DNA of 47,110 bases from Nocardioidaceae bacterium (GTDB lineage Bacteria; Actinomycetota; Actinomycetes; Propionibacteriales; Nocardioidaceae), in contig JAICKK010000006.1 in the NCBI GenBank assembly GCA_025927955.1, positions 1-47,110 on the forward strand, in the 5' to 3' direction. The number at the start of each line of letters is the position of its first letter. Position 1 is the first letter of the stretch. Position numbers and translations under genes: made by a program. A model generated the notes under the pieces. That model did no database searches. It was given only the letters and a program-made list of their open reading frames with translations, and was not told the origin of the DNA. Below, piece after piece: positions 1 through 47,110 of this stretch.

Positions 1-993
<993 letters not shown>

Positions 994-1048
994 GGCTGCG
1001 GCGTCCGGCGACGCCGTCCTGCACCCCAGCTCGAGGAGCCAGCGTCCC

Positions 1049-1351
1049 ATGCCCGACATCAGCCGCGACGAGGTGGCGCACCTCGCCGACCTGGCGCGCA
1101 TCGACCTGTCCGAGGCGGAGATCGACCACCTCGCCCCCCAGCTCGCCGTGATCCTCGACTCGGTCGCCTCCATCCGGGAGGTCGCCGCCGACCACGTCCC
1201 ACCGACGTCGCACGCGCTGCCGCTGACCAACGTGTTCCGCGAGGACGTCGTGCGCCCGGGCCTGACGGTCGAGGAGGCGCTGTCCGGGGCGCCCGTCGAG
1301 CCCGAGCAGCAGCGCTTCAGCGTGCCGCGCATCCTGGGGGAGGAGGCGTGA
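1049..1351 (+). CDS. gatC: Glu-tRNA(Gln)/Asp-tRNA(Asn) amidotransferase subunit C
   Basis: GatC is the small subunit that clamps GatA to GatB in the amidotransferase converting Glu-tRNA(Gln) (and often Asp-tRNA(Asn)) to the amidated form. The 100-residue product has the family start ([21 protein letters not shown]), a helical N-terminal half, and a proline-containing tail ([21 protein letters not shown]) that wraps around the partners. Length is typical. The ATG at 1049 follows a GAGGAG about 10 nt upstream. The stop overlaps the gatA GTG by four bases (GTGA), so the three gat genes form one translationally coupled operon downstream of ligA. Confidence 0.97.
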
Positions 1352-2871
1352 GCGACCTGACCCGCCTGACCGCCGCCGAGATCGGCGCGCGGCTCGCCAG
1401 CGGCGCGGTGTCCTCCGTCGAGGTGACCCAGGCGCACCTGGACCGCATCGGCGAGGTCGACGGCGCCGTGCACGCGTTCCTGCACGTGGACGCCGAGGGT
1501 GCGCTGGCAGCCGCCCGGGCCGCCGACGAGCGGCGCGCGGCCGGCTCTCCCGCCTCCCCCCTGGACGGCGTGCCGGTCGCGGTCAAGGACGTCCTGGCCA
1601 CGAAGGGGCTGCCCACGACGTGCGGCTCGCGGATCCTCGAGGGCTGGGTGCCGCCGTACGACGCCACCGTCGTCGCCCGGCTGCGGGCCGCGGGCCTGCC
1701 CGTTCTCGGCAAGACGAACATGGACGAGTTCGCGATGGGCTCCTCGACCGAGCACTCCGCCTACGGCCCCACGCACAACCCGTGGGACCTCGACCGGATC
1801 CCGGGCGGCTCCGGCGGTGGGTCGGCGGCGGCCGTCGCGGCGTTCGAGGCGCCGCTGGCAGTGGGCACCGACACGGGCGGCTCCATCCGGCAGCCGGGCG
1901 CGGTCACCGGCACGGTCGGGGTCAAGCCGACCTACGGCGGGGTCTCCCGCTACGGGCTGGTGGCGCTGGCCAACAGCCTCGACCAGGCCGGCCCGGTCAC
2001 CCGCACCGTCCTGGACGCGGCCCTGCTGCACGAGGTCATCGGCGGCCACGACCCGGCGGACTCCACGTCGGTCGACGCTCCGGTGCCGTCGGTCGTCGAG
2101 GCCGCACGCCGAGGCGCCGACGGGGACGTCGCCGGCCTGCGGGTCGGCGTGGTCAGGGAGCTGACGGGTGAGGGCTACCAGGCCGGGGTGCAGCAGCGGT
2201 TCGACGAGGCCGTGGAGCTCCTCGTCGAGGCCGGCGCGGACGTCGTCGAGGTGTCCTGCCCGACGTTCGTGCACGCGCTGGCCACCTACTACCTGATCCT
2301 GCCGGCGGAGGCGTCCTCGAACCTCGCGAAGTTCGACGCGATGCGCTACGGCCTGCGCGTGCTCCCCGACGGGGTCGACGCACCCAGCGCCGAGGAGGTG
2401 ATGCGGGCCACCCGCGACAAGGGCTTCGGTGACGAGGTCAAGCGTCGCATCATCCTCGGCACCTACGCGCTGTCCAGCGGGTACTTCGACGCCTACTACG
2501 GGAAGGCGCAGAAGGTCCGCACCCTCATCGGTCGCGACTTCGCCGCCGCGTTCGAGCGGGCCGACGTGCTGGTCTCGCCCACCGCGCCGACCACGGCGTT
2601 CCGGCTCGGGGAGAAGCTCGACGACCCGGTCGCGATGTACCTCAACGACCTGGCCACGATCCCGGCGAACCTCGCCGGCGTGCCCGGCATCTCGGTGCCC
2701 AGCGGCCTGGCCGACGAGGACGGCCTGCCCGCCGGTGTGCAGGTGCTCGCGCCCGCCCTGGCCGACGACCGGGTGTACCGGGTGGGGGCCGCCCTGGAGA
2801 CGATGCTCACCAAGGCCTGGGGTGGGCCCTTGCTCGACCGGGCTCCGGACCTGACACGGGGGGACGCATGA
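1348..2871 (+). CDS. gatA: Glu-tRNA(Gln) amidotransferase subunit A
   Basis: GatA is the glutaminase subunit of GatCAB. It releases ammonia from glutamine and channels it to GatB. The 507-residue protein is a full-length amidase-signature enzyme. The Ser-cisSer-Lys triad is visible as K80 (VAVKDVL), S155 ([10 protein letters not shown]) and S179 ([12 protein letters not shown]), with the canonical 75- and 24-residue spacings. The GTG start at 1348 overlaps the gatC stop, and the gene ends in ATGA shared with gatB, indicating coupled translation. It can be told apart from the other amidase in this window (30136-31551) by its gat context and family motifs such as [12 protein letters not shown]. 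Confidence 0.98.
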
Positions 2872-4379
2872 CCATGACCACCGAGAGGACGCTCTCGTTC
2901 ACCGAGGCGCTCGAGCGCTTCGACCCGACCCTGGGGCTCGAGGTGCACGTCGAGCTCAACACCGCGTCGAAGATGTTCTGCGGCTGCTCGACGGTCTTCG
3001 GCGCCGAGCCGAACACCCAGGTGTGCCCGGTCTGCCTCGGCCTGCCCGGGGCCATGCCGGTGCTCAACGCGAAGGCGGTCGAGTCCGCGGTCCGGATCGG
3101 GCTGGCCCTCAACTGCGACATCGCCTCGTGGTGCCGGTTCGCGCGCAAGAACTACTTCTACCCGGACATGCCGAAGAACTTCCAGACCTCGCAGTACGAC
3201 GAGCCGATCTGCTTTGACGGCTGGATGGACGTGACGGTGCCCGACGCGGAGGGGCAGAGCGTCCGCGTGGAGATCGAGCGCGCCCACATGGAGGAGGACA
3301 CCGGTAAGTCGCTGCACGTCGGCGGCGCGACGGGTCGCATCCACGGTGCCGACCACTCGCTGGTGGACTACAACCGCGCGGGGATCCCGCTCATCGAGAT
3401 CGTCACCCGGCCGGTGACCGGTACCCGGGAGAGCGCCCCGGTGGTGGCCCGGGCCTATGTCGCCCAGCTGCGCGACCTGCTGCTCGGCCTCGGGGTCTCC
3501 GACGTGCGCATGGAGCAGGGCTCGCTGCGCTGCGACGTGAACCTGTCGCTCTCGCCGGCGGGCTCGGGTCTGCTCGGGACGCGCACCGAGACCAAGAACG
3601 TCAACTCGCTGCGCTCGGTGGAGCGGGCGGTCCGCTACGAGATCGGCCGGCAGGCGGCGGTCCTCGACGGCGGCGGGTCCGTCGTACAGGAGACGCGGCA
3701 CTGGCACGAGGACACCGGGATCACCACGTCCGGGCGCGAGAAGTCCGACGCCGAGGACTACCGGTACTTCCCCGAGCCCGACCTCGTGCCGATCGCTCCC
3801 GACGCCGACTGGGTGGAGAGCCTGCGGGCCCGGCTGCCCGAGCCGCCGCGGGAGCGCCGGGCCCGGCTGCAGGAGGACTGGGGCTTCAGCGACCTGGAGA
3901 TGCGCGACACGGTGGGGGCCGGGGCGCTCGAGCTGGTCGAGGGCACGATCGCCGCCGGTGCCGCCCCGTCGGCGGCCCGCAAGTGGTGGCTCTCGGAGCT
4001 GGCCCGCCGGGCCAACGAGCAGGGTCTGGAGCTCGGCGACCTGCCGGTGACGCCGGCCGACGTCGCCCGCGTCCAGGCGCTGGTCGACGAGGGCAGGGTC
4101 AACGACAAGCTGGCCCGGCAGGTGCTCGACGGCGTGCTCGCGGGGGAGGGCACCCCCGACGAGGTCGTGGAGCGGCGCGGGCTCGCCGTGGTCTCCGACG
4201 AGGGGGCGCTGTCCGAGGCGGTCGACCGGGCCATCGCGGCCAACCCCGACGTCGCGGACAAGATCCGCGAGGGGAAGGTCGCCGCCGCGGGCGCACTGAT
4301 CGGCGCGGTGATGAAGCAGATGCGTGGTCAGGCCGACGCGGGACGGGTGCGTGAGCTGGTCCTCGAGAAGCTGACCTGA
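2868..4379 (+). CDS. gatB: Glu-tRNA(Gln)/Asp-tRNA(Asn) amidotransferase subunit B
   Basis: GatB is the kinase/transamidase subunit: it phosphorylates the misacylated Glu on tRNA(Gln) and transfers ammonia to it. The 503-residue product shows the N-terminal cradle ([17 protein letters not shown]), cysteines in CGCS and CPVC typical of zinc-binding GatB, the signature [11 protein letters not shown], and a C-terminal YqeY-like tail that contacts tRNA ([22 protein letters not shown]). Start ATG at 2868 overlaps the gatA stop. With gltX and tRNA-Gln downstream in this window, it completes the indirect route to Gln-tRNA. The stop codon lies inside a stem with the convergent DUF1501 gene. Confidence 0.98.
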
Positions 4380-4408
4380 CCGTCCCGCTCCTCCCGGGCA
4401 TGGTCAGG
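4375..4408. terminator. Hairpin between convergent gatB and DUF1501 gene
   Basis: CCTGACC (4375-4381) and GGTCAGG (4402-4408) form a perfect 7-bp stem around a 20-nt loop. Each arm contains the stop codon of one of the two convergent genes. There is no T-run, so it is at best a weak, bidirectional, non-classical terminator. Confidence 0.35.
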
Positions 4409-5723
4409 CCATGAGTCCGAGCGGTCTGCAGGTGAAGGCGGGGAAGACCTTGGACAGGGTGCGGTCGGGGAAGCGGCTGGCGAGGATCTCACCAAACACG
4501 TTGCGGTAGTCGGTGGTGACGGCGAGGTCGTCGTCGGGTCCGGTGCCGAGTCCTGGCCAGGTCCCGTAGTAGCGGCCGCCCTTGACGCCGGCGCCGGCGA
4601 GGAGCATGACGTTGCCCCAGCCGTGGTCGAGGCCGCGGTTGCCGTTCTCGTGGGTGCGCCGGCCGAACTCGCTGATGGTGACCAGGGTGACCCGCTCGCG
4701 CAGCGGCCCGAGGTCGCGCAGGAAGGCGTCCAGGGCGCCGGCCAGGCCGGCGGTCATGGACTGCATCCGGCCGTATCCCAGGGTGCCGTAGTCGGCGTGC
4801 ATGTCCCAGGAGCCGTAGTCGATGGCGACGACGTCGGTGCCGAGGTCGGCCTTGATGAGGCGGGCGGTGTCCTTCAGCGCGTCGGAGAGGTCGGTGGCGG
4901 GCCAGGCGCGGGGGTAGGTGACGGTGGGGGTGTAGGTACGGCGGGCGACCGGGGCCAGGGTGTCGACGACCGTGAGGGCGGAGCGGTAGGCGCTGCGCAG
5001 GGCGGGGGTGCCAGAGCCGGCTGTGCCGGCCCAGACCTGGTCCAGCGAGCGGCGCCGACGGGCGGCCCAGGCGGGGTCGGTGCCGGTGTCGGCGCCGACG
5101 AGGGTGATCTGGTCGAGGTCGCCGGCGGCGAGGACGGGGGCGGGTCCGTAGAGCTCGGTGGGCACGATGGAGCTGCCGAGCTGGACGGCCTGCTGCGGGG
5201 CGTCGGAGGCGCCGGTGCCGGTGGGGAGGCCGATCATGCGGTTGACCCAGCCGCGGCGGGTGCTGCTGGTGGGGTCGGCGTCCTCGATCTCCTCCATGGC
5301 CGAGAAGTGGGAGCGGTTGGGGACGGGGAGGCCGACGGCGTGGACGGCGGCCAGCGAGCCTTGGTCCCACAGCCACTGCAGGGGCGCCAGCTGCGGGTGC
5401 AGCCCGAACATGGCGTCGGCGGCGAGCAGGGACCCGGCGGGCACGGCGAGGGTGGGGCGGGCGGCGTAGGAGCCGGGGTCGCCGTGGGGGACGACCAGGC
5501 CGAGGCCGTCGATGCCGCCGCGCAGGGACAGCACGACCAGGACGTTGCCGGAGCCTGCCCCCGCGGTCGAGGTGGCGCCGAACGCGGAGGAGACGACCGC
5601 GTCGCCGAACATGCTGGTCGCGACCGCGGCGCCGGTGGTGGCCGCCAGCGCGGCCAGGAAGCGGCGCCGGGACAGGCGGCTGGCGGTCTCGAACTCGCCG
5701 CAGCAGGGCGACTGGGCTCTCAT
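4404..5723 (-). CDS. DUF1501 family protein with Tat signal
   Basis: The 439-residue product belongs to the DUF1501 family, which resembles the alkaline phosphatase/sulfatase superfamily; the substrate is unknown. The N-terminus carries a twin-arginine signal (SRRRFLAALAAT, near residue 16, then a hydrophobic stretch ending around ASSAFGA-type residues), so export of a folded protein is likely. Family landmarks are LSLRGGIDGLGLVVPHGDP near the start of the mature part and TISEFGRRTHENGNRGLDHGWGNVMLLAG near the end. The ATG at 5723 was chosen because it places the Tat motif at the N-terminus and lies 14 nt after the DUF1800 stop with GAGG upstream. It forms a two-gene unit with the DUF1800 gene, the usual pairing. 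Confidence 0.9.
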   Translation of the reverse strand: MRAQSPCCGEFETASRLSRRRFLAALAATTGAAVATSMFGDAVVSSAFGATSTAGAGSGNVLVVLSLRGGIDGLGLVVPHGDPGSYAARPTLAVPAGSLLAADAMFGLHPQLAPLQWLWDQGSLAAVHAVGLPVPNRSHFSAMEEIEDADPTSSTRRGWVNRMIGLPTGTGASDAPQQAVQLGSSIVPTELYGPAPVLAAGDLDQITLVGADTGTDPAWAARRRRSLDQVWAGTAGSGTPALRSAYRSALTVVDTLAPVARRTYTPTVTYPRAWPATDLSDALKDTARLIKADLGTDVVAIDYGSWDMHADYGTLGYGRMQSMTAGLAGALDAFLRDLGPLRERVTLVTISEFGRRTHENGNRGLDHGWGNVMLLAGAGVKGGRYYGTWPGLGTGPDDDLAVTTDYRNVFGEILASRFPDRTLSKVFPAFTCRPLGLMA

Positions 5724-5737
5724 CGGTGGGTGGCCTC

Positions 5738-7216
5738 TCAGCGTCGCATGTGGTCGGGGGAGTCGAGCAGGGTGCCGACCAGGTGCACGAACAGCCAGCC
5801 GGCGAGCTGGTGGTCCTTGGTGACCACGGTGGCCGGCGGGTACCCGGTGGCGGTCACCACGGCGCGCAGCAGCCGCGCGTCCGACGGCTTGCCGAGGAGC
5901 ACCCGGCACAGGTGGTCGACCCACTGGTCGAGCCGGACCCGCGGCCGGGGCAGCCAGGCGGCGCCACTCCTGCGGTAGGTGACGTCCTTGGTGGGCCACC
6001 AGCCGGCGGTCAGGTTCCAGTGCATCCGGAACGAGGACAGCATCCGGGTGGGCGAGGACCACGCGGCGTCGCCGAGAGGCGACCCGGCCGGGTTGGGCCA
6101 CTGGTAGAGCAGGGTCGTCTGCGGCACCCAGACGCATGCCCGCGCGAACGACTGGTCGCTGCGGGGACGGTGGACGGCGACCTGCAGGGCGCGGCAGGTG
6201 GCGACGAGGTCCTCGACGGGGTTGCGGACCAGCAGGCTGTGCGAGGCGTCGAAGTCGGGGTGGGCGACCAGGGCCCGCAGCGTCGCGGCGATGTCGGTGC
6301 CGGAGTCGAGGAACGCCTTCGCGACCGCGTTCACCAGGGACGCCGAGGGCCGGTCGGCGACCAGATGGCGGCACAGCCTGGTGGCGATGGTGCGGGCGGT
6401 GGCGGGATGGTGGGCCAGGTAGCGCAGGTAGTCCACGGCGAGCTGCCGACCGTCGGGCGATGCGTTGGGGTCGGTGAAGCCGAGCACCTGCACCGCTCCG
6501 GTGGTGTGCCGGCCCGGGTCGTAGTAGCCGTCCCAGGACGCGAAGGCGTCGACGGTGTAGCCGGAGAGGATCCTCGCGGAGTCCTTGACCATCGCCTCGG
6601 TGTAGCCCGCGACGCGGCCCACGGCGTGCAGCTCGAGCAGCTCGCGGCCCTGGTTCTCGTTGGGAGCGCCGCGCACGGACTTGACGTTGTCGAGGTAGAG
6701 CAGCATCGCCGGGTGCAGCTCGCAGGCGACCAGCAGGTCGGAGAACCGGCCCAGCGCGTGCGCGCGGATGGTGGCGTCGTACGACGCGCGGTGCACCCAC
6801 GCGGTGTCGTGGTTGGCGTTCACGTGCAGGTGGTCCGACCAGAAGCCCACCATGTTCTCGAGCACCTGACGCGTGGAGTAGACCCGCTTGAGCATCGACC
6901 AGCTCGCGAGGTCGGCGGCGTACTGCCACCCGCCCTTGGTGCCGGCGACGTTGGCGGCCCACTTCGCCGACGGGGGGTCGTCCCGGTCGGGGAACCACCC
7001 GCCCAGTGCCTTCGCCGTCGACGACTCCGCGACCGCCGACGGCTCGTCCAGCTGCCGCGCCAGCCAGCGGGTGCGACCGCCGTCGCCCAGCAGCTGCCGG
7101 AACGCGCCGCGCGAGAAGCCGCAGCCGAGCCGGTTCAGGACATGGCGCTGCCCGAGGCTCGGGACGCCGGTCGCGGGGTACGGCCGGGACCGGTACCGGC
7201 TCGCCGCGGTGCTCAT
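5738..7216 (-). CDS. DUF1800 family protein
   Basis: A 492-residue DUF1800 protein, a widespread family of unknown activity almost always encoded next to DUF1501. Visible landmarks are RHVLNRLGCGFSRGAFRQLL near the N-terminus, ENMVGFWSDHLHVNANH, and PNENQGRELLELHAVGRVAGYTEAMVKDSARIL, which matches the family core. No signal peptide is evident, unlike its partner, so it may be exported with DUF1501 or stay inside. The ATG at 7216 was preferred over upstream in-frame codons because family similarity begins just after it and a GATGCT hexamer sits 6 nt upstream on the minus strand (7223-7228), suggesting leaderless transcription. The 215 nt between this gene and the next hold the two divergent promoters and nothing else I can see. 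Confidence 0.88.
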   Translation of the reverse strand: MSTAASRYRSRPYPATGVPSLGQRHVLNRLGCGFSRGAFRQLLGDGGRTRWLARQLDEPSAVAESSTAKALGGWFPDRDDPPSAKWAANVAGTKGGWQYAADLASWSMLKRVYSTRQVLENMVGFWSDHLHVNANHDTAWVHRASYDATIRAHALGRFSDLLVACELHPAMLLYLDNVKSVRGAPNENQGRELLELHAVGRVAGYTEAMVKDSARILSGYTVDAFASWDGYYDPGRHTTGAVQVLGFTDPNASPDGRQLAVDYLRYLAHHPATARTIATRLCRHLVADRPSASLVNAVAKAFLDSGTDIAATLRALVAHPDFDASHSLLVRNPVEDLVATCRALQVAVHRPRSDQSFARACVWVPQTTLLYQWPNPAGSPLGDAAWSSPTRMLSSFRMHWNLTAGWWPTKDVTYRRSGAAWLPRPRVRLDQWVDHLCRVLLGKPSDARLLRAVVTATGYPPATVVTKDHQLAGWLFVHLVGTLLDSPDHMRR

Positions 7217-7431
7217 GACCAGAGCATCGGACGGACGGGCGGCCCACCTGAGCAATCCGGACAAGTGCCTACGAACCCGTAGAGCAGCGCCCACCGGCCA
7301 CGGCCGCCGGCCGGGCCGCGCGAGGCGACGAGCGGCCGGCTCCCCCGACCCGCGTCCGCGCCGACCGATGACTTTCTGTCCCCGCCCCGGTCTACAGTCC
7401 CGCACACGTCGAGGCGAGAGGCTGGGCAGAG

Positions 7432-8550
7432 ATGACACGCACGGTGGTGATGGTCGGGACGCGCAAGGGTCTCTGGGTGGCCGAGGGTGACCGCCCGGGG
7501 GGAGGCTGGAGCGTGCGCGGGCCGGACGAGCTGCGCAGCGAGGTCCACGCGGTCGCGATCGACACCAGGCCGGTGGCCGCCGGCGCGCCGCCCCGGCTGC
7601 TGATGGCCAGCCGGCACTGGCACTGGGGCCCGCAGGTCCTGCACTCCGACGACCTGGGCCGGACCTGGGAGCACGGCCCGGACGGGGCCATCGCGTTCCC
7701 CGAGGACACCGGGCGCACGCTCGAGGCGGTCTGGTCGATCGCGCCGTCGCCCGCGGAGCCGGAGGTCGTCTGGGCCGGCACGGAGCCGTCGGCGCTGTTC
7801 CGCTCGACCGACGGCGGCCGGTCCTTCGAGATGGTCCGCTCCCTGTGGGACCACCCGCACCGGCCGCAGTGGGGCGCGGGCTTCGGCGGTCAGGCGATCC
7901 ACACGCTGCTCCCCCACCCGAGCGACCCCGAACGGGTCACGGTCGCGATGTCGACCGGAGGCGTCTACCGGACCTTCGACGGCGGCGAGACGTGGGCGCC
8001 GGCCAACAAGGGGCTGCGGGCGATCTTCCTGCCCGAGGGGTCGCAGTTCCCGGAGTTCGGGCAGTGCGTGCACAAGGTGACCCGCGAGAGCGCCGACCCG
8101 GACCGGATGTACCTGCAGAACCACGGCGGCGTCTACCGCAGCGACGACGGCGGCGACAGCTGGACCTCGATCGCCGACGGGCTGCCCAGCGACTTCGGGT
8201 TCCCGGTGGTCGCCCACCCGCGCACCAGCGGGACCGTGTGGCTGTTCCCCCTCGAGGGCGCCGACGGCCGGTTCCCGATCGACGGGACCTGCAGCGTGTG
8301 GCGCTCCCGCGACGCCGGCGAGAGCTGGGAGGAGCTGCACGCCGGGCTGCCCGACGGCTTCTTCTCCGGCGTGATGCGGGACGCGATGTGCGTCGACGAC
8401 GGCGACCCGGCCGGTGTGTACTTCGGCAGCCGGGACGGCACCGTCTTCGCCAGCGACGACGAGGGCGACACGTGGACCCCGCTGGTCGAGCACCTGCCCG
8501 ACGTGCTCTGCGTCCGCGCGGCCACGGTGCCCGACCAGGAGGCGGGGTGA
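7432..8550 (+). CDS. Asp-box (BNR) beta-propeller protein, sialidase-like fold
   Basis: The 372-residue product is a beta-propeller of the sialidase/VPS10 type. Six Asp-box motifs are visible (SDDLGRTWE, STDGGRSFE, TFDGGETWA, SDDGGDSWT, SRDAGESWE, SDDEGDTWT), spread along the whole length. There is no signal peptide, so it is probably cytoplasmic. The Asp-box marks the fold, not an activity; I cannot identify the arginine triad of a true sialidase, and similar actinobacterial proteins are annotated only as exo-alpha-sialidase or glycosyl hydrolase by fold. GAGAGG lies about 9 nt before the ATG. A TACAGT hexamer at 7393-7398 is a candidate -10. It ends 44 nt before ilvD, which seems to have its own promoter. 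Confidence 0.85.
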   Translation: MTRTVVMVGTRKGLWVAEGDRPGGGWSVRGPDELRSEVHAVAIDTRPVAAGAPPRLLMASRHWHWGPQVLHSDDLGRTWEHGPDGAIAFPEDTGRTLEAVWSIAPSPAEPEVVWAGTEPSALFRSTDGGRSFEMVRSLWDHPHRPQWGAGFGGQAIHTLLPHPSDPERVTVAMSTGGVYRTFDGGETWAPANKGLRAIFLPEGSQFPEFGQCVHKVTRESADPDRMYLQNHGGVYRSDDGGDSWTSIADGLPSDFGFPVVAHPRTSGTVWLFPLEGADGRFPIDGTCSVWRSRDAGESWEELHAGLPDGFFSGVMRDAMCVDDGDPAGVYFGSRDGTVFASDDEGDTWTPLVEHLPDVLCVRAATVPDQEAG

Positions 8551-8582
8551 GACACGCCCGCGCCCGTCGTACTCCTCCGGCG

Positions 8583-8588
8583 TAGCAT
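8583..8588 (+). promoter_or_regulatory. Candidate -10 for leaderless ilvD
   Basis: TAGCAT lies exactly 6 nt before the ilvD ATG and no Shine-Dalgarno sequence is present, the arrangement of an actinobacterial leaderless promoter. No clear -35 is seen. Confidence 0.5.
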
Positions 8589-8594
8589 CCCGCC

Positions 8595-10286
8595 ATGCCC
8601 GACGCACCCTCGCAGCCCGACATCAAGCCGCGCTCCCGCGACGTCACCGACGGCCTGGAGAAGGCGGCCGCCCGCGGCATGCTGCGGGCGGTCGGCATGG
8701 GTGACGAGGACTTCGCCAAGCCGCAGATCGGGGTGGCCTCGTCCTGGAACGAGATCACCCCGTGCAACCTGTCCCTGGACCGGCTCGCCAAGGCCGTGAA
8801 GAACGGCGTGCACGCGGCCGGGGGGTACCCGCTGGAGTTCGGCACGATCTCCGTCTCCGACGGCATCTCGATGGGCCACGAGGGCATGCACTTCTCGCTG
8901 GTCTCCCGCGAGGTGATCGCGGACAGCGTCGAGACCGTCATGATGGCCGAGCGCCTGGACGGCTCGGTGCTCCTCGCCGGCTGCGACAAGTCGCTGCCCG
9001 GCATGCTGATGGCCGCCGCGCGGCTCGACCTCGCGTCGGTCTTCCTCTACGCCGGGTCGATCATGCCGGGGCAGGTCGACGGGCGGGACGTGACGATCAT
9101 CGACGCGTTCGAGGCCGTGGGCGCCTGCCTGGCGGGGCGGATCAGCCGCGAGGAGGTCGACCGCATCGAGCGCGCCATCTGTCCGGGGGAGGGCGCCTGC
9201 GGCGGGATGTACACCGCCAACACGATGGCGGCCGTGGGGGAGGCGCTGGGCATGTCGCTGCCCGGCTCGGCGGCGCCACCCGCCGTGGACCGTCGGCGCG
9301 ACGGGTTCGCCCACCGGTCGGGCCAGGCGGTGGTGGAGATGCTGCGCCAGGGCATCACCGCGCGCCAGGTCATGACCCGGGAGGCGTTCGAGAACGCGAT
9401 CGCGGTGGTCATGGCGCTGGGCGGCTCCACCAACGCCGTGCTGCACCTGCTCGCCATCGCCCGCGAGGCCGATGTCGACCTCACGCTCGACGACTTCACC
9501 CGCGTCGGCGACCGGGTCCCGCACCTCGGCGACCTCAAGCCCTTCGGCCGCTACGTGATGAACGACGTGGACAAGATCGGCGGCATCCCCGTCGTGATGA
9601 AGGCGCTGCTCGACGCAGGCCTGCTGCACGGGGACTGCCTGACGGTCACCGGCCGGACGATGGCCGAGAACCTCGCCGACATCGCGCCCCCCGACGTGGA
9701 CGGCACGATCATCCGCGAGCTGTCCAGGCCCATCCACGCGACCGGCGGCATCACGATCCTCAAGGGGTCGCTGGCCCCGGAGGGTGCGGTGGTCAAGTCC
9801 GCCGGCTTCGACGAGTCGGTGTTCGAGGGCACCGCCCGGGTGTTCGACGGCGAGCGGGCCGCCATGGACGCGCTCGAGGCCGGCAGGGTCGTCGCCGGGG
9901 ACGTCGTGGTGATCCGCTACGAGGGACCCAAGGGCGGTCCGGGGATGCGCGAGATGCTCGCGATCACCGGCGCGATCAAGGGCGCCGGCCTCGGCAAGGA
10001 CGTGCTGCTGATGACCGACGGCCGCTTCTCCGGGGGTACGACGGGCCTCTGCGTGGGTCACGTCGCGCCGGAGGCGGTCGACGGCGGCCCGATCGCGTTC
10101 CTGCGCGACGGTGACCGGATCCGGCTCGACGTCGCCAACAAGCGTCTCGACGTCGACGTGGACGCCGACGAGCTCGAGGCCCGGCAGGAGGGCTGGATCC
10201 CGCGGCAGCCGAAGTACACCCGCGGCGTGCTGGGCAAGTACGCCAAGGTGGTGCAGTCGGCCGCTCACGGCGCCGTCTGCGGCTGA
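8595..10286 (+). CDS. ilvD: Dihydroxy-acid dehydratase
   Basis: IlvD dehydrates 2,3-dihydroxy-isovalerate and -methylvalerate to the 2-oxo acids, the third common step of valine and isoleucine synthesis, using an Fe-S cluster. The 563-residue protein is full length. The three cluster cysteines are in [19 protein letters not shown] and [14 protein letters not shown]. The C-terminal half contains [19 protein letters not shown], the substrate-binding signature. The ATG at 8595 lies 6 nt after TAGCAT with no ribosome binding site, so leaderless translation is likely. It is separated from ilvBNC by a minus-strand gene and a transporter relic, and no leader peptide is visible before it, unlike ilvB and cimA. 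Confidence 0.98.
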
Positions 10287-10305
10287 GCCCGCTGACGCCG
10301 CGGCA

Positions 10306-11760
10306 CTACGGCTGGGGCTCGGCCACCGCGCGGCGGAGCGCCTCGAGCGTGCGGTGGACGTCGTCGTCGGTCGTCGCAGCGTTGCTGACCGAGAGGCGCA
10401 GCACCGCCCGGCCGTGCCAGCGCGACCCGCTCGTCCACGCCGTACCGTCCCGCAGCATCCGGGCGACGACGCCCTGCGTGCGGTCGTCGTCGCCGAACGC
10501 GGCGCAGACCTGGGTGAGCACGACGTCGTTGAGGATCTCGGCGCCCTCGATCGTGCCGATCGCGTCCGCGAACGTGCGAGCCTGGGCGCACATCCGGTCG
10601 ACCATCTGCGCCACGCCGCTGCGGCCCATGGCTCGCAGCGCCGCCCACACGGGAACGCCGCGCGCCCTTCGCGACATCTCCGGCACCCGGTCGATCGCGT
10701 CTCCGGCGGCGTCCGCGATCAGGTAGTCCCCGTGGCCCCCCATCGCGGCGGTCAGCGCCGCCGGGTCGCGCACGACGGCGATCCCGCAGTCGTAGGGGAC
10801 GTTGAGGGTCTTGTGGGCGTCGGTGGCCCACGAGTCGGCCGCCTCCACGCCGGCCGTCAGGTGCGCGTGCGAGGGGGAGGCGGCGGCCCACAGCCCGAAC
10901 GCGCCGTCGACGTGCACCCAGGCGCCGTACTCGTGCGCGAGCCCGACGCACGCCTCGAACGGGTCGAAGGCGCCCGAGTGCAGGTTCCCGGCCTGGAGCA
11001 GCAGCAGCGTCGGCACTGCGGGGGAGGCGTCCAGCGCCTCCCGCAGCGCCCCGGGGACGACGCGCCCCTCCCGGTCGACGTCGACGAGCTCGGGGCGGGG
11101 CAGGCCGGCGTAGCGCAGCGCCAGCTCGACGGAGTCGTGCCGCTCGCGGCCCGCGACGACCCGCAGCGGCGGGCCTCCGGCCAGCCCGCGCACGGGGTCC
11201 CACCCGGCGCGGCGCAGCAGCTCGTCGCGGCCGGCCGCGATCCCGGTGAAGTTGGCCGCGGTGGCGCCGGTGACGAACCCCACGCCGCACCCTCCAGGGA
11301 GCCCCAGCAGCTCGAGCAGCCAGCCCGCCGCCACCTCCTCGACCGCCGCGACGGCGGGCGTCACCTTGCGGAGGATGGCGTTCTGGTCCCACACGCTCAC
11401 CAGCCAGTCCGCGGCGAGGGCCGCCGGGTGGGACCCGCCGGTCACGAAGCCGAAGAACCGGCCCGAGGGCATCGCGGTCAGACCCGGCTCACCGGCGGAC
11501 GCGAGCAGGTCGACCACGTCGGCGGCCTCGGCGGGACCGTCGGGCAGCTCCCGTCCCAGGGCGTCCGCCACGGTGTCGGCGTCGACGCGGGCCGGCACCG
11601 GCCGGTCGCCCAGGCTGTGCAGCCAGGTCGCCGCGTGCTCGTGCGCCCGCCGCAGAGCGCGGTCGCGGACGGTGTCCGGCGAGGGGGCGTCCCCGGTCCG
11701 GTCCACGGTCTCGTCCACGGCGCCCTCCCCGCCCGCGACCTCGTGCAGGCAGACGGGCAC
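10306..11760 (-). CDS. Group II PLP-dependent amino acid decarboxylase
   Basis: A pyridoxal-phosphate enzyme of the aromatic-L-amino-acid/glutamate decarboxylase superfamily. The PLP lysine is K317 in TDAHKTLNVPYDCG, preceded by the HVDGAFGLWA segment with the cofactor-binding aspartate. The N-terminal region has SGRFFGFVTGGSHPAALAADWL, and ATAANFTGIAAGRDELL forms the cofactor phosphate area. With the GTG at 11760 the protein is 484 residues, the usual size; the frame stays open upstream but without family similarity. The substrate cannot be read from the sequence: tryptophan, tyrosine, DOPA and branched or other amino acids are all possible. It lies between ilvD and ilvB on the opposite strand; a link to branched-chain metabolism is speculation. 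Confidence 0.85.
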   Translation of the reverse strand: MPVCLHEVAGGEGAVDETVDRTGDAPSPDTVRDRALRRAHEHAATWLHSLGDRPVPARVDADTVADALGRELPDGPAEAADVVDLLASAGEPGLTAMPSGRFFGFVTGGSHPAALAADWLVSVWDQNAILRKVTPAVAAVEEVAAGWLLELLGLPGGCGVGFVTGATAANFTGIAAGRDELLRRAGWDPVRGLAGGPPLRVVAGRERHDSVELALRYAGLPRPELVDVDREGRVVPGALREALDASPAVPTLLLLQAGNLHSGAFDPFEACVGLAHEYGAWVHVDGAFGLWAAASPSHAHLTAGVEAADSWATDAHKTLNVPYDCGIAVVRDPAALTAAMGGHGDYLIADAAGDAIDRVPEMSRRARGVPVWAALRAMGRSGVAQMVDRMCAQARTFADAIGTIEGAEILNDVVLTQVCAAFGDDDRTQGVVARMLRDGTAWTSGSRWHGRAVLRLSVSNAATTDDDVHRTLEALRRAVAEPQP

Positions 11761-11797
11761 GTCGCGAGTCTGGCACGGCCCCGGGCAGACTGTCAGC

Positions 11798-12145
11798 GTG
11801 CCCGGGCCGTCCTCACCCGGCCGCGGTCGACCCCGCCGGCTGGCGCTCGACGCGATGCGCGTGGGCTGCTTCGTGGTCCTGCTGGACGTGACGGTCGTCA
11901 ACGGCGAGCCTGCCTCGACCCGACCCAGCAGCGCCACCCCGACCGCTGCGCTCAGCAGACCGGCGACCATCGGGGGGCCCCGGGCCCGAGTCGGGCGGTG
12001 AGCCCGCCGTACCTCGCGCTGCTGCCGGCGATGCTGGCCCGGCGGGGTGAGGGCTGGGCCTGCTCGACCCCGCGGTGGTCGCCGCGACCGGCGCGCTCGC
12101 CGTACCGCTCGACACTCCCCGACAACGACGGTGAGACCGGTGTCC
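11798..12145 (+). pseudogene. Remnant of a DHA2-family MFS drug transporter
   Basis: This stretch holds no intact gene but keeps pieces of a 14-TM drug:H+ antiporter. From GTG 11798 the frame reads RLALDAMRVGCFVVLLDVTVVN, very like the first transmembrane helix of DHA2 transporters, then diverges and stops at 11999-12001. From about 12001 come YLALLPAMLARRG and, in another frame, GLGLLDPAVVAATGALAVP, which match a late segment of the same family. The middle of the gene (most helices) is missing. The intervening 90 nt read on the minus strand as MVAGLLSAAVGVALLGRVEA, which resembles the helix that should precede YLALLPAML, so a small inversion may have happened. The call rests on recalled family patterns, not an alignment. 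Confidence 0.55.
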
Positions 12146-12173
12146 CGGATCCTGGGACGGGTGGCACACTGGC

Positions 12174-12202
12174 TTGACGGTCCGAAGACCAGGGACGAGC
12201 CT
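12174..12202 (+). promoter_or_regulatory. Candidate promoter of the ilvB leader
   Basis: TTGACG (12174-12179), a 17-nt spacer, and GAGCCT (12197-12202) are followed by 6 nt and then the leader-peptide ATG at 12209. The -35 is good and the -10 fits only the minimal nAnnnT form. The geometry would place the transcription start at the leader ATG. Confidence 0.45.
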
Positions 12203-12208
12203 GGGGCC

Positions 12209-12250
12209 ATGCGTTTCGAGATTCTCGTATGCCCTGGACGCCGCTGCTGA
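12209..12250 (+). CDS. ilvB leader peptide with Ile-Leu-Val codons
   Basis: A 13-codon ORF reading MRFEILVCPGRRC and ending in TGA. It has adjacent Ile (ATT), Leu (CTC) and Val (GTA) codons at positions 5-7; ATT and GTA are uncommon in DNA this rich in GC. It lies 28 nt before a strong intrinsic terminator and 106 nt before ilvB. This is the classic layout of ribosome-mediated attenuation, in which stalling at scarce branched-chain charged tRNAs lets RNA polymerase read through. Short ILV-containing leaders before ilvB are known from streptomycetes and other actinobacteria. A TGAGGT/ACCTCA hairpin (12248-12264) overlaps the stop codon and may be the pause or anti-terminator element. Confidence 0.8.
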   Translation: MRFEILVCPGRRC

Positions 12251-12277
12251 GGTCGACCACCTCACGCATCGCGCGTC

Positions 12278-12316
12278 GCCCCTCGTCCGCCCTCGTGGGC
12301 CGAGGGGCTTTTTGTT
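12278..12316 (+). terminator. ilvB attenuator terminator
   Basis: GCCCCTCG (12278-12285) pairs with CGAGGGGC (12301-12308), with an inner GCCC-TCGT-GGGC stem, followed directly by TTTTTGTT. It sits between the ILV leader peptide and ilvB, so it must be conditional. GGACG (12236-12240, inside the leader) could pair with CGTCC (12284-12288) as a competing structure. Confidence 0.85.
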
Positions 12317-12355
12317 GGGGCGGAGCCGGGCACGGTCGGAGCAGAGGAAGGCAGC

Positions 12356-14155
12356 ATGAGCGAACAGGTGAGCGGCGGGGCCGCCGCGGGTGTGCCGGCG
12401 ACGGGCGCGCAGAGCCTCATCAAGTCGTTGGAGTCGGCGGGCGTCCGCGACATCTTCGGCATCCCCGGCGGGGCGATCCTCCCGGCCTACGACCCGCTCT
12501 ACGACTCGACCCGGCTCCGGCACATCCTGGTGCGGCACGAGCAGGGAGCCGGGCACGCGGCCCAGGGGTACGCCACGGCCACCGGCCGGGTCGGGGTCTG
12601 CATGGCGACCAGCGGCCCCGGGGCCACCAACCTGGTCACGCCGATCGCCGACGCCTACATGGACTCGGTCCCGATGGTCGCGGTGACCGGCCAGGTCGCC
12701 AGCTCCGCGATCGGCACGGATGCGTTCCAGGAGGCCGACATCCGGGGCATCACGATGCCGATCACCAAGCACAACTTCCTGGTCACCGACGCGGCCGAGA
12801 TCCCGCGCACCATCGCCGAGGCGTTCCACCTCGCCTCGACCGGGCGACCCGGCCCCGTGCTCGTGGACGTCTCCAAGGACGCGCTCCAGGCGCGCACGAC
12901 CTTCCTGTGGCCCAGCGAGCTGCACCTGCCCGGCTACCGTCCCGTGGTCCGTCCGCACGCCAAGCAGGTGCGCGAGGCCGCCCGGCTGATCCTCGAGTCG
13001 CGGCGCCCGGTCCTGTACGTCGGGGGCGGCGTCATCCACGCCGGCGCGGACAAGGAGCTGCGCGTCCTCGCCGAGATGACCGGCATCCCGGTGGTCACCA
13101 CGCTCATGGCCCGCGGCGCGTTCCCCGACAGCCACGTCCAGCACCTCGGGATGCCCGGGATGCACGGCACGGTCGCGGCGGTCGCCGCCCTGCAGCGCAG
13201 CGACCTGATCATCAGCCTCGGCGCCCGCTTCGACGACCGGGTCACCGGCAACCTCGACTCGTTCGCCCCGCAGGCCAAGGTCATCCACGCCGACATCGAC
13301 CCGGCGGAGATCGGCAAGAACCGCTACGTCGACGTACCCATCGTCGGCGACTGCCGCGAGGTGATCGCCGACCTCGTGGTCGCGCTGCAGGGCGAGGCCG
13401 ACGCCGGGCGGCAGGGCGACTACGAGGCATGGGTCGCGTTCGTGGCCGCGACCAAGAAGAAGTACCCGCTCGGCTACGAGACCCCGACCGGCGGGGCGCT
13501 GTCCCCGCAGTACGTCCTCGAGCGGCTGGGCCGCATCTCCGGACCGGAGTCGATCTACGTCTCGGGCGTCGGCCAGCACCAGATGTGGGCCTCGCACTTC
13601 ATCGGCTACGAGCACCCGCGCACCTGGATCAACTCCGGAGGGCTCGGCACGATGGGCTTCTCGGTGCCCGCGGCGATGGGCGCCAAGGTGGGCCGACCCG
13701 ACACCACGGTGTGGTCCATCGACGGGGACGGCTGCTTCCAGATGACCAACCAGGAGCTCGCGACCTGCGCGATCGAGAACATCCCGATCAAGGTGGCGGT
13801 GATCAACAACGAGTCGCTGGGCATGGTGCGTCAGTGGCAGACGCTGTTCTACAACGAGAGGTACTCCAACACCGACCTGCAGACGGTGGCGCAGCGGCGG
13901 ATCCCCGACTTCGTCAAGCTCGCCGACGCCTACGGCTGCGTGGGGCTCGCCTGCGACTCTCCCGAGGACGTCGACGCCACCATCACCAAGGCCATGGAGA
14001 TCGACGACGTGCCGGTCGTCGTGGACTTCCGGGTGCACCGCGACGCGATGGTCTGGCCGATGGTCGCCGCCGGGACCAGCAACGACGACATCAAGTTCGC
14101 CCGGGACCTGGCCCCGGACTTCGAGGACGACGACCTGGCGGAGCGCCGCCCGTGA
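12356..14155 (+). CDS. ilvB: Acetolactate synthase, catalytic large subunit
   Basis: IlvB condenses pyruvate with pyruvate or 2-oxobutyrate, the first common step to valine, leucine and isoleucine, using ThDP, Mg2+ and FAD. The 599-residue protein has the ThDP glutamate in [15 protein letters not shown], the central FAD domain, and the C-terminal ThDP motif starting at [14 protein letters not shown] and ending near [12 protein letters not shown]. The ATG at 12356 follows GAGGAAGG by 5 nt. It is the first structural gene of ilvB-ilvN-ilvC and is controlled by the upstream leader peptide and terminator. The 75 nt before ilvN contain two short GAGCGnAGCGA-type sequences. Confidence 0.98.
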
Positions 14156-14230
14156 GCGTGCGAAGCGAACGAACAGATCGGCAGAGCGCCCTTGTGCCTC
14201 ATCGGCGCCCGGAGCGAAGCGAGGACGTCG

Positions 14231-15869
<1,639 letters not shown>

Positions 15870-15895
15870 GGGCCGGCTCGCCGCCTCGCCGGTTT

Positions 15896-15973
15896 CCCTG
15901 GGCCCCTGGTTAAACGTGCACGCCCCCGCCGTTGCAACAGCGGGGGTGTGCACGTTTTGCTGGGGGCCCAGGG
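15896..15973. terminator. Long nested palindrome, probable bidirectional terminator
   Basis: Two nested stems lie between convergent ilvC and the ABC permease gene. The inner stem pairs 15912-15929 with 15940-15957 over 18 bp with one G-T pair (AAACGTGCAC... with ...GTGCACGTTT) and a 10-nt loop; the 3' arm ends in TTTT. The outer stem pairs CCCTGGGCCCC (15896-15906) with GGGGCCCAGGG (15963-15973). Imperfect pairing continues outward to about 15887 and 15982. Both strands would give a hairpin with a short U-tract. Confidence 0.75.
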
Positions 15974-15983
15974 AATCCGCCGG

Positions 15984-16832
15984 CTACTGGACCTCCGAGC
16001 GCATCACCACCCGGACGCCTACCACCAGAGGTGCCACCAGCCAGAGCGCGGCGGTCACCGCGAGGTGCTCCCACTGCGCCGTGCTCAGGCTCCCGTCGAA
16101 CAGCGCGCTCTGGGCGTAGTTGAAGTCCACCCACGGCTGCAGGTCGTGGAACCACCCCTGCGAGGCGGCGAGCAGGCCGGCCAGCGGTGGCAGGACGAGC
16201 GAGTAGACGAAGTAGGCCACGATCGCCCCGGCGGAGCTGCGGAGCAGCACGCCGAGCATGAAGCCGAGCACGAGGCCCAGGACGTTCGCCAGGATGATGT
16301 CGGCGAGGTCGCCCATCGAGACGTCCCAGACCGTGTCCACGCCGGCGATCGCCGTGCCGACGAGGTTGCCCGCCGCGCCGATGACGCACGCCAGGAGCAT
16401 CGAGACGATGCCCACGGCCACGCTGACCAGGCCCTTCGCGAGCAGCACGCGACCCCGGTGGGGCACGATCGTGAAGGTCGAGAGCCCGCTGCGCTGGCTC
16501 CACTCGCCGGTGACCGAGAGCAGCGCGATGATCGGGAGGACCACCGCCATCGGGAACCCGAAGGCGGTGGCGAACGTGCTGTAGGTGAGCGCCCGGTCCG
16601 GGGCGAAGGCGATGACCGCGCCGGTGGCCAGCAACGCCGTGAGGGCGATGCTGGCCATCAGCCAGAACCCGGAGCGGGTGTCGAACATCTTGCGCAGCTC
16701 CGTGCGGGCCACCCGCGCGAACGGGATGGCGGCAGGCGGCGTCCCGGTACGGCTGCCGAGTCGGACCGGCGGCGCCGCGGTGCGGGCGGCGCCGGCCACG
16801 ATGGTGCCGGGGAGGCTGGAGGTGCTGGTCAT
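15984..16832 (-). CDS. ABC transporter permease
   Basis: A 282-residue integral membrane protein of the ABC-2/YhgE-like permease type. After a cytoplasmic N-terminus of about 45 residues (ending FARVARTELRKMFDTRSGFW) there are about six hydrophobic segments, for example IALTALLATGAVIAF, FPMAVVLPIIALLSVTGEW, LVSVAVGIVSMLLACVIGA and VLGLVLGFMLGVLLRSS. The motif RTELRKMFDTR before TM1 is common in permeases of export ABC systems. Its ATG overlaps the ATPase stop (ATGA), so the two genes are coupled and work as one exporter. The substrate is unknown. The stop lies just beyond the palindrome shared with ilvC. Confidence 0.88.
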   Translation of the reverse strand: MTSTSSLPGTIVAGAARTAAPPVRLGSRTGTPPAAIPFARVARTELRKMFDTRSGFWLMASIALTALLATGAVIAFAPDRALTYSTFATAFGFPMAVVLPIIALLSVTGEWSQRSGLSTFTIVPHRGRVLLAKGLVSVAVGIVSMLLACVIGAAGNLVGTAIAGVDTVWDVSMGDLADIILANVLGLVLGFMLGVLLRSSAGAIVAYFVYSLVLPPLAGLLAASQGWFHDLQPWVDFNYAQSALFDGSLSTAQWEHLAVTAALWLVAPLVVGVRVVMRSEVQ

Positions 16833-17737
16833 GCGGCTGCCTCGTCTCTTGGGTCTCGTTGGGTGTCCGCGGTGAGCTCGAGGAACATCTCCTCCAGCCC
16901 GGCGCCGTCCGCCGGGCGCAGCTCGAGCACGGGCAGGCCGGCGGCGAAGGCGATCCGGCCCACGACGTCCGGCTCCGCCTCGGCCCGCAGGGCCTCCGGG
17001 CCGGTCGAGGAGGACGCGATGCCCTCGGTGTGCAGCGCCAGGGCCAGACGCTCGGGCTCGGGCGTCCGTACGACGGACCCGGCGGCCTGCAGCAGCGCGC
17101 TCTTCGCGCCCTGGGCGACCACCCGGCCGTTGCCGATCACCACGAGGTCGTCGGCGATCACCTCGATCTCGTGGAGCAGGTGCGAGGAGAGCAGGACCGT
17201 GCCACCCCGGTCGGCGTGGCCGCGCAGCAGGTCCCGCATCCAGCGGATCCCCGCGGGGTCGAGCCCGTTGGCCGGCTCGTCGAGCACGAGCACCTCCGGG
17301 TCGCCGATGAGCGCGGCGGCGATGCCCAGCCGCTGGCGCATGCCCAGCGAGTAGTGGCGCACGCGGCGGCCGGCCTCGGTGGGGGTCAGCCCGACCAGGG
17401 CGAGCATCTCCTCGACCCGCCCGGGCGGCAGTCCCATGAACCGCTGCGCGATGGTGAGCACCTCGCGCCCGGTGCGTCCGGCGTGCTGGGCCGAGGCGTC
17501 GAGCAGCACGCCGGCCTCCAGCCCGGGGTTGGGAAGGTCGGCGAACCGCCGGCCGAGGACCTTCGCGCTGCCGGCACCGGGCGTGGCCAGGCCGACGAGG
17601 ATGCGCATGGTCGTGGACTTGCCCGCGCCGTTGGGCCCGAGGAAGCCGGTGACCCGGCCGGGCTCGGCGCGGAAGGTGACATCGTCGACGGCGGTGAAGG
17701 TGCCGTACCTCTTGGTGAGTGCTTCGACTTCGATCAT
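16829..17737 (-). CDS. ABC transporter ATP-binding protein
   Basis: A 302-residue ATPase of the CcmA/DrrA-type exporter family. Walker A is GPNGAGKST near residue 37, the signature is YSLGMRQRLG, Walker B with the catalytic glutamate is VLVLDEPANGLDP, and the switch histidine is in LLSSHLLHEIE. The C-terminal 90 residues form the accessory domain typical of these ATPases. The ATG at 17737 was chosen because MIEVEALTKRYG is the family N-terminus and CAGGCT lies 6 nt upstream. It partners the adjacent permease; export of a lipid, peptide or drug is possible, and nothing here decides which. Confidence 0.93.
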   Translation of the reverse strand: MIEVEALTKRYGTFTAVDDVTFRAEPGRVTGFLGPNGAGKSTTMRILVGLATPGAGSAKVLGRRFADLPNPGLEAGVLLDASAQHAGRTGREVLTIAQRFMGLPPGRVEEMLALVGLTPTEAGRRVRHYSLGMRQRLGIAAALIGDPEVLVLDEPANGLDPAGIRWMRDLLRGHADRGGTVLLSSHLLHEIEVIADDLVVIGNGRVVAQGAKSALLQAAGSVVRTPEPERLALALHTEGIASSSTGPEALRAEAEPDVVGRIAFAAGLPVLELRPADGAGLEEMFLELTADTQRDPRDEAAA

Positions 17738-17743
17738 GGCAGG

Positions 17744-17749
17744 AGCCTG
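17744..17749 (-). promoter_or_regulatory. Candidate -10 for the ABC exporter operon
   Basis: On the minus strand CAGGCT is followed by 6 nt and the ATPase ATG, with no Shine-Dalgarno sequence. This fits a leaderless start. No -35 at standard spacing is evident. Confidence 0.4.
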
Positions 17750-17877
17750 GCGGGCGCACGGGTGCGCGCGCATCAGGGACAACGTGGAGAGCCACCCTGA
17801 GCCGCCTCCCACGGCACCCTGGGAGCCGCCCCGGGTGAGCCCCGGGTCGTCCGGCGGCGCGTGGGTACGGCGGACCC

Positions 17878-18399
17878 ATGCAGACGTTCCTGCCCTACCC
17901 GGACTTCGAGCGCACCGCGCGCGTGCTGGACCGCACCCGTCTCGGCAAGCAGCGCGTCGAGTGCATCCAGATCGTCCGCGCGCTCACCCGCCCGACGTAC
18001 GGCTGGCAGCACCACCCGGCGGTGCTCATGTGGCGCGGTCACCTCGAGGCGCTAGGCCGGTACGCCCTGACCTGCTGCACCACCTGGACCGACCAGGGCT
18101 TCGCCGACACGTGCGCCGCGACCATCGCGCTGGACCTCGCGGAGGCCGGCGTCACCAGCGTCCGCAGCCAGCCGGAGCTCGCCGCGGCGGACGAGCTGCC
18201 CCGGTGGCTGGGCGACCCCGCGTTCCACCGCAGCCACCAGGCGGCGCTGGTCCGCAAGGACCCGGAGCACTACGGACCGCTGTTCCCGGGTGTGCCCGCC
18301 GACCTCGAGTACGTCTGGCCGACGCGTCGCGAGCAGCCGGACCCGACCCCTCAGCGCGCCGGACACGCGCGAGCGGAGCGAGCGCAGACAACAGAGTAG
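17878..18399 (+). CDS. MSMEG_6728-type conserved protein
   Basis: A 173-residue conserved actinobacterial protein resembling the MSMEG_6728 family, which is distantly related to pyrimidine-dimer DNA glycosylases. The N-terminus MQTFLPYPDFERTARVLDRT followed by RLGKQRVECIQIVRALTRPTYGWQHHPAV is characteristic; the Arg/Lys-rich LGKQR and the HHPAVLMW segments are the conserved core. A glycosylase activity is not shown. The last dozen codons are unlike the family and are made by a GCGAGCGGAGCGAGCG dispersed sequence, so the C-terminal tail may be an add-on. TACGGC lies 6 nt upstream of the ATG and there is no ribosome binding site, suggesting leaderless translation. It is divergent from the ABC exporter. 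Confidence 0.8.
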   Translation: MQTFLPYPDFERTARVLDRTRLGKQRVECIQIVRALTRPTYGWQHHPAVLMWRGHLEALGRYALTCCTTWTDQGFADTCAATIALDLAEAGVTSVRSQPELAAADELPRWLGDPAFHRSHQAALVRKDPEHYGPLFPGVPADLEYVWPTRREQPDPTPQRAGHARAERAQTTE

Positions 18400-18471
18400 A
18401 GTCGGAGCCGGGCACAGCGTCGTGCACTCCGGTCCTGCCGGCACACCAGTCACGACCTGAAGGACGACCAC

Positions 18472-20061
18472 GTGAGCAAGCCCGTCGTACTCATCGCCGA
18501 AGAGCTGAGCCCCGCCACCGTGGAGGCGCTCGGTCCCGACTTCGAGATCAGGCACTGCAACGGCGCGGACCGCGGTGAGCTGCTGCCCGCGCTGGCTCGA
18601 GCAGATGCGCTTCTGGTGCGCAGCGCGACCACCGTCGACGCCGAGGCGCTCGCCGCGGCCCCCTCGCTGAAGGTCGTCGCGCGCGCCGGTGTGGGCCTCG
18701 ACAACGTCGACGTCAAGGCGGCCACCCAGAGCGGGGTGATGGTCGTCAACGCGCCGACGTCGAACATCGTCTCGGCGGCCGAGCTCGCGGTCGCCCTGAT
18801 GCTCGCCGCGGCGCGGCACGTGGCCCCCGCCAGCGCGTCGCTCAAGCGGGGGGAGTGGCGACGCAGCAGGTACACCGGGACCGAGCTCTACGAGAAGACC
18901 GTCGGCATCGTGGGCCTGGGCCGGATCGGCGTCCTGGTGGCGCAGCGGCTGAGCGCGTTCGGGATGAGGGTCATCGCCTACGACCCCTACGTGCAGGCCG
19001 GGCGAGCCGCACAGATGGGGGTCCGGCTCGTCGGGCTCGACGAGCTCCTCGAGCTGTCCGACTTCATGTCCGTGCATCTGCCCAAGACGCCGGAGACCGT
19101 GGGCCTGATCGGGGAGCAGGAGCTCGCGAGGGTCAAGCCGAGCCTCGTGCTGGTCAACGCCGCGCGCGGCGGCATCGTCGACGAGCACGCGCTGCACGTG
19201 GCGCTCAAGGAGGGCCGGGTCGCCGCCGCCGGGCTGGACGTGTTCGCCAGCGAGCCCTGCACCGACAGCCCCCTCTTCGAGTTCGAGAACGTCGTCGCCA
19301 CCCCGCACCTGGGCGCCTCCACCGACGAGGCGCAGGAGAAGGCCGGCATCGCGGTCGCCCGGTCGGTACGCCTGGCCCTGGCCGGGGAGCTGGTGCCCGA
19401 CGCGGTCAACGTCCAGGGCGGGGTGATCGCCGAGGACGTGCGCCCCGGCATCCCGCTGAGCGAGAAGCTCGGGCGCATCTTCACTGCGCTGGCGGGCGAG
19501 GTCGCCCAGCAGCTCGACGTGGAGGTCCGCGGCGAGATCACCCAGTACGACGTGCGGGTGCTCGAGCTGGCCGCGCTCAAAGGGGCGTTCTGCGACGTCG
19601 TCGAGGAGGCCGTGTCCTACGTCAACGCGCCGCTGCTGGCCGCCGAGCGCGGTCTCGCGGTGCGGCTGGTCACCGACCCCGACAGCCCGGACCACCGCAA
19701 CCTCATCACCCTGCGCGGCACGCTCCCGGACGGCTCGCAGGTGTCGGTCTCCGGCACCCTGGTCGGGATCGGCCAGCGCGAGCGGCTGGTCGAGGTCGAC
19801 GGATACGACGTCGACCTCGAGCCCACCGAGCACCTCGCGTTCCTGCGCTACCAGGACCGTCCGGGCATGGTGGGCACCGTCGGAGGCATCCTCGGTGCCG
19901 CCGGCGTCAACATCGCCGGCATGCAGGTGGCACGCGACACGAAGGGCGGGCACGCCCTGGTCGCCCTCTCGGTGGACTCGGCGATCCTGTCCGAGACGCT
20001 CGAGGAGATCGCCACCGCGATCGACGCGGTGTCGGTTCGCGCAGTGGACCTGACCGGCTAG
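18472..20061 (+). CDS. serA: D-3-phosphoglycerate dehydrogenase
   Basis: SerA oxidises 3-phosphoglycerate to 3-phosphohydroxypyruvate, the first step of serine synthesis. At 529 residues it is the long (type I, mycobacterial) form. The order is substrate domain, NAD domain (GIVGLGRIGVLVAQRL), catalytic residues in NAARGGIVDE, GLDVFASEP and TPHLGASTDEA, an intervening ASB domain (about 315-450), and a C-terminal ACT domain (FLRYQDRPGMVGTVGGILG) that senses serine. The GTG at 18472 has AAGGAC 9-10 nt upstream. A TAGAGT at 18392-18397 is a possible -10. I see no amino-acid-rich leader peptide before it. Confidence 0.98.
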   Translation: MSKPVVLIAEELSPATVEALGPDFEIRHCNGADRGELLPALARADALLVRSATTVDAEALAAAPSLKVVARAGVGLDNVDVKAATQSGVMVVNAPTSNIVSAAELAVALMLAAARHVAPASASLKRGEWRRSRYTGTELYEKTVGIVGLGRIGVLVAQRLSAFGMRVIAYDPYVQAGRAAQMGVRLVGLDELLELSDFMSVHLPKTPETVGLIGEQELARVKPSLVLVNAARGGIVDEHALHVALKEGRVAAAGLDVFASEPCTDSPLFEFENVVATPHLGASTDEAQEKAGIAVARSVRLALAGELVPDAVNVQGGVIAEDVRPGIPLSEKLGRIFTALAGEVAQQLDVEVRGEITQYDVRVLELAALKGAFCDVVEEAVSYVNAPLLAAERGLAVRLVTDPDSPDHRNLITLRGTLPDGSQVSVSGTLVGIGQRERLVEVDGYDVDLEPTEHLAFLRYQDRPGMVGTVGGILGAAGVNIAGMQVARDTKGGHALVALSVDSAILSETLEEIATAIDAVSVRAVDLTG

Positions 20062-20196
20062 CCAGGCCCTAGGCCGCGGCCGGCCAAGGGGTCCGGACCA
20101 GTCGTCGCGGTGCTGGCCGGGGGCGGCGCGCAGTCCTACTCTGTGCTGGGTCTGACCATGGTGGGCCGGACCTTCGCTGCTCTGGAGGTCACTGAC

Positions 20197-21885
20197 ATGA
20201 CAGTGCAAGAATCCCCGGCCCCGGTGCACCGCTCTGCGTCGCTCAAGCGCGAGATCGGGCTGGTCGGCCTGACCTGGGCCTCGATGGGCTCGATCATCGG
20301 GTCGGGCTGGCTGTTCGGCGCCCAGAAGGGACTGCTCGCCGCGGGACCCGCGGCCATCATCTCCTGGCTCATCGGCGGCGTGATGATCATGGTGCTCGCG
20401 CTCGTGCACGCCGAGCTGGGTGGCATGTACCCCGTCTCCGGCGGGACCGCGCGCTTCCCGCACTACGCCTTCGGCGGAGCCGCTGGTGCCTCCTTCGGGT
20501 GGTTCTCCTGGCTCCAGGCCGCGACCGTCGCGCCGATCGAGGTGTCGGCGATGATCACCTACGGGCAGCACTACTCGTTCGCGCACAGCTGGCTGGATCC
20601 CAAGACCGGTGTGCTCACCGGGAGCGGCGTGATCGTCGCGGTGATCCTGATGGCCATCCTCACGGCGATCAACTTCCTGGGCATCAAGAGGCTGGCGGCC
20701 ACCAACAGCGCGGCCACCTGGTGGAAGATCGCGATCCCGCTGCTGACCATCCTGGTGCTGGCCATCGCCACCACGCACACCAGCAACTTCCACGCGGCCA
20801 ACGGCTTCAACCCGGACGGCTTCCACGGGATCCTGGCGGCCGTCTCCACCAGCGGCATCATCTTCAGCTACCTGGGCTTCGAGCAGGCCGACCAGCTCGC
20901 AGGTGAGGCGAAGAACCCCCGTCGCGACCTCCCCATCGCGATCATCGCCTCGATCCTGCTCGGCATGGTCATCTACATCGCGCTCCAGGTCGTCTTCCTG
21001 CTCGCCCTGCCGAGCGGGGCGATCGGCAGCACGTGGAGCAGCACCGCTGCCCACACGTTCTCCACGTTCACCGGCCCGTTCGCCGAGCTCGCGACACTGG
21101 CGAGCATCGGCTGGCTGGCGGCGGTCATCTACGCGGACGCGATCATCTCTCCCGCCGGCACCGGTCTGATCTACACCACGGGCAGCTCACGCGTGTCGTA
21201 CGGACTGAGCCGCAACGGCTACATCCCGACGCCGTTCGAGTGGGTCAACAAGAACGGCGTCCCCTGGGTCGGGCTCATCGCGGCCTTCGTCACCGGCTGC
21301 ATCTGCTTCCTGCCCTTCCCGAGCTGGCAGTCGCTGGTCGGGCTGATCACCAGCGCGAGCGTGCTGATGTACGCCGGAGCGCCGCTCTCCCTCGGCGTGT
21401 TCCGCAGGCGCCTGCCGAACGCCGTGCGCCCCTACCGGCTGCCGATGGCGTCCGTGCTGTCACCCCTGGCGTTCGTCATCTCCGGCCTCATCATCTTGTG
21501 GTCCGGCTGGGTGACCGACTGGAAGCTCGGCGTCGCGATCCTGATCGGCTATGCCATCCTCGCCCTCAGCCGAGGTCTGCACCTGAACGACAAGCCGACG
21601 CACCTGAACTGGCGGGCGGCCTCCTGGCTGCCGGTGTACCTCGTGGGCATGGGCGTGATCGTCTTCTTCAGCAGCTTCGGCCCCACTCGGACACTCGCGA
21701 ACGGCACCACGACCGACCCGCACCAGATCTGGGGCGACTACACGGGCATCCTGATCACCGCGGTCTTCAGCCTGGTCATCTACTACTGGGCCATGGCGGT
21801 GTCGCTGTCGGGCGACGAGATCGAGGAGATGGTCAACGAGGTGGTGCTTCCCGAGGAGGAGGGCCTGGCGGCGCCCGTGCACTGA
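20197..21885 (+). CDS. APC family amino acid permease
   Basis: A 562-residue transporter of the amino acid-polyamine-organocation superfamily with about 12 transmembrane helices. TM1 has the unwound glycine motif (GLTWASMGSIIGSGWLFGAQ) that binds the substrate amino group; the SYLGFEQADQLAGEAKNPRRDLP segment is the family signature in and after TM6. The C-terminus ends in an acidic tail (DEIEEMVNEVVLPEEEG). The ATG at 20197 was chosen because GGAGG lies 9 nt upstream and the permease homology starts just after; earlier in-frame starts lack this. TACTCT at 20137-20142 is a possible -10. The substrate is not evident; the preceding gene is serA, but a large gap and separate promoter argue against an operon. 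Confidence 0.9.
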   Translation: MTVQESPAPVHRSASLKREIGLVGLTWASMGSIIGSGWLFGAQKGLLAAGPAAIISWLIGGVMIMVLALVHAELGGMYPVSGGTARFPHYAFGGAAGASFGWFSWLQAATVAPIEVSAMITYGQHYSFAHSWLDPKTGVLTGSGVIVAVILMAILTAINFLGIKRLAATNSAATWWKIAIPLLTILVLAIATTHTSNFHAANGFNPDGFHGILAAVSTSGIIFSYLGFEQADQLAGEAKNPRRDLPIAIIASILLGMVIYIALQVVFLLALPSGAIGSTWSSTAAHTFSTFTGPFAELATLASIGWLAAVIYADAIISPAGTGLIYTTGSSRVSYGLSRNGYIPTPFEWVNKNGVPWVGLIAAFVTGCICFLPFPSWQSLVGLITSASVLMYAGAPLSLGVFRRRLPNAVRPYRLPMASVLSPLAFVISGLIILWSGWVTDWKLGVAILIGYAILALSRGLHLNDKPTHLNWRAASWLPVYLVGMGVIVFFSSFGPTRTLANGTTTDPHQIWGDYTGILITAVFSLVIYYWAMAVSLSGDEIEEMVNEVVLPEEEGLAAPVH

Positions 21886-21938
21886 GCCGGGGCCGGCGAC
21901 CCGTCGGCCCAGCAGTCGGATGCGGGACGGTCCTCCGC

Positions 21939-22505
21939 TCAGCGCTTGGCGGCGATGAGCACCGACGCGTCCGGCGCGACCATGACCTCCACGGTGGTGA
22001 ACCGCTCGTCGGTGAGCCACTGCTCGCGCAGCACGTCCACGCGCCCCTCGTACACCGGTGGCCAGGAGGAGCAGGGCGTGAAGTCGTCGAGGACGACGAT
22101 CCCGCCCGGCTCCACGAGGTCGACGATCGTGTCCGCGCCGCTGTCCTTGGGCTCGCGCGCGTCGAGGAACAGCAGGGAGAACGGCCCCTTGTCGCGCAGG
22201 GTCGACCAGTCGGCCGCCAGCACCTCGACACGGTCGTCGTCGCCGAAGATGCGGGCCGCGGCCTTCGCCAGGCGCGGGTCCAGCTCGGCGGTGACGATGT
22301 GGCCGCCCTCGCGCACGCCGCTGCGCAGCCACGCGGTGCCGACGCCGGTGCCGGTGCCGAACTCCGCGAGCGTGCCGGTGCGGGTGGCCGCGAGGGCGGC
22401 CAGCAGCCGCCCGGTCTCGTTGCGGCAGAAGGACACGTACCCGCTCCTGCGCGACACGTCGAAGGCGCGCTGGACGACCTCGGGCAGGTCGGGCGGGGCG
22501 CTCAT
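21939..22505 (-). CDS. SAM-dependent O-methyltransferase, class I
   Basis: A 188-residue class I methyltransferase. The SAM-binding motif I is LAEFGTGTGVGTAWLRSG, followed by the acidic residue of motif II in VTAELDPRLAKAA and the LLFLDAREPKDSG and GGIVVLDDFTP segments seen in COG4122 O-methyltransferases. Size is at the short end for the family. The start ATG at 22505 has CACACT 6 nt upstream and no ribosome binding site. The acceptor substrate cannot be told. It is divergent from the Val-Leu-Ile leader of leuB, so both promoters lie in the 114 nt between them. Confidence 0.85.
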   Translation of the reverse strand: MSAPPDLPEVVQRAFDVSRRSGYVSFCRNETGRLLAALAATRTGTLAEFGTGTGVGTAWLRSGVREGGHIVTAELDPRLAKAAARIFGDDDRVEVLAADWSTLRDKGPFSLLFLDAREPKDSGADTIVDLVEPGGIVVLDDFTPCSSWPPVYEGRVDVLREQWLTDERFTTVEVMVAPDASVLIAAKR

Positions 22506-22511
22506 GGGCCG

Positions 22512-22517
22512 AGTGTG
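22512..22517 (-). promoter_or_regulatory. Candidate -10 for the methyltransferase gene
   Basis: CACACT on the minus strand lies 6 nt before the ATG at 22505, again without a Shine-Dalgarno sequence, the same geometry as ilvD and leuB. Confidence 0.4.
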
Positions 22518-22604
22518 GCAGACCCGGCCAGCCACGCCTCGAGACGCTGTCTCACATGGTGAAAGGTCCGGTGAGAAGCATGCCGGTCACCGCGCGGGAC
22601 TTGT

Positions 22605-22610
22605 TAGTCT
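22605..22610 (+). promoter_or_regulatory. Candidate -10 for the Val-Leu-Ile leader
   Basis: TAGTCT ends 9 nt before the leader ATG at 22620, so transcription would start at or just before that codon. There is no obvious -35. Confidence 0.35.
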
Positions 22611-22619
22611 TGCCCCCTC

Positions 22620-22667
22620 ATGCGGGCGTTCTTCGTACTTATCGGTCGCCGCGGCGAGGCCTCTTAA
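22620..22667 (+). CDS. Candidate leader peptide with Val-Leu-Ile codons
   Basis: A 15-codon ORF reading MRAFFVLIGRRGEAS, ending in TAA. Codons 6-8 are GTA, CTT and ATC: adjacent Val, Leu and Ile, the first two uncommon in this GC-rich DNA. It is the mirror of the ILV run before ilvB and has the same MR...GRR outline. Its 3' half forms the left arm of a strong hairpin. The next genes on the strand are a 45-codon ORF, leuB and ilvE, so it probably senses branched-chain aminoacyl-tRNA for that unit. No T-run terminator follows, so the mechanism would differ from ilvB and cimA. Confidence 0.55.
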   Translation: MRAFFVLIGRRGEAS

Positions 22668-22687
22668 GTAAGGCCACCTCGCCGCGG
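22649..22687 (+). promoter_or_regulatory. Hairpin overlapping the Val-Leu-Ile leader
   Basis: CCGCGGCGAGG (22649-22659) pairs perfectly with CCTCGCCGCGG (22677-22687). The leader stop codon lies in the loop, and an alternative inner pairing GGCCT/AGGCC is possible. A ribosome stalled at codons 6-8 would cover the left arm. The 3' side has no U-tract; the next 230 nt to 22917 hold no gene or terminator that I can see. Confidence 0.5.
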
Positions 22688-22925
22688 TGGTGGGCGGTGC
22701 GTGCGCTGCCGGGGCCTTGCGAGAACCTCCGCAGCGAGCGCGAAGCGCCACGTCATCCCGTCCGCTCCCGGGCTCCCTCCTCGTCGTACGCGTGACCCGC
22801 GTCCGAGGGCGGGCTCCACTGGCTGGCCGCGGAGCCGGTCCGGCCGACCTCCGGCACCCCGAGGTCACGGGCCTGCGGCACCGACCACCCGACCTGCCCT
22901 ATACCGAACGACGGAGATGACCACC

Positions 22926-23063
22926 GTGTACGACATGTATCCCGAGTGGGGCCCCAGCCGGCACCGCGTCGAGACCGACAACGACCAGCACGGCGCCCTG
23001 GCCGGAGTCCAGGCGGGACTCGACCTGCGAGACAACGGCGGCCAACGGCCCGACGACAACTAG
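22926..23063 (+). CDS. Small hypothetical protein upstream of leuB
   Basis: A 45-residue ORF beginning VYDMYPEWGPSRHRVE and ending NGGQRPDDN. I do not recognise it. It is hydrophilic, with no signal or membrane segment. GGAGA lies about 8 nt before the GTG at 22926, a better fit than the ATG at 22917, which directly abuts the GGAG. It ends 9 nt before leuB, and its TAG stop is the first half of the probable leuB -10 (TAGGCT), so it may be a real small protein or just a translated segment of the regulatory leader. Confidence 0.45.
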   Translation: MYDMYPEWGPSRHRVETDNDQHGALAGVQAGLDLRDNGGQRPDDN

Positions 23064-23066
23064 GCT
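23061..23066 (+). promoter_or_regulatory. Candidate -10 for leaderless leuB
   Basis: TAGGCT is exactly 6 nt before the leuB GTG, and there is no ribosome binding site. The TAG is also the stop codon of the 45-codon ORF. If active, leuB would have a promoter independent of the Val-Leu-Ile leader. Confidence 0.5.
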
Positions 23067-23072
23067 CGCGCG

Positions 23073-24182
23073 GTGCCCGACACCGCGCCTTCCCAGCAGT
23101 CGCCCGGCCCGTCCGCCGACCGCCCCCGCAGCGTCCGCCTCGCCGTCGTCCCCGGCGACGGCATCGGCCCGGAGGTCACCGACGAGGCCCTGAAGGTCCT
23201 CGGGCAGGTGGCCGCCGGGAGCGGCGGGGAGGTCGGCTTCGCACCCACGCGCTACGACCTCGGCGCCGAGCGCTACCTCGCGACCGGCGAGGTGCTGCCC
23301 GACTCCGTGCTCGCCGAGATCCGGGAGCACGACGCGATCCTGCTCGGGGCCGTCGGCGGGAGGCCCGGGGACCCCCGACTCCCGCCGGGCATCCTCGAGC
23401 GCGGGCTGCTGCTGCGGCTGCGCTTCGAGCTCGACCACTACGTCAACCTGCGCCCGTCCCGGACCTACCCCGGCACGGCCTCACCCCTGGCCGACCCCGG
23501 CGACGTGGACTTCGTGGTGGTCCGTGAGGGGACCGAGGGCCCGTACGTCGGCAACGGCGGCACGCTGCGCGGCGGCACCCCGCAGGAGATCGCCACCGAG
23601 GTCAGCATCAACACGGCCTTCGGCGTCGAGCGGGTGGTGCGCGACGCGTTCGCACGGGCCCAGCGGCGCGAGCGCCGGCACCTCACCCTGGTCCACAAGA
23701 CCAACGTGCTCGTGCACGCGGGCCGCGTCTGGTCCCGGCTGGTGGAGGAGGTGGGGGAGGAGTTCCCCGACGTCAGCGTGGACTACCTGCACGTCGACGC
23801 GGCGACCATCTTCCTGGCCATCGAGCCGTCCCGCTTCGACGTGGTCGTCACCGACAACCTCTTCGGCGACATCATCACCGACCTGGCCGCGGCGGTCACC
23901 GGCGGCATCGGCCTGGCCGCGAGCGGCAACGTCAACCCCGACCGCACGACGCCGAGCATGTTCGAGCCCGTGCACGGCTCGGCGCCCGACATCGCCGGTC
24001 AGCAGAAGGCCGACCCGACCGCGGCGATCCTCTCCGCCGCCCTGCTGCTCGAGCACCTCGGCCTCGACGCCGCCGCCCGTGCCGTCGAGGACGCCGTGAC
24101 GGCCGACCTGGCGGCCCGCGACGGCGCCCCCCGCCGTACCAGCGAGGTGGGGGACGCGATCGTGGCGCGGCTCGGGGGCTGA
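23073..24182 (+). CDS. leuB: 3-isopropylmalate dehydrogenase
   Basis: LeuB oxidatively decarboxylates 3-isopropylmalate to 2-oxoisocaproate in leucine synthesis; in citramalate-using organisms it also handles 3-methylmalate for isoleucine. The 369-residue protein has the N-terminal GDGIGPEV, the substrate-binding [18 protein letters not shown], the [14 protein letters not shown] segment with the catalytic tyrosine, the metal aspartates in [11 protein letters not shown], and the NAD motif [15 protein letters not shown] with the [18 protein letters not shown] helix. The GTG at 23073 follows TAGGCT by 6 nt. ilvE follows after 70 nt with its own ribosome binding site. With cimA 4.3 kb downstream, a dual role in Leu and Ile synthesis is plausible. 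Confidence 0.96.
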
Positions 24183-24252
24183 GCGGCTTGGCGGCCGGGC
24201 ACGAGAGGACAGGCCCCGCACACCCGACCGCTCCCGAAGAAGGACAGGTACC

Positions 24253-25350
24253 GTGCTCTCCATGGACAGCTCGTTGCACATCGAGGTGACCCCGAACACC
24301 GACCCGGTGAGCCCCGAACGGCTCGCCGAGATCCTGGACGCACCGGGGTTCGGCAACCACTTCACCGACCACATGTTCCGCTGCGAGTGGACGCCGGACC
24401 GCGGCTGGCACGAGCCTCGGGTCGTGCCGTACGCCCCACTCTCGCTCGACCCGGCGACCGCCGTCCTGCACTACGCGCAGGAGATCTTCGAGGGCATGAA
24501 GGCCTACCGTCACGAGGACGGGTCGGTGTGGACGTTCCGCCCCGAGGAGAACGCGGCGCGCATGGTCCGCTCCGCGCGCCGCCTCGCGCTGCCCGAGCTG
24601 CCGGTGGACACGTTCGTGGCCTCGGTCGACGCGCTGGTCCGCACCGACGAGCGCTGGGTGCCGCAGCCGGCGGGCGAGAAGAGCCTCTACGTGCGCCCCT
24701 TCATGTTCGCCTCCGAGGCGTTCCTCGGCGTGCGTCCCGCCCAGCACGTCACCTACCTCGTGATCGCCTCGCCGGCGGGCGCCTACTTCGCCAAGGGCGT
24801 CAAGCCGGTCTCGATCTGGCTCAGCGAGGAGTACACCCGCGCCGGCCGCGGCGGCATGGGCGCGGCCAAGACCGGCGGCAACTACGCGAGCTCGCTGGTC
24901 GCCCAGCAGGAGGCCACCGAGCAGGGCTGCGACCAGGTCGTGTTCCTCGACTCGGGTGAGGGCCGGTACGTCGAGGAGCTCGGCGGCATGAACCTCTACT
25001 TCGTGCACGACGACGGCACGATCGTCACCCCCGAGACCTCCGGCACCATCCTCGAGGGCATCACCCGCAGCTCGATCATCGAGCTGTGCGGCAAGCTCGG
25101 CCACCACGTGGAGGAGCGTCCGGTCAGCATCGACGAGTGGCGCGAGGGCGTCGGCACCGGACGGGTCCGCGAGGTGTTCGCGTGCGGCACCGCAGCAGTC
25201 GTGACCCCGGTGGGCCGGCTCAAGTGGCGTGGCGGGGAGGCCGGCGTCGACGAGACCGGCCCGGTCACGGCCCAGGTGCGCACCGCCCTGGTCGACATCC
25301 AGTACGGCCGCGCCGAGGACACCTTCGGCTGGATGCACCGGGTCCGGTGA
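24253..25350 (+). CDS. ilvE: Branched-chain amino acid aminotransferase
   Basis: IlvE makes valine, leucine and isoleucine from the 2-oxo acids with glutamate and PLP, the last step of all three routes. The 365-residue protein is of the large fold-type IV BCAT2 type. The PLP lysine is K206 in GAAKTGGNYASSL; YAQEIFEGMKAYR and VRPFMFASEAFLGV line the active site, and ELGGMNLYFV and FACGTAAVVTPVG hold the phosphate-binding residues. The GTG at 24253 was preferred to the ATG at 24262 because AAGGA lies 8 nt before it. A 24-nt gap leads to the next gene, so the oxidoreductase and kinase may be co-transcribed. Confidence 0.97.
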   Translation: MLSMDSSLHIEVTPNTDPVSPERLAEILDAPGFGNHFTDHMFRCEWTPDRGWHEPRVVPYAPLSLDPATAVLHYAQEIFEGMKAYRHEDGSVWTFRPEENAARMVRSARRLALPELPVDTFVASVDALVRTDERWVPQPAGEKSLYVRPFMFASEAFLGVRPAQHVTYLVIASPAGAYFAKGVKPVSIWLSEEYTRAGRGGMGAAKTGGNYASSLVAQQEATEQGCDQVVFLDSGEGRYVEELGGMNLYFVHDDGTIVTPETSGTILEGITRSSIIELCGKLGHHVEERPVSIDEWREGVGTGRVREVFACGTAAVVTPVGRLKWRGGEAGVDETGPVTAQVRTALVDIQYGRAEDTFGWMHRVR

Positions 25351-25374
25351 GGGCGTTGTGAGCCTGCCCTGAAC

Positions 25375-25881
25375 GTGCCACCGTCCGAGCGTCCCGCCCG
25401 CTGGGGACTGCGGCTGCTCCGCACCCGGTGGCTGGTGCGCGCACCGGTGCTGCTCTACCGGGGCGGCCTCGGGTTCGTCTTCGGCAGCCGGCTGCTCATG
25501 CTCGAGCACGTGGGACGGGTCAGCGGCCGGCGTCGGTACGTCGTGCTGGAGACCGTCGACCACCCCGACACCGCGACGTTCGTGGTGGTCTCCGGCTTCG
25601 GGACCCGCGCCCAGTGGTACCGCAACGTGCTCGCCCACCCGCAGGTGCGGGTCACCAGCGGCCTGCGCCGCAGGGTGCGCGCCACGGCGGTGCCGCTCGA
25701 CGAGCACGAGGTGGCCGCGACGCTGGACCGCTACGCCGCCGGCCACCCGCGCGCCTGGCGCCGGCTGCGCGGGCTGCTGGAGGCCGCGCTCGACGCACCC
25801 GTGGAGCGGCTCCCGATGGTCCGGCTGACCCTGCAGCCCGGGCACCCGGGCCGCCCGCCGGACCCGGGCACCGGGCGATGA
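25375..25881 (+). CDS. Nitroreductase/deazaflavin-dependent oxidoreductase family protein
   Basis: A 168-residue member of the actinobacterial Ddn-like family (PF04075), which folds as a split beta-barrel and often uses F420H2. The pattern GLGFVFGSRLLMLEHVGRVSGRRRYVVLETV and the downstream GTRAQWYRNVLAHPQVRV is typical. The reaction and substrate are unknown. The start is GTG 25375, 24 nt after ilvE. The stop overlaps the kinase ATG (ATGA), so the two are coupled. The C-terminus is rich in Pro and Gly and unrelated to the core. Confidence 0.85.
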   Translation: MPPSERPARWGLRLLRTRWLVRAPVLLYRGGLGFVFGSRLLMLEHVGRVSGRRRYVVLETVDHPDTATFVVVSGFGTRAQWYRNVLAHPQVRVTSGLRRRVRATAVPLDEHEVAATLDRYAAGHPRAWRRLRGLLEAALDAPVERLPMVRLTLQPGHPGRPPDPGTGR

Positions 25882-27434
25882 GCCGGGCACCCTGCGTCGG
25901 CGGCTACCGGCTGCTCGCCAGGATCGGCGAGGGCGGCATGGGCGTCGTGCACCTGGCCGAGGGCCCCGACGGCCGGCAGGTCGCGCTGAAGGTGCTGCGC
26001 CCGAACGTGGTCGGTGACGACGAGAACCGCGCCCGGCTGGCCCGGGAGGTCGACGCCCTGCACCGGGTCGACAGCCCGCGCGTGGCCGGTGTGGTCGACG
26101 CCGACCCCTGGGGGGAGACGCCCTTCGTCGCCACCCGCTACGTGCCCGGGCCGACCCTCCACGAGCACGTCGAGCAGCACGGCCCGCTCACCGGCGCCGA
26201 CCTCGTCCGCGTCGCCGCGGGGCTGGCCGAGGCCGTGATCGCGGTGCACACCGTCGGTGTGCTGCACCGCGACATCAAGCCGTCCAACGTGCTGCTCGAG
26301 GGCCGCGACCCCGTCCTGATCGACTTCGGGCTGGCCCGCGCCGCCGAGGACACCCGGCTCACCCAGGTCGGCTGGCTGCTGGGCACCCCCGGCTATCTGG
26401 CGCCGGAGATCCTGTTCGGCGAGGACGCCACCACCGCCTCGGACGTGCACTCGTGGGCGGCGACGGTGGCCTACGCGGCCTCCGGCCAGCCGCCGTTCGG
26501 CACCGGCCCGGCCGTCGCGGTGATGGACCGGGTCCGGCGTGGCGAGCACGACCTGTCCGCGGTCCCCGGCTTCCTGCGGCCCCTGCTGACCGCCTGCCTC
26601 GCCCCCGACCCGGCGGACCGGCCGGAGACGGCCGCGGTGCTCGCGGCGCTGGCCCAGCCGGCGCCCGCCGCGGCGGGACCGGGCACCCCGACCACGGTGA
26701 CCGGCCCGGTGCCGCCGCGGACCAGGCCGATCACGGTCGTGGCGCCTGCCGTGCTCCCCGCTCCTCCCGTCCCGCCGGCAGTCCCGGCAGCCGACCCCAG
26801 GCCCCGGCTGGTCCCCCTCGAGCGGTGGCGGCCGCCGCCACGCGGACTGCCGCGCGTGCAGCGTGGCGCCGTGCTGGGCGGGCTGTTCGCCACCGTGACC
26901 ACGGCGTTCGCGCACACGCCGTACCTGTGCCTGACGGTGCTCGCGCCTCTCGTCCTGCTGGTGCGCACGCTGTCCTGGACCACCGACTCCGCCCGTGCGC
27001 GCCAGCACCTGCGTGGTCGGAGGCGGTGGTACGACGGCGCGCTCACCGTGCTGAGCACGCCCTGGTACCTCGTGGTCGCGGTCGCCGGCACGCTCGTGCT
27101 CATGGTGTGGGCGGTGCTGGTCGCGTTCGCGACGGGCTTCGCGTACCTGCTCTTCGGCGGTCCCACGGTGCCCGGGATGCTCGTCATGGGCGCGGTGCTG
27201 TCGCTGTCGCTGTGGTGGGGGCCGCACGCCCGGCGGCTGCGGGAGCCGACCCGCCGCGTCGTCCTGGCGCTGACCGGGCGGACCGCGACCGGCTGGGTCG
27301 CGGTGGGGCTCGTCGTCCTCGCGGCCGCGGTGGGGCTGGCGCTGCTGCTCACCGGCGGCGTGCAGTGGGACCCGCGGCCGGGTGCGCCGTGGCGGCCGGG
27401 CACGCTGCTGGGCGGGCTGGCCGGATGGCTCTAG
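25878..27434 (+). CDS. Membrane-anchored serine/threonine protein kinase
   Basis: A 518-residue Hanks-type kinase. The glycine loop is IGEGGMGVVHLAEG, the ATP lysine is in VALKVLRP, the catalytic loop is LHRDIKPSNVLL, the metal-binding DFG is in IDFGLARA, and the APE-like motif is LAPEIL; the kinase domain covers about residues 8-265. A Pro/Ala/Thr-rich linker of about 60 residues follows, then about four hydrophobic segments to the C-terminus. Unlike PknB it has no PASTA repeats. The start ATG overlaps the preceding gene. It converges on the patatin gene with 10 nt between. Its substrates are unknown. Confidence 0.9.
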   Translation: MSRAPCVGGYRLLARIGEGGMGVVHLAEGPDGRQVALKVLRPNVVGDDENRARLAREVDALHRVDSPRVAGVVDADPWGETPFVATRYVPGPTLHEHVEQHGPLTGADLVRVAAGLAEAVIAVHTVGVLHRDIKPSNVLLEGRDPVLIDFGLARAAEDTRLTQVGWLLGTPGYLAPEILFGEDATTASDVHSWAATVAYAASGQPPFGTGPAVAVMDRVRRGEHDLSAVPGFLRPLLTACLAPDPADRPETAAVLAALAQPAPAAAGPGTPTTVTGPVPPRTRPITVVAPAVLPAPPVPPAVPAADPRPRLVPLERWRPPPRGLPRVQRGAVLGGLFATVTTAFAHTPYLCLTVLAPLVLLVRTLSWTTDSARARQHLRGRRRWYDGALTVLSTPWYLVVAVAGTLVLMVWAVLVAFATGFAYLLFGGPTVPGMLVMGAVLSLSLWWGPHARRLREPTRRVVLALTGRTATGWVAVGLVVLAAAVGLALLLTGGVQWDPRPGAPWRPGTLLGGLAGWL

Positions 27435-27444
27435 GGCCGCGGTA

Positions 27445-28290
27445 CTACGGCCTGCCCCAGGCCCGCGACACCTCCGCCGCCACCGACGGCGCCTGAGCGT
27501 AGCCGGCGCGGGCCGAGGCGGCCCGGTTCGCCGGGTCCAGCATGTTCCTCCCGATGGCCTCGAGCGCGGCCGCGTCCGGCGAGACCGCCGCGGTGGCCCG
27601 AGCCCCGGTCCGCGCCAGCTGGGCGTCGATGCGGTGGTGGCGCGAGAGGGACTGCGGCAGCGGCGCGAGGACGACGACGCGCTCGGCGCCCCTGGGCACG
27701 TCTGCGTTGGCGGCGGAGCGGACCCCGCCGTCGACGTAGCGACGGCCGCCCACCGGTACCGGGGGCCACACCAGCGGCACCGCGCAGCTGGCGGCCACGG
27801 CGTGCACCAGGTCGACACGGCACTCGCGGCCGAACACCACGAACTCGCCGGTGTCGGCGTCGACGGCGGTGATCCGCAGGTCTCGGTCCGGCCACCGCGA
27901 GACCGACAACCGGGTGGCGAACGCGTCGAGCCGCTCCTCCACGGACACCGCGCCGGGCCGCCGTGAGGCCCTCACCGCCGCGCGTCCGAGCCGCCGACGT
28001 CGGGTCTCGCCCTTGCCGGGAAGCAGCATCGTCGCCACCCAGGTGAGCCCCATCGACCGGGTCATCGACGCGGCGATCTCCCCGGTGGGGTCCTCCAGCT
28101 GCGCGTCGTACATCTCCTGCAGCGGCACGCCCCCGGCCAGCTGCGCGCCGACCACCGACCCGGCCGACGTCCCCACGACGGTGTCGGCGACCGTCACGTC
28201 GACACCGTCGTCGCGCAGCCCGAGCAGCAGCCCGACCTCCCACGCGATGCCGGTGATCCCGCCGCCGCCGAGGACGAGTGCACGGGACAA
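27445..28290 (-). CDS. Patatin-like phospholipase family protein
   Basis: A 281-residue acyl hydrolase of the patatin fold. The oxyanion loop is LGGGGITG, the nucleophile Ser is in GTSAGSVVG, and the catalytic Asp is in RYVDGGV, giving the Ser-Asp dyad. The TTG start at 28290 was chosen because GGAAGG lies 8 nt upstream and ALVLGGGG, the family N-terminus, begins four codons later; the open frame extends far upstream but without similarity. No signal peptide is seen. It is divergent from cimA, and the cimA leader lies within 100 nt of its start. The lipid substrate is unknown. Confidence 0.88.
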   Translation of the reverse strand: MSRALVLGGGGITGIAWEVGLLLGLRDDGVDVTVADTVVGTSAGSVVGAQLAGGVPLQEMYDAQLEDPTGEIAASMTRSMGLTWVATMLLPGKGETRRRRLGRAAVRASRRPGAVSVEERLDAFATRLSVSRWPDRDLRITAVDADTGEFVVFGRECRVDLVHAVAASCAVPLVWPPVPVGGRRYVDGGVRSAANADVPRGAERVVVLAPLPQSLSRHHRIDAQLARTGARATAAVSPDAAALEAIGRNMLDPANRAASARAGYAQAPSVAAEVSRAWGRP

Positions 28291-28374
28291 GGGAGGGTCC
28301 TTCCGTCGGGCCGGTGAGAGGCAGGCATGCGGTGGCGGTTCCGTTGCCGCGGCGAAGGTGGCAGACTCGGAAGG

Positions 28375-28419
28375 GTGCACCACGCGAAGCTCGCTCCTCG
28401 GGAGCTCATTATCTGCTAG
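28375..28419 (+). CDS. cimA leader peptide with Leu-Ile-Ile codons
   Basis: A short ORF reading VHHAKLAPRELIIC and ending in TAG, with adjacent Leu (CTC), Ile (ATT) and Ile (ATC) codons at positions 11-13. CAGACT at 28362-28367 lies 7 nt before the GTG, suggesting a leaderless start; an alternative in-frame ATG at 28327, with GAGAGG 5-8 nt upstream, gives 30 residues with the same end. It is followed by a GC-rich hairpin over its stop codon and a strong terminator, then cimA. It lacks Val, matching citramalate synthase, which commits carbon to isoleucine. This is a typical attenuation leader. Confidence 0.75.
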   Translation: MHHAKLAPRELIIC

Positions 28420-28444
28420 CGCGCCCGATCCTCCCAGGCGCGCT
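28418..28444 (+). promoter_or_regulatory. Hairpin over the cimA leader stop codon
   Basis: AGCGCGCC (28418-28425) pairs with GGCGCGCT (28437-28444) over 8 bp. The 11-nt loop has CCTCCC (28430-28435), which is complementary to GGGAGG (28461-28466) in the terminator 3' arm, so a competing anti-terminator can form if a ribosome stalls at Leu-Ile-Ile. Confidence 0.65.
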
Positions 28445-28476
28445 GACCTCTCGTCCCCACGGGAGGTCTTTTTGTT
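28445..28476 (+). terminator. cimA attenuator terminator
   Basis: GACCTCTCGT (28445-28454) pairs with ACGGGAGGTC (28459-28468) over 10 bp with one G-T pair and a CCCC loop, followed by TTTTTGTT. The tail is identical to that of the ilvB attenuator. It sits 52 nt before the cimA ATG. Confidence 0.85.
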
Positions 28477-28527
28477 GCCCGCCGGCACACACCGATACCT
28501 CGACCCCCCGACCAGGACGGTTCCCCG

Positions 28528-30126
28528 ATGAGCACCACCGACGGATTCCACGTCTACGACACCACCCTGCGCGATGGTGCCCAGCAGGAGGGGCTCAACC
28601 TCAACGTCGCCGACAAGCTGTCGATCGCCCGGCAGCTCGACGACCTGGGCGTGGGCTACATCGAGGGCGGCTGGCCGGGCGCGAACCCGCGCGACACCGA
28701 GTTCTTCCGCCGCGCCGCCGAGGAGCTCGACCTGCGCCACGCGACCCTCGCCGCGTTCGGGTCCACCCGGCGGCCCGGCGTCGCGGCCGCCGACGACCCG
28801 CTGGTGGCGGCCCTGCGCGACAGCGGCGCGTCCGTGGTGACGCTCGTGGCGAAGTCGCACGACCGCCACGTCGAGCTCGCCCTGCGCACGACGCTGGCGG
28901 AGAACCTCGCCATGGTGCGCGACACGGTCTCCCACCTGTGCGCGGAGGGCCAGCGGGTGTTCCTCGACGCCGAGCACTTCTTCGACGGCTACCGCGCCAA
29001 CCCCGACTACGCCCTCGACGTGCTGTGCACGGCTGCCGAGGCCGGGGCCGAGGTCGTCGCGCTGTGCGACACCAACGGCGGGATGCTGCCCGACCGGGTC
29101 GGGGACGTGGTCTCCGAGGTGCTCGTCGCCACCGGAGCGCGGGTGGGCATCCACTGCCACAACGACACCGGCTGCGCGGTGGCCAACACCCTCGCCGCCG
29201 TGGACGCCGGGGCCACGCACGTCCAGGGGACCCTCAACGGGTACGGCGAGCGCACCGGCAACGCGGACCTCGTCGCGGTGGTCGCCAACCTCGAGCTCAA
29301 GCTCGACCGCCAGGTGCTTCCGCAAGGGCGGCTGCGCGAGGCCACCCGGATCGCGCACGCCGTCGCCGAGGTCACCAACGTCCCCCCCGCGTCCCGCCAG
29401 CCGTACGTCGGGGTGAGTGCGTTCGCGCACAAGGCGGGCCTGCACGCGAGCGCCATCAAGGTCGACCCGTTCCTCTACCAGCACATGGACCCGGCCCTGG
29501 TCGGCAACGACATGCGGCTGCTGGTCTCGGACATGGCCGGCCGGGCCAGCATCGAGCTCAAGGGGGCCGAGCTCGGCTTCGACCTCGCCGGACGCCCGGA
29601 CGGCAAGGAGCTGGTCGGCCGCATCACGGCTCGGGTCAAGGAGCTGGAGGCGCGCGGCTACACCTTCGAGGCCGCCGACGCGTCGTTCGAGCTGCTGCTC
29701 CTCGAGGAGGTCGAGGGCGCCCGTCCGTCGTACTTCTCGGTCGAGTCGTGGCGGGTGATCACCGACTCGACGCCCGGTGACGAGGCGCTGTCGGAGGCGA
29801 CCATCAAGCTGCTCGCCGGGGGCGCCCGGATCATCACCACGGGAGAGGGCAACGGGCCGGTCAACGCGCTCGACCACGCGCTGCGCGAGGCGATCGGGCA
29901 GGCCTACCCCGAGGTCGCCAAGTTCGAGCTGATCGACTACAAGGTCCGGATCCTCGACCAGGGTCACGGCACGGACGCGATCACCCGCGTGCTCATCGAG
30001 ACCACCGACGGCGAGCGGTCGTGGGTGACCGTGGGCGTCGGGCACAACGTCATCGAGGCCTCGTGGGGCGCGCTGGTCGACGCCGTCACCTACGGGCTGC
30101 GCCGCAACGGCCAGCAGCCCGCGTAG
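28528..30126 (+). CDS. cimA: (R)-citramalate synthase
   Basis: CimA condenses acetyl-CoA with pyruvate to (R)-citramalate, giving 2-oxobutyrate for isoleucine without threonine. The 532-residue enzyme has the HMGL-like TIM barrel start ([15 protein letters not shown]), the metal histidines in [16 protein letters not shown], the [12 protein letters not shown] segment, and a C-terminal LeuA allosteric domain (from about residue 400: [28 protein letters not shown]). The length and start match the TIGR00977-type citramalate synthases rather than 2-isopropylmalate synthase. Start ATG 28528 has AGGA about 10 nt upstream. It is preceded by a Leu-Ile-Ile leader and terminator. Its stop codon TAG forms part of the amidase -10. 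Confidence 0.93.
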
Positions 30127-30129
30127 CTT
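30124..30129 (+). promoter_or_regulatory. Candidate -10 for leaderless amidase gene
   Basis: TAGCTT lies 6 nt before the amidase ATG; the TAG is also the cimA stop. There is no ribosome binding site. Confidence 0.45.
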
Positions 30130-30135
30130 GCGGGC

Positions 30136-31551
30136 ATGACGCAGCTGCACGACCTCACCGCGCTGGAGCAGGGCAGGGCGATCCGGGCGGGGGAGGTCTC
30201 GCCCGTCGAGCTCGTCGAGCACTACCTGGACCGCGCCGACCGGCTCTCGGACCGGGTGGGCGCCTTCGTCACGGTCACCGCCGACCTCGCCAGGCGGCGG
30301 GCCGCGCTCGCCGAGGAGGCCGTGCGGTCGGGCGACGCGCCCCCGGGTCCCCTGTACGGCGTCCCCACGGCGGTCAAGGACCTGAACCTCACCGCGGGCG
30401 TGCGCACCGAGCTCGGCTCGGCCACGATGGCCGGGAACGTCCCGGAGGTCTCCGACGAGGTGGTCCTGCGGATGGAGCGGGCCGGCCTGGTGAGCCTCGG
30501 CAAGACCAGCACGCCGGAGTTCGGCTCCCCGTGCTACACCGAGCCGGACAACGCCCCGCCCGCCCGCACGCCGTGGGACCTGGAGCGGATGGCTGGCGGC
30601 TCCAGCGGCGGCGCGGCCGCGGCCGTCGCCGCCGGCCTCGTGCCTGTCGCCCAGGGCTCCGACGGCGGCGGCTCCATCCGGATCCCGGCCAGCTGCTGCG
30701 GCCTCGTGGGGCTCAAGCCGTCCCGCGGCCGGGTCAGCGGCGCACCGCTGTACGGCGACCCGGTCGGCCTCGGCGTGGCGGGCCCCCTCGCCCGCACGGT
30801 GAGGGACGCGGCGGCCTTCCTCGACGTGCTGGCCGGGCGGACGGCGGGGGACCCGTTCTGGGCTCCGCCGCCCGAGCGCTCCTTCCTCGAGGCGTGCGAC
30901 CTCGCACCCGGGCGGCTGAGGGTGGGCCGGTTCGTGGCACCGGTGATCGCCGACGCGCCGGTGCATCCCGAGGTGGTCACCGCCTACGAGGACGCCGGCC
31001 GGCTGCTGGAGTCCCTCGGGCACGACGTGGAGGACGTCGCCGTACCGGTGCCGCCGGAGGCCGTGGGCACCTTCGAGACCTGCTGGGCGGTGCTCACCGC
31101 ACTCGCGCCGGTGCCCGTCGAGCGCGAGCACCTCCTCCGCCCGCTCACCCGCTGGCTGCGGGGACGAGGCCTGTCAGTGTCCGGGCCGCAGTTCGGGCTC
31201 GCCCTCGGCGAGCTGCGCCGCATCGGCGCCCGGGCGCTCACCGTGCTCGCCCCCTACGACCTGGTCCTGACGCCCACCGTGGCGCAGCCGCCGCTGCGCA
31301 TCGGCGAGATCCGCGACGACGAGGACCCCGAGCGGGACTTCGAGAGCCAGAAGGCCTTCACGCCGTGGACGTCGGCCTGGAACCTGACCGGCATGCCGGC
31401 GGTGTCGCTTCCCCTGCACACCACCGCCGACGGGCTCCCGGTGGGGGTGATGCTGGCCGCGCGGCCCGCCGAGGAGGCCCTGCTGCTGTCGCTGGCCGCC
31501 CAGGTCGAGGCAGCTGTCCCCTGGGCCGGTGCGAAACCCGACTGCTGGTAA
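30136..31551 (+). CDS. Amidase-signature family hydrolase
   Basis: A 471-residue amidase. The Ser-cisSer-Lys triad is complete: K81 (TAVKDLN), S156 (GGSSGGAAAAVA) and S180 (GSDGGGSIRIPA), with exactly the 75- and 24-residue spacings also seen in gatA. It is not GatA: it is outside a gat operon, lacks the GatA N-terminal signature, and starts with the generic LTALEQGRAIRAGEVSPVELVEHYLDR. Such proteins hydrolyse diverse amides; the substrate cannot be told. No signal peptide is seen. The ATG at 30136 lies 10 nt after the cimA stop. Confidence 0.92.
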   Translation: MTQLHDLTALEQGRAIRAGEVSPVELVEHYLDRADRLSDRVGAFVTVTADLARRRAALAEEAVRSGDAPPGPLYGVPTAVKDLNLTAGVRTELGSATMAGNVPEVSDEVVLRMERAGLVSLGKTSTPEFGSPCYTEPDNAPPARTPWDLERMAGGSSGGAAAAVAAGLVPVAQGSDGGGSIRIPASCCGLVGLKPSRGRVSGAPLYGDPVGLGVAGPLARTVRDAAAFLDVLAGRTAGDPFWAPPPERSFLEACDLAPGRLRVGRFVAPVIADAPVHPEVVTAYEDAGRLLESLGHDVEDVAVPVPPEAVGTFETCWAVLTALAPVPVEREHLLRPLTRWLRGRGLSVSGPQFGLALGELRRIGARALTVLAPYDLVLTPTVAQPPLRIGEIRDDEDPERDFESQKAFTPWTSAWNLTGMPAVSLPLHTTADGLPVGVMLAARPAEEALLLSLAAQVEAAVPWAGAKPDCW

Positions 31552-31554
31552 CCC

Positions 31555-31584
31555 TTCACAACAGTCACATCGGACGCATAGGTT
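31555..31584 (+). promoter_or_regulatory. Candidate promoter of the sedolisin gene
   Basis: TTCACA (31555-31560), an 18-nt spacer and TAGGTT (31579-31584) form a good promoter about 50 nt before the start ATG, leaving an untranslated leader with AAGGA. Confidence 0.5.
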
Positions 31585-31633
31585 ATCTCGTGCCCTTCGG
31601 TCAACACGGCCGATCTCTACGCAAAGGACACGA

Positions 31634-33559
31634 ATGACGAAAGCGAAGACCTCGCTCTCAGCAGCCGTCGTCGCGGGCGCGCTGGTCGCCGCCGGCATCG
31701 CGGCTGCTCCCGACGCGAACGCCTCGCCCCAGCGACGCGCCATCGCCCGGACCGCTCCGGCCTGGGTGGCCAAGGCCGACAGCCTCGGTCGGGCCCCGGC
31801 CTCCGGCAGGTCCGACTTCCGCGTCTACCTCGCGCCCAGGGGCGGCCTGGAGGCGCTCAAGGCGGCCGTGGCGCAGGTGGCCGACCCGGCCAGCGCCACC
31901 TACCGGCACTTCCTCACCGCCGCGCAGTACCACAACCGGTACGACGCGACGACCGGTGCCGTGGCCCAGGTGCGCTCCTTCCTGCGCGGCTACCACCTCT
32001 CGGTGACCTCCGTGGAGGCCCACCACCGCTACCTCGCGGTCCGCGGCACCAACGCGGCCGTCGAGAAGGCGTTCGGCGTCTCGATGAAGAGGTTCCACCA
32101 CAAGGGTCGGGTCGTGCAGACCAACACCACCGCGGTGACGGTGCCCGCCGGCATCGCCGGCCTCGTCACGACGGTGAAGGGGCTCGACACCTCCCCGCAC
32201 CGGATCGCGCACCAGCACACCCGCCCGGCGGCGGCCCCGTCGGCCGGGTACCGCAACGGCCGTCCCTGCTCGAGGTCCTACGGCCAGGTCGCGGCGACGT
32301 ACCAGGCGGACTACAAGACGCCACTGCCCGAGTTCATGGGTCAGACGCTGCCGTACTCGGTGTGCGGCTACACCGGTCCGCAGTACCGCGCGGCCTACGA
32401 GGGCAACAGCGCCCTCGACGGCACCGGCGTCACGGTCGCCATCACCGACGCGTACGCCTCACCGACCATCGTGGGCGACGCGAGCAGGTACGCCGCCCGC
32501 CACGGCGACGGCAGCTACGCCCCGGGTCAGCTCACCCAGGTCAAGGACCCCACCGCCTACAACCGGCAGAGGGACTGCAACCCGTCCGGCTGGTACGGCG
32601 AGGAGACGCTCGACGTCGAGGCCGTGCACGCGATGGCCCCCGGCGCGAACATCCGCTACTACGCCTCACCGAGCTGCTACGACAACGACTTCCTCGACAC
32701 GCTGGCCAGGGTGGTCGACGAGAACCAGGCGTCCCTGGTGTCGAACTCCTGGAGCGACCTGGAGGCCAACACAAGCGCGGACAGCGTGGCGGCCTACGAG
32801 CAGGTCTTCCTGCAGGGCGCGATCCAGGGGATCGGCTTCCTGTTCTCCTCCGGTGACAACGGCGACGAGCTCGCGCACACCGCCATCAAGCAGGTCGACT
32901 ACCCGGCCTCCGACCCCTACGTGACCGCGGTCGGCGGGACCGCCGACGCGATCAACGCGGCCGGCCAGTTCGACTTCCAGACCGGCTGGGGGACCGACAA
33001 GCACTCCCTGAGCGCGGACGGCACCTCGTGGGCCCCGGTCGGCTACCTGTACGGCGCGGGGGGCGGCACGTCCGGGCTGTTCAACCGGCCCGCCTACCAG
33101 GACGGGGTCGTGCCGGCTCGCTACGGCAGCGGCCGTGCGGTGCCCGACGTGGGGCTGGACGCGGACCCGACCACGGGCATGCTGATCGGGCAGACCCAGC
33201 TGTTCACGACCGGCAAGGCCTACGGCGAGTTCCGCATCGGCGGCACCAGCCTGGCCTCGCCACTCTTCGCCGGGATGAGCGCGCTCACCGAGCAGCAGGC
33301 CGGTTCGCGCGTCGGGTTCCTTAACCCGACGATCTACGCACACGCCGGCACCAAGGCGTTCGCGGACGTCAGGGGCCAGGCCCCCGACGCCGGCAACGTC
33401 CGCGCCGACTACGCGAACGGCGAGAACGCCTCCGGCGGCCTGCTGTACTCCGTGCGCACGTTCAACGACGACTCGTCCCTGAAGGTCCGCAGGGGCTGGG
33501 ACGACGTGACGGGCGTGGGGTCCCCGCGCCCCGGCTGGCTGACGAGCGTCTCGAAGTAG
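31634..33559 (+). CDS. Secreted S53 family peptidase (sedolisin)
   Basis: A 641-residue acid serine-carboxyl proteinase. After a Sec signal peptide (LSAAVVAGALVAAGIAAAP, cut near ANA-S) comes the activation prodomain (about 60-190, with YRHFLTAAQYHNRYDAT), then the catalytic domain. The triad is complete: E323 and D327 (GEETLDVEAVHAMAP), the oxyanion D408 (SSGDNGDE) and the nucleophile S539 (GGTSLASPLFAG). The calcium-binding end is visible in GWDDVTGVGSPRPG. Length fits a prosedolisin. The ATG at 31634 has AAGGA about 7 nt upstream. The stop TAG touches the repeat cluster that follows. Likely a secreted nutrient protease. Confidence 0.95.
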   Translation: MTKAKTSLSAAVVAGALVAAGIAAAPDANASPQRRAIARTAPAWVAKADSLGRAPASGRSDFRVYLAPRGGLEALKAAVAQVADPASATYRHFLTAAQYHNRYDATTGAVAQVRSFLRGYHLSVTSVEAHHRYLAVRGTNAAVEKAFGVSMKRFHHKGRVVQTNTTAVTVPAGIAGLVTTVKGLDTSPHRIAHQHTRPAAAPSAGYRNGRPCSRSYGQVAATYQADYKTPLPEFMGQTLPYSVCGYTGPQYRAAYEGNSALDGTGVTVAITDAYASPTIVGDASRYAARHGDGSYAPGQLTQVKDPTAYNRQRDCNPSGWYGEETLDVEAVHAMAPGANIRYYASPSCYDNDFLDTLARVVDENQASLVSNSWSDLEANTSADSVAAYEQVFLQGAIQGIGFLFSSGDNGDELAHTAIKQVDYPASDPYVTAVGGTADAINAAGQFDFQTGWGTDKHSLSADGTSWAPVGYLYGAGGGTSGLFNRPAYQDGVVPARYGSGRAVPDVGLDADPTTGMLIGQTQLFTTGKAYGEFRIGGTSLASPLFAGMSALTEQQAGSRVGFLNPTIYAHAGTKAFADVRGQAPDAGNVRADYANGENASGGLLYSVRTFNDDSSLKVRRGWDDVTGVGSPRPGWLTSVSK

Positions 33560-33628
33560 CCTCGCTGGTTGAGGTGTCCGAGCCTCGCTGGTTGAGAGGT
33601 GTCCGAGCCTCGCTGGTTGAGGTGCCCG
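33558..33628 (+). repeat. Three tandem copies of the repeat left end
   Basis: AGCCTCGCTGGTTGAGGTGTCCG occurs at 33558-33580, a 25-nt variant with an extra AG at 33581-33605, and a third with GCCCG at 33606-33628. The third leads into the full repeat unit. They look like truncated or slipped copies of its left end. They begin at the stop codon of the protease gene. Confidence 0.85.
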
Positions 33629-33730
33629 AGCCCCCAGGGGCGAGGGCCTCGAAACCTGGTCACCTTCGGCGCGGAGGTGAGCGTGGTTTCGAGGCCTCGG
33701 CTAGCGCCTCGGCGCCTCAACCAGCGGGGT
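33611..33730. repeat. Structured 120-bp repeat unit, copy 1
   Basis: Copy 1 of a 120-bp direct tandem repeat. Terminal inverted arms CGCTGGTTGAGG (33611-33622) and CCTCAACCAGCG (33715-33726) enclose nested arms GGCCTCGAAACC (33645-33656) and GGTTTCGAGGCC (33685-33696), with TCACCT/AGGTGA inside. Repeats with GGTTGAGG/CCTCAACC and GGTTTCGAG ends are common in Nocardioides-like genomes. No transposase is present. Confidence 0.9.
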
Positions 33731-33850
33731 CGTTGGTTGAGGTGCCCGAGCCCCCAGGGGCGAGGGCCTCGAAACCTGGTCGCCTTGGGCGCGGAGGTGA
33801 CCGTGGTTTCGAGGCCTCGGCTAGCGCCTCGGCGCCTCAACCAACGACGC
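33731..33850. repeat. Structured 120-bp repeat unit, copy 2
   Basis: Copy 2 differs from copy 1 at about eight positions. The ends are CGTTGGTTGAGG (33731-33742) and CCTCAACCAACG (33835-33846): the C-to-T change in the left arm is matched by G-to-A in the right, so pairing is kept. Other differences are mostly in the loop or leave a G-T pair. Confidence 0.9.
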
Positions 33851-33881
33851 GGAGCAGACCATCCGCAGCGATGCGTGGACC

Positions 33882-34751
33882 TCACCGTGGCCTCGAGGCC
33901 TCCAGCAGGCGCTCGCACTCCTCGATGAGCCGTCGTCGCAGCGGCGCGCCGCGCTCGGCGAACCGCTGCTGGGCCTCGACGTACTCCTGCCTTCCGTCGG
34001 CGGTCTCGATGCGCACAGGTGCGTGGCCCAGGCCGGTCAGGTCGTACGGCGAGGCGCGCATGTCGAGCACCCGGATGTCGCGGGCGAGCTCGAAGCAGTC
34101 GGCGACCAGCTCGGAGGCGACCATCGGGGAGAGTCGGAAGGCGTGCTTGTAGAGGTCCATCCCGGCGTGCAGGCAGCCCGGCTGCTCGAAGAGCGCACGG
34201 TCCTCCCGCCCCGGCTGGAGCGTGTTGCGCGGACGCGCCTGCTCGGTGAAGAAGCGGAAGGCGTCGAAGTGCGAGCACGTGATGCGGTGCGACTCCACGA
34301 CCGCGTCCGTGCCGTCCACGCCGAGCCGCAGCGGCCAGCCGCTGTGCCGCACCTGGGCCTGCGGGCGCCGGTAGACCATCGCCCACTCGTGCAGGCCGAG
34401 GCAGCCCAGTCTCGGCGGTCGGCCCGCGGTGGCGCCGAGCAGGGCGTGCAGCCCCTCGAGGAGCCGCCGCTGGGAACGGACGTGCTCGGTCGACACCGTG
34501 GCGGCACCGGCCCGTTCGACGTACCCCTTGAGGGTGAGGTGCTCGCCGGCACCCTCGAGGGCCGTGCCGAAGCCGGGGTGCCAGCGCCGTAGTGCCGATG
34601 GCCGCTGTGCGTAGTAGGTGAACAGGAAGTCCTCGACGGGATGGTCCACCCCGAGCCGCCGCCGCTCCAGGTGCGGGCGCACCCACGTGTCGACGCGCAC
34701 CTCGTGGGCGGCCCGGCGCGCCGCCCAGACGGTCTCCGGCAGCGTTTCCAC
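33882..34751 (-). CDS. Conserved actinobacterial protein, often labelled 3-methyladenine DNA glycosylase
   Basis: A protein of about 289 residues. The pattern RVDTWVRPHLERRRLGVDHPVEDFLFTYYAQRPSALRRWHPG near the N-terminus is conserved in actinobacteria, and such proteins are often called 3-methyladenine DNA glycosylase. I see no helix-hairpin-helix, no AlkA-type aspartate loop and no AAG-type fold, so the label is not supported by the sequence; the function is unknown. Other conserved-looking parts are HSGWPLRLGVDGTDAVVESH and GCLHAGMDLYKHAFRLSPM. The GTG at 34751 lies 7 nt after TACCCT (34764-34759), a leaderless arrangement; a GTG two codons earlier at 34757 is also possible. It is divergent from the FAH-family gene. 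Confidence 0.75.
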   Translation of the reverse strand: METLPETVWAARRAAHEVRVDTWVRPHLERRRLGVDHPVEDFLFTYYAQRPSALRRWHPGFGTALEGAGEHLTLKGYVERAGAATVSTEHVRSQRRLLEGLHALLGATAGRPPRLGCLGLHEWAMVYRRPQAQVRHSGWPLRLGVDGTDAVVESHRITCSHFDAFRFFTEQARPRNTLQPGREDRALFEQPGCLHAGMDLYKHAFRLSPMVASELVADCFELARDIRVLDMRASPYDLTGLGHAPVRIETADGRQEYVEAQQRFAERGAPLRRRLIEECERLLEASRPR

Positions 34752-34791
34752 AGCCACCAGGGTAGGGACGGCCCGGTGTGCGTCGCGCCGG

Positions 34792-34797
34792 TAGGCT
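34792..34797 (+). promoter_or_regulatory. Candidate -10 for the FAH-family gene and gltX
   Basis: TAGGCT lies exactly 6 nt before the GTG at 34804, with no Shine-Dalgarno sequence. The same hexamer and spacing occur before leuB. Confidence 0.55.
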
Positions 34798-34803
34798 CAC
34801 GGG

Positions 34804-35604
34804 GTGCGCATCGCAAGGTTCACCACAGGTGACGAGCCGCAGTTCGGCGTGGTCACGGGCGAGGTCGACGACCTCGGAATCCCGTCCGAGGACACCCGGC
34901 TGGTCGGTCTCGCCGGGGACCCGCTCTATGTCGGCGTCCAGCTGAGTGACACCGAGGTGCCACTGTCCGACGTACGCCTCCTCGCCCCTGTCCTGCCCCG
35001 CAGCAAGGTGGTGGGGATCGGCCGGAACTACGCCGCCCACGCGGCCGAGCTGGGCAACGAGGCGCCGGCCGAGCCGTTGCTGTTCCTCAAGCCGAACACC
35101 TCAGTCGTCGGTCCCGGCGACCCCGTGTTCTACCCGCGCCAGTCTCGAGAGGTGCACTACGAGGGCGAGCTCGCCGTGGTGATCGGCCGGATCTGCCGCG
35201 ACGTCCCCGTCGAGCGCGTCGCAGACGTCGTCCACGGCTACACGGTCGCCAACGACGTTACGGCCCGCGACCTGCAACGCTCGGACGTGCAGTTCACCCG
35301 CGCCAAGGGGTTCGACTCCTTCTGCCCGCTCGGCCCGTGGGTCGAGACGGAGCTCGACCCGTCCGACCTCGAGGTCACCACGCACCTCAACGGGGACCTC
35401 AGGCAGCACGGCACCACCAAGGACATGATTTACGACGTGCCCAGCCTGGTGGCCTACGTGTCCAGCGTGATGACCCTGCTGCCCGGCGACCTGATCCTCA
35501 CCGGCACGCCCGAGGGCGTCGGCCCCATGCAGGTCGGTGACGAGGTCGAGGTGACCGTCGCCGGCATCGGCTCCCTGACGAACAAGGTGGTCGCTCGTGA
35601 CTGA
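34804..35604 (+). CDS. Fumarylacetoacetate hydrolase family protein
   Basis: A 266-residue enzyme of the FAH fold, which cleaves or isomerises 2-oxo acid and related dicarbonyl substrates with Mg2+. The N-terminal third is a variable lid; the core begins at [31 protein letters not shown], followed by the metal-binding [36 protein letters not shown] and [25 protein letters not shown]. The substrate is not evident; actinobacteria keep such a gene before gltX. The GTG at 34804 lies 6 nt after TAGGCT. Its stop overlaps the gltX GTG by 8 nt, so the two are translated together. Confidence 0.92.
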
Positions 35605-37096
35605 CGCCCCCGGCGCACCCGACTCGAGTGTCCGGGTTCGCTTCTGTCCGTCGCCCACGGGCTCCCCGCACGTCGGCCTGGCCCGCACCGCCCTGTTCAA
35701 CTGGGCGTTCGCCCGGCACAACGGCGGCTCGTTCGTGTTCCGCATCGAGGACACGGACGCCGCGCGCGACTCCCAGGAGTCCTACGAGACCCTGCTGGAG
35801 GTCATGCGCTGGCTGGGGTTCGACTGGGACGAGGGTCCGGAGGTCGGCGGCCCGCACGGGCCCTACCGGCAGTCGGAGCGGTACGACATCTACCGCGACG
35901 TCGCGCAGCGGCTGCGTGAGAGCGGGCGGGCCTACCACTGCTACTGCTCGGCGGAGGAGCTGGAAGCGCGCAACCAGCAGGCGCGCTCGGAGGGCCGTGC
36001 ACCCGGGTACGACGGGCACTGCCGCAGTCTCTCGGCCGACCAGGTGGGCGCCTACGAGGCCGAGGGTCGTCGGCCGGTGCTCCGGTTCCGGATGCCGGGC
36101 CGGGCACTGACGTTCACCGACCTGGTGCGCGGCGAGATCACCTTCCAGCCGGAGAACGTTCCGGACTACGTCCTGGTGCGGGCCAACGGGCATCCGCTGT
36201 ACACGTTGGTCAACCCCGTCGACGACGCGCTCATGGAGATCACCCACGTGCTGCGCGGTGAGGACCTGCTGTCCTCCACGCCGCGCCAGATCGCGCTGTA
36301 CGACGCGCTCGCGGAGGTCGGCGTCGGCCGTGGTCGCACGCCGGCGTTCGGCCACCTGCCCTACGTGATGGGTCAGGGCAACAAGAAGCTGTCCAAGCGC
36401 GACCCCGAGTCCAACCTCCTCGGCTACCGGGAGCGCGGGTTCCTGCCCGAGGGGCTGCTCAACTACCTGGCCCTGCTCGGCTGGGCGATCGCGGAGGACC
36501 GCGACATCTTCTCGATGCAGGAGATGGTCGACGCATTCCGGCTCGAGCGGGTCAACCCGAACCCGGCCCGCTTCGACCTCAAGAAGGCCGAGGCCGTCAA
36601 CGCCTCGCACCTGCGGGCCCTCGGTGTCGAGGACCTCACCGACCGCATGCTCCCCTACCTGCAGGCGGCAGGGGTCCTGGGCGACCCCGTTCCCGAGCCG
36701 GATCGGGCCCTGCTCGGGCGGGCCGCCCCCCTCGTGCACGAGCGGATGACGACGCTGGCCGAGGCGGTCGCCATGCTCGGCTTCCTGTTCGTCGGCGAGA
36801 GCGCGTTCAGCCGCGACCCGGCCGACGCCGCCAAGCTGCTCGACGCCGATGGCCTCGCGGTGGTGAAGGCCGCCCACGAGGCCCTGGTCGCGCTGCACCA
36901 CTGGGACACCGCCGCCATCGAGCAGGCGTTGAGGACGGCGCTCGTCGAGGACCTGGGCCTGAAGCCGCGCAACGCGTTCGGCCCGGTGCGGGTGGCGGTG
37001 ACGGGGCGGCGGGTCTCCCCGCCTCTGTTCGAGTCGATGGAGCTGCTCGGCCGGGAGCGTTCGCTGTCCCGGTTGCGCAGTGCGCAGCAGGCCTAG
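35597..37096 (+). CDS. gltX: Glutamyl-tRNA synthetase
   Basis: GltX charges tRNA(Glu) and, in organisms relying on GatCAB, also tRNA(Gln). The 499-residue class I enzyme has the HIGH-type motif in [18 protein letters not shown], the [15 protein letters not shown] segment, and the KMSKS-type [10 protein letters not shown], then the helical anticodon-binding domain with the usual C-terminal [22 protein letters not shown]. The GTG at 35597 overlaps the FAH-family stop. The stop is 4 nt before the CPBP gene. With gatCAB and tRNA-Gln in this window and no glnS, a non-discriminating enzyme is likely, but the discriminating residue cannot be judged without alignment. Confidence 0.96.
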
Positions 37097-37100
37097 CGGG

Positions 37101-38114
37101 ATGACGCAAACCCCCGGTCGGCCCGCGGTGCCGGCGAGCGCCCCGGTCTACCCGGCCTTCCCGCACCCCGAGCCGACCCCCTACCACCTCATGCTGCGCA
37201 CCTGGACCTATTCCTGGTGGAAGCCGGTGGTCGGTGTGGTCGCCGCCGTCGCGGGCTTCTTCATCGGGGCGCCGCTGGTGTACTTCGCCGTCGCGGCGCT
37301 CAGCGCCCTCGCCCAGCCGGGCGCGTTCGGCGAGCACTTCCGTGCCAACGCCGACCCGACCAACGTGACGCCGTGGTCCCTGCTGGCCACCAACCTGGGC
37401 CTCGCCTCGCTCATCGGGACCACCTGGCTCCTCATCCGTGTCATCCACCGGATGCGTCCGCGCTGGCTGGCCTCCGTCGTACCCCGGCTGCGGTGGCGGT
37501 TCCTGTTGCTCTGCCTGCCGATCGCGCTGTTCGCACTCGGCGCGCAGGTCGCGGTCGGCTCCTTGGTGCCGTCCGCCAGCGGGGACGAGCTCGGCTCCCT
37601 CAACCACTTCACCACCTCCACCGCACTGAGCGCCGTCGTGGTCCTGCTCACCACACCGCTCCAGGCGGCGGGGGAGGAGTACCTCTTCCGCGGATACCTG
37701 CTCATGGCGTTCGGCTCGTTGTTCGGGAACAAGTGGGTCGCGATCCTCGCCACCGCGACGCTGTTCGCGATCGCCCACGGCACGCAGAACTTCCCGCTGT
37801 TCTTCGACCGGCTCGCGTTCGGCCTCATCGCCGCCTGGCTGGTGACGCGCACGGGCGGGATCGAGGCCGGGATCGCGTTGCACGTCCTCAACAACTTCCT
37901 GGCCTTCGGTCTCGCGCTCGCCTTCGGCGACCTCACCTCGACGCTGAACGTCAGCGCGGTCGGCTGGTGGAACATCGTGCTGACCCTCACGCAGTCGGTC
38001 GTCTACACGGGTCTCGTGCTCCTGCTGGCCCGGCGAATGGGCCTGGCGACCCGCACGAGGCCGCCCGGGTACGGTCAGCGGTCCAGCCGGGGACCCGCCG
38101 CCGCGACGGCCTGA
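37101..38114 (+). CDS. CPBP family intramembrane metalloprotease
   Basis: A 337-residue membrane protein with about eight hydrophobic segments and the CPBP (Abi/Rce1) motifs: GEEYLFRGYLLMAF with the EExxxR core, FAIAHG and the later HVLNNFLAFG. In other organisms these proteins cleave or modify membrane peptides or proteins, or take part in bacteriocin immunity. The start ATG at 37101 is preferred over the upstream in-frame GTG since it follows the gltX stop by 4 nt. A Pro-rich cytoplasmic N-terminus precedes the first helix. Probably co-transcribed with gltX; functional link unknown. Confidence 0.88.
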   Translation: MTQTPGRPAVPASAPVYPAFPHPEPTPYHLMLRTWTYSWWKPVVGVVAAVAGFFIGAPLVYFAVAALSALAQPGAFGEHFRANADPTNVTPWSLLATNLGLASLIGTTWLLIRVIHRMRPRWLASVVPRLRWRFLLLCLPIALFALGAQVAVGSLVPSASGDELGSLNHFTTSTALSAVVVLLTTPLQAAGEEYLFRGYLLMAFGSLFGNKWVAILATATLFAIAHGTQNFPLFFDRLAFGLIAAWLVTRTGGIEAGIALHVLNNFLAFGLALAFGDLTSTLNVSAVGWWNIVLTLTQSVVYTGLVLLLARRMGLATRTRPPGYGQRSSRGPAAATA

Positions 38115-38143
38115 GGGCCGCTACCGCTGCACCACAGGGCGTT

Positions 38144-38173
38144 TTGGAGGCGCGCCGACGCGACGTGTATCCT
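38144..38173 (+). promoter_or_regulatory. Candidate tRNA-Gln promoter
   Basis: TTGGAG (38144-38149), an 18-nt spacer and TATCCT (38168-38173) lie about 28 nt before the mature tRNA. Confidence 0.5.
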
Positions 38174-38200
38174 CGTGCGGGCTTCGCAAGGAGCCACCCA

Positions 38201-38272
38201 TGGGGTATGGGGTAATTGGCAGCCCGACTGGTTCTGGTCCAGTTAGTCTAGGTTCGAGTCCTAGTACCCCAG
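38201..38272 (+). tRNA. tRNA-Gln (anticodon CTG)
   Basis: The 72-nt cloverleaf has acceptor arms TGGGGTA/TACCCCA with G discriminator, an anticodon arm ACTGG-TTCTGGT-CCAGT giving anticodon CTG, and a T arm CTAGG-TTCGAGT-CCTAG. The U1-A72 pair is typical of tRNA-Gln, and suits recognition by GatCAB. CCA is not encoded. It lies 81 nt before tRNA-Glu with its own promoter. Confidence 0.95.
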
Positions 38273-38308
38273 CGAGCATCCGTCGACAGGCTCGGTGGAC
38301 GCTCACGA

Positions 38309-38339
38309 TTGGACGCTGGTCCTCTGGCCTCGCTAGAGT
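38309..38339 (+). promoter_or_regulatory. Candidate tRNA-Glu promoter
   Basis: TTGGAC (38309-38314), a 19-nt spacer and TAGAGT (38334-38339) lie 14 nt before the tRNA. The -35 resembles that of tRNA-Gln. Confidence 0.5.
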
Positions 38340-38353
38340 CTCGGCTCGTTCTC

Positions 38354-38426
38354 GCCCCCGTTGTGTAGTGGCCTAGCACGCCGCCCTCTCAAGGCGGTAG
38401 CGCCGGTTCGAATCCGGTCGGGGGTA
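38354..38426 (+). tRNA. tRNA-Glu (anticodon CTC)
   Basis: The 73-nt cloverleaf has acceptor arms GCCCCCG/CGGGGGT with a G1-U72 pair and A discriminator, an anticodon arm CCGCC-CTCTCAA-GGCGG giving anticodon CTC, and a T arm GCCGG-TTCGAAT-CCGGT. CCA is not encoded. The gap of 125 nt to the following minus-strand gene has no clear terminator. Confidence 0.95.
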
Positions 38427-38551
38427 CCCCTCGGACGTGGTCCCACGGACAGCAGTGGGCCAACGTTGTGACACGCCGGGACCGCCCGGTCGGCAGCCGG
38501 GCCTCAGCCGGTGCGACCGTGCTGCACGACGCCGTCCGAGTGCGGTGGCGG

Positions 38552-40516
38552 TCACCCGGCGTGGAGGTGGGGTCGGTGCCGTCGGTCGGGTTCGGCGCGT
38601 CGGAGGACCTCGCGGGTGACGGGTGCGACCTCGCCGACGCCGAAGAGCAGGAACCGCACGAGGTTGCCGATCGGGCTTCCCTCGGTCCACTCGACGTACA
38701 GGTGAGGCCTCGCTCCGGTCTGGTCACGGATGTGCAGCAGGAGGGCGGCCAGCGCGTTGGGCACGCTGGGAGAGGTCATCGTGATGACCCGGTAGGTGCG
38801 GTGCAGCACGTGGCCGCGGACCTCGAGCACCGACTCGAAGTCGGAGGGGTCGCTGATGGTGACCTCGACGAAGACGATGTCCTGGGCGTCGGGCAGGTCG
38901 TTGTCCCCGACGATCTGGGCGAGCTTGTCGGAGTACTCGGCGGGGTCGCGGGCGTCGGGTTCGTTCGCGACGAGCCGGATCGACCGGCGCGCGCAGTCCC
39001 GGACGAAGAGGTCGGCCGTGGGGTCGAGCACCACGCGGGTGGTGCGCAGCTCGAAGGAGCGCCGCAGCCGTGAGGCGATCGAGAGCACGATGATCGCGGC
39101 GATGAAGCACAGGCCGATCTTGACCCCGTCGGGCCGCTCGGTGATGTTGTCCAGCGTCGTGTAGAGCAGCACGAGTGTGGTGAGCGCGAACCCGACCATC
39201 AGCCGCCGCTGCCGCGCCCGCCGAGCGGCCAGGGTCACCGCCACCCCGGCGGAGGTGAACAGCACCAGTACGCCGGTGGCGTAGGCGCCGCCCTGCGCGT
39301 TGACGTCGGCGTGGAAGATCCAGGTGATGGCGAAGGCGATCGCGGTGAGCACCAGGACCAGGGGGCGCACCGCACGGGTCCACTCCGGTGCCATGCCGAA
39401 GCGCGGCAGGTAGCGCGGCACCAGGTTGAGCAGCCCGGCCATCGCCGAGGCGCCGGCGAACCACAGGATCGCCACGGTGGAGGCGTCGTAGACGGTGCCG
39501 AAGCCGTCGCCGAGGTAGCCGTGCGCGAGGTAGGCCAGGGCCCGTCCGGATGCCGCGCCGCCGTCGCGGAAGGCGGCCGGGGGGATCAGCCAGGTGGTCA
39601 CCAGGCTGCTGGTGATGAGGTAGCAGCTCATGATCACCGCGGCGGTGGTGAGCAGCTTGCGGGTGTTGCGGATCCGGCCGGCCGGCCGCTCCTCGGTGTC
39701 GCCGGCGCTGCCGCGGACCAGCGGCATGACCGCGACGCCCGTCTCGAAGCCGGACATGCCCAGCGCCAGCTTGGGGAACACCAGGACCGCGATCGTCACG
39801 ATCATCACCGGATCACCGTGCTGGCGGGTCAGCGCTTCGGTCCAGTCGCCCATGACCTGTGGGTGGGCGACCACGTGCCCGAAGGCCACCACCACCACGA
39901 CCGCGTTGAGGACGAGGTAGACGACGACGAGTGGCACCGCGACACCGATCGCGTCGCGGAACCCGCGCAGGAAGACCGCGCCGAGGACAGCCACCAGCAG
40001 CAGGGTGATAGCGACGTTCTGTCCGTGCAGCACGTTGGCCACGTGCGGGTTCTCGACGATGTGTGCCGCGGCGTCCGCGGCCGACAGCGTGATCGTGATC
40101 ACGAAGTCGGTCGCAGCGAAGCCCAGCAGCACCAGGACGAACAGCTTGCCCCGCCAGAATGGCAGCAGCCGCTCGAGCATCGCGATCGATCCCTGCCCGT
40201 GTGGGCTCTCGGCGGCCACGCGTCGGTAGACCGGCAACGCGCCGAGGAGCGTCAGCAGCACCAGCACGATGGTGGCGACCGGCGACAGCACGCCGGCCGC
40301 GAGAGCCGCGATGCCGGGCTGGTACCCCAACGTCGAGAAGTAGTCCACACCGGTCAGACACATCACCCGCCACCAGGCCTGCGGGCCGTGCGCCGCGTTG
40401 CCGCTGGTGTGCGGGCCGGGGTGGCCGCCGGTCGGGTCCGGCGCCTGCTCGAACAGCCAGGAGCGGACCCGCCCGCGCACCTCGGGCGGCGCCGTGCTCG
40501 TCACCACTCCATGCAA
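38552..40516 (-). CDS. APC superfamily transporter, KimA/KUP-like
   Basis: A 654-residue transporter with about 12 helices and a C-terminal cytoplasmic domain of 150-180 residues. TM1 ([23 protein letters not shown]) and the [21 protein letters not shown] loop resemble APC/KUP-type transporters, some of which (KimA) import potassium. Its divergent neighbours resemble KdpD/KdpE, which suggests ion transport, but a K+ role is only inferred. The TTG at 40516 is a poorly supported start; GTG codons at 40507 and 40504 are alternatives. GCTAAC-type direct repeats lie 28-49 nt upstream. The cytoplasmic tail (from about [21 protein letters not shown]) could be a sensory or gating domain. Confidence 0.85.
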
Positions 40517-40543
40517 GCACCCCCGCAGGCCTCCGCCCGCCGC

Positions 40544-40565
40544 GCTAACGGGTCCCTAACAGGCT
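40544..40565. promoter_or_regulatory. 11-bp direct repeat, candidate response-regulator site
   Basis: GCTAACGGGTC and CCTAACAGGCT are adjacent 11-bp direct repeats sharing CTAAC (40545-40549 and 40556-40560) and GG. The spacing of about one helical turn is typical of OmpR/PhoB-family dimers. The site lies between the divergent transporter and the KdpE-like operon, 28 nt from the transporter start. Confidence 0.4.
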
Positions 40566-40589
40566 CGGTGGAGGCGCCGCATGGGGAAC

Positions 40590-40619
40590 GTCAGGATCGC
40601 ACCCACCGATGTCAGGATC
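40590..40619. promoter_or_regulatory. GTCAGGATC direct repeat
   Basis: GTCAGGATC occurs at 40590-40598 and 40611-40619, 21 bp apart (two helical turns), 48-77 nt before the membrane-protein ATG. It is a second candidate operator in the same intergenic region. Confidence 0.35.
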
Positions 40620-40666
40620 CTGTGAGGAAGCCTTCCACCGGCTCGGGTGTGCTCTTCGATGGAGCC

Positions 40667-41083
40667 ATGAGCACCCTCGGATCGCAGCCCAGGACCGGCC
40701 GCGGCGTGCCGCCCGCGTCGCGGATGCGGGAGGAGCCCGGGATCCGCTGGAGCATCGCCAACGGGCTGCTGCTCTTCGTCGCGATGGTGCTGATCGCTGC
40801 GGGAGCAGGAGCCCTGGTCGCCGACACCGTCCTCGTGGTGGTCGCCGGCCTCGCCTGCGCCGCGCTGCCGCGCACCGTGGCGGCGGTGACCGGGATCGTG
40901 GCCTGGGCGTGGGCCACCGGCTTCGCCGAGAACCGGTACGGCGTGCTGACGTCCTCCGTCGGCGACCTGACCCGGTTGGCCGCCTCGGCCGCCGGCGCCG
41001 TGCTGGTCGCCGCGCTGTCCCGGCGACTCCTCGGCGCCGTCGCGGCACACTGGTCTGGTGCTCAGCGTGCGTCGTCCCGCTAG
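40667..41083 (+). CDS. Small multi-TM membrane protein, unknown
   Basis: A 138-residue protein with a cytoplasmic, charged N-terminus (RTGRGVPPASRMREEPGIRW) and about four hydrophobic segments (SIANGLLLFVAMVLIAAGAG; LVADTVLVVVAGLACAALP; RTVAAVTGIVAWAWATGFAE; RLAASAAGAVLVAALSRRLLG). I do not recognise a family; it resembles a stand-alone membrane sensor segment. The ATG at 40667 is 48 nt after the GTCAGGATC repeats. Its 3' end overlaps the KdpD-like kinase by 26 nt in another frame, so the two are translationally coupled. It is probably a partner or sensor part of the two-component system. Confidence 0.7.
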   Translation: MSTLGSQPRTGRGVPPASRMREEPGIRWSIANGLLLFVAMVLIAAGAGALVADTVLVVVAGLACAALPRTVAAVTGIVAWAWATGFAENRYGVLTSSVGDLTRLAASAAGAVLVAALSRRLLGAVAAHWSGAQRASSR

Positions 41084-42167
41084 GAGCCGCCTTGCCGGCT
41101 TCCTGTTCGCGGTGGCCCTTCCGTGGCTGCTGACCGCCGCCCTGACGCCGCTGCGGCCCCATGTCAACCTGATCAGCGACATCCTGCTGTTCCTGCTCAC
41201 CGCGGTGGTGGCCGCGCTGGCGGGCGGGCTGCTGCCGGCTCTCGTCGCGGCGGTGCTGGCCTCGGTGCTCCTCAACTACTACTTCACCCCGCCCCTGCAC
41301 ACGCTCACCATCGACGAGCCGGGCAACGCGCTGGCGCTGCTGGTCTTCGTGCTGGTCGCGATGCTGGTCAGCGGTGCGGTCGACCAGGCGGCGCGCCGGA
41401 CCCGCCAGCGGGACCGGGCCGAGGCGGAGTCGCGGATCCTCGCCGAGGCCAACCGGGTCCGGACCGCGCTGTTGGCGGCCGTCGGACATGACCTGCGTAC
41501 CCCGCTCGCCGCGGCCAAGGCGTCCGTCTCCAGCCTGCTCAGCACGGAGGAGGCCCGGCTCGCCCCGGCCGACCGCCGCGAGCTCCTGGTCGCAGCCGAT
41601 GAGTCACTGGACCGACTGACCGCGCTGGTGGACAACCTGCTGGACCTGAGCCGGCTGCAGGCCGGAGCCATGCCGGTACGGCTGCGGCGGGTCGCCCTGG
41701 ACGAGGTGGTCGCCGCCGCCCTGGACGCGATGGGCCCCGCCGGCCGGGAGGTGCGGGTCGAGCTGCCCGAGACACTGCCCGTCGTGGTCGCCGACGCCGG
41801 ACTCCTCGAGCGGGTGCTGGTCAACCTTGCCGACAACGCGCTGCGGCACTCCCCGCACACGCGACCGCCGATGCTCGCTGCCACGTCCAGGCCCGGCCGA
41901 GTCGAGCTGCGGCTGGTCGACCACGGCCCGGGCATCCCCTCGGCGGACCGGGACCGGGTGTTCCTGCCGTTCCAGCGGCTCGGCGACACCGACAACACCC
42001 ACGGCATCGGCCTGGGGCTGGCGCTGTGCCGCGGCCTGGCCGAGGCCATGGGCGGCCGCCTCGAGCCCCGCGACACCCCAGGCGGTGGGCTCACCATGGT
42101 GCTGGCACTGCCCGCGACCGACGAGCCCCTCACCGGACCACGCGAACGTACCGGAGCCGGCCGGTGA
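41058..42167 (+). CDS. KdpD-like sensor histidine kinase, N-terminally short
   Basis: A 369-residue kinase with a DUF4118 membrane domain as in KdpD (about four TM; LLNYYFTPPLHTLTIDEPGNAL is diagnostic), then HisKA with H144 (AAVGHDLRTPLAAAK), and HATPase_c with N box LVNLADNALRHSP and G1 DHGPGIP. The N-terminal KdpD domain and the universal-stress domain of full KdpD are missing, so it cannot sense in the standard KdpD way. The GTG at 41058 overlaps the upstream membrane gene, and the stop overlaps the regulator GTG (GTGA). Turgor or K+ sensing is inferred from family, not shown. Confidence 0.88.
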   Translation: MLSVRRPARSRLAGFLFAVALPWLLTAALTPLRPHVNLISDILLFLLTAVVAALAGGLLPALVAAVLASVLLNYYFTPPLHTLTIDEPGNALALLVFVLVAMLVSGAVDQAARRTRQRDRAEAESRILAEANRVRTALLAAVGHDLRTPLAAAKASVSSLLSTEEARLAPADRRELLVAADESLDRLTALVDNLLDLSRLQAGAMPVRLRRVALDEVVAAALDAMGPAGREVRVELPETLPVVVADAGLLERVLVNLADNALRHSPHTRPPMLAATSRPGRVELRLVDHGPGIPSADRDRVFLPFQRLGDTDNTHGIGLGLALCRGLAEAMGGRLEPRDTPGGGLTMVLALPATDEPLTGPRERTGAGR

Positions 42168-42850
42168 GCCGGGTCCTGGTCGTCGACGACGAGCCGCAGA
42201 TCCTCCGCGCCCTCTCGATCAACCTGCGCGCCCGCGGCTACGAGGTCATCGCCACCGCCGACGGCCGCCAGGCACTCGCCGCAGCGGCGACGAGCCCGCC
42301 CGACCTGGTGATACTCGACCTCGGGCTGCCCGACCTCGACGGGGTCGAGGTGATCGGCGGCCTGCGCGGCTGGACGACGGTGCCCATCCTGGTGCTGTCC
42401 GGGCGCTCGGACAGCACCGACAAGGTCGAGGCCCTCGACGCCGGTGCAGACGACTACGTCACCAAGCCCTTCGGCATGGACGAGCTGCTCGCCCGGCTGC
42501 GTGCCATGGCGCGACGCGGCTCACCCGTCGGCGACGAGCCGGTCGTCCAGGTGGGGGAGGTCAGCGTGGACCTCGCCGCACGCCGCGCCCGCAAGACCCT
42601 GGACGGTCAGCAGTGCGACGTACGCCTGACCCCCACCGAATGGCACCTGCTGGAGGTACTGGTCCGCCACCCCGGCAAGCTCCTCACCCAACGCGTGCTG
42701 CTCGCCGAGGTGTGGGGACCCGGCTACGAGACCGCCCAAGGCAACCTGCGTCTCTACATGGCCCAGCTGCGCCGCAAGCTCGAACCCGACCCCGCCCGGC
42801 CCCGGTACCTGGTCAACGAACCCGGCATGGGCTACCGGTTCCAACCCTGA
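42164..42850 (+). CDS. KdpE-like response regulator
   Basis: A 228-residue OmpR-family regulator. The receiver has DDE acidic residues near the start (VVDDEPQIL), phospho-acceptor D52 (LVILDLGLPDLDG) and the lysine in DYVTKPFGMDELLARL. The winged helix has LTPTEWHLLEVLVRHPGKLLTQRVLLAEVWG, then LRLYMAQLRRKLEPDPARPRYLVNEPGMGYRF. This closely follows KdpE. The GTG at 42164 overlaps the kinase stop. No kdpFABC is present in the window, so its likely target is the divergent transporter or its own operon, through the repeats at 40544-40619. Confidence 0.92.
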   Translation: MSRVLVVDDEPQILRALSINLRARGYEVIATADGRQALAAAATSPPDLVILDLGLPDLDGVEVIGGLRGWTTVPILVLSGRSDSTDKVEALDAGADDYVTKPFGMDELLARLRAMARRGSPVGDEPVVQVGEVSVDLAARRARKTLDGQQCDVRLTPTEWHLLEVLVRHPGKLLTQRVLLAEVWGPGYETAQGNLRLYMAQLRRKLEPDPARPRYLVNEPGMGYRFQP

Positions 42851-42915
42851 GACCGAGGCATCGCTCGCCCGACGGCCATGTCCGAATCCCGCCAGCGGTG
42901 GTCGGCGGCGTGAGG

Positions 42916-42921
42916 CAGGAT
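42916..42921 (+). promoter_or_regulatory. Candidate -10 for the Ada-AlkA gene
   Basis: CAGGAT lies 6 nt before the ATG at 42928, with no ribosome binding site; same spacing as ilvD, leuB and others. Confidence 0.4.
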
Positions 42922-42927
42922 TCCCGT

Positions 42928-44484
42928 ATGGACATCGAGGACACCGAGGCCTGCTACCGGGCGGTGAAGAGCCGGGACCGGCGGTTCGACGGCGTCTTCT
43001 ACACGGGCGTGACCTCGACCGGGATCTACTGTCGGCCGTCCTGCCCCGCGCGCACCCCCGCGAAGGCTCACGTCACGTTCCACCGGTCCGCGGCGGCAGC
43101 TCAGGCAGCGGGGTTCCGCGCCTGCAAGCGGTGCCGCCCCGACGCCACCCCGGGGTCGCCGGACTGGGACGTCTCGGGCGACGCCGCCGGGCGGGCCATG
43201 CGGCTGGTCAACGACGGGGTCGTCGAGCGCGAGGGTGTCGAGGGCCTCGCCCGGAGGATGGGCTACACCGCCAGGCACCTGAACCGCCTGCTCAACGCCG
43301 AGCTGGGTGCCGGTCCGCTGGCCCTCGCGCGTGCGCGCCGGGCCCAGCAGGCCAGGGTCCTCGTCGAGACGACCACGATGGCCTTCGGCGACGTCGCGTT
43401 CGCAGCCGGGTTCGCCAGCATCCGGCAGTTCAACGACACCGTGCGGGAGGTCTACGCCACCACGCCGAGCCAGCTGCGCGAACGGGCCCGTCGACCCTCG
43501 CGCCCGGAGGGGGCGAGCACCGGCCTGCTCGAGCTGCGCCTGCCTGTGCGCGCGCCGTACTCCGGCCGTGAGCTGCTGCGCTTCCTGACCGCCCATCTGG
43601 TGCCGGCGGTGGAGGCCGGCGGACCGGACTGGTACGAACGGACCCTGCGGCTCCCGCACGGTCAGGGGCGGGTCCGGCTCACCCTCCCCTCGGACGCAGC
43701 CGGCGGCGACACCGCGGCCGCCTTCGTGGGATGTCGCCTGGCCGTCGACGACCTCCGCGACGTGGGCGCTGCGGTCGAGCGCTGCCGACGGCTGTTGGAC
43801 GCCGACTGCGACCCGGTCGCGGTCGACGAGGAGCTGTCCGCAGACCCGTGGATGGCCGCCCTGGTGCGGCGACGCCCGGGACTGCGGGTGCCCGGTGCCG
43901 TCGACGGCGACGAGGCCGCCATCCGCGCGGTGCTCGGCCAGCAGGTCTCGCTGGCGGGGGCCGTTGCGCTGGGCGGGAGGCTGGCCGCCGCGTACGGCGC
44001 CCGCACCAGCGACGACTCGCCGCCGGGCGCGCCCGACCGGCTGTTCCCGCGTCCGGAGGACCTGGCCGAGGTGGACCCGGCGACCTTGCCCATGCCACGA
44101 GCCCGTGGGCGCGCGCTCGTGGCCCTGTGCCGCGCGCTCGCCGCGGAGGAGGTGCCGCTGGACCGCAGCGGGGACCGGGCCGAGGTCCGGGCGCGGCTGC
44201 TGGCGCTGCCCGGCGTAGGTCCGTGGACCGCCGACTACGTCGCGCTGCGGGCCCTCGGCGACCCCGACGTCTTCCTGCCCACCGACGTCGGTGTGCGCCG
44301 GGCACTGCGGGGCCTGGGTGCGGACCCCGACACAGCAGGGCTCAGCGACCGGTGGCGGCCCTGGCGCTCCTACGCGCTCATGCACCTCTGGTCGACCCTC
44401 GACCTCCGGCCCTCGGGCCGGGCCCCACGCCCGGCGACGGCACCGGGCTTCCCACAGCAAGGAGCACCCACATGTGGACCATGA
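42928..44484 (+). CDS. Ada-AlkA fusion: regulator plus 3-methyladenine DNA glycosylase
   Basis: A 518-residue fusion for alkylation repair. Residues about 1-80 are the Ada metal-binding domain with C35, C39, C66 and C69, in the same spacing as E. coli Ada C38-C42-C69-C72; C35 matches the methyl-phosphotriester acceptor. An AraC-type DNA-binding domain follows (about 85-185: [40 protein letters not shown]). From about 200 comes AlkA, with the HhH-GPD motif [17 protein letters not shown] and the catalytic aspartate D453 in [11 protein letters not shown]. It both activates genes and removes 3-methyladenine. It overlaps ogt by 13 nt. Confidence 0.95.
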
Positions 44485-44996
44485 CCGACTCCCCGGCAGG
44501 GCCCATCCGCATCGTCGCGGATGGCGACGCGATCACCGCCATCGAGTTCACCGCGACACCGCCCCCGGACGCGTCCCCACGGTCGTCGATGAGGGTCGCC
44601 GAGCAGCGCGCCGGCGACAGGTCCGTGGGGGAGCGACGCGACGACCATCCGCTGCTCGTCGAGGCGGCTCGGCAGCTGCGCGCCTACTTCGCCGGCGAGC
44701 TCCGCGAGTTCGACCTCCCGCTCGACCCCGACGGGACGGAGTTCCAGCGACGCGTCTGGGACGAGCTGCGACGGATCGGCTACGGCCAGACCGCGTCGTA
44801 CGGCGAGCTCGCCGCCCGGCTCGGCATGCCGCGCGGCGCCTCCCGCGCCGTCGGCGCCGCCAACGGCCGCAACCCCATCGGCATCGTCGTGCCGTGTCAC
44901 CGTGTGGTGGGGGCCAACGGCTCGCTCAGCGGCTACGCCGGTGGCGTGGAACGCAAGCAGCTGCTGCTGCGGCTCGAGCAGGGTGCGCTGTTCTAG
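44472..44996 (+). CDS. ogt: Methylated-DNA-protein-cysteine S-methyltransferase
   Basis: Transfers methyl from O6-methylguanine (and O4-methylthymine) onto its own cysteine, a one-shot repair. The 174-residue product has the active site C142 in [11 protein letters not shown], the helix-turn-helix [18 protein letters not shown] with the arginine finger in [16 protein letters not shown], and the [16 protein letters not shown] end. The ATG at 44472 has AAGGAG 7 nt upstream and overlaps the Ada-AlkA stop, so the two are made together, giving an adaptive-response operon. The name ada or ogt varies; it lacks the Ada N-terminal domain, so ogt is used. Confidence 0.96.
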
Positions 44997-45112
44997 TGCG
45001 GGACACGCCCTAGTTCCACGGCATCAGCAGTGTGGTGGCCCCTTCGGCTGGGTACGGCGCGCGATACCGAACCGGCCGGGAGGGCACGTGACGTGAGCGC
45101 AGGTTCCGCAGG

Positions 45113-46642
45113 GTGACGTCGCGGATGGCGCGGGCCGTCCCGGGCTGGCTGGCCGGCCTCGGCGCCGCCGGCGGCCGGCGGGTCGACGCGCTCCTGGGGG
45201 GCCGCGCCCGCCGTTCCGTGATCGTGGTGCTGACCTGCGCGCTCGCGCTGGCGGTGGCCGACCAGGGGGCGCTGAGCGCGACCGCCGGCGCGATCCAGGA
45301 CTACTTCGGCATCTCCAAGGCGCAGTTCGGGCTCCTGGGGTCGATCACCACCGCCGTCAGCGCCGTCGCGACCCTGCCGTTCGGCGTGTACGTCGACCGG
45401 GCCGACCGCAGCCGCATGCTGGCCTGGGGGACCGTGGTGTGGACGGCCGCCACCATCGCCAGCGGTCTGGCGACCAGCTATCTCGTCCTGCTGGCCACCC
45501 GCGTCTTCCTCGGCATGGTCATCGCGGTCGCCTATCCGGCTGTCGCCTCGCTGATCGGAGACTACTTCCCCTCCGCCGAACGCGGCCGGATCTACGGCTT
45601 CGTGCTGTCCGGCGAGCTGGTCGGCACCGGCGTGGGCGTCATCCTGGCCAGCCTGGCCGCGTCGGTGTTCGGCACCTGGCGCGCCGCCATGCTGGTGCTC
45701 GCCGTACCGGCCGCCGGGGTGTCCTGGCTCGTGTTCCGGCTGCCCGAGCCGATGCGCGGAGGCCCCAGCCAGATGCCCGCCGGCCAGCACGACGTCCTCT
45801 CCGCACAGCGTGTCCGGGAGGGGGCCGGACCCGATGGCGCCATCGGGGGCCCGGTCGAGGGAGACCGTGGAGGCGACGACCTGGCGGCGGAGCAGATCCG
45901 CGAGCACGGCGTCGGCCCGAGGCCGGCGCTGGTCCTGCGCCGGGACCCGAGCACGATGGGGCTGCCGGCCGCCGTCCGGTACGTCCTGCGCATCCGCACC
46001 AACGCGATCGTCATCGTCGCCAGCGCCCTCGGCTACTTCTTCTTCTCCGGCTTCCGGTTCTTCGGCATCCAGTGGATGCAGCAGCACTACGGCGTCGGCC
46101 GCGCCGCCGCGTCCTCCCTGGCCCTGCTCGTCGGGGTCGTGGCGATCGCCGGGGTGCTGGCGGGCGGCTGGTCGGCGGACCGGCTGCTGAGCCATGGCCG
46201 GGTCAACGCGCGCGTCGTCGTGCCCGCGGTCACGTTCGTGGTCGCCGCCGTGCTGTTCGCGCCCGGCATCGCGACCGGCTCCCTCGGCCTCGCGCTGGCA
46301 CTGATCCTGCCCGGCGCGTTCGTGTTCGCCGCCTCGAACCCGCCGCTGGACGCGGCCAGGCTCGACGTGATGCCGGCCCGGCTCTGGGGGAGGGCCGAGT
46401 CGGTCCGCACGGTGTGCCGCGGGGCACTGGAGGCGTCGGCGCCGGTGACGTTCGGGCTGGTCGCCGGCAACGTCTTCGGCGGGCGGGGACAGGGTCTGAC
46501 GAGCACGTTCCTGGTCATGCTCGCGCCGCTGCTGCTGTCCGGGCTGATCCTGCTGGTCGCCGTGCGCACCTACCCCCGCGACGTGGCCACGGCTGTCGCC
46601 TCGGAGCGGGCCATGCGCGAGGGTGACCGAGATGGTGGCTAG
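45113..46642 (+). CDS. MFS transporter, spinster-like
   Basis: A 509-residue major facilitator with 12 predicted helices. TM1-2 read VIVVLTCALALAVADQGALS and FGLLGSITTAVSAVATLPFG, followed by the loop VYVDRADRSRML, motif A of this family; TM4-5 contain GMVIAVAYPAVASLIGDYFPSAERGRIYG. A long cytoplasmic loop of about 70 residues divides the halves. The family includes sphingolipid- and organic-acid-type transporters; the substrate is unknown. The GTG at 45113 is 7 nt after CAGGTT (45100-45105), a possible leaderless start. Its stop overlaps the convergent gene. Confidence 0.88.
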   Translation: MTSRMARAVPGWLAGLGAAGGRRVDALLGGRARRSVIVVLTCALALAVADQGALSATAGAIQDYFGISKAQFGLLGSITTAVSAVATLPFGVYVDRADRSRMLAWGTVVWTAATIASGLATSYLVLLATRVFLGMVIAVAYPAVASLIGDYFPSAERGRIYGFVLSGELVGTGVGVILASLAASVFGTWRAAMLVLAVPAAGVSWLVFRLPEPMRGGPSQMPAGQHDVLSAQRVREGAGPDGAIGGPVEGDRGGDDLAAEQIREHGVGPRPALVLRRDPSTMGLPAAVRYVLRIRTNAIVIVASALGYFFFSGFRFFGIQWMQQHYGVGRAAASSLALLVGVVAIAGVLAGGWSADRLLSHGRVNARVVVPAVTFVVAAVLFAPGIATGSLGLALALILPGAFVFAASNPPLDAARLDVMPARLWGRAESVRTVCRGALEASAPVTFGLVAGNVFGGRGQGLTSTFLVMLAPLLLSGLILLVAVRTYPRDVATAVASERAMREGDRDGG

Positions 46643-47110
46643 GACTCGTCCCCGCCGCGGGAGGCTCCGCCGTTGTCGGACAGCGCCCGGGCCAGCTCCT
46701 CGCCGCCGATCTCGCGCTCGATGTCCTCCAGGGGCCGGTTCTTCGTCTCGGGGACCTTGAACCAGAAGAAGGCGATGGCCACGATGCCCACCGCGGCGTA
46801 GATCCAGAAGGTGGGACCGCGCCCGATGGCCTTGGTCTCCTGGAGGAAGAAGAAGGAGACGATGAAGTTCACGCCCCAGTTGCAGATCGTGGCCACGGCC
46901 ATCGCCTGGCTGCGGAACTGCAAGGGGTAGATCTCGGAGATCATCAGCCAGAAGACCGGCCCCAGCCCGATCGCGAAGCCGATGATGTAGACGATCACGC
47001 AGACCAGGCCGAGCACGGGCACGCCCTGGTTCAGGGCCGAGAACTGGAAGTAGGCACCGAGGACGATCAGCGCGACCGTCAACGTGGCGGTGCCGGCCAG
47101 CAGCAGTCCC
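46639..47110 (-). CDS. MFS sugar porter, C-terminal part
   Basis: The 3' end of a sugar-porter type MFS gene on the minus strand, cut at the window edge; the frame is open to 47109. It shows TM10-12 with GLGPVFWLMISEIYPLQFRSQAMAVA, then FFLQETKAIGRGPTFWIYAAVG, and the sugar-porter signature VPETKNRPLEDIE, after which comes a short hydrophilic tail. The sugar is not known. Its TAG stop and the TAG of the MFS gene on the other strand form the sequence CTAG, so the two convergent genes overlap by 4 nt. Confidence 0.93.
   Translation of the reverse strand, partial: GLLLAGTATLTVALIVLGAYFQFSALNQGVPVLGLVCVIVYIIGFAIGLGPVFWLMISEIYPLQFRSQAMAVATICNWGVNFIVSFFFLQETKAIGRGPTFWIYAAVGIVAIAFFWFKVPETKNRPLEDIEREIGGEELARALSDNGGASRGGDES

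Follow-up and report, generated by a model that had tools for sequence, protein, structure and literature searches.

CimA carries out the opening reaction of the citramalate pathway to isoleucine, and in a bacterium of the Nocardioidaceae the gene is preceded by a very short reading frame with isoleucine codons near its end, two hairpins and a U-rich tail. Does this arrangement form an attenuator by which the supply of isoleucine governs the transcription of cimA, and if so, how would a ribosome on the leader act on the terminator? The window, that is, the whole stretch of DNA analysed, comprises 47,110 nucleotides; it is one of the 284 contigs (C267) of an assembly with a completeness of 87%. 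A first-pass annotation had proposed an isoleucine-type attenuator before citramalate synthase, and the analysis described here compared the locus with its counterparts in other actinobacteria.

The leader and cimA

All of the features at the locus lie on the forward strand. The putative leader peptide is encoded by the reading frame VHHAKLAPRELIIC plus stop codon (28,375-28,419), which runs from a GTG at 28,375 to a TAG at 28,417-28,419 and reads Val-His-His-Ala-Lys-Leu-Ala-Pro-Arg-Glu-Leu-Ile-Ile-Cys-stop. The putative sensor codons, ATT (28,408-28,410) and ATC (28,411-28,413), form an Ile-Ile pair at 28,408-28,413, and there are no Val codons after the start. The 5' arm of hairpin 1, AGCGCGCC (28,418-28,425), overlaps the stop codon and forms 8 bp with the 3' arm GGCGCGCT (28,437-28,444); the loop contains CCTCCC (28,430-28,435). 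The 3' arm abuts the predicted intrinsic terminator hairpin (28,445-28,468; 10 pairs and a 4-nt loop) with 0 nt between the two, and the U-rich tail TTTTTGTT (28,469-28,476) follows directly. The GGGAGG complementary to CCTCCC occupies 28,461-28,466 of the terminator. Every part that the first-pass annotation had listed was thus present where it had been placed. The folding energy of the leader is -41.8 kcal/mol (z = -3.41), and none of 200 shuffled sequences was as low. A terminator scan returned one terminator in 3 kb as compared with 0.4 (sd 0.8) in shuffles, a weak excess when taken alone.

A likely -10 box, CAGACT (28,362-28,367), is located 7 nt 5' of the leader start, and its position suggests a leaderless transcript. 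Blocks resembling TGTGGCAnACT were seen by eye, uncounted, at the matching position in many relatives. A sigma-70 scan of the locus found no promoters. Just 5' of the leader the reading frame seems, by eye, to be on the minus strand.

The presumed regulated gene, cimA, begins with ATG at 28,528, 51 nt 3' of the leader element, and extends to 30,126. Its earlier designation as citramalate synthase proved sound, with a match to TIGR00977 of 651.4 bits over a cut-off of 450, and its product contains the domains HMGL-like, HCS_D2 and LeuA_dimer. We take cimA to act in the pathway of isoleucine, the amino acid named by the leader codons. Further branched-chain genes in the window are ilvB (at 12.4 kb), leuB and ilvE, the last about 3 kb from cimA. 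Elsewhere in the same genome a protein (G000:C120:4331-5461) scores above the cut-off of TIGR01127, a model for threonine deaminase; with this match besides cimA, both routes to 2-oxobutanoate may exist in the organism.

Conservation of the leader upstream of cimA

A search of 58 genomes of relatives identified cimA in 47, of which one partial gene was dropped; the remaining 46, which include the gene of the organism itself, were pooled with 77 of 80 named loci (three that start inside cimA were dropped) to give, minus 2 duplicates, 121 cimA upstream regions. These were examined with a finder blind to codons, which looked for a GC-rich stem directly next to a terminator and its T-run, with 0-3 nt allowed between the hairpins. 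Two abutting hairpins were found in 67 of the 121 regions, among them those of Kribbella, Nonomuraea, Cellulomonas, Demequina, Pseudonocardia, Amycolatopsis, Kutzneria and Lentzea. Tandem Ile codons were present no more than 24 nt 5' of hairpin 1 in 60 of the 67 elements, compared with 209 of 5947 24-nt windows from the same regions. The seven elements without a tandem pair each keep one Ile codon there, and an Ile codon starts 7, 8 or 9 nt 5' of hairpin 1 in all 67. Because the loci share descent, these counts are not independent trials; the conservation of the element across cimA upstream regions makes chance untenable. The counts were drawn from the codon-blind finder since the extraction of leaders for the alignment (A2) and for the search model (R1) demanded tandem Ile codons and is therefore circular for codon counts.

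The choice of codon points in the same direction. Of the 118 Ile codons that make up the leader runs, 55 (47%) are ATT, as opposed to 24 of 850 (3%) in the cimA coding sequences of the same 52 loci (Fisher p = 1.4e-37, uncorrected for kinship), and the cimA genes compared have a GC content of 70%. The rarity of ATT in the cimA genes makes its use in the leader look selected, as in sensor codons. The short reading frames before cimA in relatives end in or near Ile codons, and the residues outside the Ile run vary widely.

With the strict finder, 54 of the 121 upstream regions had no element, and these cover nearly all loci outside the organism's class; the finder overlooks at least six loci that are present in alignment A2 (L032, L035, L056, L076, L084 and L093). 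An ilvE gene, recognised by pattern, ends within 101 nt 5' of cimA in 12 of the 121 regions, none of which contains the element, and from these loci the attenuator appears to be absent where cimA closely follows ilvE. At L082 both are found upstream of cimA, ilvE ending 326 nt before it. Two loci of the Acidimicrobiia have the same layout upstream of cimA with different stem sequences (L116, also caught by the codon-blind finder, and L130, recognised by eye). In the Nitriliruptoria the leaders upstream of cimA at L101 and L103 end in TIIIRPLP and IGIIRLLP and carry no T-run; other stems can, by eye, form after them, and a different control, translational or Rho-dependent, is possible at these loci.

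The structure of the element was assessed with RNAalifold, which on 56 aligned sequences returned the two hairpins with compensatory change in 11 of 20 pairs. Paired cells amounted to 96.2% as compared with 86.5% in shuffles and two-sided changes to 113 cells as compared with 33.2, values reached in neither case by any of 500 shuffles; a two-sided change was seen in 11 pairs as compared with 8.7, a number matched by 8 of the 500. In helix 2, the terminator, 98.9% of the cells are paired, again with compensatory changes, and when the hairpin pairing was slid out of register only 40-58% of the cells paired. The two hairpins hold the six column pairs with the strongest covariation and eight out of the top ten. 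Apart from one cell, no change occurs in the bottom five pairs of hairpin 1 (GCGCG/CGCGC), and as they hardly vary an alternative partner of the hairpin base would be invisible to covariation. The alignment of leaders upstream of cimA that had been advised for testing the earlier proposal was thus carried out, and with Ile codons and covarying hairpins conserved in relatives it speaks for an isoleucine-type attenuator before citramalate synthase.

On the genome scale, model R1, built from the 56 aligned cimA leaders, matched in 204 of the 296 genomes examined from the class, and cimA was found in 236 of the same 296. Among the best 150 R1 matches, 100 are followed on the same strand, at a distance of 15-223 nt, by a listed cimA; 2 lie away from cimA although the gene is listed for their genomes, and for the other 48 the cimA of the genome is not among the matches listed. 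Examination of 24 of these 48 placed 22 before cimA (20 by tblastn and 2, both in G308, by eye) and 2 before ilvB (G067, G107). Conversely, of 150 listed cimA genes at most 50 have no listed R1 match upstream, many of them in small genomes of family f29; the figure is an upper bound because weaker R1 matches fall outside those listed. A sample of the phylum contained R1 matches in 47 of 198 genomes, 37 of them outside the class. Twenty matches outside the class were fetched, of which 15 precede ilvB, 2 leuA, 3 a gene that was left unclassified and none cimA, so that the R1-like version of the cimA leader may be confined to the class.

Further observations were made in the course of this search. 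One assembly carries the cimA attenuator and the cimA start twice, in near-identical form, on two contigs (G308:C3 and G308:C24), either through duplication or through redundancy of the assembly. At L163 (G156:C6) and L164 (G237:C37) the element, again with Ile codons, stands before a short reading frame. The 107-residue protein of L164 has no Pfam or NCBIfam match at the thresholds used and gives the impression of a slight likeness to an ACT domain or to the small subunit of acetolactate synthase.

Related leaders before ilvB, leuS and leuA

When R1 was run on 38 chosen genomes, further and mostly weaker matches were obtained, 20 of which were fetched: 5 before ilvB, 13 before leuS, 1 before leuA, and 1 that resembles a tRNA gene and was set aside as chance. 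The model, although built from cimA leaders, matches ilvB leaders with an E value of 2.7e-16 at best (G107); it also matches the leuS leader of the same genome as the window (G000:C21, MSMHTRLLLGRPR...) with an E value of 0.0038, together with 12 other leuS leaders. The leuS piece of this genome, a 401-residue fragment, scores 486 against a family cut-off of 548, and the remaining leuS assignments were made by likeness read by eye. Among the leuA pieces, L218 and L231 exceed the cut-off for 2-isopropylmalate synthase and the fragment L193 reaches 531.5 against 532. At these three loci (L193 in G107, L218 in G393, L231 in G368) leuA is preceded by the terminator chassis, with Leu predominating among the codons.

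The three codons 5' of hairpin 1 change with the gene. They specify Ile in 45 of 60 cases before cimA; Val in 34, Leu in 18 and Ile in 12 of 66 before ilvB (64 of 66 in all); Leu in 32 of 39 before leuS; and Leu in 8 of 9 before leuA. The organism's own leaders follow suit, with ...ELIIC before cimA, MRFEILVC... before ilvB and MSMHTRLLLG... before leuS. For comparison, the ilvB leader in the window consists of the reading frame MRFEILVCPGRRC plus stop codon with Ile-Leu-Val (12,209-12,250, forward strand) and, recognised by eye, a terminator-like hairpin with a T-run on the same strand (12,278-12,313); the R1 search listed no match at this leader (12,209-12,313). Judged by the comparison of leaders, one RNA chassis serves the branched-chain genes, and the presumptive sensor codons fit the product of each gene.

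Attenuators at ilvB and leuS have already been published (PMC1262725, PMC11857589, PMC8079986). Like the cimA leader, the ilvB and ilvBNC attenuators of Corynebacterium, Mycobacterium and Streptomyces combine an intrinsic terminator with a short, often leaderless reading frame that contains branched-chain codons (PMC1262725, PMC11857589, PMC10272879, PMC13236596). The cimA-built model retrieves ilvB leaders as well; unlike the ilvB leaders, those of cimA contain mainly Ile codons, and the gene regulated would be cimA. The leuS attenuators of Streptomyces (PMC1262725, PMC8079986) likewise have a leader peptide and a terminator, but they use Leu codons and control the gene of a tRNA synthetase. 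The LEU element of actinobacterial leuA, which also places a leader peptide ahead of an enzyme from the protein superfamily of CimA, is described in PMC1262725 as a pseudoknot, its Leu codons pairing with the Shine-Dalgarno box, whereas the leuA leaders of L193, L218 and L231 display the terminator chassis instead. Elements at trp, cys, ilvB, leuA, leuS, trpS and ileS are named in PMC1262725; PMC8079986 treats eight leaders of S. lividans, and its main text mentions neither citramalate nor cimA. The word citramalate is also absent from the main texts of PMC10272879, PMC13236596 and PMC2965389. Among the matches listed in the literature searched, with supplements and most subscription papers outside its scope, no attenuator for cimA was found, in agreement with the earlier surmise that the element may be new.

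Experiments on the related elements bear on the question in both directions. In M. tuberculosis the replacement of LVVI by AAAA in the ilvB1 leader abolishes induction (PMC13236596), and a test of the related C. glutamicum ilvBNC attenuator has been published (PMC11857589). Counting against the attenuator reading are codon substitutions in the ilvB leader of S. coelicolor, which left regulation unaffected as reported by Seliverstov et al. 2005 (PMC1262725).

A possible path from a stalled ribosome to the terminator

A reading frame with Ile codons at a fixed spacing, hairpin 1 and an abutting intrinsic terminator are all conserved in the sequences compared, and they very probably constitute a ribosome-mediated transcription attenuator that ties the expression of cimA to charged Ile-tRNA. 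The polymerase would start at or beside the GTG, and a ribosome would load at the 5' end of the RNA and trail the polymerase. As long as Ile-tRNA is plentiful, the ribosome would pass the Ile codons and reach the stop, and transcription would end at the terminator. A shortage of Ile-tRNA would arrest the ribosome on these codons, its front edge reaching the base of hairpin 1, and the polymerase would continue into cimA. The weakest step in this sequence is the way in which the stall would block the terminator.

The spacing of the elements sets the terms for this step. With the front edge of the ribosome taken, by assumption, as the A-site plus 12 nt, a ribosome at the first Ile codon has its edge between 5 nt before and 4 nt into hairpin 1, and within 2 nt of the hairpin base in 55 of the 67 elements. 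Once it has moved to the last Ile codon, 3-5 nt of the hairpin lie under it in all 67, and at the stop codon it covers at least 9 nt on the side of the 5' arm. By this front-edge geometry a ribosome held at the first Ile codon should mostly leave room for hairpin 1 to fold next to it, and one at the stop codon should not. The stop codon itself is found at -3 to 0 in 46 and at +7 to +19 in 21 of the 67 elements; its position varies and that of the Ile codons is constant, which indicates that the Ile codons rather than the stop are kept in place. In the preferred model, a stalled ribosome would leave hairpin 1 free to fold next to it and a ribosome at the stop would prevent this; once folded, hairpin 1, which abuts the terminator, would hamper the closing of the terminator stem. 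Within the attenuator reading, such hindrance by the adjacent hairpin has a chance that we put a little below even. The more general proposition, that a widespread two-hairpin chassis lacks an antiterminator helix, that the folding of hairpin 1 beside the stall decides termination sterically or kinetically, and that only the codons have been swapped among ilvB, leuS, leuA and cimA, is offered tentatively and is rather unlikely to hold in full.

Leader peptides of the E. coli trp, his and leu operons control an intrinsic terminator through codons for the end product, and they do so by means of a defined antiterminator helix; none was identified for the cimA leader. The same attenuator could nevertheless work in the classical way, with a stalled ribosome that covers part of hairpin 1 and thereby frees its loop or 3' arm for pairing with the terminator. 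The 3-5 nt that a ribosome at the last Ile codon covers would suit this alternative, and pairing of the loop with the 3' arm of the terminator is of the kind proposed for the Corynebacterium ilvB-II motif (PMC10272879). The first-pass annotation had suggested a switch between CCTCCC and GGGAGG, and in the window this pairing is strong: the duplex of loop and 3' arm of the terminator has an energy of -14.0 kcal/mol (shuffle p = 0.015). As a conserved switch it was rejected. The duplex energy attained p < 0.05 in just 3 of 61 loci, and the longest exact complement of loop and terminator gave p = 0.06 in the window and p < 0.05 in none of 67 loci; the pairing is good in the window and is not shared across the loci. 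Pairing of the 3' arm of hairpin 1 with the 5' side of the terminator, the classical 2:3 helix, recurred in ribosome-masked folds; it was possible at 58 of 67 loci, hardly above the 50.4 expected by chance, and was dropped. Over all loci, one of six tests showed slightly more pairing with the terminator than expected for the inner part of the 3' half of hairpin 1 (mean z -0.33, p = 0.003). An outward extension of hairpin 1 into the base of the terminator, which resembles an overlap described for C. glutamicum, is possible in the window but, by eye, not in the common TAGGCGCG...CGCGCA form. The leader coding sequence pairs with the 5' arm of the terminator in the window (p = 0.045), and across loci its pairing with either terminator arm was not above chance. 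Covariation provided no third helix, as the 2 of the top 10 column pairs that lie outside the hairpins form none, and in ribosome-masked folding of four states the probability of the terminator remained high throughout (median 0.98, lowest 0.70). A conserved alternative helix was thus not found by covariation, duplex energy or masked folding, and the near-invariant lower stem of hairpin 1 would hide one from view. On balance the classical antiterminator is possible but doubtful. In the model for M. tuberculosis ilvB1 (PMC13236596) an antiterminator forms next to the stalled ribosome, and a ribosome at the stop masks it. The geometry of the cimA leader is similar, but in the common form of this leader hairpin 1 and the terminator share no pairs.

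Hindrance by hairpin 1, like the classical switch, presupposes that the leader reads the charging of Ile-tRNA. It might instead sense the general speed of translation or encode a stalling peptide, and the rare ATT may be a slow codon in GC-rich genomes anyway. Arguing against a stalling peptide or a mere speed sensor are the wide variation of the leader residues outside the Ile run and the shift of the codons with the gene product on a shared chassis, which render this explanation improbable. An RNA that senses tRNA or a metabolite, such as a T-box, a ppGpp riboswitch or another riboswitch with a terminator, would account for a terminator before a biosynthetic gene; at the gathering threshold, however, Rfam recognised just two tRNA genes elsewhere in the window, and at a permissive threshold four matches of at most 16 bits in the region, far under the gathering scores, so that we consider it very improbable. 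Least probable of all is the explanation that the hairpin simply ends an upstream or antisense transcript and that the reading frame before it is there by chance, for which the single terminator where 0.4 were expected could be cited, against Ile codons in a fixed place, enrichment of a rare codon and covarying hairpins, all conserved upstream of cimA.

The comparative evidence makes it highly likely that cimA is preceded by a conserved isoleucine attenuator, and actinobacterial cimA would thereby gain an isoleucine-specific control element. The Ile codons before cimA, set against the Leu codons of its leuA-family relatives on a shared chassis, support the view that TIGR00977 proteins serve the synthesis of isoleucine. 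Across ilvB, leuS, leuA and cimA the product and the sensor codon change jointly, and these leaders form a natural codon-swap series that would offer a clean system in which to study termination without a visible antiterminator. For actinobacteria employed in the production of isoleucine or citramalate, the cimA leaders would mark sites for editing.
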